Positions 1 through 64,000 of a stretch of 64,000 nt of DNA are shown one piece after another. The DNA comes from Parietichytrium sp. I65-24A. Lineage: Eukaryota; Sar; Bigyra; Thraustochytrida; Thraustochytriidae. The translations under genes and the position numbers were made by a program. Every line of letters begins with the position of its first letter. The stretch's first letter is position 1. The stretch is from NCBI GenBank assembly GCA_012862575.1, contig BLSF01000091.1:1-64000 (forward strand), read 5' to 3'. The notes beneath the pieces were generated by a model. It ran no database searches. It was not told where the DNA came from and saw nothing but the letters and a program-made list of their open reading frames with translations.

Positions 1-404
1 GCCACAGCGATGCTGACTCCATAGGCATACATACGGCCACTATGATACTATGACCTAGTCACTCAGACTTTCGCATGAAATGCTAAATAATTACTCCAGT
101 ACCCTACTGCGAGTATTAGTAAATCATGATTACCCGACTCACACCAGACCCGGATAAAGGTGGATAAAACTTGGAACAGCATCGGAGGTGCGTGGGAGTT
201 GGTTGCACTCTCACGGTGGATCATCTGAGACTCGGAACTGTTGAGGTAAACCACGTGCACATCAGAAAACGTGTTTTCCTTTACACCACAGAAAGAGAGA
301 ATGGCGAAAGTGAAAGCCGTAAAGCGCATATCTCTAAAATAAAAACTCTTCTTCTATTCTTAAGAAATACGAGAGGGATGATGAACGACCTGGCGCGAAG
401 CAGA
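1..404. other. 3' flank of the acyl-CoA oxidase gene, no gene seen
   Basis: This AT-leaning stretch lies beyond the stop codon of the first minus-strand gene. Short open frames cross it on both strands but none resembles a protein. It probably holds the 3' untranslated region of that gene plus spacer. Confidence 0.5.
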
Positions 405-1979
405 TTACAATTTAGCAAAAACGACTTGGCGAGCATCCTCGTCCAGCAACTTTGCAATGTGCTTGGCACACACGGCGTCTGCAAGCTCGTACACCAATTT
501 CCAGTTCTCGTTCCACAGCCTGTTGCCATCCTCCGGAGAGGCTGCGGCCGAGAGTGCCCGACTGAGCTGAAAGCGAAGCTTCATCTCCTGCTGCTCTGCG
601 GAAGACCCGAAGACAATATCCTTGCCGGTATCCTTCCATGACGACTTTTTGAAGTTCTTCATCGAGTCGCGAGCAAGCTTTTGCATGAGGATGCGACTGT
701 CTCCCTCGGCGAACTGGCACATCAGAAGCCAATGGGTAGAGCCAAAGCCAGCCTCATGCATCAGCGCATACGAACCAACTTCGCGCGCCAGCTGATCAGT
801 GAGTGTAACGGCGGACTGCACGCACTGAACCTTGGCAACAGCGATGATTTCCACAAGCTCGGCATCAGGAATGCTGCGCTCGCGAAGAACAACGCAGAGC
901 TTCTTCTCCACTTCCCTGGTGTAGCGGAACAAAGCGTCTACCTTCTCCTCGGCGTCGGCGAAGATGTGTGCGATGTGGGGAACTTGGCTAAGAAAAAGCT
1001 TTGGTGCACCCTTCGGCGCCCAGCACGCCTTCTTGTCTGCGTAATTCTTCGCCATCGCAAAGATGCGCTCGGTGAAGATGCAGCACGCCTGCGCAATCGC
1101 AAGGCGACCGGTCAGAAGACGTTGCCCGAGAACTTCGATGCGCATTGGCTGGCTGGTGGTCTGATGGTATTCGTTGTTGCGAATCTCCGCAAAGCGGCTC
1201 AACATGCAGTCTTTGTCTACCCAAAAGTCCTTGAACGACACGCGCGCGTTGTCCAGATCGTTGGCGACGGTTTTGCGACCTACAACAGTCAAATACAGAG
1301 TAAATTAGTATCTCTTTATTGCCTCGTCGTTCGATCTTTGACTCTTTCCAGCTCCTTAACAGAAATTGCAAAAAATCAACTTACCCATATCTTCGAGCTG
1401 AATTCCAGAAAGCAACTGGTTCTCAGAGTCGCGCATGCGAACCATAAAGCCATGCGGACCGTACGACTTGCCCTTCACGCGGAGGTTGGCGATCACGACG
1501 CAGTGAGAGGCCGTAAGCCCCTGGGAAATCCAGTTCTTCTTCGCGCCCTCGGCAGGGGATTCGATGAGGAATTGCTGCTTGCCCTCATCCCATGTCGCAG
1601 TGGTCTGCACGATCATGCCCGAGTTGACACCTGCGAACACTTCGGTGAGGCAAAAGCATCCGAGAACGCCTTCATCCTGCAGGTCCTCTAGGTGCTGAAT
1701 CTGCTTATCGCTGCCAAGACCGAGGATCGAACCTGCAAAAAGGTTAAACTCCACAGTGAACCTCACTCCCATGCCGCTGCCCTCTGCAATCTTGTTCGGC
1801 GCCAGAAGCAGCCTGTGCGCCCTGAAGAACCTCTCAGGGTTATTCTGCAGATCCGTGAACTTTAGCACCTTGCTCTTCACGAGCTTGCGGAGCATCTCTG
1901 CGCTCTCCTGGTACGTGCAGTTTCCATGGATATGCGACGTAGCCTCCAAAAACTCTTGATCCCAAGCCGAATCTGCCAT
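405..1979 (-). CDS. Acyl-CoA oxidase/dehydrogenase family protein, probably peroxisomal
   Basis: Flavoprotein of the acyl-CoA oxidase/dehydrogenase superfamily, expected to introduce the trans-2 double bond into acyl-CoA in the first step of beta-oxidation. Two exons are seen on the minus strand: 1979-1385 and 1279-405, with a 105-bp GT-AG intron (donor GTAAGT, acceptor TTGTAG). Splicing restores the run DMGRKTVANDLDNARVSF, which continues smoothly across the junction. The product is 489 aa. A family-like segment GCFCLTEVFAGVNSG is followed by TTATWD, the usual substrate/FAD-binding region of acyl-CoA oxidases. The protein ends in AKL, a canonical-type PTS1, so peroxisomal location is inferred. 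It is shorter than typical acyl-CoA oxidases (about 650 aa), so oxidase versus dehydrogenase chemistry is not settled. The start is the ATG of MADSAWDQEF. Confidence 0.85.
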
Positions 1980-3440
1980 CTTGGTTTTTCCACGCCTCGA
2001 CCGCCTTCTACCTTTTCGACCGCTTGCCTTTCACCGGACTTGTCTTGTTCGCACTGCGACTTGCTCACAGAGAATTTCGCGTCTGCTCACTCTCTCTTTC
2101 AATGCTCGCTGTCACTCTTTGTCACTCGCTAAGGCCCAGCCGTACTCCTACCAGTAAACATTAGCTGGTAGGTCGCCTACATCTTGCCAGGAGTTTCGCC
2201 GGTAAGAGCTATCAGTGTTTTGGTTAGAATTCTCCGCGCGGAAAGACAATCCAAGCTATCCAAGCTTTCTGTTCGGCTATCTTGGACAGGCCTAGTCTCT
2301 CTCGAACGGGAGAAACTCTAGCCACTCGGCGGTAACCGCGTGGGAGAAAGGATGAAAGAGAAAGAGAAAAAATTTGGAAAAAGAGGACAGAGTGTGGAGT
2401 CAGTGGAGCCTGAGTATTGTAAGTGTGTATTTTGATTGACAATGACATACTCGGTAATTTTTAAAAGGATGAGAGAGACTCTTTTGTCGTCTCTCGGAGC
2501 GAGGCAGAAATAGCAGAAATGGCAGAAAGATCTTTCCATCAATCCGTCGATGAGTAAAGGAGCTCATACATTATGCATTATACTGGGTACTGGGTACCAT
2601 TCTGACCTCGAGTACCGCGACTTTTGGCTTTCAACATGTCATCGTTGACCGCGGGAACCGCGGGTCTGGAAATAAAAGTGTTTGGCTGAGTTGTTCGTGC
2701 TCAGAGTTTCAGATACCGATACTGACTGTGAGTACACAGCAGAACAGTTTGAAGCCAGCCTTCTATTGCTTGCTCTTGATTACAACGAAATCTCACTAAA
2801 TTTCTACTATCTTTTAGACATACGTTCGACGTTAGCTAAACGTAATCTTTACTTTGGAATAATGGCTTTAGTGATAATCTGGCACAAGAGGGTCCTACCT
2901 TGGAGAGGCGGTCAGTTTGTCTAACAATTTCTATCTCGAGTTCTCCTAAACCTTCCAGCAAAGCCTAGCTAGTGACTAGGAAAACAATGGTATGACCAGT
3001 ATGACCTATCAAATTGAAAGACACATTAGATTCTATAGTAAACAGTGCTAAGCGTAACCCAACTGTGGCGGGAGTTGCTAGCGCATAGGCTTTCTTATAA
3101 TCTATTTACAAGTCTGAATTTATCCTATTTACTTTGACGTTCGGTTCTATGTGGAGAAGTAGAGTTTCCAAAGGTATAGTGTTAAGGAATATGATATTAG
3201 CCTAATAAGCCTGCCATTGATAGGGCAAGCAAGTGGAACGAAAACTCAAGCTCATGGAAGAATTTTGCACGACAACAACACAGCTCAAAAGAAGGCGGGA
3301 AAGTTAAAACCAAAAGTGTTTGTATATGATAACATATGCCAATAAAATACATTTGTGAAACGGCACTGATCCCAGCAAGGATTGCAGAAGAAAGGGCAAA
3401 AATATTCATCAGATCAAATTGCCACGTGAGTCTTCAAGCA
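1980..3440. other. Intergenic region between two minus-strand genes
   Basis: About 1.46 kb with no convincing gene. It should contain the promoter of the acyl-CoA oxidase gene at its left end and the 3' flank of the next gene at its right end. A direct repeat of CCGCGGG occurs near 2650-2665, and a CTCGAGTAC half-palindrome near 2610 resembles longer palindromes elsewhere in the window. Confidence 0.5.
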
Positions 3441-4340
3441 TCAATTAGATGCAGCGATTAATTGTAAATTTCGCTCAGAAGAACTCTCCCCACAGCTTCG
3501 GTCAGAGCTTGATTTGCTTAGTCTCTTCTTCTTCTTCCTCTTTTTCTTCTTCTTGCCTTCTGAGGATGATGCCGGAGAGGGCTCAGTAATACTGAATTCC
3601 GACTCCTCTTTCGATTCCTCCTCTCTGTCCTGAAACTCCTTCTCGCTGTTGTCCCACCCAAGCATCTTTTCTTCATTTAAAAGCTGCTCGAAACTCAACT
3701 CTGGGAGCTCGTCCCAAACGCGTTTCTTCTCCTCGGCAGCTTCTTCCGCTTTGTCCCTTTCCTGCAAGGCGGCTTCCATTTGACGCTTCATAATGGGCAC
3801 CGGGAGTGAGCCAAATCTCGAAGTGAGGTCTCTTATTTGCTGCTCTGCCTCTTCGTCGAGCGAAGGATCGGGTGCGTCGGCAGAGTGTTTCACCATGAAA
3901 GCCATTTCGTTCGTCTTCAAAATTTTCCCAATGTCGTTCACCAGATTCTGGATCACCGTAAGCTGGTGGCCACGCAAAGCAGAAAGCGACCCAAATCTCG
4001 GGCGCATTCCGTCCTCTGTAATAACGAACGAGAAGGTTCCAGGCGGGGGACGCGCCATCTTGGATTTCACCACGCTCATGATCAACCCAGACTGTGCAAC
4101 GTACACTCGTCAGCTCTCGCGCCGCATTCCATTGCAAACTTGGCTGTGAATGATGTGCATGAACTTGTTGCAAAAACTTACGTCATCTACATGAACTCTG
4201 TACACCCCTTTCTTCCCCAATGTAATCTTCTCCATCACTTTGGCAACATTCTCGTCGTACAACTCCTGCGCAGTCTGCATGGACACCGTCACACCCTCCA
4301 CCTCAAGCTCCACGCCGCGCCCGCCGTTCTTGCGCCTCAT
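3441..4340 (-). CDS. Unrecognised 269-aa protein with Lys-rich C-terminus
   Basis: I do not recognise this family. Two exons are supported: 4340-4182 and 4091-3441, joined in phase 0 across a 90-bp intron with donor GTAAGT and acceptor GCACAG. The first ATG gives MRRKNGGRGVELEVEGVTV; the upstream part of the open frame has no ATG. The N-terminal half is predicted compact and mixed, including RFGSLSALRGHQLTVIQNLV. Residues around 150-185 are a charged probable coiled coil rich in Glu, Ala and Lys. An acidic stretch follows, then a tail with a run of ten or more Lys/Arg and many Ser, which could be a nuclear or nucleolar signal. A nuclear role is inference only. Confidence 0.65.
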
Positions 4341-5921
4341 CTCCGCTAAGCCCAGTTTCCACCAACCCGACCGCCCCAAACCGCCCTCTGGCGCGCACTT
4401 TCGTCGTCCCCGTTTGGTCGCGACACGACCCTCCACGACCACTCAAGCTGCCTCCGCGCGCACCGACTGTCCCTCGCACAATTCTGCGATGCGCAACACA
4501 CACACTCTATCTCTCTCTTTGCTCCACTCTCTCCCGTGTCAGAGGAGGCTGCTGTCATGTGCCCTCTCTGTTTCAGTCTCCTTTTGTGAGGGGAAACGAT
4601 CGGGGACTCAGTACTCAATGGAAGCTTCCCGAGAAACTATTCTTAAAGTAGCAGCTAATCGAGGCTTACCGTGGCCTTGATCTGGGTTATACGAGTGAGT
4701 GGGTGGGAAGGGACAACAACAGTGAGCAGGTCGTAACACAGTTATGATTTATGGTAGGAGTCTGCTGGTTTGATTTATTGGAGTTCGATGTGTGCTGAGT
4801 ATGGAGTAGGTGAGTACTAGCGGTGTGCGTAGGGGGACAAGGAGATGAGGAGATGTGAGTTTTCGATGGGTGGTGGCCTTGATCGTGACTACTAGTGAGA
4901 GAGAGTGATGTTGTGCCTACCGCTGACTAAGCTATCTCTGACTTGAAACCAAGGCAATGAAACAAACGAAAGGACAGATGTTACCAGTAACACTCATTGG
5001 AATGGGAGTTGTGGAGGTCATGGACTCAGGAGTGGAGGGCGGCGCAATTCTCAGATTTTAAAAATCAGTGGGGGGTAGTACTTGATAGCTTTTCGTAAGC
5101 ATTTTTCGGCCTGAAGAATGCGAAGAGCTACTGAACCAATCTAAGGTAAGATGAATAGCATACGTTAGTAGTGCTTGTAGTAGGAGGTGCTACTGAACCT
5201 GTCGTCCGTTTTGTAAACACAAAGAAATGTGAACGATAGCGTCCATGTTACTGGGCTCGTGGGCGGTTGTCGAAGTGAGCAGTAAACTACCACATTTTTG
5301 TTACGTGAGAAACGTTTAGAACGCGGTGCTCGTTCATGTTCATTCTGTTCATTCGAGATCATTCGAGGGCAGGTCAATCAACGAATACGAGTTTGTGACG
5401 GGAATTTGCGAGACTGTGCTGGAGGATGCTGTCAACGACAGCGTCTCCGTTACGCGTTACTAGAGATGTTGAGAGCCGTTAAAAAATGAGAGAGCCGCAT
5501 AAGCTCCCCTTGCTGGTCTCGCAACTTGTTAAACCTGAGCTGCGGCGGCCAGGTCTTACTCGCACTCGAAAGATCGTCTCAACCTTCGACTCCATCTCCA
5601 TTCCCATCTCCATCTCCATCTTCAACTCCAACTCCAACTCCATCTCCAACTCCATCTCCAACTCCATCTCCACACTTCCGAATCCAAAAGTAGTAGTCAT
5701 GAGAGTCGTAAGCTACTTTGCACCTGTGAATCGTGAATCGGGCTTGATCCTCGGGAAGAGAGAAAGACCTGCTGCAGAGGCAGGCTAACGTTGAGAGGCT
5801 GTCTGCGAAATCTGGATGCGCAAGCAATGTTGAATGGCCTGGCTGGACCTGGCATCATCAGGCGGTTGTAGAGATCCAAGTGGAAGACGTGGATGCGGCG
5901 GACTGCAGCGATTAGCAGAAA
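4341..5921. other. Divergent intergenic region with low-complexity sequence
   Basis: About 1.58 kb between the divergent starts of the Lys-rich protein gene and the WD40 gene, so it should hold both promoters. No gene was found. The left third is GC-rich, the middle is AT-rich with GAGTACT-type motifs (near 4606 and 4816), and a pyrimidine hexamer array lies at 5588-5674. Confidence 0.5.
5588..5674. repeat. CTCCAT/CTCCAA hexamer array
   Basis: Imperfect tandem hexamers of the types TCCATC and AACTCC run for about 87 bp, giving a strongly pyrimidine-rich plus strand. It sits about 250 bp upstream of the WD40 gene start. Because the unit is 6 bp it stays open in all frames and produces spurious Ser/Ile or Glu/Met repeat peptides. 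Confidence 0.85.
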
Positions 5922-8900
5922 ATGGCTGCGTCGGGCGGAATGGTGGTGAGCCTTGAGGAAAACCGCAACGCAGACGGGCCATTTCAGTACAGGTACGGAT
6001 TTCAGTTTGTGGGCGAACTGCAAAGTCACGCGTACCCCATAAAATGCGGCCAAGTGCATCTGAACAAGTCCCATCTTTGGCACTTGCTGACCGAAAGAAT
6101 TGCAGAGCGTAAGCAAGAACAGCGGGGCAGCGCTGATGAAGAGGCCCAAAGTGTGCACCTCATCGGGCGCAACCCGCTGATAAACATTTTGGAGAGTGGC
6201 ATATGCCAGACCGTGACTGTGGACTCTCGGACCGTGCGACTATGGGACGGCTTGTCGGAGAGCAAAAGGCTTTTGTTCCCCGGCGGCAAGTCAAACTATT
6301 ACCTGACCATTCTGTACATTCCAAGCAAAGGCGTCTACGTCGCGTCCACCATAGATCTGAAGCTCAAAGTATACGACACCAAGTTGGACTTGGTTGGCAC
6401 AATCAAACTAGACCAGCGATCAATTTATCAATTAGAGTTTTGTGTGAAAAAGGGCGAGCTCATCAGCGCTGGGGCAGACGGTGTGATCTTCTGGGGCTGG
6501 CAGGAAAAAAAGAACGAAGAATGGGACAAGCAAAGTAAGCTTTGGAAGTCCGTCACTACATACGATTTGTCTCGGAGAGCAGTTCTGCCGGACTCAGAAT
6601 GGGCACAAGGCATAAGAGTCGATAACAAGCTTGGTCTACTTTACGTATTTTGTGAAACCTCGCTGCGAGTGTACGACCTCGACACGTCTCTCGAGTGCGA
6701 AGCGCTCCTAAATATTCACCAGCAAAGCCTCACTGACTGCATTTTCTACAGTCATAGTCAGTATTACATCACCAGCTGCATGGGCGGTGAGATAAAGATA
6801 TGGTCCAAGCCTCGCGGCAACAGCTTGGTGCACAAATTCCACTCTCACGCAAAAGCGGTGACGAGGCTGTTACTGCACCCCCAAGAAAACACGCAAGGAC
6901 TTTTTATATCTAGTTCCCTCGACCAGACCGTCAGGGTGTACAGTCTAGAGAGCCTGTTAGAGCTCTACAAACTCAACTTGTCACATCCATGCACGTCTAT
7001 GGAAATCGTCTCAAGTAGCGAAATTCCCGAATTGAAACCACATGTATTGCTGTACACCAACTCCACGGCCCAGATCTGGAGGCTCAACCACCTTGCATCT
7101 CCCTTCTTACCGTATCGAGCGATTCCGAGATTAATTCAAGCTTACCCAGAGAGGTGTTTGCTCTCGGGCGCAGAACCTCCCCAGTTGCTGATACTTGGGA
7201 ATGACAGCCTAGTCCGCATCGTTGATCCAATTTCGAAGGAAACCATCTCGAGGCTAATCCCAGAGGGCGAGGGCGACATTGTTCTAGACATCCAATATTC
7301 CTATCCAAAACGGATGCTGTACACATTGGAACGCACAGGAGAGGTGACAGGACACTCCACCAGATCTGACCCCGCCACCCTTGAGTTCCGCTGGGCTCAC
7401 ACCGTGCTGCCCAAAGATACTGTTTGCGTAATTTGCAACTTGGAATTGGAAGGCGGAATTTATGTACCAAGACATGTTACCGCCAGAGCGGATATGATCT
7501 CCAAGCTTCAGCAGCCAATCAATGCACTCCGCGGTCATGTTGCTGGCGGCAATCATTGGCAGACCAGCGCGCTGCAAGCGGACCGCAAAATTGGCCGATC
7601 AAACTACCTCGTAGGTGGCACAGAGAAGGGATCGCTCTTATTTTGGGACCTTGAACGCTCCGGAGCCTTACGAGCGCAGGTTCATTCTGCTCACTTGAGC
7701 CAAATTTGCAAGCTCAAGCTCAGCAAAGCCGGCAGCACGACACCGCAGCTGATCAGCTGCTCTGAAAAGAGCGAGGTAAAAGTATGGGACCTCTCAACGC
7801 TTGCAGTCATCCATAAGTTGCAATTGGAGTCCCATAGTCCCGTCACCTGTTTGGCGCTTTCCGCCTCAGAACCCATGCTTCTTGTCGGGCATGAAAATGG
7901 GGAAACAGAAGTATTAGACACCACCACGTATGCGTCCGTTCCTGGGTCTAGGGGACAGAGCCACCAAGGGGCGCTCACCGTAGCTCTTTACAATGACATG
8001 CTTGCTATCCTCATCACGGCATCGAAAGATGGCTCTATTAAAGTCTGGGATCGAAAAATGAATCTGCTCCGAGAGCTTGATATACACGGCGAGCCTATCC
8101 ACGCTCTTGCGCTTCTGAGCGAGGACTCGGACCTTGTTTTTGGCGAAGGCGAGGCTGTTGTAAAGATTTCCTCCGAAACCTTTCTGACTCCAGAACTGGA
8201 CAAGCTGCGACAAATTTTAGCACGACATGGGTTCCGGTCAATTCAGGAAGCCCATGATGCCCAGCGGGAGGAGAAACCAATTCAACCAGTCAACCCCTTT
8301 GACGTGGCTGCGAGTATTGCAAAGCAAGTCTGTCAAGGTGTAAATAGCAACGACGGCGACCTCGGGGAGAACGAGGACGGCTTGGAAGACAACGATATTA
8401 GCAGAGTCATGAGCACACTACCATCAACTATTCCTTTCCAGGAGCGAGAGTCGGTCAGCCCAGTGCTTGTAAGACGAAGGTCGTCTTCACTTCGACGGAT
8501 TTCGCAGTTCGAGCTGGCAAAAGAACTAAACAAAGAAGATCGGAGCGCTCTGTCCGTGGCACTAGACGATGCCAAAATGCGCAAATCTTTGCTAAAAGAC
8601 TTGAACTCTACAGCAGCTCACGTGTCAATACCGACCGTCGCTCCGATCCTTTTTGACGGGAGCTTTGCTGCGCGAGAAGAAACTCAAGGAGTCAAGCCTG
8701 ACCTGGACGCAGAGGTTCTTCGATACTGTCGGCAACACCCTCCAGAACCAGGTTCAGCAGATGAGGAGGAGGAGCCAATCTTTCTCCGCCCGCGCGATTT
8801 CGTCAATCACTTTGGGAAAGCGCAGAACAGAGCTCCGAGATCCCCACAGAAAGCAGCTCGAGACGCGCCTTTCGTGCAGCGCGATACAAAGCCGAGAATG

Positions 8901-9062
8901 CTTGGCGGCATTCTGAACGTCACAGCGCTATCGAGAAGCAGTGACGAGTCGAATTCACCTGCGCTAGATGCTGAACCAAGCGTTATCTGCGTGCCACGCC
9001 CTCTGAGCGACTTTCCTAGCCGAACGCGGAGTCCCCGAACTACGAAACTCGCCAAACGTTAA
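5922..9062 (+). CDS. WD40-repeat protein, 1046 aa
   Basis: Single-exon gene encoding a large WD40 beta-propeller scaffold. Many blades are visible from about residue 90 to 760, for example VTVDSRTVRLWDGL, SCMGGEIKIWSKP, SSSLDQTVRVYSL, YLVGGTEKGSLLFWDL, SCSEKSEVKVWDLS and TASKDGSIKVWDRK; their number suggests two propellers. From about residue 770 the chain becomes charged and low in complexity, with Ser/Arg-rich segments such as RRRSSSLRRIS. There is no enzyme motif. The start is the first ATG, MAASGGMVVS. Propellers of this size occur in ciliary, trafficking and ubiquitin-ligase proteins, and nothing here picks one. A ciliary role would fit the DRC1 gene elsewhere in the window but is only a guess. 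Confidence 0.85.
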   Translation: MAASGGMVVSLEENRNADGPFQYRYGFQFVGELQSHAYPIKCGQVHLNKSHLWHLLTERIAERKQEQRGSADEEAQSVHLIGRNPLINILESGICQTVTVDSRTVRLWDGLSESKRLLFPGGKSNYYLTILYIPSKGVYVASTIDLKLKVYDTKLDLVGTIKLDQRSIYQLEFCVKKGELISAGADGVIFWGWQEKKNEEWDKQSKLWKSVTTYDLSRRAVLPDSEWAQGIRVDNKLGLLYVFCETSLRVYDLDTSLECEALLNIHQQSLTDCIFYSHSQYYITSCMGGEIKIWSKPRGNSLVHKFHSHAKAVTRLLLHPQENTQGLFISSSLDQTVRVYSLESLLELYKLNLSHPCTSMEIVSSSEIPELKPHVLLYTNSTAQIWRLNHLASPFLPYRAIPRLIQAYPERCLLSGAEPPQLLILGNDSLVRIVDPISKETISRLIPEGEGDIVLDIQYSYPKRMLYTLERTGEVTGHSTRSDPATLEFRWAHTVLPKDTVCVICNLELEGGIYVPRHVTARADMISKLQQPINALRGHVAGGNHWQTSALQADRKIGRSNYLVGGTEKGSLLFWDLERSGALRAQVHSAHLSQICKLKLSKAGSTTPQLISCSEKSEVKVWDLSTLAVIHKLQLESHSPVTCLALSASEPMLLVGHENGETEVLDTTTYASVPGSRGQSHQGALTVALYNDMLAILITASKDGSIKVWDRKMNLLRELDIHGEPIHALALLSEDSDLVFGEGEAVVKISSETFLTPELDKLRQILARHGFRSIQEAHDAQREEKPIQPVNPFDVAASIAKQVCQGVNSNDGDLGENEDGLEDNDISRVMSTLPSTIPFQERESVSPVLVRRRSSSLRRISQFELAKELNKEDRSALSVALDDAKMRKSLLKDLNSTAAHVSIPTVAPILFDGSFAAREETQGVKPDLDAEVLRYCRQHPPEPGSADEEEEPIFLRPRDFVNHFGKAQNRAPRSPQKAARDAPFVQRDTKPRMLGGILNVTALSRSSDESNSPALDAEPSVICVPRPLSDFPSRTRSPRTTKLAKR

Positions 9063-9130
9063 ACAACTTTGCGTCTCATCGAGTCCCGCTTCCTGAATAT
9101 ATATGTAGTCTACACTCCAATGTTTTTCGC

Positions 9131-9164
9131 TTTTCCACTTTCCACTTTCCACTTTCCACTTTCA
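9131..9164. repeat. TTTCCAC heptamer tandem repeat
   Basis: Four head-to-tail copies of a TTTCCAC heptamer lie just after the WD40 gene stop, in its 3' untranslated region or in the convergent spacer shared with the next minus-strand gene. Confidence 0.85.
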
Positions 9165-9260
9165 CCTCTACGCTATTATACGCAGATCAAAAAAACAGTT
9201 CATTCAGATTGAAAACTTGCTTAAAAAATTAATCTGTAGAGAAACGGATCTACGAGCCCT

Positions 9261-9551
9261 TTAAACAAGCACAAGTGGCGCAGCTGACATGTGCAAGCCC
9301 GTAGGCAGAGTGTGGACGTCAGTGAAAACATCCATCACGCGGGTGTAACCATCAGCAGGAGTGGCCCACATGGAGCCTTTGCACCGCTGCGCAATCTTTT
9401 TGGCGCCTTTGATGATGCCGTCAACTGAAGCCTTGATGTGAACGCATGCATTCGTTTGTTTCATATAGGAGATTTCTAAGGCAGGATTTACACGACCACG
9501 ATGTTTGAGTTCATCCTTGACGAAGTCAAAGAAGCGCTCCGAGTCATTCAT
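9261..9551 (-). CDS. Small unrecognised protein, 96 aa
   Basis: I do not recognise this protein. It reads MNDSERFFDFVKDEL, has a helical Lys-rich centre (KASVDGIIKGAKKIAQRCKG), and ends APLVLV. The frame begins with ATG, has ordinary amino-acid composition and is free of low complexity, unlike shadow frames nearby. It is convergent with the WD40 gene (198-bp gap) and divergent from BCCIP (323-bp gap), the pattern other real genes in the window follow. No signal peptide or membrane segment is evident. An unseen upstream exon is possible. Confidence 0.5.
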   Translation of the reverse strand: MNDSERFFDFVKDELKHRGRVNPALEISYMKQTNACVHIKASVDGIIKGAKKIAQRCKGSMWATPADGYTRVMDVFTDVHTLPTGLHMSAAPLVLV

Positions 9552-9874
9552 AATCTAATCGAATAAGAAAATGAGGGACTGTGAATTCTGAATTCTGAAT
9601 TCTGAACGAATTGTATTGCCAAGCAAGAGCCTGTTCTCACCACGATGGGTACCTCCATCACAGTCCCACCACCACGCCCAATCGCTCTTACTGGGACCTC
9701 TGCTCCGCGGCGCACAAATGCGTTCCTCAGTCGACTGGTTGTCAGCACGCATCACATGGCAAGCGATTCTGAGTGAGCAACGCGCACACCACAGTAACAG
9801 TAACGAACAAGTGTCCTCGCGTACGTCAACGCCATACTTTGCGTTCATAGTGGTAGCTAAGAGGATAGAGTAGG
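9552..9874. promoter_or_regulatory. Probable bidirectional promoter with GAATTCT repeats
   Basis: The 323-bp gap separates the divergent starts of the 96-aa gene and BCCIP, and is the shortest divergent gap in the window. Three tandem copies of the 7-mer GAATTCT occur at 9583-9603, about 30-50 bp upstream of the minus-strand ATG. The motif recurs in other intergenic regions. Promoter function is inferred from position only. Confidence 0.4.
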
Positions 9875-10981
9875 ATGTCGAGCAAGAGGAGAGAAGCGCA
9901 GGCGGAGAGCTCGGAGGACAGCGAGTCAGAGCTGGAAGAACAAGAACAAGAACAACAAGAAGAAGATGTGGACATGGAGATGGTGGAGGAGATGGAAGAG
10001 CGCATTTCGTTCGCGCCGATACCAAAGGAGGCGTGGGATGATGGCGAAGAAGACGATGAAGACGATGAAGACGGCGAGGACGACGGGGATCTGAACGTGG
10101 AGTTTGAGTTTTGCGACGCGAGCGACGAGAATTACATGATGGTCAAGTCGCTACTCAGCCAAGGCACTGCTGGAGCGATTCCCGGCGTGGAGGCATGCCT
10201 TAACGTGCTGGCCGAAGACGTGTGCGAGCAATCTGCATGTGGCACGAGCGTGTGCGTTGATGGGGAAGTGTACGCCTTCGCGTCTGCGCTCGCGGAGAGA
10301 CATTACAAGGAGAAGAGCTACATGAAGGCCCTCGCGCAGGTGATGGAAACGCACTGCCCGGCCGACAAGAAGAAGAAGCTGGACAAGGCCCTGAGCGATG
10401 GAGCCGCATGGCTCATTAGCGAGCGGCTCATCAACCTACCAAACGAGATTGTTCCGCGCCTGCAGCTCGCGATCAACGAGGACCATGAATGGGCATCCAG
10501 CAACGTAGAGGAGACTGGAGGATCTGCCGACATGTTTGACTTTTCAAATTTTATATTTGTTGCGCCTTACTTCACCCCTGAAGAAGAATTCCAGATTCAG
10601 AATGAGAGCGACGGGGAAGAGAGCGACGAAGAAGACGAAGAGGCTGTGAAAGATGGGAAAGGCAAACGAAAGGCAAGTGATGGTGCTGGAAATGATCGCT
10701 CCTCGAAAAAACAAAAGTCCACCTCCAAATCTTCGGCTGCACGGTCGCACGCGAACGTTCTCTGTCAATATTTTGAACAACAAGTTTTGCTGGACAAGGC
10801 AAGCTTGGCGTTCTCCATCCCATTAAACACACCGAATGTCAAACTCGGAAAGGCAAAGGGCGCCATTCCACAACGCCACAAGCCAAAGCATGCGATGGTG
10901 GGAATCATCCCAGTCAAGTCTCAAAGGGTGTGCGTGGAAAGCATGGAAAAATTAGTTAGTCAACCTTCCACCCGCCGTTGA
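9875..10981 (+). CDS. BCCIP: BCCIP/BCP1 family protein
   Basis: Homologue of human BCCIP and yeast Bcp1, a nuclear protein that chaperones ribosomal protein uL14 and works in nuclear export and 60S biogenesis; in animals it also binds BRCA2 and p21. The single exon gives 368 aa, near the family size of about 280-320 plus insertions. The N-terminal 75 residues are very acidic (runs of Glu and Asp, EDDEDDEDGED). The conserved core then begins with LNVEFEFCDASDENYMMVKSLL and includes AWLISERLINLPNEIVPRLQ, the family signature, and FIFVAPYFTPEEEF. A second acidic and Lys-rich insertion lies near residues 240-285, before the conserved C-terminal region QYFEQQVLLDKASLAF. Only 41 bp separate its stop from the stop of the convergent next gene, so 3' untranslated regions probably overlap. 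Confidence 0.88.
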   Translation: MSSKRREAQAESSEDSESELEEQEQEQQEEDVDMEMVEEMEERISFAPIPKEAWDDGEEDDEDDEDGEDDGDLNVEFEFCDASDENYMMVKSLLSQGTAGAIPGVEACLNVLAEDVCEQSACGTSVCVDGEVYAFASALAERHYKEKSYMKALAQVMETHCPADKKKKLDKALSDGAAWLISERLINLPNEIVPRLQLAINEDHEWASSNVEETGGSADMFDFSNFIFVAPYFTPEEEFQIQNESDGEESDEEDEEAVKDGKGKRKASDGAGNDRSSKKQKSTSKSSAARSHANVLCQYFEQQVLLDKASLAFSIPLNTPNVKLGKAKGAIPQRHKPKHAMVGIIPVKSQRVCVESMEKLVSQPSTRR

Positions 10982-11022
10982 GCGGGCAGGTGCGGAGTGT
11001 GTAAGAACTTAATTTGGCGGAA

Positions 11023-14000
11023 TTAGAATTGGCGATAAGAGCGAAAGTGGCTCTTGTATGCCCGAGACCGCTCGGTCTCCATTTCGTGGAAAGACTCTCT
11101 TAACTGCGTGTCCATGGACTGAAGTGTGCTTGCGAATCGCTCCTCGGCGAGCTTGGCGCGCTGAACCCCATACTGTTCCTGTTTCACTCTCTCCGGACGG
11201 AACAAGCGCTCAAGTGCGCCGCGCGCGCACTTTTGTATTTTTATTGCCGCCAGGTGAGCCATCTTTACAGCACTTGGATAATCGCGCCAGGCCTTCGGGT
11301 TCTTTTCCCCATCCAGCAGGTTCTTTCCCCCGCACATTACTTCTCCGTAGCCACTGTCGCCAATTTTCTGAATCAACCCGCGAATTCTCATGGAGCGCAG
11401 GGTCTGTAACGCCTGCGTGACGATTCGCGCGCCTAGATCAACTCGTACATTAATCAAATTTGCGAATTCACGAACTGACATGCTCTGCAAAGATATGTGC
11501 AGTGAGAGCTCAGGTGCACGCTTGTCCCGGCTCACACTCGCATCTACGTAATCAATGGAATCGGTCCCCGAGGATGCACTTGTCGACACTGCACCCATCT
11601 CTTCCCGCTCCGCCGTAACAAGAGTAGGGGCTAGACGACAATCTCGAATCAACTTCTTCTCTATTCGCCTTGTCGAGTCAGTCTTTTTCAGCAGTTTGTT
11701 GACATGCTCCAGAGAATTGCTCTCTGCGGACTGCCTCCCAAGTATGTCCTCCGGATTGAACTTCAGAGCGTGGGCTGCACCCCTACGCCGAGACGTCTGA
11801 AAGACACGAAAATCAGGAAATAGAAAGGACTGCGGCATGTCTTCGTAGCCCACGTCCGACAGCTCGAGCGCTTCCTCACCCTCTTCTTGAAACGCTTCTG
11901 GGGCATACTTGGCAATAAAGAACTGATGGCAAAAGCAACAGACACGTGCAGCGTCGTACATCGCGCTTGTGGTATCAAACTTGGACTCCTGCCTGACCTG
12001 AAGGTTGCTCGCTTTGATATGACTTAGAGAAGTTTCCCACTCGTTCCTGATCGTGGTAATCGCACGTCTCGTAACTATTCCGGGTAGGTTCTCAACAACA
12101 AATCTCTGCTGACAAAGTGCACAGCTGCTCCGTTTACTCTCTAGACCAGCTTTCTCCCTCGTTTTGGAATCTAGGTATCCCTTGGGTGGAGGCAAGCGGC
12201 TAGTACTCTGAACCGTTCGCAACTTTTTGTGCTTCGCTTGCTTTGCGGAAAAGGCTCGTATCCGGTGATGCATATCTTTCATGTCTCGCTCGGTTTCCCG
12301 GCGTATCAATTTTGCACTGGCGGGCCGCAGCAGCTTTTGGGGGGCGATCTTCTCATTAGGCGTGACAATCGATCGTGAAGTGTCCTTAGCACTTTTGGGG
12401 CGCTTGGTGGTACTAGGTGCCACGGTCCTCGCTCGTACTGCAACTGGAGAATCGATGTTGCAAAGCTCGCACTCCTCATCATCAGATGGATCAGAGGTCT
12501 TGCCTAATGAGACCTCGCGGTAAGTACCAATTATCTGGTCCATGCAGAGGAGGAACAACAGAAACCCCACCCAATCTATACCATCTCGCTGGACGATCTG
12601 TATATTCGTGTACAGTTCTGCTGCAAGATATAGCTCGTTCTTCTCAAAAGGCTCCCAAAGCAGAATACAGTCCTCTACGTATGTAAATCCACGCCCGCGG
12701 TAGCGGAACAAGGCTCCAAACTCTTGCCCTTCGATTGTCATAGACGGTGCGTGGTTTGGAAGACTCTGTGAAGGTTGCAGAGCGCATGCACAAAAGCACT
12801 CTCTCAATCTCGAAAACTGCCAAGACACAATATTGTCCAGGTTTGGGTCCAGGCCATCTCGCCGCACTTTGTCTCCATAAGTCTTCGCGCTTGTATCATC
12901 AAGGAGAGCAGTGCGGATGGCCTCCCGAATGCAGTTTTCCAGCAACTCTATAAACGACGACAAAAGCTCGTTGCGGCCGTAGGCAGCACTACAACGTGAA
13001 CGAAGAGAAGATATTGTTTCTCCTTTCTTCGCTGAGGTCGGTAGAGTGCTCGTGCTGTCCTTCAGCAATGTACATATGGAAATGTACTGAGATTCCCCGC
13101 GAAGAGCCCGGCTCATTTCGACGTCGAATTTAAACATGCTGAAGCTTTGCCGAACGACTGGGTCCAGTTGGAGATACTTTGGTAAATGGGAAAGTTCAGA
13201 CGCTTTTGACAGAGGTTGTGTGGTTGTTTGCCGCGTAGCATTTGCTTCAGTCTGCGAAGCCGGGGATTGCACAAGGAGCGGTTCCCCAAATATTTGACAT
13301 TGCAGAATCGCAAGTTGCCCTGGCCTCTCTAATTGAACTCGCACGTGCCTTCCGCGGCACTCTGCGCCAGTGACTGGGTGTCTGGGAGACCACTCCACGA
13401 CTTTGCTGCTGTACTCGAAGCGCCTCGATTGCTCCGACTGCTGGATAGCTTGTTGAAGAGAGAGCCCAGGCTCCAACTCAGAGCGCGATACAAAAATCCA
13501 AAACGGCTTGAGCTGTAGAGTGGGGATTTCGTTCCAAACTCGAATTAGATTGATGCTTGCGAGTTGACCAAAGTTAACCTGCCACCAGGCGAGCTCATTT
13601 GATTTGGTTTTTGCAGGATTGGTCACGAAGTTGTCATCGACCGCACTCAGGGCGCCGAAGATTGCCTCGTCGTGATATGTCGAGCTCTGGATGGCCAGCT
13701 TTGACAACGCGCAATTCGTCAAATGCCTTTCAACGGGCTTGAGCTGCGAAACGTTCTGGATGATGCCTTCTTTGTCTGCATCGCTCAACTCCTCAAAGTT
13801 TTGTTCGACCATCTTTTGGATAGAACGTCGAATCATGGTTTCCAAGCTCCGATCTTGCGCTTTAAGCTCTTCCTCGAATCTTCCATCGCTAGTCTTTGGT
13901 GGCTGTGGCTGAAAGAACTGCTCACAAAAAACGCAAACCTTTTCCGTAGAGTACACAAATGCGGGATTCTCCTTCTTTCGGGAGAGGTGAAAATCCTGGA

Positions 14001-16029
14001 CACCCCAGGACTTTTGCAGATTTGAAATGGCCTTGCGGGTGACTCTGCCAACGAGATTTGTAGTCTTAAAGACTCGCGAGCAGAGTGCGCAAGGGGAGGA
14101 GAATGTGCTGGCATCGTATCTGGCTGTGACTTTCGGCTTGCGATTTTTCTTGCGCATGTACACCTTCTCGGCTTTGCCCGTAAATGGATCATATTTAACG
14201 AAATATGGGCTCCGCGATTTGTTCTGCCGAGACGCCTGTAAACCGTCATCCTCCTCTCTCTCGCTCTCAAAGTGGGTGGGTTCTTGGCGCATTTGCGCTG
14301 CAAGCAAGGGGCCTCCTCCCGTGAGGGCCCGATGGATGGGCTCAAGGGGAACCTCCATCCCATCGTCGGTAAGGATCGTGTGGCGCCTAATGCTATTCCA
14401 GTGCAGAATCTCACCCGGCGAATGCAGACCTGAGGCTCTTGAAGTCGAGTCGGTTCCTGGGTTATCGGCGAAACGATCCTCGGAGTCCTCATAGGCTCGA
14501 GTCTCATTTGATTCCGAGTTGTTAAGGCTGTCATCATTGTCGTCAACATCATGATTGAGGTACTTTTCAGTGTTTCCCTTCAGAAAACTGACCTTTCGTC
14601 CCGGTTTGCCCTCCCTAGTGTGGTCCGCCTCGCGAATGTCGCGACTGACGCTTGCACTGATAAAAGAAAAGTTTCGCAAGACCCCTTTCTTGCTCGGACT
14701 AACGAGCTGCTCAGAAGCGTTTCGAACTTGGACTCGGTGGTGTTTGGACTGAACCCTCTCGATCCCGTATTTCCACGGTATCGTGAACGAGGATCCAGCT
14801 GAGGAAGGCTGAAGACTTGGTGATTTCAGTGTGGGCGACATTGGAGAAACGTCATTGGTGTGTGATCTCTCATTTGTGTTTGGATCCGCGGTATTAATCT
14901 TTGCCCGGAGTTGCGATTTGAACTCTGCTGAAGGCTTGGCCAACGTGAAGGGTATACAATCCATTGCTAAATCACCCGTCTCATCGCGTAAAGTATGAAT
15001 TTGTGAAAGTATGGCGTCGTGCAGTGGGTGCTTCCAAGATATACGAGCAGACACGCCTTTCGATACTTTCATTTCAAGTGACAGAGGCTGCAATAGAAAG
15101 TATTCTGCAGAATCGAAGCTCCCGAGAACTTCATATCCAAGACCATTCAAAGCAGCCACTACCTTGAGCCGCCCAACCTTTGATTCTCCCTGCGAGGAGT
15201 AGAAATAGAACAAGAACAGAAACACCTTTGACAAATCTGAGTGAAGAGGAGGTTGTGTCTGTCCAGTATTCCGAAGCAAATTATCAACAAGTGCCGCGCA
15301 CAACTTCGCCTGATTGATTGTTTGACCAGCATTTTGCTCGAGCTTACAAAGCTGAGCAACCTGTGCGCCGAGCAAAAGAGACTGCTCTATCGCCTTTAAG
15401 CTACTCAAAGAATACAAATATTTAAACCCCGCGGAAGACTGCGCCTGTTCAGAAAACTTTGGCCGCATGGAGACCGTCAGTTCTTCAAAGCGCTCGCAGA
15501 GATGGTGCGTGACCCCTGCAGCTCTGCGGAAGAACGATATCGCGTCCTCCACGCTCTCCTCGCTGCTCGAGTTCGCCAAAAGGCCTGCCTTTCCGCAAGA
15601 CGCCAGAAGCACCGCGTATGCCATCAAGGTTGTGAATATCTCGCCGTCGACGCCTCTGCAGGTGTAAGGCTTCCCGTTGCATACGCTCGTCCCATCGCAA
15701 GAGATGTTGATAAAGTCGAACTTCCCGTTCAGCTTTGAATACTTGGACATTGAGTCGAGTAAGCTGAGGCACTCTAGGTAGCGCTCCATCAGGTTCACCG
15801 CCAACGAAAGATTGCATCGCATGCCGGCCTTTAGTTCATCTGCAACCGCATCACGCATCCGGCTCGCCTCGGCAAGCACTTGCAAAACATCTTGATACTC
15901 TCCTGCTCCGCCCGGCGTTTTCAAATTTTGGTCAACGAGACACTCTCTCGCAAAATCAAGGTGCTGCAACCTTGGCAGACAGAACTTGGGTAAAAGGAAC
16001 GCGACCACGTCCTTCCCTGCCTTGCGCAT
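11023..16029 (-). CDS. 1668-aa protein: BRO1-like, two CxxC modules, F5/8C-like domain, IQ motif
   Basis: No family match is recognised for the whole chain. The frame is closed upstream by a TGA directly before a GTG, so the ATG of MRKAGKDVVAFLL is taken as start. Approximate order: residues 1-330 resemble a BRO1 fold (EDAISFFRRAAGVTHHLCERF, then SLKAIEQSLLLGAQVAQLCK). Residues 646-700 hold CALCSRVF...VCVFCEQFF. Residues 770-920 look like a discoidin/F5-8 type C domain (SSTYHDEAIFGALSAVDDN, WWQVNFGQ, IRVWNE, GRHVRVQLE). Residues 1303-1361 hold a second copy of the cysteine module, CALCQQRF...VCCFCHQFF. An IQ-like motif (AAIKIQKCARGALERLF) lies near 1586. There is no signal peptide or transmembrane segment, so it is probably intracellular. 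Linkers are Ser- and charge-rich. BRO1 domains bind ESCRT-III-like partners and IQ motifs bind calmodulin or centrin; function here is open. Confidence 0.8.
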   Translation of the reverse strand: MRKAGKDVVAFLLPKFCLPRLQHLDFARECLVDQNLKTPGGAGEYQDVLQVLAEASRMRDAVADELKAGMRCNLSLAVNLMERYLECLSLLDSMSKYSKLNGKFDFINISCDGTSVCNGKPYTCRGVDGEIFTTLMAYAVLLASCGKAGLLANSSSEESVEDAISFFRRAAGVTHHLCERFEELTVSMRPKFSEQAQSSAGFKYLYSLSSLKAIEQSLLLGAQVAQLCKLEQNAGQTINQAKLCAALVDNLLRNTGQTQPPLHSDLSKVFLFLFYFYSSQGESKVGRLKVVAALNGLGYEVLGSFDSAEYFLLQPLSLEMKVSKGVSARISWKHPLHDAILSQIHTLRDETGDLAMDCIPFTLAKPSAEFKSQLRAKINTADPNTNERSHTNDVSPMSPTLKSPSLQPSSAGSSFTIPWKYGIERVQSKHHRVQVRNASEQLVSPSKKGVLRNFSFISASVSRDIREADHTREGKPGRKVSFLKGNTEKYLNHDVDDNDDSLNNSESNETRAYEDSEDRFADNPGTDSTSRASGLHSPGEILHWNSIRRHTILTDDGMEVPLEPIHRALTGGGPLLAAQMRQEPTHFESEREEDDGLQASRQNKSRSPYFVKYDPFTGKAEKVYMRKKNRKPKVTARYDASTFSSPCALCSRVFKTTNLVGRVTRKAISNLQKSWGVQDFHLSRKKENPAFVYSTEKVCVFCEQFFQPQPPKTSDGRFEEELKAQDRSLETMIRRSIQKMVEQNFEELSDADKEGIIQNVSQLKPVERHLTNCALSKLAIQSSTYHDEAIFGALSAVDDNFVTNPAKTKSNELAWWQVNFGQLASINLIRVWNEIPTLQLKPFWIFVSRSELEPGLSLQQAIQQSEQSRRFEYSSKVVEWSPRHPVTGAECRGRHVRVQLERPGQLAILQCQIFGEPLLVQSPASQTEANATRQTTTQPLSKASELSHLPKYLQLDPVVRQSFSMFKFDVEMSRALRGESQYISICTLLKDSTSTLPTSAKKGETISSLRSRCSAAYGRNELLSSFIELLENCIREAIRTALLDDTSAKTYGDKVRRDGLDPNLDNIVSWQFSRLRECFCACALQPSQSLPNHAPSMTIEGQEFGALFRYRGRGFTYVEDCILLWEPFEKNELYLAAELYTNIQIVQRDGIDWVGFLLFLLCMDQIIGTYREVSLGKTSDPSDDEECELCNIDSPVAVRARTVAPSTTKRPKSAKDTSRSIVTPNEKIAPQKLLRPASAKLIRRETERDMKDMHHRIRAFSAKQAKHKKLRTVQSTSRLPPPKGYLDSKTREKAGLESKRSSCALCQQRFVVENLPGIVTRRAITTIRNEWETSLSHIKASNLQVRQESKFDTTSAMYDAARVCCFCHQFFIAKYAPEAFQEEGEEALELSDVGYEDMPQSFLFPDFRVFQTSRRRGAAHALKFNPEDILGRQSAESNSLEHVNKLLKKTDSTRRIEKKLIRDCRLAPTLVTAEREEMGAVSTSASSGTDSIDYVDASVSRDKRAPELSLHISLQSMSVREFANLINVRVDLGARIVTQALQTLRSMRIRGLIQKIGDSGYGEVMCGGKNLLDGEKNPKAWRDYPSAVKMAHLAAIKIQKCARGALERLFRPERVKQEQYGVQRAKLAEERFASTLQSMDTQLRESFHEMETERSRAYKSHFRSYRQF

Positions 16030-16139
16030 CTTCAATAGCGCATTCCCCTCGTTTTCCACTCAGGCAAGACCGCTCGCAGCCGTAGCAGTTGTCTTTTGCT
16101 CGTGCTCGTCAGCCTGAAACGACGAGAGAGTGCTTGACT

Positions 16140-16168
16140 GAATAAATAAATGAATGAATGAATGAATG
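16140..16168. repeat. (AATA)n(TGAA)n microsatellite
   Basis: About 29 bp of AATA units followed by four TGAA units, upstream of the minus-strand multidomain gene. Confidence 0.85.
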
Positions 16169-17109
16169 CCCTTCGCAACCTATTGCTCTGTCGTGAGGGC
16201 TCGGATGTAGTGATTGCGAGTACAGCGCACTGACAGTGAGGGCATAAGCTCCTACCCCCACACACTTTGGGGAAGGAGCTGCCAAACAAAAGAAATTCCT
16301 CAAGGCGCTTCGTAGACTTGCTTTATAACGTGGTGGAGGTATTCTGTTAGTGTCTCAACCCGCTGTTGCTTTCTATTCGGTCGTGTTTCGGATGGATTTG
16401 CATGGATTGCAAGTGCTGCTCTGATTCTCGTCAGATTTCAGATGCTCTGGTTCATGCAGCCTCTCTCGCACCTCAATTCACGGTCAAATTACGAATAAGT
16501 TTTCGATGATTGGCAAAGCAGTTCAAAGTCATCGTCAATTAGATAGGCTCTGGGCAACTTGCAAAATCTATAAAGTAACGTTCACCGTGGAAACTGTGGA
16601 AACTCCAAAAGGAACAAGAAAATAAGGTTTTGACGATTTTTGAGGTGTTCCGAAGCCTTCAAGTCGTTCCACTTTCGTTCCACTCCGTCGCGTCAACGAT
16701 TCAACTCCACACGATCCCTCGCTCATCTCCTGACTCTGCGATTTTTTTATTTTAACAGAGCTCTGATGAATGGATCGAAAGTCAATTGTGTCAATTGCCA
16801 TTGCCATTGCAGTCTCTGATCGTCACAGTTTATTTCCTAGCCGGTAACGGAAACCTTGACACGTCACCAGGGCCGCCCATGTGACGAGAATCGTGCAGCC
16901 TATGCTTTGGGTTCCGCAGCGCGTTCCTGACCGCGTTTCGCTCTTTCCGAGGCATCTTGTTACCATTGTTACGTCCGAGGACTACTGTGGGTGTACTCGC
17001 GTACCGCGAACCGATTGTGGTAACCGCTATATAGTCGTTGTAAACGCGCTCTTGGAGCTCGTTTGGGACAGTTCCTGCGCGGGGAGATTGGGCGAAACTT
17101 GTGGAGGGA

Positions 17110-17150
17110 GATCTAGATCTAGATCTAGATCTGTCTCTGTCTCTGTCTCC
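17110..17150. repeat. GATCTA / GTCTCT hexamer repeats in ECD leader
   Basis: Three to four tandem GATCTA hexamers (each joint forms an AGATCT palindrome) run into three CTGTCT-type hexamers and end six bases before the ECD start codon, so they lie in the 5' untranslated leader. Confidence 0.85.
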
Positions 17151-17155
17151 CCATT

Positions 17156-18910
17156 ATGGAAGATGACTTTGATGGAAATGACTTTGAAACGCGCGAGCAT
17201 AACCGCGTGAAATACAATGTTCACGTGGCCCATTGGGACGGAGGTTCGTTCGAAGGAGACGTTAGGAATGGATTTGACGCTGAATGGCTGCAAGTTGTGA
17301 GGCAAGGGGCGTTGGCCAGTGTGGAAAAGTGGGCAGGCAAGTTCATGTGGGCGCTGGAAGGATTTGAGCTGGAATTGGATTCGGAAAATGGCGTTCTGCA
17401 CGGGAATGTGAGCTTTTGCGATAGCGTTGTCGACGAGTGGTTCGTGGTCTTTTTGCTAGTGGAGATATCCAACCTTTTCCCTGGGCTGTGCGCTGCATCT
17501 GTAGAGGATGGAGATGGGCAGTTTTTGCTCATCGAGGCAGCAGATTATCTGCCCGAGTGGATTACGCCTGAGAACAGCGAGAATCGAGTATTCATCTATA
17601 AAGGCCATCTGCATTTGGTTGGACCAGACCTGGTTCCGGATGGCCCAAATCTTACGGGCAGGGTTTTAAACTTTATCAAATCAACGGCTCAGACGACTGT
17701 AGCTAGCGAGGAGCTTGAGCATGCAGCATTCGGGAGATATATTCACCAGCAGTTTCCGTCGCCAGGAATCGAAGAATCTCGTCACAAGTGCACATGTAAA
17801 GTCCCTTTGAAGTGCGCGAGTCTTCTTCGGAGTCAACCTTCACTTGCTGTCTTCGCCGCCCACGCGTTTTATCACCGGGCCGAACACGAGGAGGTGGATG
17901 TAGAGGTTCCCCTGAAGCACTTTTGCGAGGAGGAAAAAATGGCTGTTGTTCAATTGGAGCTACCCAGATTCGCATTCGCTCACTTGCTTCGACAAGAATT
18001 TCGGGTGCCAGAACACTTTGAAAGAAACGAAGAGATCCGCTCAGATCTCCACAGTCAGGACCGCATCACTCAGTCCAGAGCGTACATTGGGGTCAAAATA
18101 TCTTGTGGGTTGGAGATTTTAGCATCCCAGTCAGCTCTACAACAGGAGAAACCCTGCACCAGTTCAAAGGCTACCTCCATTCCTTCGAAGATGGCTAAGA
18201 TCATGCAGCAAATGTTTCCCCACGTTGATTTAGACTCTAGGTTGAGCAAGGACGACTTTCTCCCTAACGAAACCTGTGCAGCAGCATATGTCCAGAGAGC
18301 TTTAGCAGAACCGTTCGACGCGATGGAGCAAGGCATTGATTCTCACCTGGTGGATGATGATGATTCGTGGCTTGACGTTTCTCCAGGTGACGTGGAGCAA
18401 ATGATTGAATCCACAATTACCGAGGAGGACGTGTCCGAGCTCGTAAACAAGTTTCGCGAATTTATTGAAAAAGAGTCAGATTTTGACGGTATTGGGGAGG
18501 CGCAGCCACCTCGGAGTGCACCTGGCATTCAGCAGACCGAGACCGTGAACGAGACCGTCCAACTGGACATGGAAAAACTCATGCGTGTCTTGGAAGTAGG
18601 CAACTCAGGCGGCGAAGAAAACACGGGCGATGAATTTGATGGCGAAGCTGACATCGATGCTGCAGTAGACGAAGGGGGCGACTTGGACGAAGAAAGTCAA
18701 TTTGGAGCCTGCCTTGAGGCTGCAATGGACGCAGAGCTCAGAGGTCAGGAGAACGTTGCTGCAACGTGTCCCGATAAAGCTTTAAGTCCTGTAGACATCG
18801 ATCTCAGCTTGGTGGAGAATCTGCTGAACGCATTTCAGTTGCAGAATGGACAGCCCGGTCCAGCGTCTACGGTACTAAGCGAAATGGGGCTTCAACAGCG
18901 CAAGTCCTAG
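17156..18910 (+). CDS. ECD: Ecdysoneless/SGT1 (ECD) family protein
   Basis: Homologue of ecdysoneless (human ECD, also called hSGT1), linked in animals to U5 snRNP assembly, PRPF8 and R2TP interaction and cell-cycle control. The single-exon product is 584 aa, close to the family size of about 640. The N-terminal fold shows VKYNVHVAHWDGG, then VVDEWFVVFLLVEISNLFPGL and AADYLPEWITPENSENRVFIYKGHLHLVGP, the characteristic ECD signature. The C-terminal part has the short motif DDSWLDVSPGDVEQMI at about residue 400, which is typical, followed by an acidic disordered tail. The first ATG, MEDDFDGNDF, is used. R2TP contains RUVBL1, whose gene lies 2.7 kb away, but neighbouring here is probably chance. 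Confidence 0.93.
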   Translation: MEDDFDGNDFETREHNRVKYNVHVAHWDGGSFEGDVRNGFDAEWLQVVRQGALASVEKWAGKFMWALEGFELELDSENGVLHGNVSFCDSVVDEWFVVFLLVEISNLFPGLCAASVEDGDGQFLLIEAADYLPEWITPENSENRVFIYKGHLHLVGPDLVPDGPNLTGRVLNFIKSTAQTTVASEELEHAAFGRYIHQQFPSPGIEESRHKCTCKVPLKCASLLRSQPSLAVFAAHAFYHRAEHEEVDVEVPLKHFCEEEKMAVVQLELPRFAFAHLLRQEFRVPEHFERNEEIRSDLHSQDRITQSRAYIGVKISCGLEILASQSALQQEKPCTSSKATSIPSKMAKIMQQMFPHVDLDSRLSKDDFLPNETCAAAYVQRALAEPFDAMEQGIDSHLVDDDDSWLDVSPGDVEQMIESTITEEDVSELVNKFREFIEKESDFDGIGEAQPPRSAPGIQQTETVNETVQLDMEKLMRVLEVGNSGGEENTGDEFDGEADIDAAVDEGGDLDEESQFGACLEAAMDAELRGQENVAATCPDKALSPVDIDLSLVENLLNAFQLQNGQPGPASTVLSEMGLQQRKS

Positions 18911-19729
18911 AATTCTGTCGCGGGAAGCCGAAGGCTTACGTTTTGCTCCTATACTCTAGAGGAGCTCGCGCAACTCCGCGAGCGGCGCCGTCCCAAGTCC
19001 AATGGAGAAGCAGTGCCTTGTGCAGAAGGCCAACCTGTAGTATTATTATCTGAATTCTGAAATTATTGACATGCTGAACGGTGCTCAAGCCAGTGAGGCA
19101 AGGTCCACAAGAGGCTTGGAAAACCATGAATGTGAGAACAGGCGACATGCAAATTTTAATACATAAGACACCCCAAGACCTGGAAGCGCGATATTCCTTC
19201 CTTCTCACTCTTCAACATATTCTTTGTTCTAATCGCCAAGCGTCGTCACCTTCCATTTCTCAACTTCTCGAATCAAATCAATTAACTCCTCAGTCCCCGT
19301 TTCTCATTGACGCTCTTCCGCTTGCAAGTCCCAACCTATTTCCGTACGCTTAGCACTACGTTCCCAGTGGTACTGAGCACTCTATGCGCAAGAATATCAG
19401 AAATTCAGAATTCAGATGTGTACGACTACGTCCTAGAAGTGTCGAGGTCCGCGCGGACACCACTCTGTACGCGCACGTGCTTCCAGCGCACCTTAAGGCT
19501 TGCCTGCAGCACCTCTACAGAAGTGCTGGCATCGCCTTAAGCGGGCATTTCGGCTCTGGAAAGATTGAGAACTTTTGCGGACGGTCAAAGGGACGCACGC
19601 ACACGCTCGGCTGGTCTAGGTCGGTCGTCTCGTGAGTGGGAAACTGCTCAAAAGAAGAGCGCTGCTTGCCTGTGATAGAAAGCACGCCGAAGAAGGCGGG
19701 ACCGATTCGAGAGATTGTGCGCGGGGAAG
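18911..19729. other. Spacer between ECD and TAF7
   Basis: About 820 bp between two plus-strand genes, with no gene seen. Isolated GAATTC motifs occur right after the ECD stop (18910-18915), at 19052-19057 and at 19406-19411 (in CAGAATTCAG-like contexts). The right end should contain the TAF7 promoter. Confidence 0.45.
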
Positions 19730-21471
19730 ATGGACGAGCGAATTGAAGAACATGTGATTTTGCGAGTGCCGCCCGAACTGACAGAGCGCGTGCAGAATGT
19801 GGTGAAGCCAGGGGATGACAAGCTGGAGGAGATCAAGGTGTACCAGCTTAACGAGAAATCAAAGAACAGCAGAGACTGGATCTTTCAGATTGGCAGCGAT
19901 AAGTTCTATGCGTCGTTACGAGACCTGCCGACGCTGGTGGAAACAATGAAAACAAAGAAGAGTCAGGGCCAGGATTCGGGCGTTTTTTACAAAAGCGGCG
20001 ATGTGTCGCAAGTGCTGGAGGTGACAAATGTCCGGCTCCTAAAAGAAGACGGCACACCGCAACTTCGGCCGCAACTTCCGGCGGAAATGGATGACGGACT
20101 TACTCCGCCTATGCAAAAAGCAAAATCGGAGCGATTTAGACGACTAGATAGGAGCTTGAAGCACGCCCTTCCTCAAGATGATGATAAAGCGGATGAAAGA
20201 AAAATGCAAATCAGCAAGATGGATCGAGAGCTCCGAAACATTGTGGTACGTTTGACACTTGTTGTTGTTGTTGTTGAATCTGTGGGCGAGAAGTTCTTGT
20301 TTGATGGATATTGACGAAAAAGGGTTGCAACTTTTGCTTTGCACTTTGCTGGTGATTGAACAAACAGAACATTCTGCAAGAAAACAAAGACTACGAGTTC
20401 GTCCACGAGGAGATCATTGACATGGAGCCTTACATGGCGTACTGGGAGCCGACGAAAATCGTGATTCGGCAAGGGCAGGACAACTTCTTAACCGAAGCCA
20501 GGAAAGCTTATGATCTTGCATTCGAAGTGTATCGCAAGAAGAACAAAATTGCTGACAAGTCGCCGTCAAGTTCGCAGAACGGAACCGCGACCTCTGCATC
20601 CGCAGGCAGCGCATCGCGACCTCAGATCCAGATGATCGATCCTCTCAGCGGTTCTGCTACTTCGGCAGGAAACAAGGAGAAGGAGAAATTGAAAAAATCG
20701 GGAACTCTCAAGGCGCTAACCCAAAAGCCAGTTGGGACCAAAACGCTCTCGCCAGCCCCAGCCCCGGCACGGTCTCCGCCTTCCGATGCCGCACCATCTC
20801 CATCGCCGCCGCCCGCACAACCAACAGCAGCCAGCGTCTTTCCAAGCTTTCCACCGAAAAATACCGCTCCAACGCCCTCTCCACCAGCGTCCACATTTCA
20901 GCCGTTTCCTGGCTCCACCTCGTCGTCCACGTCAAGCAAGGAGACGATCATTCCAACCACATTCGGGTCCTTCTCGACACCGGCTTCCTCGTCGCCAGGG
21001 TCTTTGCCTCAACCCTCTCCACCAGCTATGCCCTCAAGCTCGCCGGAGACATTGCCACAGCCGTCGCCGCCAGCAACTATTTTTGGAGATCAACGCACGC
21101 CCGGAACGCTTACGCCAGGAATTATCGGAACTCCGGCCGGGGAGGCTACTCCGGGGGCAGCTGCGACTCCAGGAGGTGGCGCTACGCCAGGGATCCAGCC
21201 ATCTCCAGCTGCCTCGCCTGAGTACGTCAACGAAGACGGTGACACTGCCGAGGTCGCAGAGCTGGTTAAGAAGGCGCAGAGTCTCCGCGAGAGAATTGCG
21301 GAGGCCAGAAAGGCAGAGCTCGACAACAGAGCAAAGGCAAGAAAGCACACAGCGCTGCGCAAACGCTTCGAAGCAAAGGAGAAGGAGTGTGCGAAGGAAG
21401 TTGCGACTCTGACTGCTGAATTAAAGCAGTGCAAGATCGAGATCGATGCGAAGCGTTCGCAAGGAAGATGA
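19730..21471 (+). CDS. TAF7: Transcription initiation factor TFIID subunit 7 (TAF7)
   Basis: TAF7 is the TFIID subunit that binds TAF1 and checks its acetyltransferase activity during RNA polymerase II initiation. Two exons are seen: 19730-20245 and 20368-21471, with a 122-bp intron (donor GTACGT, acceptor ACAG) containing a short GTT repeat. The product is 539 aa. Residues 8-190 match the TAFII55 N-terminal domain: HVILRVPPELTERV, KFYASLRDLPTLVETMKT, VFYKSGDVSQVLEV and DGLTPPMQKAKSERFRR. The rest is unusual: residues about 230-430 are Pro/Ser/Thr-rich low complexity, followed by a Lys/Glu/Arg coiled-coil C-terminus (KAQSLRERIAEARKAELDNRAK), as in metazoan TAF7. The start is ATG MDERIEEHVI. 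It converges on RUVBL1 with a 94-bp gap. Confidence 0.92.
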
Positions 21472-21565
21472 AATCAAATGTCACTATTGAAATGGAAAGC
21501 GGATTGCTTTTCGAGTATTTTAATACTAACTTGAGGGAGAAAAAGGTTAAAATAAAGCCAGACTT

Positions 21566-23337
<1,772 letters not shown>

Positions 23338-23790
23338 CTTGCTTGCTAGTTGCCGCTACCTGCACTCTGTATGCCTGTCTCTTGTCTCTTTTGTCTGTGC
23401 TCGCGCTGATTGGTCCTCGGCGAGGACGCTTGTCACGTACGCAAAAGTATGCCACGTACACTGTGCGCCGCTGCTGTAGGGAGTGGCGACAACTACGGCG
23501 GCAGATAGTCCTGCTAAGAGTCCGGCGATCCAAGCGCCCAACCGTCGAGCGAACAGTTCGTGAGAACCAAGAGAAGACTTCGTTTGTTCGTTTAATCTCG
23601 TGATGGAGTGGTTGCTTAGTAACAGTACGTTGCTACTAGCTATTGGACCCGTTGGGTCAGAAGAGTCAGAAGTCCGGACCACACAAAATGAATTCACAGT
23701 CAATTCAGCTTGCATGCACAACGAGCGCATGAGCCGTTTCCTGTTCCCGCGACTCGGAGACCCATACGTCTTCATCACGATCATGATGAT

Positions 23791-23824
23791 CAGAATTCAG
23801 ATTATGATCATGATCTGAATTCTG
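23791..23824. repeat. 34-bp near-perfect palindrome built on GAATTC and GATCATGATC
   Basis: The arms CAGAATTCAGAT and ATCTGAATTCTG flank a centre containing ATGATCAT, itself a palindrome. Only one base pair of seventeen fails to match. A further CTGAATTCTG copy partly overlaps the right edge (to 23830). It could form a cruciform or be a dimeric protein-binding site; function is unknown. Confidence 0.85.
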
Positions 23825-24631
23825 AATTCTGTTCGGGTTCGTGGGCATTGGCATTAGCTTTATCGTCATTCATTCCACCTGGGTACTCGGTCCGCGTACG
23901 TACTCATCCAAGTTTCTCACATCTGTACTCGAGTACTGCCGTTACACGCTCCGCGGGTACTGAGTGCCACATACGTATTTTTCGGTACTCGAGTACCCAA
24001 TGAATCAACGACTCGGATCTGCGAAAAGAAACGTGGACACCCCCACAAGGTAGGTAAGGTCTCTCTCTCATCCATTCCGCCTGCGCAATAAAAAGATTCA
24101 CTACACAGATAGTGGTAGTCTCTCAGTCTCTCCTTAGTACCAGTCACTACTAGACTCCACATGTGAGATGATGGTAGCATGACTAACTGCCTGCTGGGCT
24201 TGCACCAATCACTTCAGACACTCATCCTACCCATAACCTTAGCAGTTACTCTACCGCCACCAAAATTCGCAACTACCTTGTCCTATGAGTGGTACCCAGC
24301 AACTACCTGCATCTCGCCACTCTAGCCCACATTTAATGATATCCATAGGCATCGGTAATCCCAGGGCCAATAGCCTATCCCATAACTAATAGATACTAGC
24401 GCCCCCGCCCTCCCCCTACCCGCACATCCTACTGAACACTACCTCTCACAGTAACAGTGCCCCTGCCACTAAGCCTTGAGCTAACCTCCTCTCACTGATT
24501 CTCACTGCGAGCGAACGAAAAGAGAAAGACAAATCAAGAATGGGGGAGGGCGGGTACTATAGATTACATTAGACCGCCGCGAGGCCTCCACAGCAGCAGG
24601 TAGGGCGTCCTAGGATATGCTAGTGCGACGG

Positions 24632-24800
24632 AGTGATAGTGATAGAGAGGGAGATAGAGAGAGAGCTAGAAAAGAGAGAGAGAGATGAGAAACAGATAGA
24701 AGGAAAAGACTCACCCAACAAACAAACAAACAAATAAACAACCAGAGACAAAGACAAAGACAGAGAGACAAAGACAAAAGAAACGAAAGAAACAAAGACC
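24632..24800. repeat. Purine-rich low-complexity tract (GAGA, CAAA, GACAAA)
   Basis: GAGA-type dinucleotides pass into a CAAA tetranucleotide run (about 24716-24740) and then imperfect GACAAA units. The plus strand is almost free of T, making an asymmetric purine tract that creates long spurious open frames on the minus strand. Confidence 0.75.
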
Positions 24801-25386
24801 GCCAACGCACCACTCGGAACTAGCACGCGCGTGGGGTGTGGCACTGCCAGCAAGCCAGCAATCCGCGAGCGCACATCCGCACTGCCCACGCCTGGAAAGC
24901 TCTCGCGCCGCACGACTGGCCCCGCCTGTCAAGGCCACGACCGGTGCGTGACCGCCCGTTCCCACAGCTCGGCTCGTTGGAGGGCATTTGTTTGCACCAG
25001 TCCCAACCGGGTGCGCCAGCCGTTCGGCTGCCTGCCGAGCCGCCGCTCGTCAAGCTCGGCGCCAGCCCCGCGAGCAGGCCGCCGCGGCTGCTCGCTGACC
25101 AGCTCCGCCGCGAGGGTCCTCGCCGAGGACACCCAGGGCGAGGCCGCTGTGAGGGGAAAATATTTTTGCCGGGAAGCTGTCATTTCGCGGAACGCTTTGA
25201 AAGAACAGCGAACTGATCTTCGGACCCAGGTCTTGGTCTTGTGAGAGAGAGCTGCTAGAGTTTCAGGAGTGTCGGTGCTAGAATACCGGACTGAGGTTTG
25301 CAATTGACATTTAGTATTGAGTTGGAACGGGTTGTTACAACATTACACTTGACCAGGTTTTTCAACGCGGGAGATAGGTAGGAAGG

Positions 25387-28300
25387 ATGAGCTCATCCGG
25401 CGAAAAGGCAGAGCCAACCTCGGCGGCGCCGTCGGAACCGAACGCTCAAGCAGGTTCTTCCACGGGAACCCAGCCGAAGCAAGATGGAGGTGTCGGGTTG
25501 GAATCTCAAGCAGGCGCAAGAAACGCGAAGGAAGATCAGCCTCCAGCGTCTGGGACTACGAGTCCGTCCGCGCTAGGGTCAGAAAGACGTGAGAATGACG
25601 ATGAAGGCGAGGATTCGGAAGTAGAGAAGGCGAATGGCAAGTCATCCGCAAGTGGCCCAAGCGAAACCAGGTCCAAGCCCCCCTCGGACGGCGAGAAGGC
25701 GGCTCTCCTGGTCCCTGGGCGACGGGTGAAAATTCGCGAGACGAACAATGTAAGGCACCGAGCGGCGCAGCTGATCGGAGAGACTGGCGTGATTACAGAT
25801 ATCCCCGTGCATCCAAATACTTGGTTTACGGTAGACATCGAGGGCCGCGAGTCGCCCATCAAGTTTCAAGCCACTGCACTCCTTCCCCTGGATTCGAACG
25901 GTGAGCCCATCGAGGGCCTTGCAAACGGCGTCGATGACGAAGCAGTGGAGGCCGAGGAAGCCAACGATGGCGGTGGCGCGGGGGCGCCATCTGCCAACGA
26001 TTCGAGCAAACCTGCAGTCTCTGGCGACGCCGAGAAGCTGGAGAGCTCCGGAGTGTTGCTCTCAGACACAGATCCAGTCAACTGGGTTGGACTACCAGTG
26101 ATTGTCAAGTCAAATCTCGAGACTGCGGTTGTCAAGAAGTCTGGAAATGGCTGGGTTCAGCTAAAAAATGAGCAGACCGGTCACGAGTTCGCGAAGAGGG
26201 CTTTTGAGCTGCTCGTACCGGTGGGATCCGTGCTCCTTGATGAGAACCAGAAGCCTATCTGGGTTGCATCCAGTGCCGCAGAAGGCGAGGAAGGAGACGG
26301 CGAAGGCGACAGCCAATCCGGTCCGGGCAGGAAGAAAGGGACCGCTGATGAAGACGACGACAATGATGACGATGGGGAGAATGCGTCTGAACCCGAAGTG
26401 AATACTAGGAGACGACCAAGGAGGAGAAGTAGCGAAAACAACGCCGACAAGCATGCAGCTGACAATGACAGCGAAAGTGTAGGTGCGGCTCGCCCACTGA
26501 CGAGAAGGCGATCCAGGCGTGAGGCTGAAGAGGAGGAGGATGAAGCAGAGGATAAAGATGCCCTCGGGGACGAGAACGACGATGATGAGGACATGGAAGA
26601 AGACGATGACGAAGATGACGACGGGAAAGCGAGCCAAGCTGGAGGACGCCGCAGAATGCCATCGAGAAAACCCAGCTCGGGCGCAAACATGGACGAAGAT
26701 GAAGCTTCCGAGACTCGTTCTATTCGATCTGACGTTACTGGGGGAAAGAAAGGCAAAAAGTACGCGAAGAGCGGTCCTTTGGCTGATCGCAAGGTCTTCA
26801 TCACGAACGGCAAATATCAGGGCCGCGTCGGAACCGTCAGGAATGGCAACGGGTACTTTTACATCAACATGAATTACCCGATCCAGGAGAAGGTGCGCAA
26901 GAGACGGGAACAATTTCAGTTGCTGGATCCCATCGAGCTTTTCTTTGCCAAAGTGGCGAAGAAAAATGGAAAAGGGGACGAGGACAAATGGTCAAAAGTC
27001 AAGGTCTCTGTTGATAACAGCAAAGTCAAGGACGCTGAATTGGCTTACTACAGCCCCACTCACTACGCCTTTCGTGTGAATGGGGAGGATCCTGAAATCC
27101 TACACGCTCTTCCCCACAACAAGGTCAAGTTCGCGAACAAAATTCCTGAAAAGGTGCGCACTATCATGCAAGAACTTCTTGATGGCCCCGGCGGCGCACC
27201 CAGAGCCAATTCGCGAACTGCATCGACAGCTTCAGACACGGAAAAGTCAGGAAAGCCCCACCCGAAACCAAAGCCCACCCGGTCTGCACTCGCTGATGGC
27301 GGGAACCGCGAGATGGAGCGCGTCTCGACTCCAACAAGCCAAGCACAAGCAGCTCCAGGTAGACGCCGCGGGAACCGCAAGGCAAAAGCAGCTCCAAAAC
27401 AAAAACAAAACAAGCATGGCCGCATCCCACTAACGGATGACCCTGACGTCAACAGGCTTCTGCAAGCCAACAAGGAGCGCCAGGAATTCATTGTTTATTG
27501 GATGGGAGTTGAGCGCGATAGGCGTCTAAAGTACAACCAGCACCGTCCCAACTTGAAGTCGTGGCTGGAAAAGATCTGTGGCGACGATGACATGGAGGAC
27601 AATTACGTACCTCCGATGGTGAAGCTCAATGTGTGCAACGTTTGCAAGCTTGAGAAACACAGTAAAGCTTCACACTGCTGGAATCCAGCGTGTTGGAATT
27701 CGCCTGTGTATGAGCGGGGTGCAGCACCTCTAGACCAAGCCGAAGCAATCCCGGGAAGCAACAGCGAAGGTTCAAGCTACGTGTTTGCGGTAGCACAAAG
27801 CCCCCGAAAGCCCGGCTTCATTGAGGTTCCTGAGGCTGCGTTCCCTTACATGTACAACGTCGACGATAATTTATGGGATGAGGGAAACAAAGATGGGTCG
27901 GAACTCGAAGATGCTCCCGACACGAGCGGAAAGAAAAGGAGGCGAAAGACCCCGCCTCCCTCAGTTTCGAGCGGGTCGACTTCGCCTTCAAATACGAAGA
28001 AAACTTTGCCAAGCTACACCTGGAAGAAAGTGACCGACAAAGCCATCTTGAAGGGATGGGGGCGCTTTGTTGCGGGACGCAAACGCGTGGAAGAAGAGAC
28101 CGTCATCTCGCCACTGGAGACATATCACTATCGGGCGATGCGCGTGACACTTGGCAGGAAAAAGCGTCCGCTGAAGGAACCCAAGGATCAAGGTTTGAAC
28201 GGGTATTTTGGAAAAGGCTGGAACGAAGACCTCGCAAGGCCATTTTATGAGAGCTCCAAGCGCAGAAGAAGAGAGCGCTTTAACGATGACGACGATATCT

Positions 28301-30231
28301 CGGCCGATTCTGACTCGAAAAAGATGGATGACGAGGAAGAAGAAAATGATGCCGCCGAAGATGAAGAGAGTGACAGCTGCCCAAGTGAAGAAGACGACTA
28401 TGACTTGGTTAGCCTTGACTTTCGTTGGCGGTCCTGGGAGGACCACGTCGACAAAAGCCGGGAGCCTGTGCACCCTACAATGGACGCCGCTGGGACGCTG
28501 ATGTCCTTCGGCGTGGATGAGGTGGATGCTTCGCAGATTCAGAAGATTAGCGAAGAGAAGGAAACCATTCTCAAACAAGTAAATGAGAAGATAGCAAAAC
28601 AGCAACAGGAATTATTGCAGTTGCAGCAAGAGCAGCTTCGAGAGGCTCAAAGAAGGCAAATGCTGCAGCAGGAGGCATTCCAAGCGAAGCGCGAGTACTC
28701 GACCCTTCCTGCTCAGACTGCTTCAGTCGTGGATATTGGTGCCTACAGTGCTCAACAAGCACCATCGCCCCATCAGCAAACCCAGTCGTCTCTTCCAAAC
28801 GCTCAGCAATCCCGCAAAGGTTTTTCGCAAGCTCAAATGAGCTCCCCCAGTGGAATGGCTATGCAGCACAACATGATGAATGTTATGCCCCCTGTGGCGA
28901 ACGCTGGGCAGACCAATTCGGCGGCGATCAAGTCACAGATGATGCAAATGAATCAAAATTACTACCCGCCCAATGTCCCCATGCAGCAGCAGCCGTCCTC
29001 CTTGCAGCCGCCACAGATGGGCCAGCAGCGACCCCTCCCCGGACCTTCTCCGCAGAATTCGGCTCCACCGTCCCGTTTGTCTGACCGGCCGAGCAAAGGC
29101 CCTACCGCTGGTGCGTCGACGAAGAAAGGAAAAGCGAGCGCCGCCAAGGGCGGGAAGAAGGGCAAGCAAAATGCTCAGCAACAGCAGCCATCACCACAGG
29201 GACAGCCCATGCACTCCATGCCTCACGTTCAGCAGCAGATGCTTAGCCCCCCTGTCGGCCCGTCCTCCACGCCGTATGCTCAGAACCAGATGCAGGGCCA
29301 AAATATCTCTGGCCCAGGCATGGGAAAAGGCCAACAGCAAGTCTCGGCACAGGGCATGGGTCGAAACGCGGCAAACAGCCAGCTTCACCCTCCTATGCCA
29401 GGCGGAAACCAAGGGATGCTCCCGAATCAGACCATGTCACCTTATATGGGAACAAATTATTCCACATCGTCTGCTGCGGGGATGGGAGCGGGCAACCCGA
29501 TGCAGAGCCTGCCACCGCCGCAAATGGAAACAAAGGGGGGGCGCGGTCCCTTGCTAAAAGGGAACAGCATGTCTTCAGCTTCTGTTGACGAGAAACCTGC
29601 TCCCGCGAAGAAGTCTCGGGCGAAACCAAAGAAGAAGACGGCGAAGCAAGAGGTGGCTGCACAACAGCAGCAGCAACAACAGCAACAGCAAGTGACACAA
29701 CCTGCACAGCAATCTCAACAATCTCAACAAGCGAAAGGCCAGCAAAGCGTTTTACAGTCCCCACAAGCAAATTCCCAGCAAATGTCGCAGGCAGGAGGTC
29801 AACAGCAGGGAACTCAAAACTTGTTTAGCCACCTTGGAAACATCCAAAGCTCGCCCAATTGGCCCAACTCAGGCGGCCAACACTCCAACTCCAATCTGGG
29901 GAACAATTTCGGCTTCCAGCTCGGCAACAATAATGCAAGTTCCCTGGGCAACAGCTCTCCCACTATGAACTTCAACAACTATTCGGCCAATCAGGGCAAC
30001 CGGGGAGGTCTCGGTGACTTGAATGGGCTGCCGCCACAACTTGCTGTGATTTTGCAGCAGCTTCAACAGCAGATCCCGCAGCATCTTGCGCAAGGGAATC
30101 AACTCGCGCCTGTGGATCTCTTCGTTCTGCAGCAGTACTTGAACATGAACTTTGCAAACAACAACAATAACAACAATGCGAACAACAACAACAATAACGC
30201 AAACCAGATGCCGCCTCAGAAGAAGAAATAG
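25387..30231 (+). CDS. 1614-aa Q/N-rich nuclear-type protein with KOW-like segments and a CxxC motif
   Basis: Not recognised as a named family. Single exon, start ATG MSSSGEKAEP. Three short beta-rich segments resemble KOW/Tudor-like modules: about residues 109-168 (GRRVKIRETNNVRHRAAQLI, GETGVITDI), 232-280 (VGLPVIVKSNLETAVVKKSG) and 461-510 (DRKVFITNGKYQGRVGTVRN). Between them lie long acidic, basic and Ser-rich disordered runs. Near residue 750 is a Cys motif, VCNVCKLEKHSKASHCWNPACW, which could bind zinc. The second half is low complexity: a Gln coiled coil near 1070-1090, Pro/Gln/Met-rich stretches, a pure Gln run near 1425 and an Asn run near 1590. Such composition is typical of chromatin or transcription coactivators, which is inference. 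An AATAAA lies about 210 bp after the stop. Confidence 0.8.
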   Translation: MSSSGEKAEPTSAAPSEPNAQAGSSTGTQPKQDGGVGLESQAGARNAKEDQPPASGTTSPSALGSERRENDDEGEDSEVEKANGKSSASGPSETRSKPPSDGEKAALLVPGRRVKIRETNNVRHRAAQLIGETGVITDIPVHPNTWFTVDIEGRESPIKFQATALLPLDSNGEPIEGLANGVDDEAVEAEEANDGGGAGAPSANDSSKPAVSGDAEKLESSGVLLSDTDPVNWVGLPVIVKSNLETAVVKKSGNGWVQLKNEQTGHEFAKRAFELLVPVGSVLLDENQKPIWVASSAAEGEEGDGEGDSQSGPGRKKGTADEDDDNDDDGENASEPEVNTRRRPRRRSSENNADKHAADNDSESVGAARPLTRRRSRREAEEEEDEAEDKDALGDENDDDEDMEEDDDEDDDGKASQAGGRRRMPSRKPSSGANMDEDEASETRSIRSDVTGGKKGKKYAKSGPLADRKVFITNGKYQGRVGTVRNGNGYFYINMNYPIQEKVRKRREQFQLLDPIELFFAKVAKKNGKGDEDKWSKVKVSVDNSKVKDAELAYYSPTHYAFRVNGEDPEILHALPHNKVKFANKIPEKVRTIMQELLDGPGGAPRANSRTASTASDTEKSGKPHPKPKPTRSALADGGNREMERVSTPTSQAQAAPGRRRGNRKAKAAPKQKQNKHGRIPLTDDPDVNRLLQANKERQEFIVYWMGVERDRRLKYNQHRPNLKSWLEKICGDDDMEDNYVPPMVKLNVCNVCKLEKHSKASHCWNPACWNSPVYERGAAPLDQAEAIPGSNSEGSSYVFAVAQSPRKPGFIEVPEAAFPYMYNVDDNLWDEGNKDGSELEDAPDTSGKKRRRKTPPPSVSSGSTSPSNTKKTLPSYTWKKVTDKAILKGWGRFVAGRKRVEEETVISPLETYHYRAMRVTLGRKKRPLKEPKDQGLNGYFGKGWNEDLARPFYESSKRRRRERFNDDDDISADSDSKKMDDEEEENDAAEDEESDSCPSEEDDYDLVSLDFRWRSWEDHVDKSREPVHPTMDAAGTLMSFGVDEVDASQIQKISEEKETILKQVNEKIAKQQQELLQLQQEQLREAQRRQMLQQEAFQAKREYSTLPAQTASVVDIGAYSAQQAPSPHQQTQSSLPNAQQSRKGFSQAQMSSPSGMAMQHNMMNVMPPVANAGQTNSAAIKSQMMQMNQNYYPPNVPMQQQPSSLQPPQMGQQRPLPGPSPQNSAPPSRLSDRPSKGPTAGASTKKGKASAAKGGKKGKQNAQQQQPSPQGQPMHSMPHVQQQMLSPPVGPSSTPYAQNQMQGQNISGPGMGKGQQQVSAQGMGRNAANSQLHPPMPGGNQGMLPNQTMSPYMGTNYSTSSAAGMGAGNPMQSLPPPQMETKGGRGPLLKGNSMSSASVDEKPAPAKKSRAKPKKKTAKQEVAAQQQQQQQQQQVTQPAQQSQQSQQAKGQQSVLQSPQANSQQMSQAGGQQQGTQNLFSHLGNIQSSPNWPNSGGQHSNSNLGNNFGFQLGNNNASSLGNSSPTMNFNNYSANQGNRGGLGDLNGLPPQLAVILQQLQQQIPQHLAQGNQLAPVDLFVLQQYLNMNFANNNNNNNANNNNNNANQMPPQKKK

Positions 30232-30440
30232 CTATCTCAGCCACTAAACCTTTAAATCACACAAACTTGAATTCACACATTTCTCTTGGGAACCCAAGCC
30301 ATCCATATTCTCGAAACCCGTCCACCGCAAGATACAACATGTGCGTGACTGATTTAAGTTCCGGTGACGAACCACCCGGGTTCTGCAACATGGATCACAG
30401 CATTGCATACGCTTCTCGCTTCCGATCCAGAGTCACTGTC

Positions 30441-30446
30441 AATAAA
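30441..30446 (+). terminator. Candidate polyadenylation signal AATAAA
   Basis: AATAAA lies about 210 bp downstream of the stop codon of the Q/N-rich gene, on the same strand and within the expected length of a 3' untranslated region. The organism's real signal is unknown. Confidence 0.3.
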
Positions 30447-30994
30447 ACGTCTGTATAACCGCAGTCACTCTTTCGCGTTTCGTTTGCAGCGTGGTTTACG
30501 TGTTGATTTTTTACATGCCTTGTGAAAAATCTTCGCTTCTTCAAGTTCTCATCCACACACAGCAAAACTAACTACTAGTAACTCCTCTGCTCAACGTCAT
30601 ACAGTATACAGTACACGTTGACTTATCAATCCCAGTAACATTGGCCTCACCTCCAGAGATCCGTTGCACAACCGCATCGAGGTACTATCCCAAATAGTAG
30701 GAAGGCGCTACCAATGGGCGGAGCAAAAGAGCGAAAAAGAGCGAGCAATAATAATTAGCTTGGCAAAGTGGCGAGCGGCATAGCTGTGAACTGTGCGAGC
30801 GCGGGACGCATAGATAGAAGAGCGGGAGGTGAGAGAAGGTTAGGCATTGGCGAAAGCGGCAGGAGCAAGTCAGAGCTGCCGCGGTCAGTCACGTGCTCAA
30901 TCACTCACACGTTGGCTCGATCATCCTCTTCCTTTCTGCAAGTTGTAAGGTGCAGGGTGTTGCGGGACAGACTCTCGCGGTGAGCACGACGCGC

Positions 30995-31038
30995 AAAGGC
31001 AAAGGCAAAAGTGAAAGGGAAAGTGAAAGGGAAAGTAT
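30995..31038. repeat. Purine repeat (CAAAGG, GTGAAAGGGAAA)
   Basis: Short tandem units CAAAGG then GTGAAAGGGAAA lie 165-210 bp upstream of the DRC1 start, in its probable promoter or leader. Confidence 0.75.
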
Positions 31039-31204
31039 CGCGAGTTTGACTTGAAGCCGCTTGGAATCTCTTGCGAGATTGGGCGACTGCAAATCTGGAT
31101 TGCGATTGTGATTGTGATTGCGAGCAGTGCAGTGGAACGGAGCGGAGAGCACGGGGGCAAGGGCGCAAGGGTATCGCGAGTGAGCTGGGCGATTCACGTT
31201 CGAA

Positions 31205-33412
31205 ATGGAGGAACTAGCGGCGTCAACGAACAGCGGCGATCAGGACGAGCGCATCCGCGCGAGAAGGCAGCGCATTGAGAAGCGCACAGTGTCTCGCACG
31301 GAGGAGGGGAAGAACAGTAAAGGTAGCGACCCGGAAGAGAAGCAGAAGAGCAAACGCAAGCAGCAAGTGGCCAACAGTTTGGTGAGGCTGGATAAGAAAA
31401 AGGCGTCCACCATCGAGTCAGTGACGAGCATCAGGGTCGAAGCGGACCACAACGAAAATGCGCGACGCATACAGGAGGACGAGAAGCGCCAGAGGCGACT
31501 CCACGGCCTTCAAGGCGAGGCGTTGTCTAGCAGTAAGAAGAATGCTGCTGTGGAAATGCGCTGGGCGGAACTCATGGAGTACAATATGCCGCTCGAGCTA
31601 CACGAAGAAGTGGAGAAGCAGCGCTCTGCATGCGACGATATCATGCACAGTAAAGATAAGCTCATCAAAGACTTTCAGCGCGAGCTAAAGATTAAGGATG
31701 AAGAGTACGTCAAGGCTTTGAAACGACAGGGCGATGATATTGAGCAGCTTTTGTCTCGCATGGACGCCCAGTACAAGGAAATGCAGGGTCTTTACGAGGA
31801 GGAGCTCGTTACCATTGAGGAAGCGTTTTTGCAGGAGAGAAACGAGCTTATTGAGGCGAACCGGGCCGAAATTGATTCTCTTTTTGAGAGGCGAAGGGTC
31901 ATGGAAATGAATTACATGGAGGCGCGCCAGGAACAAGAAGCCAACAATCAACTCGAGCTAAATGAGCTGCGAACAAAGGACACGGAGGACTACAATCAGC
32001 TGAAAATTAAACTTGAGACAGACATTCAGACGCTGGAGCAGCAGTTAGAGGAGATGCGGGCGACCTATCAGCTAAACACCGAAAAGTTGGAGTACAACTA
32101 CAGAGTGCTTACAGAGCGAGATATGGAGAACTCTGCTACTCTTGGCCAGCAAAAGCGCAAGCTCGCGCGCCTCAAGGATGCTTTGTCAACTCTCACAACC
32201 AAATATCATAATTCGGACGCCAAGTACAAGCAAGAGAACATGGATCTTACCGAGGAGTATCGCCGTATCACGAAACAATACAAGGACCTGCAAAGCAAAT
32301 TTCGCCACTTCGAGATTGCCGACAACAAAAAGTACCACGAAGTCTGGCAAATGCACTACGAAGAAGTTATGGAACAGGTGCACAAGCTGCTCAGTGCAGA
32401 CAAGCTTGTCACTGAGCAGCAACTTGGATTTGCCTGGGCTGCTCCAAGCGAAGACGTATTGGATGGGACACTCGGCAGCCCCACGAACGGGGGCTCGGCG
32501 GGTAGAAAACTTGTAGAGGCCGCCCAGCTTCAGGGTCAGACGAGCGCTGACAGCGCAGCAGCAATTCCAGCCAAAGACGCAGCAACAGAGTCTGGGAAAG
32601 ATGGTGCCGAGCCTGCTACTGGCAACGCTGAGGCTGGTTCAAAGAGTGTCGCACAGGCAGCTACGGAGGAGCGAAGCAAGGTTCTCAACGCTAAGGTAAA
32701 GCACATGCTCAAGCTGCTCTCTGAGGAGGCTGGCTTTCTAGTGGATGCGAAAGTTAAGGAAGAGCTAGATGGCTTGGAGAAAGAGCAAGCTGCTCTACTT
32801 CGCGCTGACTCGATTTTAAAGGCTCTCAGCATTGAGACAGAAAAGGATCTCATGGGATTATTGTCTCTCTTTTTTGAAAGCGTGACTGATGACGAAGAAG
32901 ATGCGTTCGCGTTCGAAAAAGCACCCGACCAAAATTCAAAACTGAAAAGTCTTGGTCTCAAAGTGAAGCCAGATGAGGTCGTGCGGGTCGTAAAAGCTTT
33001 TGTCCAAGAGCAGAATGCTGGTACTGAAGGGGGAGCAGTTCGTCATATTTCCAAGAGGAAAACCCGCGAGCAACAGTCAGAGGAAGAGCAACGAACCACT
33101 GACGCACGGCGGGAGCGTGAGCGCAAGGAAGAGATTGAGTACTGGAGCACATTGGCGAACGTCGTGCCGGACAAGACAATGAGGGTATGGGGAGCTCTCG
33201 AGCAGGCTTTAGGGAAGTACAACACTATTCTTGGCGAACGCGCAGAAAGCCTGCAGGAGATCGGGTCACTCAAGAACCAGAATGAGGAGCTCAAGAAACT
33301 CTTAAATCAGTACCTTGGATCACAAGTCGTGAAGGATCTCATCGTTCCTCCACTCGAGACCGTGTCCCAACCTGGACCAGTCTCTCCTTCAAGCCCCGGA
33401 GGGAATTTGTAA
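31205..33412 (+). CDS. DRC1: Dynein regulatory complex protein 1 (DRC1)
   Basis: DRC1 is the coiled-coil subunit that anchors the nexin-dynein regulatory complex to axonemal doublet microtubules and is needed for ciliary beating. The single exon encodes 735 aa, against about 740 in human. It begins with a basic region (RIRARRQRIEKR) and then runs as a nearly unbroken coiled coil from about residue 80 to 390. Family segments include WAELMEYNMPLELHEEVEKQ, KDKLIKDFQRELKIKDEEYVKAL, EEAFLQERNELIEANRAEID and LQSKFRHFEIADNKKYHEVWQMHYEEV, all typical of DRC1. The C-terminal region has the second helical domain (NVVPDKTMRVWGALEQALGKY). The gene is the best evidence in the window that the organism builds a motile flagellum. 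It converges on DOCK with a 111-bp gap. Confidence 0.93.
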   Translation: MEELAASTNSGDQDERIRARRQRIEKRTVSRTEEGKNSKGSDPEEKQKSKRKQQVANSLVRLDKKKASTIESVTSIRVEADHNENARRIQEDEKRQRRLHGLQGEALSSSKKNAAVEMRWAELMEYNMPLELHEEVEKQRSACDDIMHSKDKLIKDFQRELKIKDEEYVKALKRQGDDIEQLLSRMDAQYKEMQGLYEEELVTIEEAFLQERNELIEANRAEIDSLFERRRVMEMNYMEARQEQEANNQLELNELRTKDTEDYNQLKIKLETDIQTLEQQLEEMRATYQLNTEKLEYNYRVLTERDMENSATLGQQKRKLARLKDALSTLTTKYHNSDAKYKQENMDLTEEYRRITKQYKDLQSKFRHFEIADNKKYHEVWQMHYEEVMEQVHKLLSADKLVTEQQLGFAWAAPSEDVLDGTLGSPTNGGSAGRKLVEAAQLQGQTSADSAAAIPAKDAATESGKDGAEPATGNAEAGSKSVAQAATEERSKVLNAKVKHMLKLLSEEAGFLVDAKVKEELDGLEKEQAALLRADSILKALSIETEKDLMGLLSLFFESVTDDEEDAFAFEKAPDQNSKLKSLGLKVKPDEVVRVVKAFVQEQNAGTEGGAVRHISKRKTREQQSEEEQRTTDARRERERKEEIEYWSTLANVVPDKTMRVWGALEQALGKYNTILGERAESLQEIGSLKNQNEELKKLLNQYLGSQVVKDLIVPPLETVSQPGPVSPSSPGGNL

Positions 33413-33523
33413 ACTGTAGACCCAACATCTTGTTCTTTTAATATTCATTTCTTCTTTTCGTCTTTAGAAAAACTCTATTTGCGAAAAATGCCTGAATTGG
33501 TGCGCCAATAGTTGCGCTCGAGC

Positions 33524-36500
33524 TTACTTTTTGTTGTCGCCAGCAAGCTCAGCCATCGTTTTGAACTTTTCTATGAGATACTCATGCAGGGGGAGGACTT
33601 GCTCCACGCAGACCCTCCCGTGAACCTTGAGGCACGCCTCCACGAGATCCAAATGTGTCAAGAACTGATCCTTCAACGCAAGTACCCATTGCGTGCAAAT
33701 CTTGTCAGAGCCGAAAGCTGAAACAATTTCGGGATAGTACTCGGCGTACGAGCCGTCGAAAAACGGGCTGTAGTTTTTCATAATGCCGCCATTCACGGCA
33801 GCGTCGACAACGCCGGTCAGTAACATTGTGAATGACTGGTCCGCCTTTCTGCTCACCATAGACGCGTAATGCTGTGAAGCTTGCAGTAGTTCGCAATTTT
33901 TGCGATGAAGGGCTAGAACGGCGATCCGGAGAGGGTCAATCTCCACTGTAGTCTCCCGCAAGACCTGGGCTCTTCTTGAAAGGCCGGGGAAAGCGCGCTC
34001 GGTAAAGTAAATCTTTCTTTGGACCCAGCTTGTCAAAAATTCGTTCGAGCCTTTCTCAACCCCCCGCGGGCGGAACGTTTTCGTAGAACTGAAGTATTCC
34101 ACGTGGTGGTTTTCGAGCTGCCTGATCACCGCAAGTGGGCGAACGTCGAGCGAGCCTTTCGGTGGGGCGAGCACGGTGGTCTCTTGAGCAAAGTGCAAGT
34201 CAAAAAAAGAGCACGGTGTGACCGTGTAGAGACTGATCACGTCACGGCCTTCGAGTGAATTCTGCCGCTTGCTCATTTGCCCACTCCCTTGTACAATTTC
34301 GCAGGACGGGTACCTTTTGCTCAGAAGCGCACACATTTCACTCATCCCTTCTGCATTGGTGCCCTTGTACACAAATACCTTTCCACGCTCCTCCGCAAAA
34401 GAACTTTCCTCGTCGTCTTGGGAACCGCTAGAGTCTTTGAAGTGCACGATGAAGAAAGCCGGGTAGAAGCGGAGGCTCACATTCTCTTGTATGGTAGAGT
34501 AGAGTCTTGCTTGCCACCTAAGAACATCTGCAACCTTCCCAAACGCAAAGTGCGAGAATTCATATCTCTCCCGCAAGGTATCGAGAACTTTAATGCTCTC
34601 TTCCCAGCATCTCCCCTTCTCAAAGAGTTGCGCTGCTCTCGTGCTAATCTCCTCGGGACGCAGACCAGAGCGTTTGTCACCCGAACTCAGCTGGGCTTCT
34701 AGTAGCAGTGCATTTGCGCCCTCGGCGTGATTCCCGAGCTGCTCGTGCAAATTACTGAGGGCTTCCAAATACTTTGCAAAGCGCTCGACCGGATAGTATC
34801 GTCTTAAGAATTCGATTATACGAAGAAGAGCATCTGCTCGTTCGAATTCGAAATGATCCACGTCCGGTAAGTCGTCGAGACGATTCAAGAGACTGAACAG
34901 CTGGTGCACCTGTGTAAGGAACTCCTCTGCTTTACCTTTGCACGGATGATTTAAAACATTCAACCCGCGGAGGTGGACTCCGAAGAGATCTCGCACTTTG
35001 CGTCTCAGATTGGAATCGCGATTACCGGCCAAGTCCCCGACAAAGTCGACAACCTCGCGCTCCAGCTCTGGCCGGGTAATGTCGGCTTTCTTGTCTGCTA
35101 GAGTATCCATGAGCAGGCTAAATAGTAATTTTCGTCCGCAGATTGCCCCTTGCTCATCCGGAGAATAAATACACACCTGGAGAATCGGTGCCGCAAGATG
35201 GACGGCAGCACTTGGTAGGTGGCCCTGCAATGACCGAGTAAATGAATTCTCAAGCAAACTGCAAAGGACCATCCGCGAGTTATAAAGAGCATTACCCTGT
35301 TCAATATTGGACTGAAGCAACTTCAGGCCAAGCTGTAAAAAGTTCACCCAAATACTTCGATCCGAGTTGCGCAGATCTTCTTCGGCGAGCTCACCACGAA
35401 ATTGCGCATCCAGCACGGGCTGCAGCCAGCTCTGTAGCTTGACAAGGACCAAAAATGTCTTCTGCTGCAAAGTGCCCCACTTTGGAGGGTAAACATAGGC
35501 GACGCCGCTCAATGGCGAGGAGAGTATGGAGTTGCACGCGTAGAAAGCTGATCGCATGAAGTCCTCCTTCGAGACAGTCTCCTCTCCAAACACTATGAGC
35601 AAAAAATGCGACATTAGCTTTGAGTCCAGCTCACCAATGATTGTGATGGCGCAGGTGTACAGAAGAGGAATAGGATCCTCTGCATGTGACCTTCCAAACT
35701 CATCTTCTTGATCAAGCCTTTCTTCCAGTACAGCAAATATATCGGGAAGCAGAATGGACAAGTTCCACAAATCGCGCCGTCTGTCTTGCTTGTTATTAAC
35801 GTCGTCGGAAGGCACCACCAGAATATCGAGAAGATCAGAGATACTCCTGGCACACTTGTATTGATTGCTTGCGTCCAGAAGTAAATGCTCTTGGAGTGTC
35901 CGAATGAGTGCAGCCATTATCATGGTTCGTGACTCGGGAATCTTGACTAGTTGAGATTTGCACAGCTTTTGGACCAAGCCTAGCTTGGCGTTCGCCACCG
36001 AAGAGGAGTCAAAGTGTATTGACTCGAGAATGCCTCGAGCCACCTCCGCGAGGTCGTTCGGATCAAAGAGCGAACCCTGTTGAAAGCCTAGCGCGTCTTG
36101 CTCGATAGCGAGAGACTCCTGGAAGGCAGTAATCGCTTTACATTGCAAGAGCTCAAGCAAAAGCTTCTCACCTTGGATAATCAGCCATTCGCGTGACTTG
36201 GTCGACTGGCTGAGAAGATCTGCAATAAGATAAAACGAATCCAATATTTGGTCCTTGAATTGCTCTGAGGTCATGGCGAGAGCCACTCCAGATGGTAGCT
36301 TCTCTCGCTCTTCCTGCAAGCGAGAGTTGAGAGCGAGACTCAGAACGTACGGAAACGATTCGAACAATAGAGACAGAGTGCTACCGACCATCTGCTGTCG
36401 AGGTGTTGGCGGCTTGGATGAGTTCTCCTGGCTTTCAGTCTCTTGAAATTCAACGGCGAAGCTCTCCATGGCAAGGCGCACGTTTCCCCAGAGCACCGGA

Positions 36501-39196
36501 TACAACCGCGAACAGTGCGACCTCTTCACAAAGTCGCTCGTTAGGTATGCCAGCATAGCCGAGTGAAAACTGTGAGAGACAGACTGGTGCAGCGGGTCAT
36601 CCCTTTTCGCCTTGGCTATTACGGTAATGAGCATACGAAACGCTGCATGGATGACCCGGTCGTCCTCTGTGCTATCCAATATGACAAACGACATATCAAT
36701 TATTTGCCAGACATACGCAAAGAGAGCGCGGCTTGTCACGGAGAGGGAAACATAGTCAAGCACAGCGATGATTTCATCCGGAGATCCGTACTGGTCCCAG
36801 TTAAACAGATTTGATAACTCTGGCAAGTTGGTCTCCACGTTTGAACACAGGTGCGTTTCCAGAGACAACGACTCTCCTACTCTTGCCGTGGTCGTCGAGC
36901 GCGGCTCCGCCCCATTCGAGAGGTATTTGTCCAGATGCACAGAGATATCGTTGAGAATTTGTTGCGAATTTGCACTTGGCCGAAAGGTGCAGAGGCTGTG
37001 CAGTCCATTTCGAACAACGCATCCAGACTCAACATCGCCGAGCCCAAGTACGGAAATGCTGAACGGGTGCGTCTTTCTCGGAGTTGTCGACGCGTGCGAA
37101 AAGCAGAGCACCAGGAAAGCGTGTTCAAACGGGATGTTGACGGGCAACGACACGCAGATAGTTTCTCCAAAGGTTGGGGAATTGTCGTGGTAATAGACAG
37201 TGGAGCGGTACTGGCCAGCAAGCTGCTCGCGCCCACCTCGGGACAAACCGAAGTAAGGAACACCAGGTGAACTAGGGACATTGCGAACTAATAAATACAC
37301 TTCCACGAGGACGTTTTTGGCAGCCCTTTTCTTGTCCTGGAGAAATGTCCCCTTGGAAATGGTCACGTACAAGTCGTTGCGCACAAGGTTTGGGTCTCGA
37401 AAGTCGTCAAGGAAGAGCTTCGAGATGACCTGCGCACTCGAGCTGGAGAGCATCGCATCTGCGCTCTGGCTCTGGTGCGGACAAAGCTCAATCGTCACAA
37501 AGAGCTTGAGCGCCTGCTTGGCTAATGTCTCGTCGCCAGAGCTGACAGAGCTCAGCAAAGCGCTTAGTCTCTTTGGGAGATGCTCCTCCTTGCCTCCAAG
37601 TGAAACTCCGTGTGAGCCGACCAGTGCCGGCGAGGAAAAGATTTCTCCAATGAGGTCCTGCAGCATCCACACCGCGACGCCGTGCGGTCGATGGTATATC
37701 TCCTCTGCACTCGCAGCCGGTTGTGCAATATTGGGCACGGAAGACGACGTCGACTGAAGAAGTGGGCCGACTCGGATAATGTAGCACACTAAAAAAAGTC
37801 CGCCTTGCACCTGGGTGGAATGCAAACGAGAGAAAACAGCCTTGCGGCCAGCAGTTTCTCTCACTTGGCCGTCGGGACCAAGCACTACACGAAACTCCTC
37901 GGAGAGGAAAGTTTGCACCTTTGTCGAGTAGAGTGAAAACAGTAGCTCCACTTGGCACCCCGGTGGAGTGGATATGGACTGATATTGGATTCTCAGATCG
38001 TAAGGGACACCTTCAACAAGCTTGACGCTTGATCGCGCCTTCTTGCCTTGGTTGTCATTTAACTTTTTGTCATGCGCTTTTCCGGCCGCCAGCGATTGGA
38101 AGCGAGCTTTGAAACGCCAACTACCGGCACTGGAGTCAGATTTCTCAAGACTAGTTTCCTCGAATGGGCGCACTAGTTCATTCGAGAGGTGCGAATCCTG
38201 GCCAGGGCTCTGCAAGAGCTGCCACGCAACATTATGCTTGCGGCACTCTAGGGAGTACAACTGCTGAGGCAACTTCGCGGAGAATGCCATGGTGGTGCGC
38301 AATTGCCGGAGCACGGCTTCAAGCTTGAGCACAACTTGCTCAAATGGGAGGCGCTCTCCTAAGAACTGCTCCGTGCGTTCATACGCAGAGTACATTTGAA
38401 TTACTGACGTGTTTTCGAGAGAAATGAGGCTGCCGTCCGTGTTGAGGGGCTCGGTAGCCATGAACCGAACTCGCCGAATGATAGTCAGGAGCTGGATAAT
38501 ATTGAGCCGAATGTGTTCTTTCACTTGGTGCGGCAACGTTTCGTTGCTGGGCTCTTCCCAAAGGATAAACTTATAACCTGTTAATACTTCGACTAATTCC
38601 TGCAGCAGATCAGATTCGTGCTGTGGGCCAGGCAGATCCCCTGGGTTCAACTCCTCCAAGGTTAGCTCCAGTCTCTCGTACAAAACGTCGCCAAGATGAC
38701 GGGTTGCGCGCGGAGAGCGGCTCAGCCGCACCGGTTCCGACACTGTCTCAGACAATCCGCGGCTGATCCCACGCGCTCGCATCAGCTTAGTTCGTCGCGT
38801 TTCAACATCCTTCCCTTTGGACTCCGGCTGGGAGGCAATCTCTCTCGTAGGCGGAGGCTTGAAGCTGTACTTTTCAAACGCGAAATTTGGGGCGGGTCCA
38901 CTGGGCGGGAGCGGGCCGTCATTAGAGACAGGCTGCGTCTCCGCACTTGGGCTGTGCGGAGGGATATGAGCCGTTGGCTCTTCCTCAACCTGGATTTCCA
39001 CAAATGCTGCCGGGAAGATCCCTTTCGCGCCAGTGCGGAGATGAATTCCTTTGAACCAACCACTAGAGAACTCTTGTACTACGACAGAGTCGCCCTTCTC
39101 CAGAGGGATCTGATACCTCCCTCCCCCTGGAAACGTGTGCTTTGCAACTCCATGCCCATTCAATGGTGCCCATTTCTGCTGTGCCGTTCCGCTCAT
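33524..39196 (-). CDS. DOCK-family Rho/Rac guanine nucleotide exchange factor with SH3, DHR-1 and DHR-2
   Basis: DOCK proteins activate Rac, Cdc42 or related GTPases and steer actin-based movement. The single exon encodes 1890 aa, in the family range. Domains in order: an SH3-like domain at about residues 10-70 (LEKGDSVVVQEFSSGWFKG...GIFPAAFVEI); a helical middle; DHR-1, a C2-like lipid-binding domain, at about 600-720 (NDLYVTISKGTFLQDKKRAAKN, GEQL-like loop, PTFGETICVSLP); an armadillo-like region; and DHR-2, the catalytic domain, at about 1440-1870. DHR-2 shows YEFSHFAFGKVADVLRWQA, RYPSCEIVQGSG-type segments, DPLRIAVLALHRKN and VNGG near 1802, whose valine is the nucleotide sensor in studied DOCKs. 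An N-terminal SH3 is the mark of the DOCK-A/B group, which usually works with ELMO. The partner GTPase cannot be read from sequence. Confidence 0.93.
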   Translation of the reverse strand: MSGTAQQKWAPLNGHGVAKHTFPGGGRYQIPLEKGDSVVVQEFSSGWFKGIHLRTGAKGIFPAAFVEIQVEEEPTAHIPPHSPSAETQPVSNDGPLPPSGPAPNFAFEKYSFKPPPTREIASQPESKGKDVETRRTKLMRARGISRGLSETVSEPVRLSRSPRATRHLGDVLYERLELTLEELNPGDLPGPQHESDLLQELVEVLTGYKFILWEEPSNETLPHQVKEHIRLNIIQLLTIIRRVRFMATEPLNTDGSLISLENTSVIQMYSAYERTEQFLGERLPFEQVVLKLEAVLRQLRTTMAFSAKLPQQLYSLECRKHNVAWQLLQSPGQDSHLSNELVRPFEETSLEKSDSSAGSWRFKARFQSLAAGKAHDKKLNDNQGKKARSSVKLVEGVPYDLRIQYQSISTPPGCQVELLFSLYSTKVQTFLSEEFRVVLGPDGQVRETAGRKAVFSRLHSTQVQGGLFLVCYIIRVGPLLQSTSSSVPNIAQPAASAEEIYHRPHGVAVWMLQDLIGEIFSSPALVGSHGVSLGGKEEHLPKRLSALLSSVSSGDETLAKQALKLFVTIELCPHQSQSADAMLSSSSAQVISKLFLDDFRDPNLVRNDLYVTISKGTFLQDKKRAAKNVLVEVYLLVRNVPSSPGVPYFGLSRGGREQLAGQYRSTVYYHDNSPTFGETICVSLPVNIPFEHAFLVLCFSHASTTPRKTHPFSISVLGLGDVESGCVVRNGLHSLCTFRPSANSQQILNDISVHLDKYLSNGAEPRSTTTARVGESLSLETHLCSNVETNLPELSNLFNWDQYGSPDEIIAVLDYVSLSVTSRALFAYVWQIIDMSFVILDSTEDDRVIHAAFRMLITVIAKAKRDDPLHQSVSHSFHSAMLAYLTSDFVKRSHCSRLYPVLWGNVRLAMESFAVEFQETESQENSSKPPTPRQQMVGSTLSLLFESFPYVLSLALNSRLQEEREKLPSGVALAMTSEQFKDQILDSFYLIADLLSQSTKSREWLIIQGEKLLLELLQCKAITAFQESLAIEQDALGFQQGSLFDPNDLAEVARGILESIHFDSSSVANAKLGLVQKLCKSQLVKIPESRTMIMAALIRTLQEHLLLDASNQYKCARSISDLLDILVVPSDDVNNKQDRRRDLWNLSILLPDIFAVLEERLDQEDEFGRSHAEDPIPLLYTCAITIIGELDSKLMSHFLLIVFGEETVSKEDFMRSAFYACNSILSSPLSGVAYVYPPKWGTLQQKTFLVLVKLQSWLQPVLDAQFRGELAEEDLRNSDRSIWVNFLQLGLKLLQSNIEQGNALYNSRMVLCSLLENSFTRSLQGHLPSAAVHLAAPILQVCIYSPDEQGAICGRKLLFSLLMDTLADKKADITRPELEREVVDFVGDLAGNRDSNLRRKVRDLFGVHLRGLNVLNHPCKGKAEEFLTQVHQLFSLLNRLDDLPDVDHFEFERADALLRIIEFLRRYYPVERFAKYLEALSNLHEQLGNHAEGANALLLEAQLSSGDKRSGLRPEEISTRAAQLFEKGRCWEESIKVLDTLRERYEFSHFAFGKVADVLRWQARLYSTIQENVSLRFYPAFFIVHFKDSSGSQDDEESSFAEERGKVFVYKGTNAEGMSEMCALLSKRYPSCEIVQGSGQMSKRQNSLEGRDVISLYTVTPCSFFDLHFAQETTVLAPPKGSLDVRPLAVIRQLENHHVEYFSSTKTFRPRGVEKGSNEFLTSWVQRKIYFTERAFPGLSRRAQVLRETTVEIDPLRIAVLALHRKNCELLQASQHYASMVSRKADQSFTMLLTGVVDAAVNGGIMKNYSPFFDGSYAEYYPEIVSAFGSDKICTQWVLALKDQFLTHLDLVEACLKVHGRVCVEQVLPLHEYLIEKFKTMAELAGDNKK

Positions 39197-40358
39197 TTAC
39201 GCCGTAAAACGCATATCAACAGGCTATCCTAACAACTTTCAGCTTTGGCTTTCAAAACAAGCGACCGAGAAGAAAAGCGAGAGCACAATCGCGTGTAACT
39301 TATTGTATCAGAGCAAGCAAACGGATTCTAACACAAGAGTTCCAAACTCGACAAGGGCAATCTTTGCAGAACCGCGACTAATACCAAGCCACAACGCATT
39401 CGCCGCCACGGAACTCGGCCGCGTTGCTCTTTAGCCGTTACTCTCTTCTCCTTCTGCGCCCCACAGCGTACCACAATGTATCCTCGCGTCCTGCCCCAGG
39501 TGTACGCGGGCATGCGGTGACGACCCCCACACCGTCTACAAGTAGCTAGCTCTAGAGAGTCTCTAACCGCGGCGACAGAACAAGGACCTCCAAACGCCAG
39601 CTGGCGCACACCTTATCTGTAGCCGTTAACCGCTACTTATCACTTGCAACGACTCGGAGTCCTCGCGTGTAACCGTCGAGGAACTCAAACTACCTTTCAG
39701 GACACATCTCAGACCCCGAGTCCGAATTTTCAAGGCCATATCTTTTGATATGGTTGATATTTGAATTTGTATATGAATATTTACAATACGGCGAGTGGGT
39801 ACACACCCTTCGTCTTTACTGATTCGCTTGATTGAAAACTGGTGTTCTTGAGAGATTTTGATCTTGATTTGTACTGCATAACGATCGTCATTCTATGCAT
39901 CTCTGACAGTAGGCTAAAGGTGACCATGGATCACCGATCGGATAGCTGGAGATTAGCACCGCTGTTCTCGCTGGAGCAAGAGACAAAACAACTTGTGTAC
40001 GTACTAAGTTTATGGCACTTTTATCTAGTAGCTATCTAGACTAAAGTACGGCCTACTTTCGACACTAATCAGGCCCACTACACCGAGTTAAGTAACTTAG
40101 TTAGGTATTCTCCACTTCCGACTGCTAACTGAACTAATAAGAAAACAATAACATCACCTACGAGCTGGTTACTCGCCCCCGTAAGCTTACAAATAATAGT
40201 AGCAGTGCACACGCGAACTGGCACCTTGGGTCCCAGCGAGGGGATAGGAGAGTCCTACCCGGAGTTTACCAAATTGGCGCCCCCAATAAGGTTGTGGCGA
40301 TTATGGTTATGCATATGCATGTGCATATGTCCCAGCACGTGTGGAAAGCAACAACACA

Positions 40359-40395
40359 GAAGGAGAAGGGAAGGAAAGAAGGAAGGAAGGAAGGA
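40359..40395. repeat. (GGAA)n microsatellite
   Basis: Imperfect AAGG/GGAA tetranucleotide run of about 37 bp, entirely purine on the plus strand, in the DOCK-SERINC gap. Confidence 0.8.
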
Positions 40396-40524
40396 GCGCC
40401 CATTCGTATTGACAGTGAAATAATAATTCGATGCTGCTGATGTTGATGATAATGATGATCAGCATGTTTGTTTTGTTTATAAAAAGTAGAAATTGAAAAC
40501 CATAAACTAGTATTGTCAAAGCTT

Positions 40525-40573
40525 GGAAGAAGATGAAGATGAAGAAGAAGATGATGATGTCGAAGAAGAAGAG
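40525..40573. repeat. GAA/GAT trinucleotide repeat
   Basis: About 49 bp of GAA and GAT triplets in an intergenic position. Translation would give an acidic run, but no gene model uses it. Confidence 0.75.
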
Positions 40574-40859
40574 TATCGTTGTGCCACTGTCACTGTCTCG
40601 GTCACGGTGGCTTCGCTCCTACCCGATACGAAAGTCGCCTCCTAAGGTGCCTGCTTTCCAGCGATAGATAGTTCCAGCAGTTCCAGCGTGACCGTGACAA
40701 GGCACTAGCTTGAACTCACTCACTCACTCACCCACTGTTTTGGTTTCTTTGTGTCGCTCGCAAGTTGTCTGTTCCTCTCTGTGTCTTCGTCGATGGAAGG
40801 ATAGAGTTGAGCGCGTTTGGAGCCCTTGGTTTTCAACTCTTTGCTGTGCTGGGAAGCGC

Positions 40860-40867
40860 ATATAAGG
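40860..40867 (+). promoter_or_regulatory. TATA-like element upstream of SERINC
   Basis: CATATAAG sits about 110 bp before the SERINC start codon, at a distance suitable for a core promoter. There is no other support. Confidence 0.3.
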
Positions 40868-40975
40868 GCGTGGGACTGAGGCAGTTGAAGGCAGTTGAAG
40901 TGTGTTGAGGCAGTTTGAGATCTTGACTTGCAGTGCAAGCACTGGTGAACGCAAGGAGCACTCAGAGCAGATAAG

Positions 40976-42367
40976 ATGGGCGTGGCACTCTCGGCGCTGT
41001 GCTGTTGCACGAGCTGCGCGATGACGAGCGCCAGCTGCTGCTGCGCGGCAGGACGAGGCGCGAGCTCGATGGGAAGGCATGCCGCGAAAGGCACGTATGT
41101 GTCGTTGCTTGGGCTGGGCGTTCTGGTTTCGTGGATCGGGCAGAGATACCTGGACGATACGAACTGGGAGTTCCAGGAACTCGACTTCGTTTGCGACGGC
41201 TCTGACGGTGATACTGTGTGCAGCACAGACGGTTTTGTGTACAGATGCAGCTTCATGATGAGCATGTTCTTCTTGCTCATGCTGATTGGCAACTTGCCCT
41301 TCCCGACCATGGAGGGCGAAAGAAGGTGGCGGCCGCTGTTTGGGGATGGCTTTCAGAGCGGCTGCTGGGCCATCAAGATCCTTTTGTTCATTGCGGCTCT
41401 GGTGTGCACCATCTTCCTTCCCAGCTCCTTCTTTGACGTCACGGACAACGCGTGGGCTTGGGCCTGCCGTATCTTCTCTGGTATCTTTCTCGTTCTTCAG
41501 GTCTTTCTCCTCATCGACTTTGGGTATCAGGTGAACGACGACTGGGTGGATCGCGCGTACTCCGAAGGAGGGGACTCCGCAAACAGCCCAGGTTGGCTCA
41601 TCGGACTCATTGTTGGGTCTATTCTGTTCAACGGTGTTGCCATTACTGGTTTGGTCTTCTTGTTCACTGTCTATGGGGACTGCGGAATGACCGGCTACCA
41701 CGTTGTGACAGTGTTGGCGATTGTTGTGCTCAATGGCATCACGCTCTTCCGCGACAAGCTCGTTGGCGAACCTGGCGCAGTCTTCCCCACCTCAGTCGTC
41801 GTCGCATACGCCACCTACCTAATGTGGTCAGCCACCGAGTCCAACAAAGCAGAAGGTTGCCATCCTTATGACAACGGGTCTGACTTGATGGCATTTGTTG
41901 GATTTGCATTTGCAGCTCTGGCTCTTGTTTGGGCCTCTTACACTGCCTCGAAGCGCTTCACCAACCTTGTCGCAGGTGATGATAGCACTGCGTCGAGCTC
42001 TACCCAGGTTTCCAACATGGGCGGCCTTTATGCAGTGGGCACGGACAAGAATGGAAAGGAGATTCTTGCACGCGATCAGGAACAGCGTTATGAGCCAAGC
42101 GCAGACGAACAAGATTCGGGCAACCCTAACGACAAACTCGACGACAAGCCATGGCTCTTCCATCTCTTCATGATTGCCGGAGCGATGTACTCCGCCATGC
42201 TCCTCACCAACTGGGGCGTCGTATTTGATGGCACCGAATCCGAAGGCGCGGCCAACTTTACGATGTGGATCAAGCTTGTTTCGCAATGGATCACCCTCGT
42301 CCTGTACCTTTGGACCCTCCTCGCTCCACGCTTCCTCACAGGTCGCGATTTCTCGTTTTACGACTAA
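40976..42367 (+). CDS. SERINC/TMS1 family multipass membrane protein
   Basis: SERINC proteins (TDE1/TMS family) are multipass proteins of the secretory pathway and plasma membrane, now viewed as phospholipid scramblases and formerly as serine incorporators. The single-exon product is 463 aa, the usual size. It starts MGVALSALCCCTSCAMTSASCCC, the Cys-rich N-terminus typical of the family, followed by about ten hydrophobic segments. Recognisable ones include YVSLLGLGVLVSWIG, CSFMMSMFFLLMLIG, CWAIKILLFIAALVCTIFLP, WLIGLIVGSILFNGVAITGL, AFVGFAFAALALVWASY and LFHLFMIAGAMYSAMLLTNW. The last matches the conserved C-terminal SERINC block that precedes the final helix. An AATAAA occurs at 42448. It converges on the TBC gene with a 429-bp gap. 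Confidence 0.95.
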   Translation: MGVALSALCCCTSCAMTSASCCCAAGRGASSMGRHAAKGTYVSLLGLGVLVSWIGQRYLDDTNWEFQELDFVCDGSDGDTVCSTDGFVYRCSFMMSMFFLLMLIGNLPFPTMEGERRWRPLFGDGFQSGCWAIKILLFIAALVCTIFLPSSFFDVTDNAWAWACRIFSGIFLVLQVFLLIDFGYQVNDDWVDRAYSEGGDSANSPGWLIGLIVGSILFNGVAITGLVFLFTVYGDCGMTGYHVVTVLAIVVLNGITLFRDKLVGEPGAVFPTSVVVAYATYLMWSATESNKAEGCHPYDNGSDLMAFVGFAFAALALVWASYTASKRFTNLVAGDDSTASSSTQVSNMGGLYAVGTDKNGKEILARDQEQRYEPSADEQDSGNPNDKLDDKPWLFHLFMIAGAMYSAMLLTNWGVVFDGTESEGAANFTMWIKLVSQWITLVLYLWTLLAPRFLTGRDFSFYD

Positions 42368-42796
42368 TTCTGCGGACCCTGAAACATTAGCTCACATTAA
42401 TTAACACTTTGTTCACTTTTAAATTTTGATGTTCCTCGCGGGGAGCTAATAAAATTCTCCTTGTGTTATTGACTTGCCACGTTTGTAGTGCATTGACTGC
42501 AGAACTTCCGGGAGACAATTTTGCAATCGTTGTTTCTCGGGAAGAGTGCACTCCACCTCGCTAAGATATTCGAAACTAAAAGAGAAAGAAATTTCTGTCT
42601 GACACGAAGGTTCTATAAACGGCTTCAAGAGAGGGCAGTCGAACGAAGACGGAGAAGGAGGAAAATTTGAAAGTACAATATGACAACAAGAGTTTTGCAC
42701 AAAAAAATAAATGGTAGAGCTTCGCACCTCCCACAAAGCAAAATGCAGCCGAGTCGTCCAGTGCAGCACAGACGAAGGGCTTTGGCAAAATCCAAC
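42368..42796. other. Convergent 3' spacer between SERINC and TBC genes
   Basis: 429 bp holding the 3' untranslated regions of two convergent genes. A candidate polyadenylation signal for SERINC lies at 42448-42453. No gene was seen. Confidence 0.45.
42448..42453 (+). terminator. Candidate polyadenylation signal AATAAA (SERINC)
   Basis: AATAAA about 80 bp after the SERINC stop codon, on the same strand. Confidence 0.35.
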
Positions 42797-44107
42797 TCAT
42801 TCCCACGCATTTTCCGGGGCATTGTCACCAGAGCAGACTCCAAAGGCAAGACTCTGCGCTTCCACGTATTGTGGATCCTCCTCGCCTGCTGCGCGAGGAG
42901 AGGCGAAGTTCGAAAACGAGAACCCAAAGCTTGGTCTTGACGCAACGGACTTTCTCCTATCAGTCACCACTGAAGAAAGAGGTGTATTTACATCCGTCCA
43001 AACTGTCGAGGTGTCCTCAAAGCTAGAATCTAGATCATCAGGGGTCATGTACCACGACTGAGGCAATTCGATTGGTTTCATGTCCACGGCGTCCTGAATC
43101 AAATCTTTTTCGCTCCGCGTGAGCACGATCCGATGGACTCTCTCCAACAGATCGCCAGGCGGATCTTCGGCGACAACTCTCAAAAGTACGGCTGAACGCT
43201 CAAAATCAGACACTGAAAGCGCCTCCTCTTGATAGTCGATAAGAGCCAACGAAGTCTGGAATATTGCCGGCCAGCCTGTTTGGAAGAAGAGATCCCATAT
43301 CTCCGCCAAAGGCTCAAAAGGGACCATGTATGAAAACAGGGTCATAATCCAGTTCTGCGAGTAGAAGAGTGGCTCAAGCCCGATGCGACGAAAATTTTTG
43401 AACATTCTCGGGTACCTGGACGATATCATGCTCTCCATGATATCAGAAAATCTTCGCAGATTCGGGAGGTCTGGCTGGAACACGTGCAGCAGGCGATATT
43501 TAGGCGAGTGCACCATGTAACGCAGCAGCTGAAAGGCTCGGTCTTCGCTGCCCTCCATGTGCAATAATATGTTTGCTCCGAGAAAGTTCATTCCTTGCAC
43601 GTAGCTTATTTCAGGGAATTCGATCGCAAGCGCTCGAAGGACACGACCAAGGGAGTCGCGCATGTCCGTGTCTGCAAAAAAGTCAACGTCAGGGTACGTT
43701 CGCGGCAGATCTCTGTCGATCTGTTCCAAGGTTTCAATAGAGCACCTGTTAGTCGAGCAGATTGCGTCTACCACCGCGCTGCGGCTAAAACCCGATGGTG
43801 ACTCTTCGCAGCTCAGCCCGATGCTCCGGAGCGTCTTGGAAACTCGGTCCAGGGTTGTAGTTCTTTGCGCCAGCTTGAGCCACTCGTCTCCGCGTCTACG
43901 AAGAGACTTGGGGATCATCTTTTTCGATTTGACCGGCATGGGTTGCAGCCTCGAGACTATTCTCGACGGAGATGGAGCACCTGGAGGGCCAGGGGACACC
44001 ATCTCCTCCCCTGCAAGCATGAAATCGCCTCCTACTACTCCGCCCACTAGCTGCCCGGCGTGCGTTTCGCTCTTTTCATCTTTCGAGCCGCCGAGCCCGA
44101 AAAACAT
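42797..44107 (-). CDS. TBC-domain RabGAP
   Basis: TBC proteins stimulate GTP hydrolysis by Rab GTPases and so switch off membrane-traffic steps. The single exon encodes 436 aa. The TBC domain spans about residues 125-335. Both catalytic fingers are present: the IxxDxxR motif as IDRDLPRTYP, with the arginine at residue 136, and the YxQ motif as SYVQGMNFL, with the glutamine at 171. Later TBC helices are clear (FKNFRRIGLEPLFYSQNWIMTLFSYMVPFEPLAEIWDLFF). It should therefore be an active dual-finger GAP. The N-terminal 65 residues are Gly/Pro-rich and the C-terminal 80 residues Ser/Asp-rich; neither shows a known domain. The start is ATG MFFGLGGSKD. Its target Rab cannot be told. Confidence 0.94.
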   Translation of the reverse strand: MFFGLGGSKDEKSETHAGQLVGGVVGGDFMLAGEEMVSPGPPGAPSPSRIVSRLQPMPVKSKKMIPKSLRRRGDEWLKLAQRTTTLDRVSKTLRSIGLSCEESPSGFSRSAVVDAICSTNRCSIETLEQIDRDLPRTYPDVDFFADTDMRDSLGRVLRALAIEFPEISYVQGMNFLGANILLHMEGSEDRAFQLLRYMVHSPKYRLLHVFQPDLPNLRRFSDIMESMISSRYPRMFKNFRRIGLEPLFYSQNWIMTLFSYMVPFEPLAEIWDLFFQTGWPAIFQTSLALIDYQEEALSVSDFERSAVLLRVVAEDPPGDLLERVHRIVLTRSEKDLIQDAVDMKPIELPQSWYMTPDDLDSSFEDTSTVWTDVNTPLSSVVTDRRKSVASRPSFGFSFSNFASPRAAGEEDPQYVEAQSLAFGVCSGDNAPENAWE

Positions 44108-44130
44108 GGTCTTTCAGCACCGCCTCCGCT

Positions 44131-44460
44131 TCACCAAACTTGCACAGCTTCCGCTAGACTGTTCTGCCTTGGCTTTACGTGCGGGCGATCCGTGCGTGCC
44201 GCACCGTCTGCTCCGACACCGTGGTCTACCGTGCGCGCAGTCCCCTCTTTTCTACGCGGGAGTGTATAGTTTAATGTGTTCAACAAAGTCGCCACAGATG
44301 TCGCCTTTCTCTCGTGCTTTGCGCCCTTATGTTTTGCGAGCTTGGGCGGTTTAGCCCGGACGGATGGTACGCGCGGAGCTTTCCTACGCACTCGGCTAAT
44401 TGCCTTTACGGACTTTGTGGAAGAAGTGTCCTCGCAGACCTCGCAGTCGTTGCCAGACAT
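44131..44460 (-). CDS. Possible small basic protein, 109 aa (doubtful)
   Basis: An ATG-started frame, MSGNDCEVCEDTSSTKS, rich in Lys, Arg and Pro (APRVPSVRAKPPKLAKHKG), ends 23 bases before the TBC start on the same strand. It lies in otherwise non-coding sequence and resembles no family known to me. It may be a short real gene, an upstream reading frame in the TBC leader, or chance. Confidence 0.2.
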   Translation of the reverse strand: MSGNDCEVCEDTSSTKSVKAISRVRRKAPRVPSVRAKPPKLAKHKGAKHERKATSVATLLNTLNYTLPRRKEGTARTVDHGVGADGAARTDRPHVKPRQNSLAEAVQVW

Positions 44461-44637
44461 TACTGAAGTGGAATAGCAAGCATGTCGGGCAGAATTAGGC
44501 GTTGGCGTGGCTGCTCGTTAGGAGAAAGTGAGGCGACTAAGTACAAGTTTGCGATGTTGTGGGAGAAGGAAGTGTGGTCGTTGATGTTGTTGTTGTGTTG
44601 ATTGTTGATGTTGTTGTTGTCACGGTTGTTGGTGGAA

Positions 44638-44653
44638 AGAGAGAGAGAGAGAG

Positions 44654-44684
<31 letters not shown>
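44638..44684. repeat. (GA)n(GT)n compound microsatellite
   Basis: Nine or so GA units are followed directly by about fourteen GT units. The GT part is an alternating purine-pyrimidine tract that could adopt Z-DNA. Confidence 0.9.
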
Positions 44685-45086
44685 TTCTTTATTGTCACGA
44701 TCGCGTTATACTCTGATGCGGAGAGTTCGGAGAATCCGAAAAATCTGCCTGATGCAGTATGTCTTCCATGGACTATCTTGCCTTTACTTGCCATGAATGC
44801 CGGGCTGGAGAGTTTGGGATCGATCGAATTGAGAGGATATGGGACGGGACGGAAGCAAGTGCAAGCGAAGGGGCACAGGATCAGGGATCAGGTGGTCGGA
44901 AAGTCGAGCTAGCAATTGTGTGTTTGTGAGAAAGAGTACATAGTTTGATATTCTGACTATTCTGCTTGCCCTGCATAGGTGCCGCCATGGCACTCGATGG
45001 CATTCCAAAAAACTATAACACTTGCTTTTGTGTGCAGGGAGGGTTGCGTGAATCAAATACTTTTATGCATTCGACAGAGTTTCGAC

Positions 45087-46994
45087 TTAATGAGCCCCGT
45101 TCGAGTAGCCGTTTCCATGCCGTTTGGGCGAGGACGAGGAGGCCTCCGCTACAAACTCAATTTCGTCATCATCATCGTCATCGTCGTCGTCATCGCCTTC
45201 AGACTCGCTCGCCAGAGCATGGCTGTACCCCGTACTGTTCAACTCCACGGCTTCCTCGTCTTCAGTTGACGCGAAGTGCTTGGGAAGCTCGATCTCTCTC
45301 TCCGGAAATGCCGGGATACCGTGTAGCGTGCCGCTATTGAAGTCGTCCAGGGCTTGGTATTTGACCTCAGTGCCCCCGAAGCAGCACCTTACACAACACA
45401 TCAGTACGAGCGTAGTGATGAAAGTCAAGATGAAGGACCCGATCCCAGCCTTCGCCTTATTGCTATTGTCCTTGATGGTGACCGCTCCGTCGCTGTCGCT
45501 GTCGCTGTTGCCAGAGCTGCCCGAGGCGCCGCCAATAAAAGATTCCACGCATGACTCAATCGCCATCAGATTCGCCTTGCGGTCCACCGTAATGTTCCAG
45601 CCCCGGAGGACATTGAGCCCCAGCACAGCAGCAGAAGTCTTCTTGCTATCTACCTGCAAGAACCCGACGCAGAACGTGGATCTTGGCGTCCCTGGTTCCA
45701 GCGGGAGCCTGTACATGTACTCTTTAGGGAGAATGTGCATCTCCCTCAACACACCGCCGGCCGGGGCCGATGCGCCCGAGCTCTGGACAGGGAACCGAAA
45801 GACAATCTCTGGGAACTCGGAATTGAGCACGCTCTGCAGCGCGGCGTAGTCCTCGGGCTTCTCCGACGCAAAAACGTCTGGATAAGCCTTCGCAAAGTCG
45901 GACTCGCCCAAGTCATAGCACGCGAGCGCCTGGGCGTCGCCCGTTACGCGGCGATTGCCGCCGCACTTGGCGCTGGCCGCGCACTCCGCAAAGAGTTTCT
46001 TGCGCGCCTCGGCGAACAATTCTTTGGGCAGCCAGGACAGCGCCGAGCCGGAGTTGACAGCCGCATAGACCTGCCTGGAGGACATGCAGTCCTGCGAGCC
46101 GATCTTGAACGGCGAGCTCTTGCTGAGCGCTAGCCGATACGCCCCGTCAAAGTCCCATTTGAGTTCCGGCGCGAGGATTTGCATCCACTTGGCTCTCGCG
46201 GGGAATTCGAGTTCCTTGCCGACGTAGAACGATCCGCCCGAGAACCCGGCGGGCGCGAAGCAGGCGCCCCATCCATTGGCCGCAAGAAGTGTCAGGCCGC
46301 TGCCATAGCCCACGCCCAGCGTGCCGTCCGCGAGCTGTTCCCGCAACGCTCCTTGAATGTTCTCCGCGCAGCCCACCGTCATCCACGCTTGGTACGCCGA
46401 CACGTTCAGCCTGGTGGCCACGAACTCCCCTTTCACTTGACTACCGTCCTCGAAGCTCTCCTCCAAAACGCAGTCGTCCGCAGCGCCGTTCCGCACCTGT
46501 TCCGCGCACCTGTTCCGGGAACCTGCCGGGCACATCAGGTCCGTGCAACGCACTCTCAGCGCCTCGTGCTTGCGGTTCATTAGCCGTTCCATTCGCTTCG
46601 CCCCGCAGCTGGCTTCCGAGCAGCCGGAGCAGCTCAGGTACGTGAGCTTGGACCCGGAATCCAGCGCCATCCTGAACGTGTGGCCCCTGTGCGCGGCCGA
46701 AACGGACGCCGTAACGGACGAGTCGTGCTGCGTAACGGCGTCCGTTTCCGTTTCCGTTTCGCCGCCGTTATCGTACGCATCGTCTTCGGTTGGGGCTGCG
46801 CGGACGATAAGCGCCTCCTCCTGCGCCTTCACCTCCACGTAAACGTACCCGAGGACGTCCGCGTCCCCTAGCAGAGGCACCTCTACGCGCGCCACGTCCC
46901 ACGGGTGGTGCACGGGAGCTGTCCCGTCCGAGTCCCCGCGTACCGACTGCGTACGCGCCGCGGACACCCACGCAGCTAGCCACCACACGCGCAT
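45087..46994 (-). CDS. Membrane-anchored A1 (pepsin-like) aspartic protease homologue, second catalytic Asp replaced by Asn
   Basis: A pepsin-like family member of the BACE, plasmepsin V or nepenthesin-like kind. The ATG gives MRVWWLAAWVSAARTQS, a likely signal peptide; an upstream GTG is not used. The product is 635 aa. The first active-site motif is intact at residues 112-115 (MALDSGSKLTYLSC), followed by a Cys-rich insertion (CSGCSEASCG) as in plasmepsin V/ASP5. ADGTLGVGYG (222-231) matches the A1 core, and AVLGLNVLRGWNITVDRK (456-473) matches its C-terminal end. The second site, where D[ST]G is expected, reads AAVNSGSALSWLP with Asn314 (codon AAC), so normal catalysis is doubtful. One transmembrane helix lies at 519-539 (FILTFITTLVLMCC), followed by a tail of about 95 residues containing ten consecutive Asp. 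It is probably in the secretory pathway as a type I protein. Confidence 0.88.
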   Translation of the reverse strand: MRVWWLAAWVSAARTQSVRGDSDGTAPVHHPWDVARVEVPLLGDADVLGYVYVEVKAQEEALIVRAAPTEDDAYDNGGETETETDAVTQHDSSVTASVSAAHRGHTFRMALDSGSKLTYLSCSGCSEASCGAKRMERLMNRKHEALRVRCTDLMCPAGSRNRCAEQVRNGAADDCVLEESFEDGSQVKGEFVATRLNVSAYQAWMTVGCAENIQGALREQLADGTLGVGYGSGLTLLAANGWGACFAPAGFSGGSFYVGKELEFPARAKWMQILAPELKWDFDGAYRLALSKSSPFKIGSQDCMSSRQVYAAVNSGSALSWLPKELFAEARKKLFAECAASAKCGGNRRVTGDAQALACYDLGESDFAKAYPDVFASEKPEDYAALQSVLNSEFPEIVFRFPVQSSGASAPAGGVLREMHILPKEYMYRLPLEPGTPRSTFCVGFLQVDSKKTSAAVLGLNVLRGWNITVDRKANLMAIESCVESFIGGASGSSGNSDSDSDGAVTIKDNSNKAKAGIGSFILTFITTLVLMCCVRCCFGGTEVKYQALDDFNSGTLHGIPAFPEREIELPKHFASTEDEEAVELNSTGYSHALASESEGDDDDDDDDDDEIEFVAEASSSSPKRHGNGYSNGAH

Positions 46995-47520
46995 GGTGCG
47001 ATTCACACCGGAGGCAGGGTCGCGGATGCTGTTCCGAGCTGGCCCGGGAACGTTCCTGGGAGCCAGGCAGAGCGAGCAGTTTCACAGGTGTCCTCGGAGT
47101 CTTAGTGTCCCAGTAGTGATATCGGGTACCCCTCCCCCCACTTCCCTTTTCCTTCTCCTTCTCCTTCTTCTCCTCCTCCTCACAGCATGCGGCTGATGTG
47201 GAAAAAAAAACGACGGGAAGGAACGTTCCTAGGAACACGCAGGCTGCGCGGCTAGCGTTCTGTCTAAGCGATGACCTAGTCAGTGCTTCAAGTACGCGAG
47301 GACACTCCCGTCACCGAGTGACTGTGGGAACTGGAGGCAAACGAAAAGCCGCGAAAAGAAAAGTAGGTACGAATTCCGCAGATCGGAGAGGAACAACAAC
47401 TTAGGGTCGGGTACCGTAAACGTTAGGCGTGGAGGTAGGAAACAGGCTGGAGAGAAATATCGAGTGGAAATTCGTGGTTCACGGTTTATGGAGTTGTCAA
47501 TCAAAATGATGATTATCATA

Positions 47521-47546
47521 ATCATGATCATCTCCATGATCATGAT
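47521..47546. repeat. Perfect inverted repeat, 11-bp arms with 4-bp loop
   Basis: ATCATGATCAT and its reverse complement ATGATCATGAT flank CTCC. The upstream flank (TGATTATCATA) extends the ATGATCAT theme. The same core occurs in the centre of the 34-bp palindrome at 23791-23824. Confidence 0.85.
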
Positions 47547-47563
47547 GGACGAAATGACTAGCT

Positions 47564-47757
47564 AGAGATGAAGATGGAGATGACAAGAAGCGATCGTCGC
47601 TCTTGGCATAACCAGAGATGAAGATGGAGATGACAAGAAGCGATCGTCGCTCTTGACATAACCAGAGATGAAGATGGAGATGACAAGAAGCGATCGTCGC
47701 TCTTGACATAACCAGAGATGAAGATGGAGATGACAAGAAGCGATCGTCGCTCTTGGC
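47564..47757. repeat. 50-bp tandem repeat, about four copies
   Basis: Units start at 47564, 47614, 47664 and 47714, and the last is cut short after 44 bp. Copies are nearly identical, differing mainly at one G/A position after GCTCTTG. Each unit has a purine part (AGAGATGAAGATGGAGATGA) and a hairpin part, AGCGA-TCG-TCGCT. The period is not a multiple of three, so the open frame across it shifts each copy and is unlikely to be coding. Confidence 0.92.
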
Positions 47758-48127
47758 CGGAGCGCTTATTGTGTACGCCGGCCAGTCGCGTGCAGTGATA
47801 TCGGGAATGACAAAAGGGTCAAAGGCTGGTGGCAAGATGGGCACTCCAGGAAACAAACCCTCATGATATAACCGAACCGCGGAGCTTGATGGCGCAAGTA
47901 TAAGCAGAGGCCAAGACGAAAGGAGCACCTGATCAGAGTGTGTCGGCAGCAGATCGCATCAGAGTGAAGCTGGGGTGGAGGCAGCTGCTGGCCATGGCGC
48001 GTGGAGCTGGTGATCGTTCAATTTGAACGGGAGACTTGCGTTAATACCTGGGCTGTAGTCGATGCGACAATGCGCGTCAATGCCGGAATAATGTGATGCT
48101 GTAGTTGCCCGAGCGGTGTTCAAGAAG

Positions 48128-48180
48128 GATTGATTGATTGATTGATTGATTGAATGAATGATTGATGGATTGATTGATTT
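48128..48180. repeat. (GATT)n microsatellite
   Basis: GATT tetranucleotides interrupted by GAAT and GGAT variants, about 53 bp long, just beyond the stop codon of the giant membrane protein gene. Confidence 0.85.
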
Positions 48181-48253
48181 TCATACGCATATGCTGGATT
48201 GGGAACCTCGATCAGAGAGGAGAGTACTTGGAAAAAGGAGAAGACTGGGTCCA

Positions 48254-51200
48254 CTAGAGCATGTCATCAGATACCGTTGATCCCTTGGCGGAGATCTCAA
48301 GCGCCTCGACCGGCTCTTCTTGGCGTCGCTTCCAGAGCACGTAGAGAGCGGCTGCAGCGCCGACCACAAGAGCTGCTCCGCCTGTGGCAAGGCCGATTGC
48401 TAGAGCTGAGGAACTGTCTTGTTCCACGGCAAAATCGTCAGTTACGGTAGGCGCGACAAATAGCGAAGTGACTCGCTCTGCAGTGTTCAGCGAACTCTCC
48501 TTGGCGGCGCTCCTGGTAGCGTTTACCTCTGCTTCGGTTGGCAGAACCCAAGATTGCTCTGTCCCGTCAAATGCTGGAATGACCGGCGCGTTGAAGAACA
48601 GGCCGATGCTTTCATCATCCGCGCTGAGCTGCCGTCCCTCGGTCGTACTGATTGGCATCGTCGATTCAGAGAGGCGAAATTGGTTTCCGAACAGGTCCCT
48701 GATTCCGGTGAGAGTCAGGTTCAGCGTTGCGTTTGACCAAAATAACACGTCCTCGGCCCTGCTTACTTCTAAGATGACGTGCACTTGAGTCGACTGTACG
48801 GGGCAGTAAACCTGAGCAGCTTGCGAGCCACGCTCCTCGGTGCGTATTATGGCGGTGACGTGCAAGCAATCGACGGCCTCGTTGAAGCCAAACTGCGCAA
48901 TTGGGAACGCCTTCGTTGGCCTGAGGAGAATTTTCGTGTTCGAGTATGTTAGTAGAACTGGCCCGCGAGTGTCCACAAAGCCAGCGCGAACCCCAGATCT
49001 AGTCTCGCCTGTTTTGCGAGTCTCGCCACCCTGAGTTGTCTTGGTGCACAGTGTTCTCAACTCGAACAAATATCTTTGTTCATCTCGAAAGGACGACCCG
49101 GCCGAGCCGGTGAGTGCAGCCGTATTGAGTGTGACCAAAGCGTTGCCGTAATTGTCTTCCTGTTCCGCAAATGTGACGATGCGCTGTAGTCCTTGGTCCA
49201 TCAAGAAACGTTCTGGAAGTTGCACCCACTCATCCACTCCGCCTGCCTCCTTCGTCCAGAGGGACACGGTGACGCCAACATCTTCCATGTCCCGCCACTT
49301 GGTCGGCAGAGGGTTTTTGGCAGAAACGCTGAACGTCGTCGTCTCCGAGGACACCAGAAATGTCGAATCTGGCTCCTTCAAGTCACCGCTCCAGAGAACT
49401 TGTGGGCATGCCGATGCCCACACAACGTCAAAACTGAAGGGCGCGGAGACAGAGCTGTCGCAACTGGATGACACTTTACCAGAAGTGCTCAGAGACAAAA
49501 GTGCTGTGTCAAGGCGCTCCAAGTAGACGTAAATATTTGTCTTGGTTTTCCCTTCCAGCGTAAGAGAGAGAGGCTGATTGAGGCTGGCGCTGCCGATCTG
49601 GAAACTAACTGCGCTTGCAGCAATTTCCGCGTCGAGCTCGATAACAACGGAAATATCTTCGCCTGCAGCCATGTCCATAGTAGAGACTTCCAGGATAAAT
49701 CGCGTCCTGTCGGATTCCAACGGGCCTGATGGAGACTCGATGATGTTCAAGCCGAGCTTTTGTCGGGCGTCTGTGCCCTCGACGTGGGGGCACATGGTCT
49801 CTCCGCCACACACCTCAAATATGAGCGAGCCAGAGTACGGTGACTCATAAGCGTCCAAACACAAGTTATCTCCACTGTCTTGCTCGGTGAGGAAAACTTC
49901 CAAACTCTGAGTGCTTACGAGACCGCTCGTATCGGTCGTTTCGCCCGTGACTACGGTGGTGAATTCCAGGTTAGTGCTCAGCGTTGGACCAACGACGAAG
50001 CCTCCAAAACCAAACATCGCCGAGAGATCCATCCCGACCGTATTCGTTTTTGTGAAGGTGTAGCCCGAATATGCTGTGACACTTGAAGACGCCAGTGCAC
50101 TTTCGCGCGCAATCGTGATATCGCTCGATCCAAAGGTGAGACGATTGGCGGAAGAAGCCCCGCCGCTGAGCAAACCTGCCAGGTTTACTGGCTTGTTTCG
50201 GGCTTGCAATTTGTCATCCTCCCAGTGCTGCAAGAGGGAATCCCACTTGATTTTGGAACTCTGAGCAATCTTTAGAAGATTCGCTGCCTCCGACTTTTGA
50301 TCTTCGGAAGTTTCGAGGCTATGCAGAGCTGCATTGCTGTCATCGATCGTCTGCTGAATCTTTTTCTTCGCCAAGCCGCAGTCGGCTCTTGAGAAGAAAA
50401 CAACAGACTCTTCTCCTCTGCCCCAGAATGTGGAGTCGGTGCTGTTCGGAAGGCAGGTGAGCGGGTTCCAGTAAACAAATCTAGAGCGAATGAACTTTGC
50501 GACGGAACCGATTAGGAGAACCATGTCAGCGCTGGAACCACCATCTCCGCTTGACGACGTGCTCAGTGTCATAGATTCACTTTTGATTCGTGTCGTCAAA
50601 GTGTCCTCGTACTTTTCGTTCCGAAGAGAGTAGTCACTGTCTCCAACGCTTCCGGACACGCTCAAATCTACCGTTTTGAAAGGGCAACCACTGAAGGGTA
50701 TGCAGATCTCCAGCTCAGTTGAAGCTTCGACCCCGACTGCAATCGAGGAACCAGTTTCCCTATCTGAAGAGTAGAAGACGTGTGTCTCCAGCGACCTTTC
50801 CATCGACATCGACACGGATTGGTAGCTACCGGATCCTATCGGGGGACTGTACAGGTAGTAGAGTGGCTTGAAGGATTGCTCGTCGGTGAAGTAGGTAACG
50901 ACACTATCCGCAGTGAGCTGCTTGTGCCCCAGTACAAGAACTTTCACAGGCTGAGCATCAGATTGCAAGTCCAATTCGGAGTGAGACATGGTGGGCACGA
51001 TTTTCAGGACGTAATCCGCGAGCTCAAAACCTTCTGCGACGGGGTCGCCAGTGAGAAGATATTGCCTTGCAAAGGTTTGTCCGTACTCGTCAACCTCAAT
51101 CGCTGCGTCGCACCCTCCCTTGGCCGAGTGGCAAGGGTCGTTCTCAGCTTGAAGCTCAGAGCTGAGGTGCAAGCGGGTTCCGTTGGGCATACGATTGCAT

Positions 51201-54184
51201 GAGGCTATAGTTCCATCCTGCCAAACATAAGGCGTCTCAAAGGCAAATTCAAGCTCCATATAGTTGTTGGCCTCGACAACTTTCATATCCTTGAAGAGGT
51301 CTTGAACGCATTCAAAGTCGGACGAAGAATATCTCTGGTTTGTGCCGCGCGACACTCTCGGGGTGATCGTCGGATCCGGGTGAAAGACAAAGCTTACCGA
51401 GTAGTCAGAGTTGTTGAGGTCTATGCTGCGCTCGGGGAAGACGGTCAGAAACTGGTCGCTGATTTTCTGAGGGCCAACTCCGATGCTCATGAGCCTTTCA
51501 GTGAATTTTGTGAACTCAAATTTGAACAACTGCGCCGGTAGAGGAATGAGAAAGTTCTGTCGCTGGAGGGACTTGACTACTTTCGTACCAGAAATTTGGC
51601 ACAGCTGATCCGAAATTTCAACATCAAAGTCGAACAGGCTACCCATGCAGCTCGAAACACCCGCTGTTACATTCAACATACGGGTTGTGGTATCTAAGAT
51701 GAGAATTGTCTGATCGTATACAAATTCCAGACCGTCAGCCGACAAAAGAGGTGCCCCAGCTTCGTATCCTGGCTTTAGCTCGAAGGTGTGGTCACCAAAG
51801 GAGAGCTCGATCCTGGCCATCGTGTGCTTCGGGAGTGAAATTGAGAACTGTCCTCTTTTCTTGCCATCACTTCCGTCGCTTGTGGTCATGTTCTGAATCT
51901 GTCGACCGGAGCCATCGAACACCTTGACAAGCACATCGGCAACTCCGCAGCCTGTTGCCTCAGTGAGCTCATATGAGTTGAATTCATACCCGACAATGCC
52001 TGTAACTGTCACGGCGGAGATGTCCACGACACCAATCTGAAGAGTTCCGCGATGTGCCACAGTGAAGTCTCTCTGCACCGGCGTCCACACTTTCTCGCTG
52101 CAAGCCCGGGGCTCATTCGAGCAGTATCTAAAGTCTCCGCCGGTGATTCGTTTCACGCTGACAAGAGACACTTGGGTGCTGGCGGAGTTTGCATCCATAC
52201 CGGCCACTAACACTGGAATTCTAAGGCTTCCACTTGCTCCGCCAGTTGAATATTCCAATGTCTTACCTCCCACCTTGATTTCAACCGAAGAATTTGGAAG
52301 GCCGTCTCCGTTGAGCGCTGCAACGTTCACCACAAGCTCAAATATGAATTCCACTCTTGACGTAATGCAATTGCTGAATTCTTCCCTCTTTGTGCCCGTC
52401 TCCTTACTCCCAGCTAGCCATGAATCCCTTTTGTATTTCGCCTCATCTTTCCACTTGCCAAACACGCAAACTTCGTGCACGTCACCAACATTCGAGCCCT
52501 CATCATTTAGAAGAATCTCCGGCTCAGAGAATACAGTTTCATCGCACCTCGCAGCACCTCCAATTGAAAGCTTCTCACGACCATTGAGCCGCACACCATA
52601 TGTTTCCACATCAAGAACGACAGGTCTAAACGGAATTTCCAGCTTGACAATGCCGCTGGAAAGGATCTGTACGACATCCATGTCATCCACGCCGTATTTT
52701 GTAAAGTCATAGGTTGAAGCGTCTTGATACCATGTCAAGATCTGTTCGGATGATGCCAGCTTCGAGTCACTGCAGATGTTGTGCTCACAAATCCGGCCGC
52801 CGAAGTCTTGGAAGCAATTGCCGCAAAATCCGTCGCCAGCATAACTAAAACATATCCCTTCAGGACACGTACCTTGGCTGGTTATGCACTTCACGTCGCC
52901 GTCGCACATTGGTCCGTACTTCAGAGGGGCACAGCGATTCTGCGGGATGGAGCTCTTCTCTGGACAGTATTTGTTTGCCGGACAGGAAATCGTTTCGTAT
53001 GAGCCTCTCGGACAATAGGTTCCGAGCGGGCAAGCCTGTGGTCCACTTTCTCCGCCCTGGCAATAGAATCCTCCAGCACAGACTGCACATCCACCGGCAC
53101 CATCAAGGTATGAGCCAGGTGCGCAAGTGTAACATGAGTGGACACCAACGAAAGAATTTCTGTCATTGGTCTCAGATGTCAACAAGTTCTCGTACTTCAA
53201 GTCATGAAAGAGTGGTGAAAAGGGGAATTTAAAAAGCCTGCATCGGTCACTGTACGCGGAGATGTCACCGTCACCATTGTTGCCACTTCTCACGAACTCG
53301 AACACCTGGCAATTATAGAGATTTACTTGGCACAAAGCGCGACACTCCTCCATGTTTGAGACTGTATGAGTCGCGGTGAGAATAGCCTTCGACCCACTTA
53401 CATCTGCGTTCCTCTGCACGCATCCGGGCTGGTTAAAGAGCTCAACGAACTTGGCGCTTGTGGTACAGAATGGAATTGCCGTCACCTTGCGAGTGTCGGC
53501 CAAGGTCATAGATGTAACTGTGTTCCACTTCCAGTTTATATTGTTGTTGAACAGAGTGCAAGTGTTTTGCTCAAAGTCAAAAGTATAGGCCCCACAGCTC
53601 GTCGCAGCAGTTGAGGCTGTGCTTCCCCCCAAACGCGCGGTTTCGCACATCAAATTGTAGTCTCTCTCTTTCGGGATTCCAACCTTCCAAGAACTCGCCA
53701 TTTTATCCATATATGTTCCTCTCAACTGGACGTGACGATGGTGATTAAGGATATTGGCATGAATCTTATGACTCCCCATGTAATAATAGTCTTCAAAGAG
53801 CTCCGCGTTGTAGCACGGACTGATTGACAGAGCTCGCAAATAGTCATTAGGATATTTGGGTTCCACAAATGACGAGCCCTCACCTCGTATCCATACGGCA
53901 TGCTGATCTCCCGAGCCGACATCTATATCCTCAGTGTTGACAAAACGGGCACCGCTCTCGCTTGATTTAGCGTATGCATGTGCACACGCCTGGATGCACT
54001 TCTCGACCGTATTGGCGCTTGTCTCCAAGACGGGCGAAAAATTATTGGTAGTTCCAAAGGTGACACATCCAGGGCTGATATGAATATCCCCAGGTTGAAC
54101 CCGTCGATACACCACTGCGGCTGCCAGCTCAAAGAGAGCTAACCACGTCGCGAAAAGCAACGCAAACCCTTTCTTCGACCACAT
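48254..54184 (-). CDS. Giant type I membrane protein, 1976 aa, with PAN/apple-like and Cys-rich EGF-like regions
   Basis: Not recognised as a named family. The start is taken at the ATG giving MWSKKGFALLFATWLALFELAAA, a clear signal peptide; the frame extends upstream but has no earlier useful ATG. The ectodomain begins with two Cys-containing stretches resembling PAN/apple modules (TVEKCIQACAHAYA; NMEECRALCQVNLYNCQVFEF). A Cys-rich ephrin-receptor or GCC2/GCC3-like block follows at about 350-475 (CYTCAPGSYLDGAGGC, CPLGTYCPRGSYETISCPANKYC). The remaining 1400 residues look like beta-sandwich repeats with scattered Cys pairs (for example VSSCMGSLFDFDVEISDQLC). A single transmembrane helix lies at about 1921-1950 (AIGLATGGAALVVGAAAALYVLW), then KRRQEE and a tail of about 25 residues. 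A surface receptor or adhesin role is inference. Confidence 0.85.
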   Translation of the reverse strand: MWSKKGFALLFATWLALFELAAAVVYRRVQPGDIHISPGCVTFGTTNNFSPVLETSANTVEKCIQACAHAYAKSSESGARFVNTEDIDVGSGDQHAVWIRGEGSSFVEPKYPNDYLRALSISPCYNAELFEDYYYMGSHKIHANILNHHRHVQLRGTYMDKMASSWKVGIPKERDYNLMCETARLGGSTASTAATSCGAYTFDFEQNTCTLFNNNINWKWNTVTSMTLADTRKVTAIPFCTTSAKFVELFNQPGCVQRNADVSGSKAILTATHTVSNMEECRALCQVNLYNCQVFEFVRSGNNGDGDISAYSDRCRLFKFPFSPLFHDLKYENLLTSETNDRNSFVGVHSCYTCAPGSYLDGAGGCAVCAGGFYCQGGESGPQACPLGTYCPRGSYETISCPANKYCPEKSSIPQNRCAPLKYGPMCDGDVKCITSQGTCPEGICFSYAGDGFCGNCFQDFGGRICEHNICSDSKLASSEQILTWYQDASTYDFTKYGVDDMDVVQILSSGIVKLEIPFRPVVLDVETYGVRLNGREKLSIGGAARCDETVFSEPEILLNDEGSNVGDVHEVCVFGKWKDEAKYKRDSWLAGSKETGTKREEFSNCITSRVEFIFELVVNVAALNGDGLPNSSVEIKVGGKTLEYSTGGASGSLRIPVLVAGMDANSASTQVSLVSVKRITGGDFRYCSNEPRACSEKVWTPVQRDFTVAHRGTLQIGVVDISAVTVTGIVGYEFNSYELTEATGCGVADVLVKVFDGSGRQIQNMTTSDGSDGKKRGQFSISLPKHTMARIELSFGDHTFELKPGYEAGAPLLSADGLEFVYDQTILILDTTTRMLNVTAGVSSCMGSLFDFDVEISDQLCQISGTKVVKSLQRQNFLIPLPAQLFKFEFTKFTERLMSIGVGPQKISDQFLTVFPERSIDLNNSDYSVSFVFHPDPTITPRVSRGTNQRYSSSDFECVQDLFKDMKVVEANNYMELEFAFETPYVWQDGTIASCNRMPNGTRLHLSSELQAENDPCHSAKGGCDAAIEVDEYGQTFARQYLLTGDPVAEGFELADYVLKIVPTMSHSELDLQSDAQPVKVLVLGHKQLTADSVVTYFTDEQSFKPLYYLYSPPIGSGSYQSVSMSMERSLETHVFYSSDRETGSSIAVGVEASTELEICIPFSGCPFKTVDLSVSGSVGDSDYSLRNEKYEDTLTTRIKSESMTLSTSSSGDGGSSADMVLLIGSVAKFIRSRFVYWNPLTCLPNSTDSTFWGRGEESVVFFSRADCGLAKKKIQQTIDDSNAALHSLETSEDQKSEAANLLKIAQSSKIKWDSLLQHWEDDKLQARNKPVNLAGLLSGGASSANRLTFGSSDITIARESALASSSVTAYSGYTFTKTNTVGMDLSAMFGFGGFVVGPTLSTNLEFTTVVTGETTDTSGLVSTQSLEVFLTEQDSGDNLCLDAYESPYSGSLIFEVCGGETMCPHVEGTDARQKLGLNIIESPSGPLESDRTRFILEVSTMDMAAGEDISVVIELDAEIAASAVSFQIGSASLNQPLSLTLEGKTKTNIYVYLERLDTALLSLSTSGKVSSSCDSSVSAPFSFDVVWASACPQVLWSGDLKEPDSTFLVSSETTTFSVSAKNPLPTKWRDMEDVGVTVSLWTKEAGGVDEWVQLPERFLMDQGLQRIVTFAEQEDNYGNALVTLNTAALTGSAGSSFRDEQRYLFELRTLCTKTTQGGETRKTGETRSGVRAGFVDTRGPVLLTYSNTKILLRPTKAFPIAQFGFNEAVDCLHVTAIIRTEERGSQAAQVYCPVQSTQVHVILEVSRAEDVLFWSNATLNLTLTGIRDLFGNQFRLSESTMPISTTEGRQLSADDESIGLFFNAPVIPAFDGTEQSWVLPTEAEVNATRSAAKESSLNTAERVTSLFVAPTVTDDFAVEQDSSSALAIGLATGGAALVVGAAAALYVLWKRRQEEPVEALEISAKGSTVSDDML

Positions 54185-56991
54185 CCTTCTTCTACAAGAT
54201 GTCCAACTTGGTGCAAGTTGAATATTTGTTTGTTTGCCTTTGCGTAGTTTCGGATCTGCCGAACCAAGCTTCAAACACGAATTCAAGTTGCAGTCTTCTC
54301 TAAACGATGTCAGCAACCCTGGTACACATCATACCCCAGGCGATTACGAGTCTTTGACGACTGCGATTCTGGCGACTTTTACCTGCTGAGTTTCTGAAAT
54401 AATTTAATTGAACTTGCGAACAAGGAAAGCTATAATATTCCTTGAGCTCATAGCAAAGTAGGAGCAAGAAAAATGAGAATAGGATATCTCTGCATCGCGT
54501 TCTGGCTCCAACATACGATGGTGCGTTTAGCTCAAAACGTCAGACTCATTCCTCGCCGTCAGCGGTCGGGAACTTTTCCATAAATGGGCAGGAGTGCAGT
54601 CCAAAACCGCGAGTGTTCTATCAACCGTGTCTTACAAATCAAAGCGATTACAAACCCATTGCTCGAAACCCTCCCTATCTCGCACACATGAGCGCATGTT
54701 TTTGAGAGATGCTCTGCACTTGCAACTGAGATGGGCACTGAGCTTGCCCTCACAGTCGATGCACAGACATTCGGTTTTGACAGTTGGGTAGAAAAGTAGC
54801 CGGTATAGCGAAAACTCATGGCAAATCTCGAATCAAGCCGGCATACGACTAGTACATGTCTTCACCGGCCACGAAGGACTTGAGCTTACTGCAAGCTCTG
54901 CAAGCACTGGCAGTGGCTGTCTATAACGGCTTGAAACTCGTCGAAACGCAACGTAACTGCTACTGTACTTTCCCCTCAAGGTGTGTACTCGGGATTTGTT
55001 TCCTAGTCTTGTCACTAAAGGCCATTTTGTTTATGCTTGCTTGTTCGTCATGTTCATTGAACAATTTGTTGAATGGAAAATGGATGTCGAAAGTTTTGGG
55101 GCGCGGAGAAGAACTAGAATGTTGCAGCTGCGGTCGGTTTTTAATGGAAGTGTAAAGTCACGCGAGTTACTTTTACAAAATGCAAAGAAGGATCCCTGCG
55201 GCTTGCGAATGCTCGACTGAAATATTGAGTTTTTGTAGGAGTGATTTGTGACATGCACAGCGCGACAACGTGACTGGCGCCATCTTGTCGTGAGATACAG
55301 CACAGGAAGCGGGTGAGATACGGAGTGCCGTGACCGACAGTGACTACCGCATTTGGGACATCCCCAGTGGCCTTTGTATGTCAGGAGGTGGTTTAGAGAT
55401 CCGAAATCACGTAACTACGATCGTTTTACGGTCACGGGTACATTGCCGGCTCGCAATTGATATAGGAGGTTGCTCTACGAAACTGCGTTCTCGGCAGGCT
55501 GCCTAGACTAGAGAGCCAGTGGCGGGTAGAGCCGAGAAAACCGCATTATAAGTTTACCTCATTCCTGTGACCTTCGCATTTGGTTAAAAGAGTTTCCACG
55601 TGCAGCTATCATGCTTTCAAAGTCCGGGTTTACAAAGTTTTTCCTGTTAGTTAGTTTCCCGTCCACTCTGGCTTTTTCTCACATTGCTGTTGCGGTATTG
55701 ATCCTGACAAGTGCGTTTTGGCACACTCCTTGTACGCAATCTGGAATCAAACAAACAGTTTTGTGCTGTGATGCATTTCGTGATTGCGAGAAGAACTTCG
55801 AAAGAGATAATTGTATCATCCATGGATGTTCCACGTGCGTGCAGGCTGCCATCGCATTAAGCCAGAGTGTGTGAGAACAGATCAGTGGGTTAGCAGAAAT
55901 TCAAAACCTGATTGCCAAATCTTTGTTGGCCTTATCGCGTCAAATTTACTCTGTTGATTCTGCGCGAATTGATGTCCGGGCTGATAAGCAGCATTCAACA
56001 CCCAAGTGAAGTTTCCTTGCCTTTTCTTGCCTTTCTCGTCGGCGGAGATAACGGCTGAAAACGAATGGAACGAGTTCTTCCTACGAGACTGCGACTGGAT
56101 GTTGGAGATTGGACCTTCAAGCGTTGAGTATCTTGCAACTTTGGTTTACCAATTTAACTGCTTGTTTTTCACCAATTCAAACAGACGTAACCCCCATTCC
56201 TTAAAAAGGCATGCACAATGCCAGAAGGAAATAATTAATTCGAATCGCATTGTTCGGTTTCTTGCTCAAATTATTCTTCATCAACATCATCATCATCATC
56301 ATCGTCATCGTCATTGTCACTCCATCGCTCTACCAACCGTCAAGCAACTCCGAGACAACAACGTCATTCCCGCGGACCTTTGCAGTGCAGGCCGCGTACC
56401 AATACTCATCTTATCGGCCATTTTCTGCGAGGACTCTCTTCCAATTGGTACGTACGTACGTACAAGTACTGGCACTCACTGCGGCACATTTTTGGTATTA
56501 CATTTACTTTCATTTGAGCGAGCAATTCGTTGCTCTTTCATCACGCTCTGTTCAAGACAAGCTAGCTGCAATGATTACACCACAGCACTAGGCCCTGTGC
56601 TATGCGATTCCATAGCAGTGACACGATCGAGAACGTTCTGAGGAGAGGAGCATACGGGGAAGAGGGTCCGCGAGTACACTTTCTAGGACGCTAATACGAC
56701 ACTGGCGTAGTGTAAGTCGAGCAAGTGGAGCGTGAAGGGCACAGCATTGTAGGGCTCACGTGGAAACGTGGAAAGTGTCAGTGTTCTTCGACGCCTTTCC
56801 GTGCAGCAACGACACTGTGCTTGTTTGTTTTGTTTATCTTGTTTGTCTTGTTTGGAGGTTTTGCGTGGTTTGAGTTCCTAGTTGTGGAAGTCGATACTGA
56901 CGAACGATACATCTGTTTCATGTTTTCTCCTCATTGTTGTGGCGGACTTGCAAACTAAGCACAGCTGGCAGGCTTTGAAAATACAATCAAA
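54185..56991. other. Large divergent intergenic region
   Basis: At about 2.8 kb this is the longest gap in the window, between the giant membrane protein gene and gamma-SNAP. One candidate small secreted protein (55611-55874) is listed separately. There is a CAT/CGT trinucleotide run near 56281-56315 and a GTAC repeat near 56451-56463. I see nothing else that codes. Confidence 0.45.
55611..55874 (+). CDS. Candidate small secreted Cys-rich protein, 87 aa
   Basis: Not recognised. The ATG-started frame MLSKSGFTKFFLLVSFPSTLAFSH has a plausible signal peptide, followed by a second hydrophobic stretch and a mature part with eight Cys (CTQSG, LCCDAF, DCEK, NCIIHGCSTC). It lies alone in a 2.8-kb gap, and a TATA-like ATTATAAG lies about 70 bp upstream. 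Length and isolation make it uncertain; it could be chance. Confidence 0.3.
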   Translation: MLSKSGFTKFFLLVSFPSTLAFSHIAVAVLILTSAFWHTPCTQSGIKQTVLCCDAFRDCEKNFERDNCIIHGCSTCVQAAIALSQSV

Positions 56992-58362
56992 ATGAGTGCG
57001 CTAACTGCAGCGCAGAAACATGTCGCAGAGGCGGAGGCCGCTCTGCGTACCTCGCTGTTCAAATGGAGTCCTGATTACATTACTGCTGCCCACAAGTTCG
57101 AAAAGGCTGCAGGAGCTTTCTCTGCTGCGCAGGCAAATCAACAGGCTGTAGATGCATACGATCGAGCAGCAGAAGCTCATCAAAAGTGCTCGCACGGTGA
57201 TGCGGCCGCCGCAAAGTGCTGGGAGAGCAGCGGGCAGGTGCTCTTGGCCATGTCCAAGGAGCTGACCAAGACTGCAATATCGGACGCGGCCAAGCATGCC
57301 GAATTCGCGGCTGACCGTCTTGGCCGCGCCTGCATGGTATACCGGGAGTCGGGGGACTCGGCCAAGGCAGCTTCGTGTTTGGGCACGAAGGCTCGAGCTC
57401 TGGCCGATGCTGCCGAGAGCTTGCCAAGACAGAGCCCCCTCCGTGGCAAATTTTTGGACCAAGCCCTGCAGGATTTCATGCTCTCATGCGAAGTGCTAGA
57501 GGCCAGCGGGCGTGTGGCGTTTAGCGTGGATACTTTTAGACATGCGCTCAATTTCATGGTCAAGACGGAGCGCTGGAAAGATGCTGCCGATGTCATCGAC
57601 CGCATGGTGCCTGTCTACAGGCAACTGCAGCAGCGTGGCGCCCTGCATAAACTACGGCTCAGCAAGGTAATTATCCTCCTCCGCCGTGATGATGTGGTGG
57701 CGGCCAGGAATGCGTTTCGCGATGGATTTGACGATTCTGATTATCTACGATCCGACGAGTGCGCTGCTGCGGAAGACCTTCTGAATGCCTGGGAAAAAGC
57801 TGATGAGGAAGCCGTTCGCAGCGTGCTTGATCGACAGGTCTTTGCATACATTGAGAGGTCCATCTCTCTCGTCGCTCGCTCGTTAAACCCAAATTCTGGC
57901 TTTGATGATCTCGAAGGCATTGAGTCCAAGCCAACGAGCTCGGGGGCACCGTCAAGCTCGTTCTCGGTTCCTGCGGTAACCGAAGCTCTAGAAAGCGCAA
58001 AAATCGCTGTTGAAGATCCGTCGCACCAGTCTGCGCAAAATGCATTGTTCGCGAGAAAGGCTCCTTCACCTTCACCAAAGCCGGCGGAGGTTAAAGAGGT
58101 TCCTGAAAGTGCTCCTGCGCTCGAAGAGTCTCCACCAGCACCGCCTGCCACAGAAGCAGTGAAGGAGACGCCAAAGCCAGCTCCAAGTGCGGCTGAAGAT
58201 TCTCTCGATGGATATGATGATTTGAATGAACAAGAAAAGGTTACGGAGGCAGCAGAGCCGGCCCAGAAAGCTGTTCATGCCGCGCAGGCACCATTGCCCA
58301 CCATGCAAGCTTTCAAAGCCCAGCAAGAGGTTGAAGAAGAAGAGGAGGAGGACCTTTGTTGA
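56992..58362 (+). CDS. NAPG: Gamma-SNAP (NSF attachment protein gamma) with long C-terminal extension
   Basis: SNAP proteins recruit the ATPase NSF to SNARE bundles so they can be taken apart after membrane fusion. The single exon encodes 456 aa, against about 312 in human gamma-SNAP. The N-terminal 290 residues form the TPR-like helical sheet: LFKWSPDYITAAHKFEKAAGAFSAA, then AVDAYDRAAEAHQKC, AADRLGRACMVYRESGDSAKAASCL and LRLSKVIILLRRDDVVAARNAFRDGF. FKWSPDY and the DDVVAAR region mark the gamma rather than alpha/beta branch. The extra 150 residues are Pro/Ala/Glu-rich and end in a Glu run followed by DLC, echoing the acidic ending in -LC of animal gamma-SNAP. The first ATG is used. Confidence 0.92.
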   Translation: MSALTAAQKHVAEAEAALRTSLFKWSPDYITAAHKFEKAAGAFSAAQANQQAVDAYDRAAEAHQKCSHGDAAAAKCWESSGQVLLAMSKELTKTAISDAAKHAEFAADRLGRACMVYRESGDSAKAASCLGTKARALADAAESLPRQSPLRGKFLDQALQDFMLSCEVLEASGRVAFSVDTFRHALNFMVKTERWKDAADVIDRMVPVYRQLQQRGALHKLRLSKVIILLRRDDVVAARNAFRDGFDDSDYLRSDECAAAEDLLNAWEKADEEAVRSVLDRQVFAYIERSISLVARSLNPNSGFDDLEGIESKPTSSGAPSSSFSVPAVTEALESAKIAVEDPSHQSAQNALFARKAPSPSPKPAEVKEVPESAPALEESPPAPPATEAVKETPKPAPSAAEDSLDGYDDLNEQEKVTEAAEPAQKAVHAAQAPLPTMQAFKAQQEVEEEEEEDLC

Positions 58363-58547
58363 AGCTTGAGATCAAATTTATTTTTGCTCACCCCAAAGTA
58401 AAAAACTGTAAATGATTTTTTCTCCTAGTGATTTGTTCCAATGAACACTCCAAAGTCGCAAGAAGAAAAAGTAACGAGAAAAAAACAGAGAGGCGAGCTT
58501 GCTAAGATAACAGTTCAGAGGGAAGAAGGGGTAAGAGAAGTTCAAGA

Positions 58548-60299
58548 TTAGCTCGACTCGTTTGCAAGAGCTTTGCGAGCTTGAAGTGTGAGCTTGATGA
58601 GGGTTTTGCGAATTTCCTGAGCTTGCGTCAAGCGACTCGGGAAAAGGACCCTAGCGACGACCTCCTTTTTGTTGAGTTGGCATTTAAAGACCATCCCCAA
58701 ACGATCGAGCGAGACCATCGTTGCGGCAGTTGCATCTGGTTGATCCCCATACGCCTGAACAAGCGTCAAGCAATCGTGAGCGTGGTCTTTGTTCATGTGA
58801 GGGACAGAGCGGCCGACAGCCTTCTCGAAACTATCCGCTCCTTCGAGCTCCTCTTTATACTGGCGATCAGTTTGCATGCCATGCTGCTTGTACACGATCT
58901 CGGCGAAATCTTCTTGCGAGATCCCAAGATCGCGGTGCGTGGGTAGTTTGCCTTGAGCAACTAGTTTCTGCACAGCGTCAATGGCTTTTGTGGAGCACAG
59001 TACCAGATTGTCTGGATTCACAGGCATGTCGTACCGCCATGGTACGAGTTCAAACGCTGGTCCGCTGCCCATGCGAGCCTGTACAATCGGACACCGCTGA
59101 CAAAACTGCGACACGACTGCTGCACAGTCATCATCGTTTATGAGCTCCAGGTTTGTCCACTCCTCCACTTCCTCAGCGTTCCGCGAATCCTCAGAGTCGG
59201 CCTGCGCATTCTCCAAGATTGCTGCCTTTATCTTGTTCATACGGGATTGCAACTTTTGACGGAATTTGTGCGAGGCATTGTGCTTGAGAGTGGGCGCAGG
59301 CACCGGTGAGAATGGTTTTCCTGCGAGCTCTGTGACAACCCTTGCAGCCATGGAGATACCAAAAATCGCCGGCATTGTCCCGAGCACGGGCATGACGCGA
59401 ACGCGAAAGTTTGGAACAGTGCCCAGCTCGCTCGGGTCTTCGCCGGCCACTTCTGCGTCGAGGGGGAGGAGTTTCATGTGCGGCAGCTCTGAGCTGTAAA
59501 GAACTTCAATCTTGTCGAATGGCACTGTGGCATCAGCAGAGGCGTTTTTGAGATATTGCTTGAGGTTCCACCGCAAACGGGCTGCCAGGGGGTCACGGAC
59601 CACCTCTCGAAATTGGGTAAAGTGGATTCTCGATGGATCTGCCTTCGCTCCGGCTGCCATCGAGCTGAGTACTTTGATATCGTTCAGGAGACAGTACGCC
59701 AAGAGAGCGACTTTGGTGTTTCGATCATCAATGCAATCCACCACATAATCAGGTTTGCCTTCCAAGAGCACAGCAGCTCGCTCTTCGGTGAACATCTCTG
59801 GCCGGCAGTCGATCTCACAGAACGGTGCGAACCGCTTGATGTGCTTGGCCAGTGCGGTCACCTTGGGCGTGCCCACGTCCTCTCTTCCAGCGACCGCATG
59901 CCTGTTCAGAGAAGACAGCGTCACATTGTCAAAGTCCACAATCCGCAGTCTCTTCACACCGGATCTCGCCAGAAAATGCGCGCAATGGCTTCCGACTCCG
60001 CCCACCCCTACGACCACAACTAATTTACCCTCTAACGCTCCCATACCATCTTCCCCGAGAAATTGCCTGCCGCGAGACAGCTGCTCATCCCACAGCTCCT
60101 TCTCCGCGCTGCCATCTTCTTCCTCCCATCTCACATCGCCAGCATCTCTGTCGCGCACAACTTTGCTCTTATATAATTGGAAAAGATTGCAAACATTGCC
60201 AAATAATGCGCCTCCTCCGATGGCTCCCGCCGCTACTGCGCCGCCTAGCAACGCTCCCACCGCCACATAGCAAGCGCGCTCACCCAAGCTGCTAGACAT
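58548..60299 (-). CDS. TcdA/TCD-type E1-like enzyme (tRNA threonylcarbamoyladenosine dehydratase family)
   Basis: This family uses ATP to cyclise t6A to ct6A at position 37 of tRNAs that decode ANN codons; yeast Tcd1 and Tcd2 do so at mitochondria. The product is 583 aa from ATG MSSSLGERAC; an upstream GTG in the AT-rich leader is not used. A hydrophobic Gly/Ala-rich segment at 10-35 could be a membrane anchor, as in yeast Tcd proteins. The ThiF/E1 fold follows: nucleotide loop VGVGGVGSHCAHFL (98-110), acidic strand IVDFDNV (Asp122, Asp124), SSLNRHA (Asn132, Arg133) and VVDCIDD (about 187-192). SSMAAGAKADPSRI is a TcdA-family signature. The last 200 residues are an extra domain seen in eukaryotic TCDs. 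It converges on gamma-SNAP (185-bp gap). Confidence 0.9.
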   Translation of the reverse strand: MSSSLGERACYVAVGALLGGAVAAGAIGGGALFGNVCNLFQLYKSKVVRDRDAGDVRWEEEDGSAEKELWDEQLSRGRQFLGEDGMGALEGKLVVVVGVGGVGSHCAHFLARSGVKRLRIVDFDNVTLSSLNRHAVAGREDVGTPKVTALAKHIKRFAPFCEIDCRPEMFTEERAAVLLEGKPDYVVDCIDDRNTKVALLAYCLLNDIKVLSSMAAGAKADPSRIHFTQFREVVRDPLAARLRWNLKQYLKNASADATVPFDKIEVLYSSELPHMKLLPLDAEVAGEDPSELGTVPNFRVRVMPVLGTMPAIFGISMAARVVTELAGKPFSPVPAPTLKHNASHKFRQKLQSRMNKIKAAILENAQADSEDSRNAEEVEEWTNLELINDDDCAAVVSQFCQRCPIVQARMGSGPAFELVPWRYDMPVNPDNLVLCSTKAIDAVQKLVAQGKLPTHRDLGISQEDFAEIVYKQHGMQTDRQYKEELEGADSFEKAVGRSVPHMNKDHAHDCLTLVQAYGDQPDATAATMVSLDRLGMVFKCQLNKKEVVARVLFPSRLTQAQEIRKTLIKLTLQARKALANESS

Positions 60300-60310
60300 T
60301 ATCGCTATGT

Positions 60311-60339
60311 GAATATATATGTATGTATATATATATATC
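60311..60339 (-). promoter_or_regulatory. TATA-repeat stretch upstream of TcdA-like gene
   Basis: A 29-bp stretch of TATA and TATG units lies 12-40 bp upstream of the start codon. It may be a core promoter with a very short leader, or simply a dinucleotide repeat in the leader. Confidence 0.3.
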
Positions 60340-61683
60340 ACCGCCGCGCACACATCAAGTACGATAATGCCAACTGTGGGAATGACTGGTCAGTCTGGTC
60401 AGTCCTCGCGCGCTCCACCCAATCGCGTCCCTGCACACTCCTACCGGATAGATTAAGTGTAGACTAGCACTGCGCTGAAAGCGTTCCGCACCCTTGGAGG
60501 AGCAGTTCTTTGATCGAGAACTGAAAAGAACAGGAGAGCGTTCGCGCTAGCATCGTTAGGAGAGCGTTAAGATACGCTATGGCACGGATGGGAAATTTCG
60601 CAACAATGTATTTCATCTGAATTCTGTTCTGACAGTGAATTCTGAACAGCAACAGCGTTCACAGCAAAAGACACATTTCATACGTTTTATCTCACGCGCG
60701 AGGAGACCTTAGTTGAGTTCCGAGCTGAAAGCGACAACGGGCGAATGTATGTTCTGACAGTTCTGACTGCGAATTCTGGATTGTGACTTGTTAATTGCGA
60801 ACTGTGAAGATCAGACTGACTCTGAAAGGCTCATGCGCATGAGTAGCTTTTCAAGGATGTTGCTGAAGGCGAAGAGGAACAAGCCAGGCGAGTGCGAAAC
60901 GAGGCGTGAAAGACTGAGTACTCAGTACTCACAGTCAGCACACAGCCTGCGAGTATCTGCGAGTGCGCAAAAGCAAGCAAGCAAGCAACCGCTTCTCGGC
61001 AACTGTGTGCACCTGTTTACTGTGAGATCGAGTTCATTCAAAGTTGAGAACAACTCGCCAGCTTTGCCAGCACGAGTAAAAGCTCGAGCCTACAAGGCTC
61101 TCGTGCAACACCGTCGAACGATCATGATTATCATCATGCCCGTGAGAGACACGGCTTCATCACACCTCTTGGATGCATGACGAATGATGGATGATGGATG
61201 ATGGCAAAGGTTGAAAATACCTTTGTGACAGTACATCTCAACTGCAGAAAATGAGCGAGGTTGGAGAGCACAGCCATCCTGGAAACGCCGGAAACATTTG
61301 GAAACTCTGGGGACGAGGCACAGCTAACGCTGCGCACAATTCGGCTCCGCAAGATATGGTGGCGCAGCAGCAAGCAATCACCCCTCCAAGGTGACACTGC
61401 ATTACACGAAGCCCCCCACGCGGATGGCATACCGCTCGCTACGTGATACTCTCTATTCGCTACTCGCTGCTGAGTGTTGGCTGCCATTCAACTAAAAGGG
61501 CAAAAGTGTGCGAGCTGGCGGCACGTGTAGCGCGCGGTACTAACAGTAAGTAAACGCAGACAACTTGGTCGACCGTCAACGACTGAGCAGACTGACTGAG
61601 CAGACCAGTCAGCCAGCCAGTCAGTCCCGACTCGTCACCGAAGAAGAAGGTAAAGTCAAGCAAGTTACTACATAAGCAGGGCA

Positions 61684-61717
61684 GATGGAGATGGAGATGG
61701 AGATGGAAATGGAGCTG
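61684..61717. repeat. (GGAGAT)n hexamer repeat
   Basis: Five or so imperfect GGAGAT hexamers, the same theme as the purine half of the 50-bp tandem unit at 47564 and, on the opposite strand, the array at 5588. Confidence 0.85.
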
Positions 61718-62156
61718 GAAAAGAGGCGCGCAATCTTACATGATTGGAATGTTATAATTCATTCATCTTGGACAGTTACTTTGTTTGCTGTTGTAAAGCC
61801 AGCCGTCCGCGTCGGCATTGGTGGCGTGGAACGCAGAAAAGGAAGGAAGGAGGGGAGGTAGCATTTCATGGCATACATGCATGGTTGATACCGGTAAAGC
61901 TTTTGTTCCGCAACGTTTTGGACTGTCTCGACGCGACAGCCTCTGTGCTTCTTCCGTGCTATATGACATCAGACAGAAGTTTAGCGCTATTGACAGTGAA
62001 TGTACGTACCTAGTACTGTCTTTGGCGCAGTGTTCGCAGCAAACCAATCCAGAAACAAGGTGACGGGTGGACCTTGGACCGACCAAATCCGATTCGAAGA
62101 CGCACGTCTGCCAGCGTTCGTTGGTTGCAGCAGAGGCGTTGGCGGAGAAAAAGACC

Positions 62157-63326
62157 ATGTCCATCGTGGACGTGATCAGCTCGAGGCTGAACGACTGGCT
62201 GTGGGATGTGAAGGAGGAGAGCGCAGAGTCCAGCAAGCCAGCGCTGACAAAGAAGGCGAGCAACCCGCAAGAGAATGACAAGAAGGTCCCTCTCCCTTTG
62301 AAGTACCAAATCGACGAGAGCGTGCAACAGACGACTGTGCTCTCCAGGGATGGGATCAACTTGAACGTGCGCGTCATTCCGGGCAAGAAAGGGTCTTCCA
62401 ACAACGGCAAAGGAAAGGTGATGCTCCTTGCAAGCCCGCTAGGATTCTCCAACATGTACGTGTTCAGGCCGCTGATTCATCATTTCGGGGACGAATTCAC
62501 ATACATCAACTGGGACTACCGCGGCGTGTTCAAGTCCGACAACCCAAAGCGAATGCGCAAGATCTCAATTCGCGACCAGGCCGAGGACGCCTACGACGTG
62601 CTCACCGGTCTTGGTTTTGAGTATGCAGACGTGATGGTGGGGCACTCCATGGGTGTAGCTGTGTCGTGTGAGTTCACTCTGCTATACCCAGAGCGAGTCA
62701 ACTCGCTCATCCTCGTCAATGGAAGTCACGGGCATGTATTCTCGACAGCTTTCCAGCCGTTTGTGCGCGTCCCATTTGTAGGTAATGTGTCCGAGTACAT
62801 CGTCAAAACCTTGCTTCGGAACAACCCTCGCCGTACGATGCAGCTGCTGTCAAGCGTGCTTACGTCCAAGCCGGTGGACAAAGTCCTCACTGTGTTTGGG
62901 CGCCTGACTGGCACAAAGCGAATGATCGAGGTTCACGGTGAAGAGTTTTGGTGCGAGTGGATCCAGATGTACTTTGGGGGTTTGGCGTCCGACGATAAGT
63001 CCGCGGAGGGATACTGCCGCCTGTTCCAAGAGCTTCACGCGCACTCCACGTATCATCTTTTGGACCTCATCGAGCACCCTGCTCTCCTGATCTCCGGCAG
63101 ACTGGATTACCTCACTCCGAGCTATCTGATGAAGGAGATGGCAAAGGAAATGAAGCATGCGGAGCACCATTCCGACTGGTTTTCGACTCATCTGACCTTG
63201 ATGGAGAACCCTGAGTTTGTGCTCGAGAAGGCAGACAAGTTTCTCTCTGAGATTGAGGCGGGGCAGAAGGTGGAGCGGTGCTCCAGTGTTGTTTTTAAGC
63301 CTTCGCAGCCGACGATCGAGAACTAG
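62157..63326 (+). CDS. Alpha/beta hydrolase
   Basis: An alpha/beta-hydrolase fold enzyme of unknown substrate. The open frame runs further upstream from a GTG, but the first ATG, MSIVDVISSR, gives a sensible 389-aa protein. The expected motifs are present in order: oxyanion region LLASPLGFSNMY, YINWDYRGVFKSD, nucleophile elbow VGHSMGVAVS with Ser164, acid in LLISGRLDYLTP with Asp317, and histidine in STHLTLMENPE with His345, completing a triad. Between the elbow and the acid lies a cap of about 100 residues (FQPFVRVPFVGNVSEYIVKTLL). Esterase, lipase or epoxide-hydrolase-like activity is possible; the sequence does not decide. There is no signal peptide. Confidence 0.92.
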   Translation: MSIVDVISSRLNDWLWDVKEESAESSKPALTKKASNPQENDKKVPLPLKYQIDESVQQTTVLSRDGINLNVRVIPGKKGSSNNGKGKVMLLASPLGFSNMYVFRPLIHHFGDEFTYINWDYRGVFKSDNPKRMRKISIRDQAEDAYDVLTGLGFEYADVMVGHSMGVAVSCEFTLLYPERVNSLILVNGSHGHVFSTAFQPFVRVPFVGNVSEYIVKTLLRNNPRRTMQLLSSVLTSKPVDKVLTVFGRLTGTKRMIEVHGEEFWCEWIQMYFGGLASDDKSAEGYCRLFQELHAHSTYHLLDLIEHPALLISGRLDYLTPSYLMKEMAKEMKHAEHHSDWFSTHLTLMENPEFVLEKADKFLSEIEAGQKVERCSSVVFKPSQPTIEN

Positions 63327-64000
63327 GCTCGCCGCGGCGCAAGGATGTGTTTTGTCTAATTTTGCCTTTTTTTACTGTCCTGAAAAACTCTCGTTTGTTT
63401 GTAAACAAAAATAGCTTTTGCAACAAATCCCCCTTTTTTTGGTTTTTCGTTTGTCATTTCGTGGTATCCTTGATCATACTCGCGACCCACCATATTTGGA
63501 ACGAGGAATGCCGAATCAGAAAAAAAAGGAAGCAATTATGTTTTACAAGTCAGATTCAAGTTTTCTTCTCTTCTCTTCTTCTACGAATCAGAGCAGTCCT
63601 TCAATTCCCTCACTGTCAATCAAGATTCCAGCAATTGTGCAGAATACGAAAGAAGTTTCATTGAGGAAACTCCTTTGTGTTGCGTTGCGTTGCGTTGCCC
63701 AAAGGGATTAGGTCAATTGGCAACCGACTCCACAAAGGATACGAACAAGTCAAGGAAGAGGAGATCGAAGGCGAGTCACAACCCAGACGAAACAAGCCCT
63801 CCGAGCCCACGGAGAAATATATCGCCATGGAAGAGGCACGCAAAAGTATGGTTCACACGAGGAAGGCGGCATGCACACTGATAAATAACAAGAGCGTGCT
63901 CTGGAAGAAGACGCGAGCAACAGTACGACCAAGATATGCCGTTCCGTAGGAAAAATAAATAGAGAGACCCACTTGCGCGCTCGGGCAACCTTTCGAGCCA
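63327..64000. other. 3' flank of hydrolase gene, reaching the window edge
   Basis: T-rich sequence follows the hydrolase stop, suiting a 3' untranslated region. An open frame on the plus strand (63677-63949, ending RPRYAVP) has fairly coding-like composition and is followed by AAATAAAT, so a terminal exon of another gene is possible but unproven. Confidence 0.4.

Follow-up and report, generated by a model that had tools for sequence, protein, structure and literature searches.

The window analysed here, a stretch of 64,000 nucleotides, carries a long open frame at 11023–16029 on the reverse strand. Translation of the minus strand placed its ATG at 16029 and its stop at 11023 with no internal stop, and as read the gene is a single exon encoding 1668 amino acids. 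The GC contents at codon positions 1, 2, and 3 of the frame are 0.545, 0.427, and 0.560, respectively, compared to ranges of 0.568–0.661, 0.342–0.473, and 0.530–0.615 in six neighbouring genes, with position 1 slightly under the values of its neighbours. When the frame was divided into segments of 200 codons each, GC at position 1 exceeded that at position 2 in all nine of them, as it does in the six neighbouring genes measured, and third-position GC ranged from 0.455 to 0.675 along the frame. The 1668-residue protein claimed in an earlier note, which was made from the letters of this DNA, thus corresponds to an intact, stop-free frame, and we saw no sign of two fused genes in it. A BCCIP homologue on the opposite strand ends 41 bases beyond the stop of the gene, and an SGT1 homologue, also on the other strand, starts at 17156. 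Elsewhere in the window, a WD40 protein of 1046 aa (5922–9062, plus strand) lies near both the 1668-aa gene and a DRC1-like gene described below and may also be axonemal. The 1976-aa protein encoded at 48254–54184 on the minus strand looks by eye like a surface protein: it seems to begin with a signal sequence, is rich in Cys in places, and is hydrophobic near its C-terminal end.

The most distinctive feature of the 1668-aa protein is a pair of four-cysteine modules at residues 647–706 (13912–14091, minus strand) and residues 1303–1371 (11917–12123, minus strand). Both follow the layout C-x-L-C-x3-F-x4-L, a variable stretch, and Y-x4-6-C-x-F-C-x-Q-x-F, and this pattern was found in none of 5000 shuffles of the protein. 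In a phmmer search of the whole protein against the Protein Data Bank, module 1 matched TbDC13 (9e5c, E 2.5e-9) and DC6 (9e78, E 5.2e-8). The same two chains were found for module 2 when residues 925–1668 were used as the query (E 2.0e-7 and 2.1e-6, respectively), with a match reaching into the linker that precedes the first CxxC. Each copy on its own therefore has a significant match to TbDC13 and DC6 across the whole module. In module alignment A1, residues C3, L5, C6, F10, L15, Y49, C55, F57, C58, Q60, and F62 are invariant in all eight rows. A profile of the eight modules, which itself contains TbDC13 and DC6, listed seven sequences up to E 10, including these two, and the next best match (E 0.024) consisted of short zinc-finger stretches. 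Judged by these matches, both four-cysteine modules are members of the DC6/TbDC13 family. The earlier note had seen the pair of Cys modules on both sides of a discoidin-like domain, and the pair is real; that it matches DC6/TbDC13 had been missed.

We searched the genome (42.5 Mb, 172 contigs) with protein and pattern queries and found at least six modules in five genes, both counts being lower bounds: two in the window protein and one each in L002, L005, L007, and L011, whose products are 481, 449, 199, and 444 aa long, respectively, when read from the first ATG with introns disregarded. L005 lies at 415–1764 on the plus strand of G000:C72. L011, at 865–2199 on the minus strand of G000:C31, has a longer module of 89 residues and weakly matches CFAP300 (14 bits against a cut-off of 27). 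The pattern C-x-F-C-x-Q-[FL]-F matched the genome seven times, six of the matches being the known modules, and the reversed-pattern control matched nowhere. We took the seventh match (L016, G000:C19:520594) as chance: its frame is interrupted 30 residues ahead of the match and lacks a CxLC over that distance. No Pfam family reached its cut-off over the Cys module. The nearest, the OTT_1508 deaminase family (OTT_1508_deam), aligned at the end of module 1 with 16.8 bits against a cut-off of 27 (E 0.007); since the module of L007 drew the same family (12.9 bits, E 0.11), the resemblance lies in the CxFC end, and the likeness, which seems to have no explanation beyond cysteine spacing, was treated as chance. 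Scans with short exact peptide patterns, which find close relatives only, confirmed no relative of the window protein in viral contigs, where TbDC13 and L005 also served as queries, or in prokaryote genomes, and PHROGs gave no match at E 0.1 or below.

Compared pair by pair, the eight modules are 30–41% identical, except for the two trypanosomatid rows, which share 81%, and in a tree of the eight only this trypanosomatid pair is supported (97/95), with four of the five inner branches left open. The two window copies are 37% identical to each other, no closer than they are to the copies of other genes and of trypanosomatids. The internal duplication proposed earlier is thus not specific to this protein; a recent duplication is not supported, and the two copies are better read as members of an old, expanded module family. 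Beyond the module and its flanks, BLAST detected no similarity among the five module proteins at E < 0.1. With the module stretch of TbDC13 as the only query, five of the six modules were recovered; the five genome matches included both window modules (E 9.6e-11 and 7.3e-8), and the top match was L005 (E 8.8e-12) rather than the window protein. Because L005 matches TbDC13 best in the genome, the window protein is not the simplest counterpart of DC6, for which L005 is the better candidate.

PMC7617938 describes DC6 of Leishmania tarentolae as a subunit of the outer-dynein-arm docking complex that binds zinc. Its partner there is the FKBP-like DC5, the DC5/DC6 pair attaches through DC6 to the DC1/DC2 coiled coil, and neither subunit contacts the dynein arm; the model is reused in PMC12637542. 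The window copies 1 and 2 share the four-Cys module with DC6 (LtaP16.1580; PDB 9e78 and 9y6s), to which they are 35% and 37% identical, and with TbDC13 (PDB 9e5c; Trypanosoma brucei by name), to which they are 41% and 36% identical, respectively. The 176-aa chain of DC6 and the 114-aa chain of TbDC13, whose position rests on its deposited name, have one matched module each, whereas in the window protein two are spread over 1668 aa. Outside the module, neither protein matched the window protein in the whole-protein Protein Data Bank search. In PMC7617938, DC5 and DC6 are termed trypanosomatid-specific and without obvious paralogs, whereas the module is found here in five genes.

Between the two modules, a discoidin/F5-8C-like domain with moderate support spans residues of about 765–917 (13279–13737, minus strand). 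Profile and Protein Data Bank matches cover about 765–851, and the C-terminal part, GRHVRVQLERPGQLAILQCQIFGE, which presumably belongs to the same domain, was placed by eye from general features of the family. In the Protein Data Bank, 4gwi, an F-type lectin chain, matched at E 7.1e-4 when the cut-out stretch was the query and at E 0.016 when the whole protein was. Among Pfam profiles, PF22633 reached E 0.022 with the whole protein and E 0.0016 with the cut-out stretch (19.5 bits, cut-off 27.8), and PF00754 reached E 0.049 with the cut-out stretch (14.2 bits, cut-off 28.2). As controls for the cut-out stretch, a shuffled copy matched nothing and a reversed copy matched a homeodomain at E 0.049, as weakly as PF00754, which alone would therefore carry little weight. 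When the whole genome was searched with PF00754, no locus scored at E 1 or better, not even in the window. The alignment to two lectin fragments in hhalign had a probability of 88.2, which adds little because both fragments had been picked by the earlier search with the cut-out stretch and are not independent of it. The window shares the WWQVNFGQ-type core and the N-terminal half with F-type lectin/F5-8C domains such as 4gwi, but the HH in the YGHHS stretch of the lectin fragments has no counterpart in it. A single-sequence AlphaFold model of the region shows some strands, but its mean pLDDT of 39.5 is too low to speak for or against a beta-sandwich. The discoidin call of the earlier note is moderately supported, by 4gwi and by Pfam matches that stay under their cut-offs.

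The N-terminus is suggestive of a BRO1 domain at residues 52–195 (15445–15876, minus strand). PF03097 matched at E 0.0016 with the whole protein and at E 7.5e-5 with residues 1–400, for which the score was 22.2 bits against a cut-off of 35.1. The alignment spans profile positions 38–163 of 385, and nothing was aligned beyond position 163. The stretch around EDAISFFRRAAGVTHHL resembles the core of BRO1 domain proteins (ALIX, BROX, and HD-PTP), although the match falls under the family cut-off. In the controls for this stretch, one reversed copy matched another family at E 0.091 and one shuffled copy matched nothing. In hhalign, the comparison to a three-sequence BRO1 alignment had a probability of 6.5, and in phmmer residues 1–400 hit no chain of the Protein Data Bank at E 10 or lower. 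A search of the genome with the BRO1 model gave four matches, none of them in the window protein; two, with 324.1 and 90.6 bits, passed the cut-off. Single-sequence AlphaFold produced a helical model of the region whose mean pLDDT of 47.2 is likewise too low to speak for or against the fold. With this model as the query, none of 255 Foldseek matches reached E 0.001 (best E 0.38), and there was no BRO1 protein among the 50 of these 255 that were listed. The proposed BRO1-like N-terminus thus keeps a match at E 7.5e-5 and falls short in the curated cut-off and in hhalign.

The remaining features are less distinct. An IQ-like motif, IQKCARGALER, is located at residues 1598–1608 (11206–11238, minus strand); the pattern claimed earlier is present, but it is weak, with 14.0 bits for PF00612 against a cut-off of 20.3, and shuffling the protein 5000 times produced it in 88 cases. 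By hydropathy, the claim that the protein lacks a membrane helix is not clear-cut. Over 19-residue stretches, the Kyte-Doolittle mean peaks at 1.59 for residues 1150–1168 (GIDWVGFLLFLLCMDQIIG), just under the customary membrane-helix threshold of 1.6, and with this borderline segment a membrane link is possible. For residues 925–1200, Pfam gave nothing at E 5 or below. The basic linker drew a match to gamma carbonic anhydrase (E 0.0018, 18 bits against a cut-off of 250; 3vnp, E 0.38), which was treated as chance. No described protein with the same domain combination was found in Pfam, NCBIfam, the Protein Data Bank, or the literature searched.

The genome also holds flagellar genes. At 31205–33412 on the plus strand, 15 kb from the 1668-aa gene, lies a gene with NYD-SP28 and its C-terminal domain (PF14772, E 1.2e-27; PF14775, E 9.7e-23), which we take to be DRC1 of the nexin-dynein regulatory complex. 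DHC_N1, the N-terminus of dynein heavy chains, had 11 matches on eight contigs and none in 14 control genomes. ODAD1_CC had 14 matches in the genome, 10 of them over the cut-off; six of 14 prokaryote controls also matched this profile, none over the cut-off. Counterparts of the docking-complex proteins DC1/DC2 may lie among the 10. Given these axonemal dynein, ODAD1-type, and DRC1 genes, the source very likely builds an axoneme that has dynein arms and proteins of the docking-complex type, and it is probably a flagellated single-celled eukaryote. An intron-split gene in the window, presumably RUVBL1, is interrupted by a GT...AG intron, across which the two coding flanks meet in a cysteine codon that has KVPF on one side. 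The intron, in the one gene examined, and the presence of genes on both strands of the window argue against a kinetoplastid. Thraustochytrid PUFA synthases carry a tandem acyl-carrier array; none was seen here, the nearest of 11 genome matches lying about 3 kb apart in a search in which repeats are under-counted.

What is best supported is that the window protein has two DC6-type modules and that its eukaryotic host carries flagellar genes, and both the domain order and the hunch of a ciliary protein in the earlier note hold up as far as tested. By association, an axonemal location is likely. We give roughly even weight to the protein being a large flagellar or axonemal scaffold whose zinc modules bind docking-complex-type coiled coils, a proposal in which localisation, zinc, and binding are all inferred. 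The seat on docking-complex coiled coils would follow by analogy to the one family member with a published position. In such a scaffold, the four cysteines of each module would hold a zinc ion, and on the doublet microtubule each module would clamp a coiled coil of the docking-complex type. The modules are about 600 residues apart, and a single molecule could link two neighbouring coiled-coil sites, an attractive bridging role suggested by the presence of two modules. The BRO1-like and discoidin-like domains may hold further partners, and the IQ-like motif could bring calmodulin, which is the weakest step.

Discoidin-like domains are also known from ciliary proteins (CEP104 and IFT25, for example), and this background fits a broader role of the module. 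A DC6-type module could be a general zinc-stabilised adaptor to coiled coils or microtubules in flagellated cells, with the window protein placed elsewhere, e.g. at the basal body, the transition zone, or a flagellar root. The spread of at least six modules over five genes that share no detected similarity beyond module and flanks is consistent with this reading, and the five genes suggest several attachment sites, which are not necessarily in the docking complex. However, the two module proteins with solved structures are DC6, a docking-complex subunit according to PMC7617938, and TbDC13, so named in its deposition, and we regard the general adaptor as possible but rather improbable. It is unlikely that the protein is a BRO1-type trafficking or ESCRT adaptor working at endosomes or in membrane remodelling, with the zinc modules and the discoidin domain incidental. 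The weak N-terminal BRO1 match points that way, but it lies below the curated cut-off, covers positions 38–163 of the 385 in the profile, and has an hhalign probability of 6.5; in the genome search with the BRO1 model, two matches passed the cut-off, and none of the four listed was the window protein. That the frame artificially joins two genes, a possibility raised in the earlier note and one that its length, its dissimilar parts, and a third-position GC of 0.455–0.675 might suggest, is very improbable given 5 kb free of stops, the higher GC at position 1 in nine of nine segments, and a DC6-type module in each half of the protein.

Returning to the flagellar scaffold, the presence of six or more copies of the module in a genome that does not seem to be a kinetoplastid's indicates that it is wider than reported in PMC7617938. 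We tentatively propose that the DC6-type zinc module was not invented by trypanosomatids but is an old clamp for coiled coils of the flagellum, one that was lost or has gone unrecognised where axonemes have been solved and that has spread here to at least five genes. The window protein would then be a two-headed cross-linker of neighbouring docking-complex sites with BRO1-like, discoidin-like, and possibly calmodulin-linked parts. With several natural variants of the module at hand, its binding mode could be worked out from them, and with the window protein one could ask directly whether two docking sites can be bridged by a single molecule.
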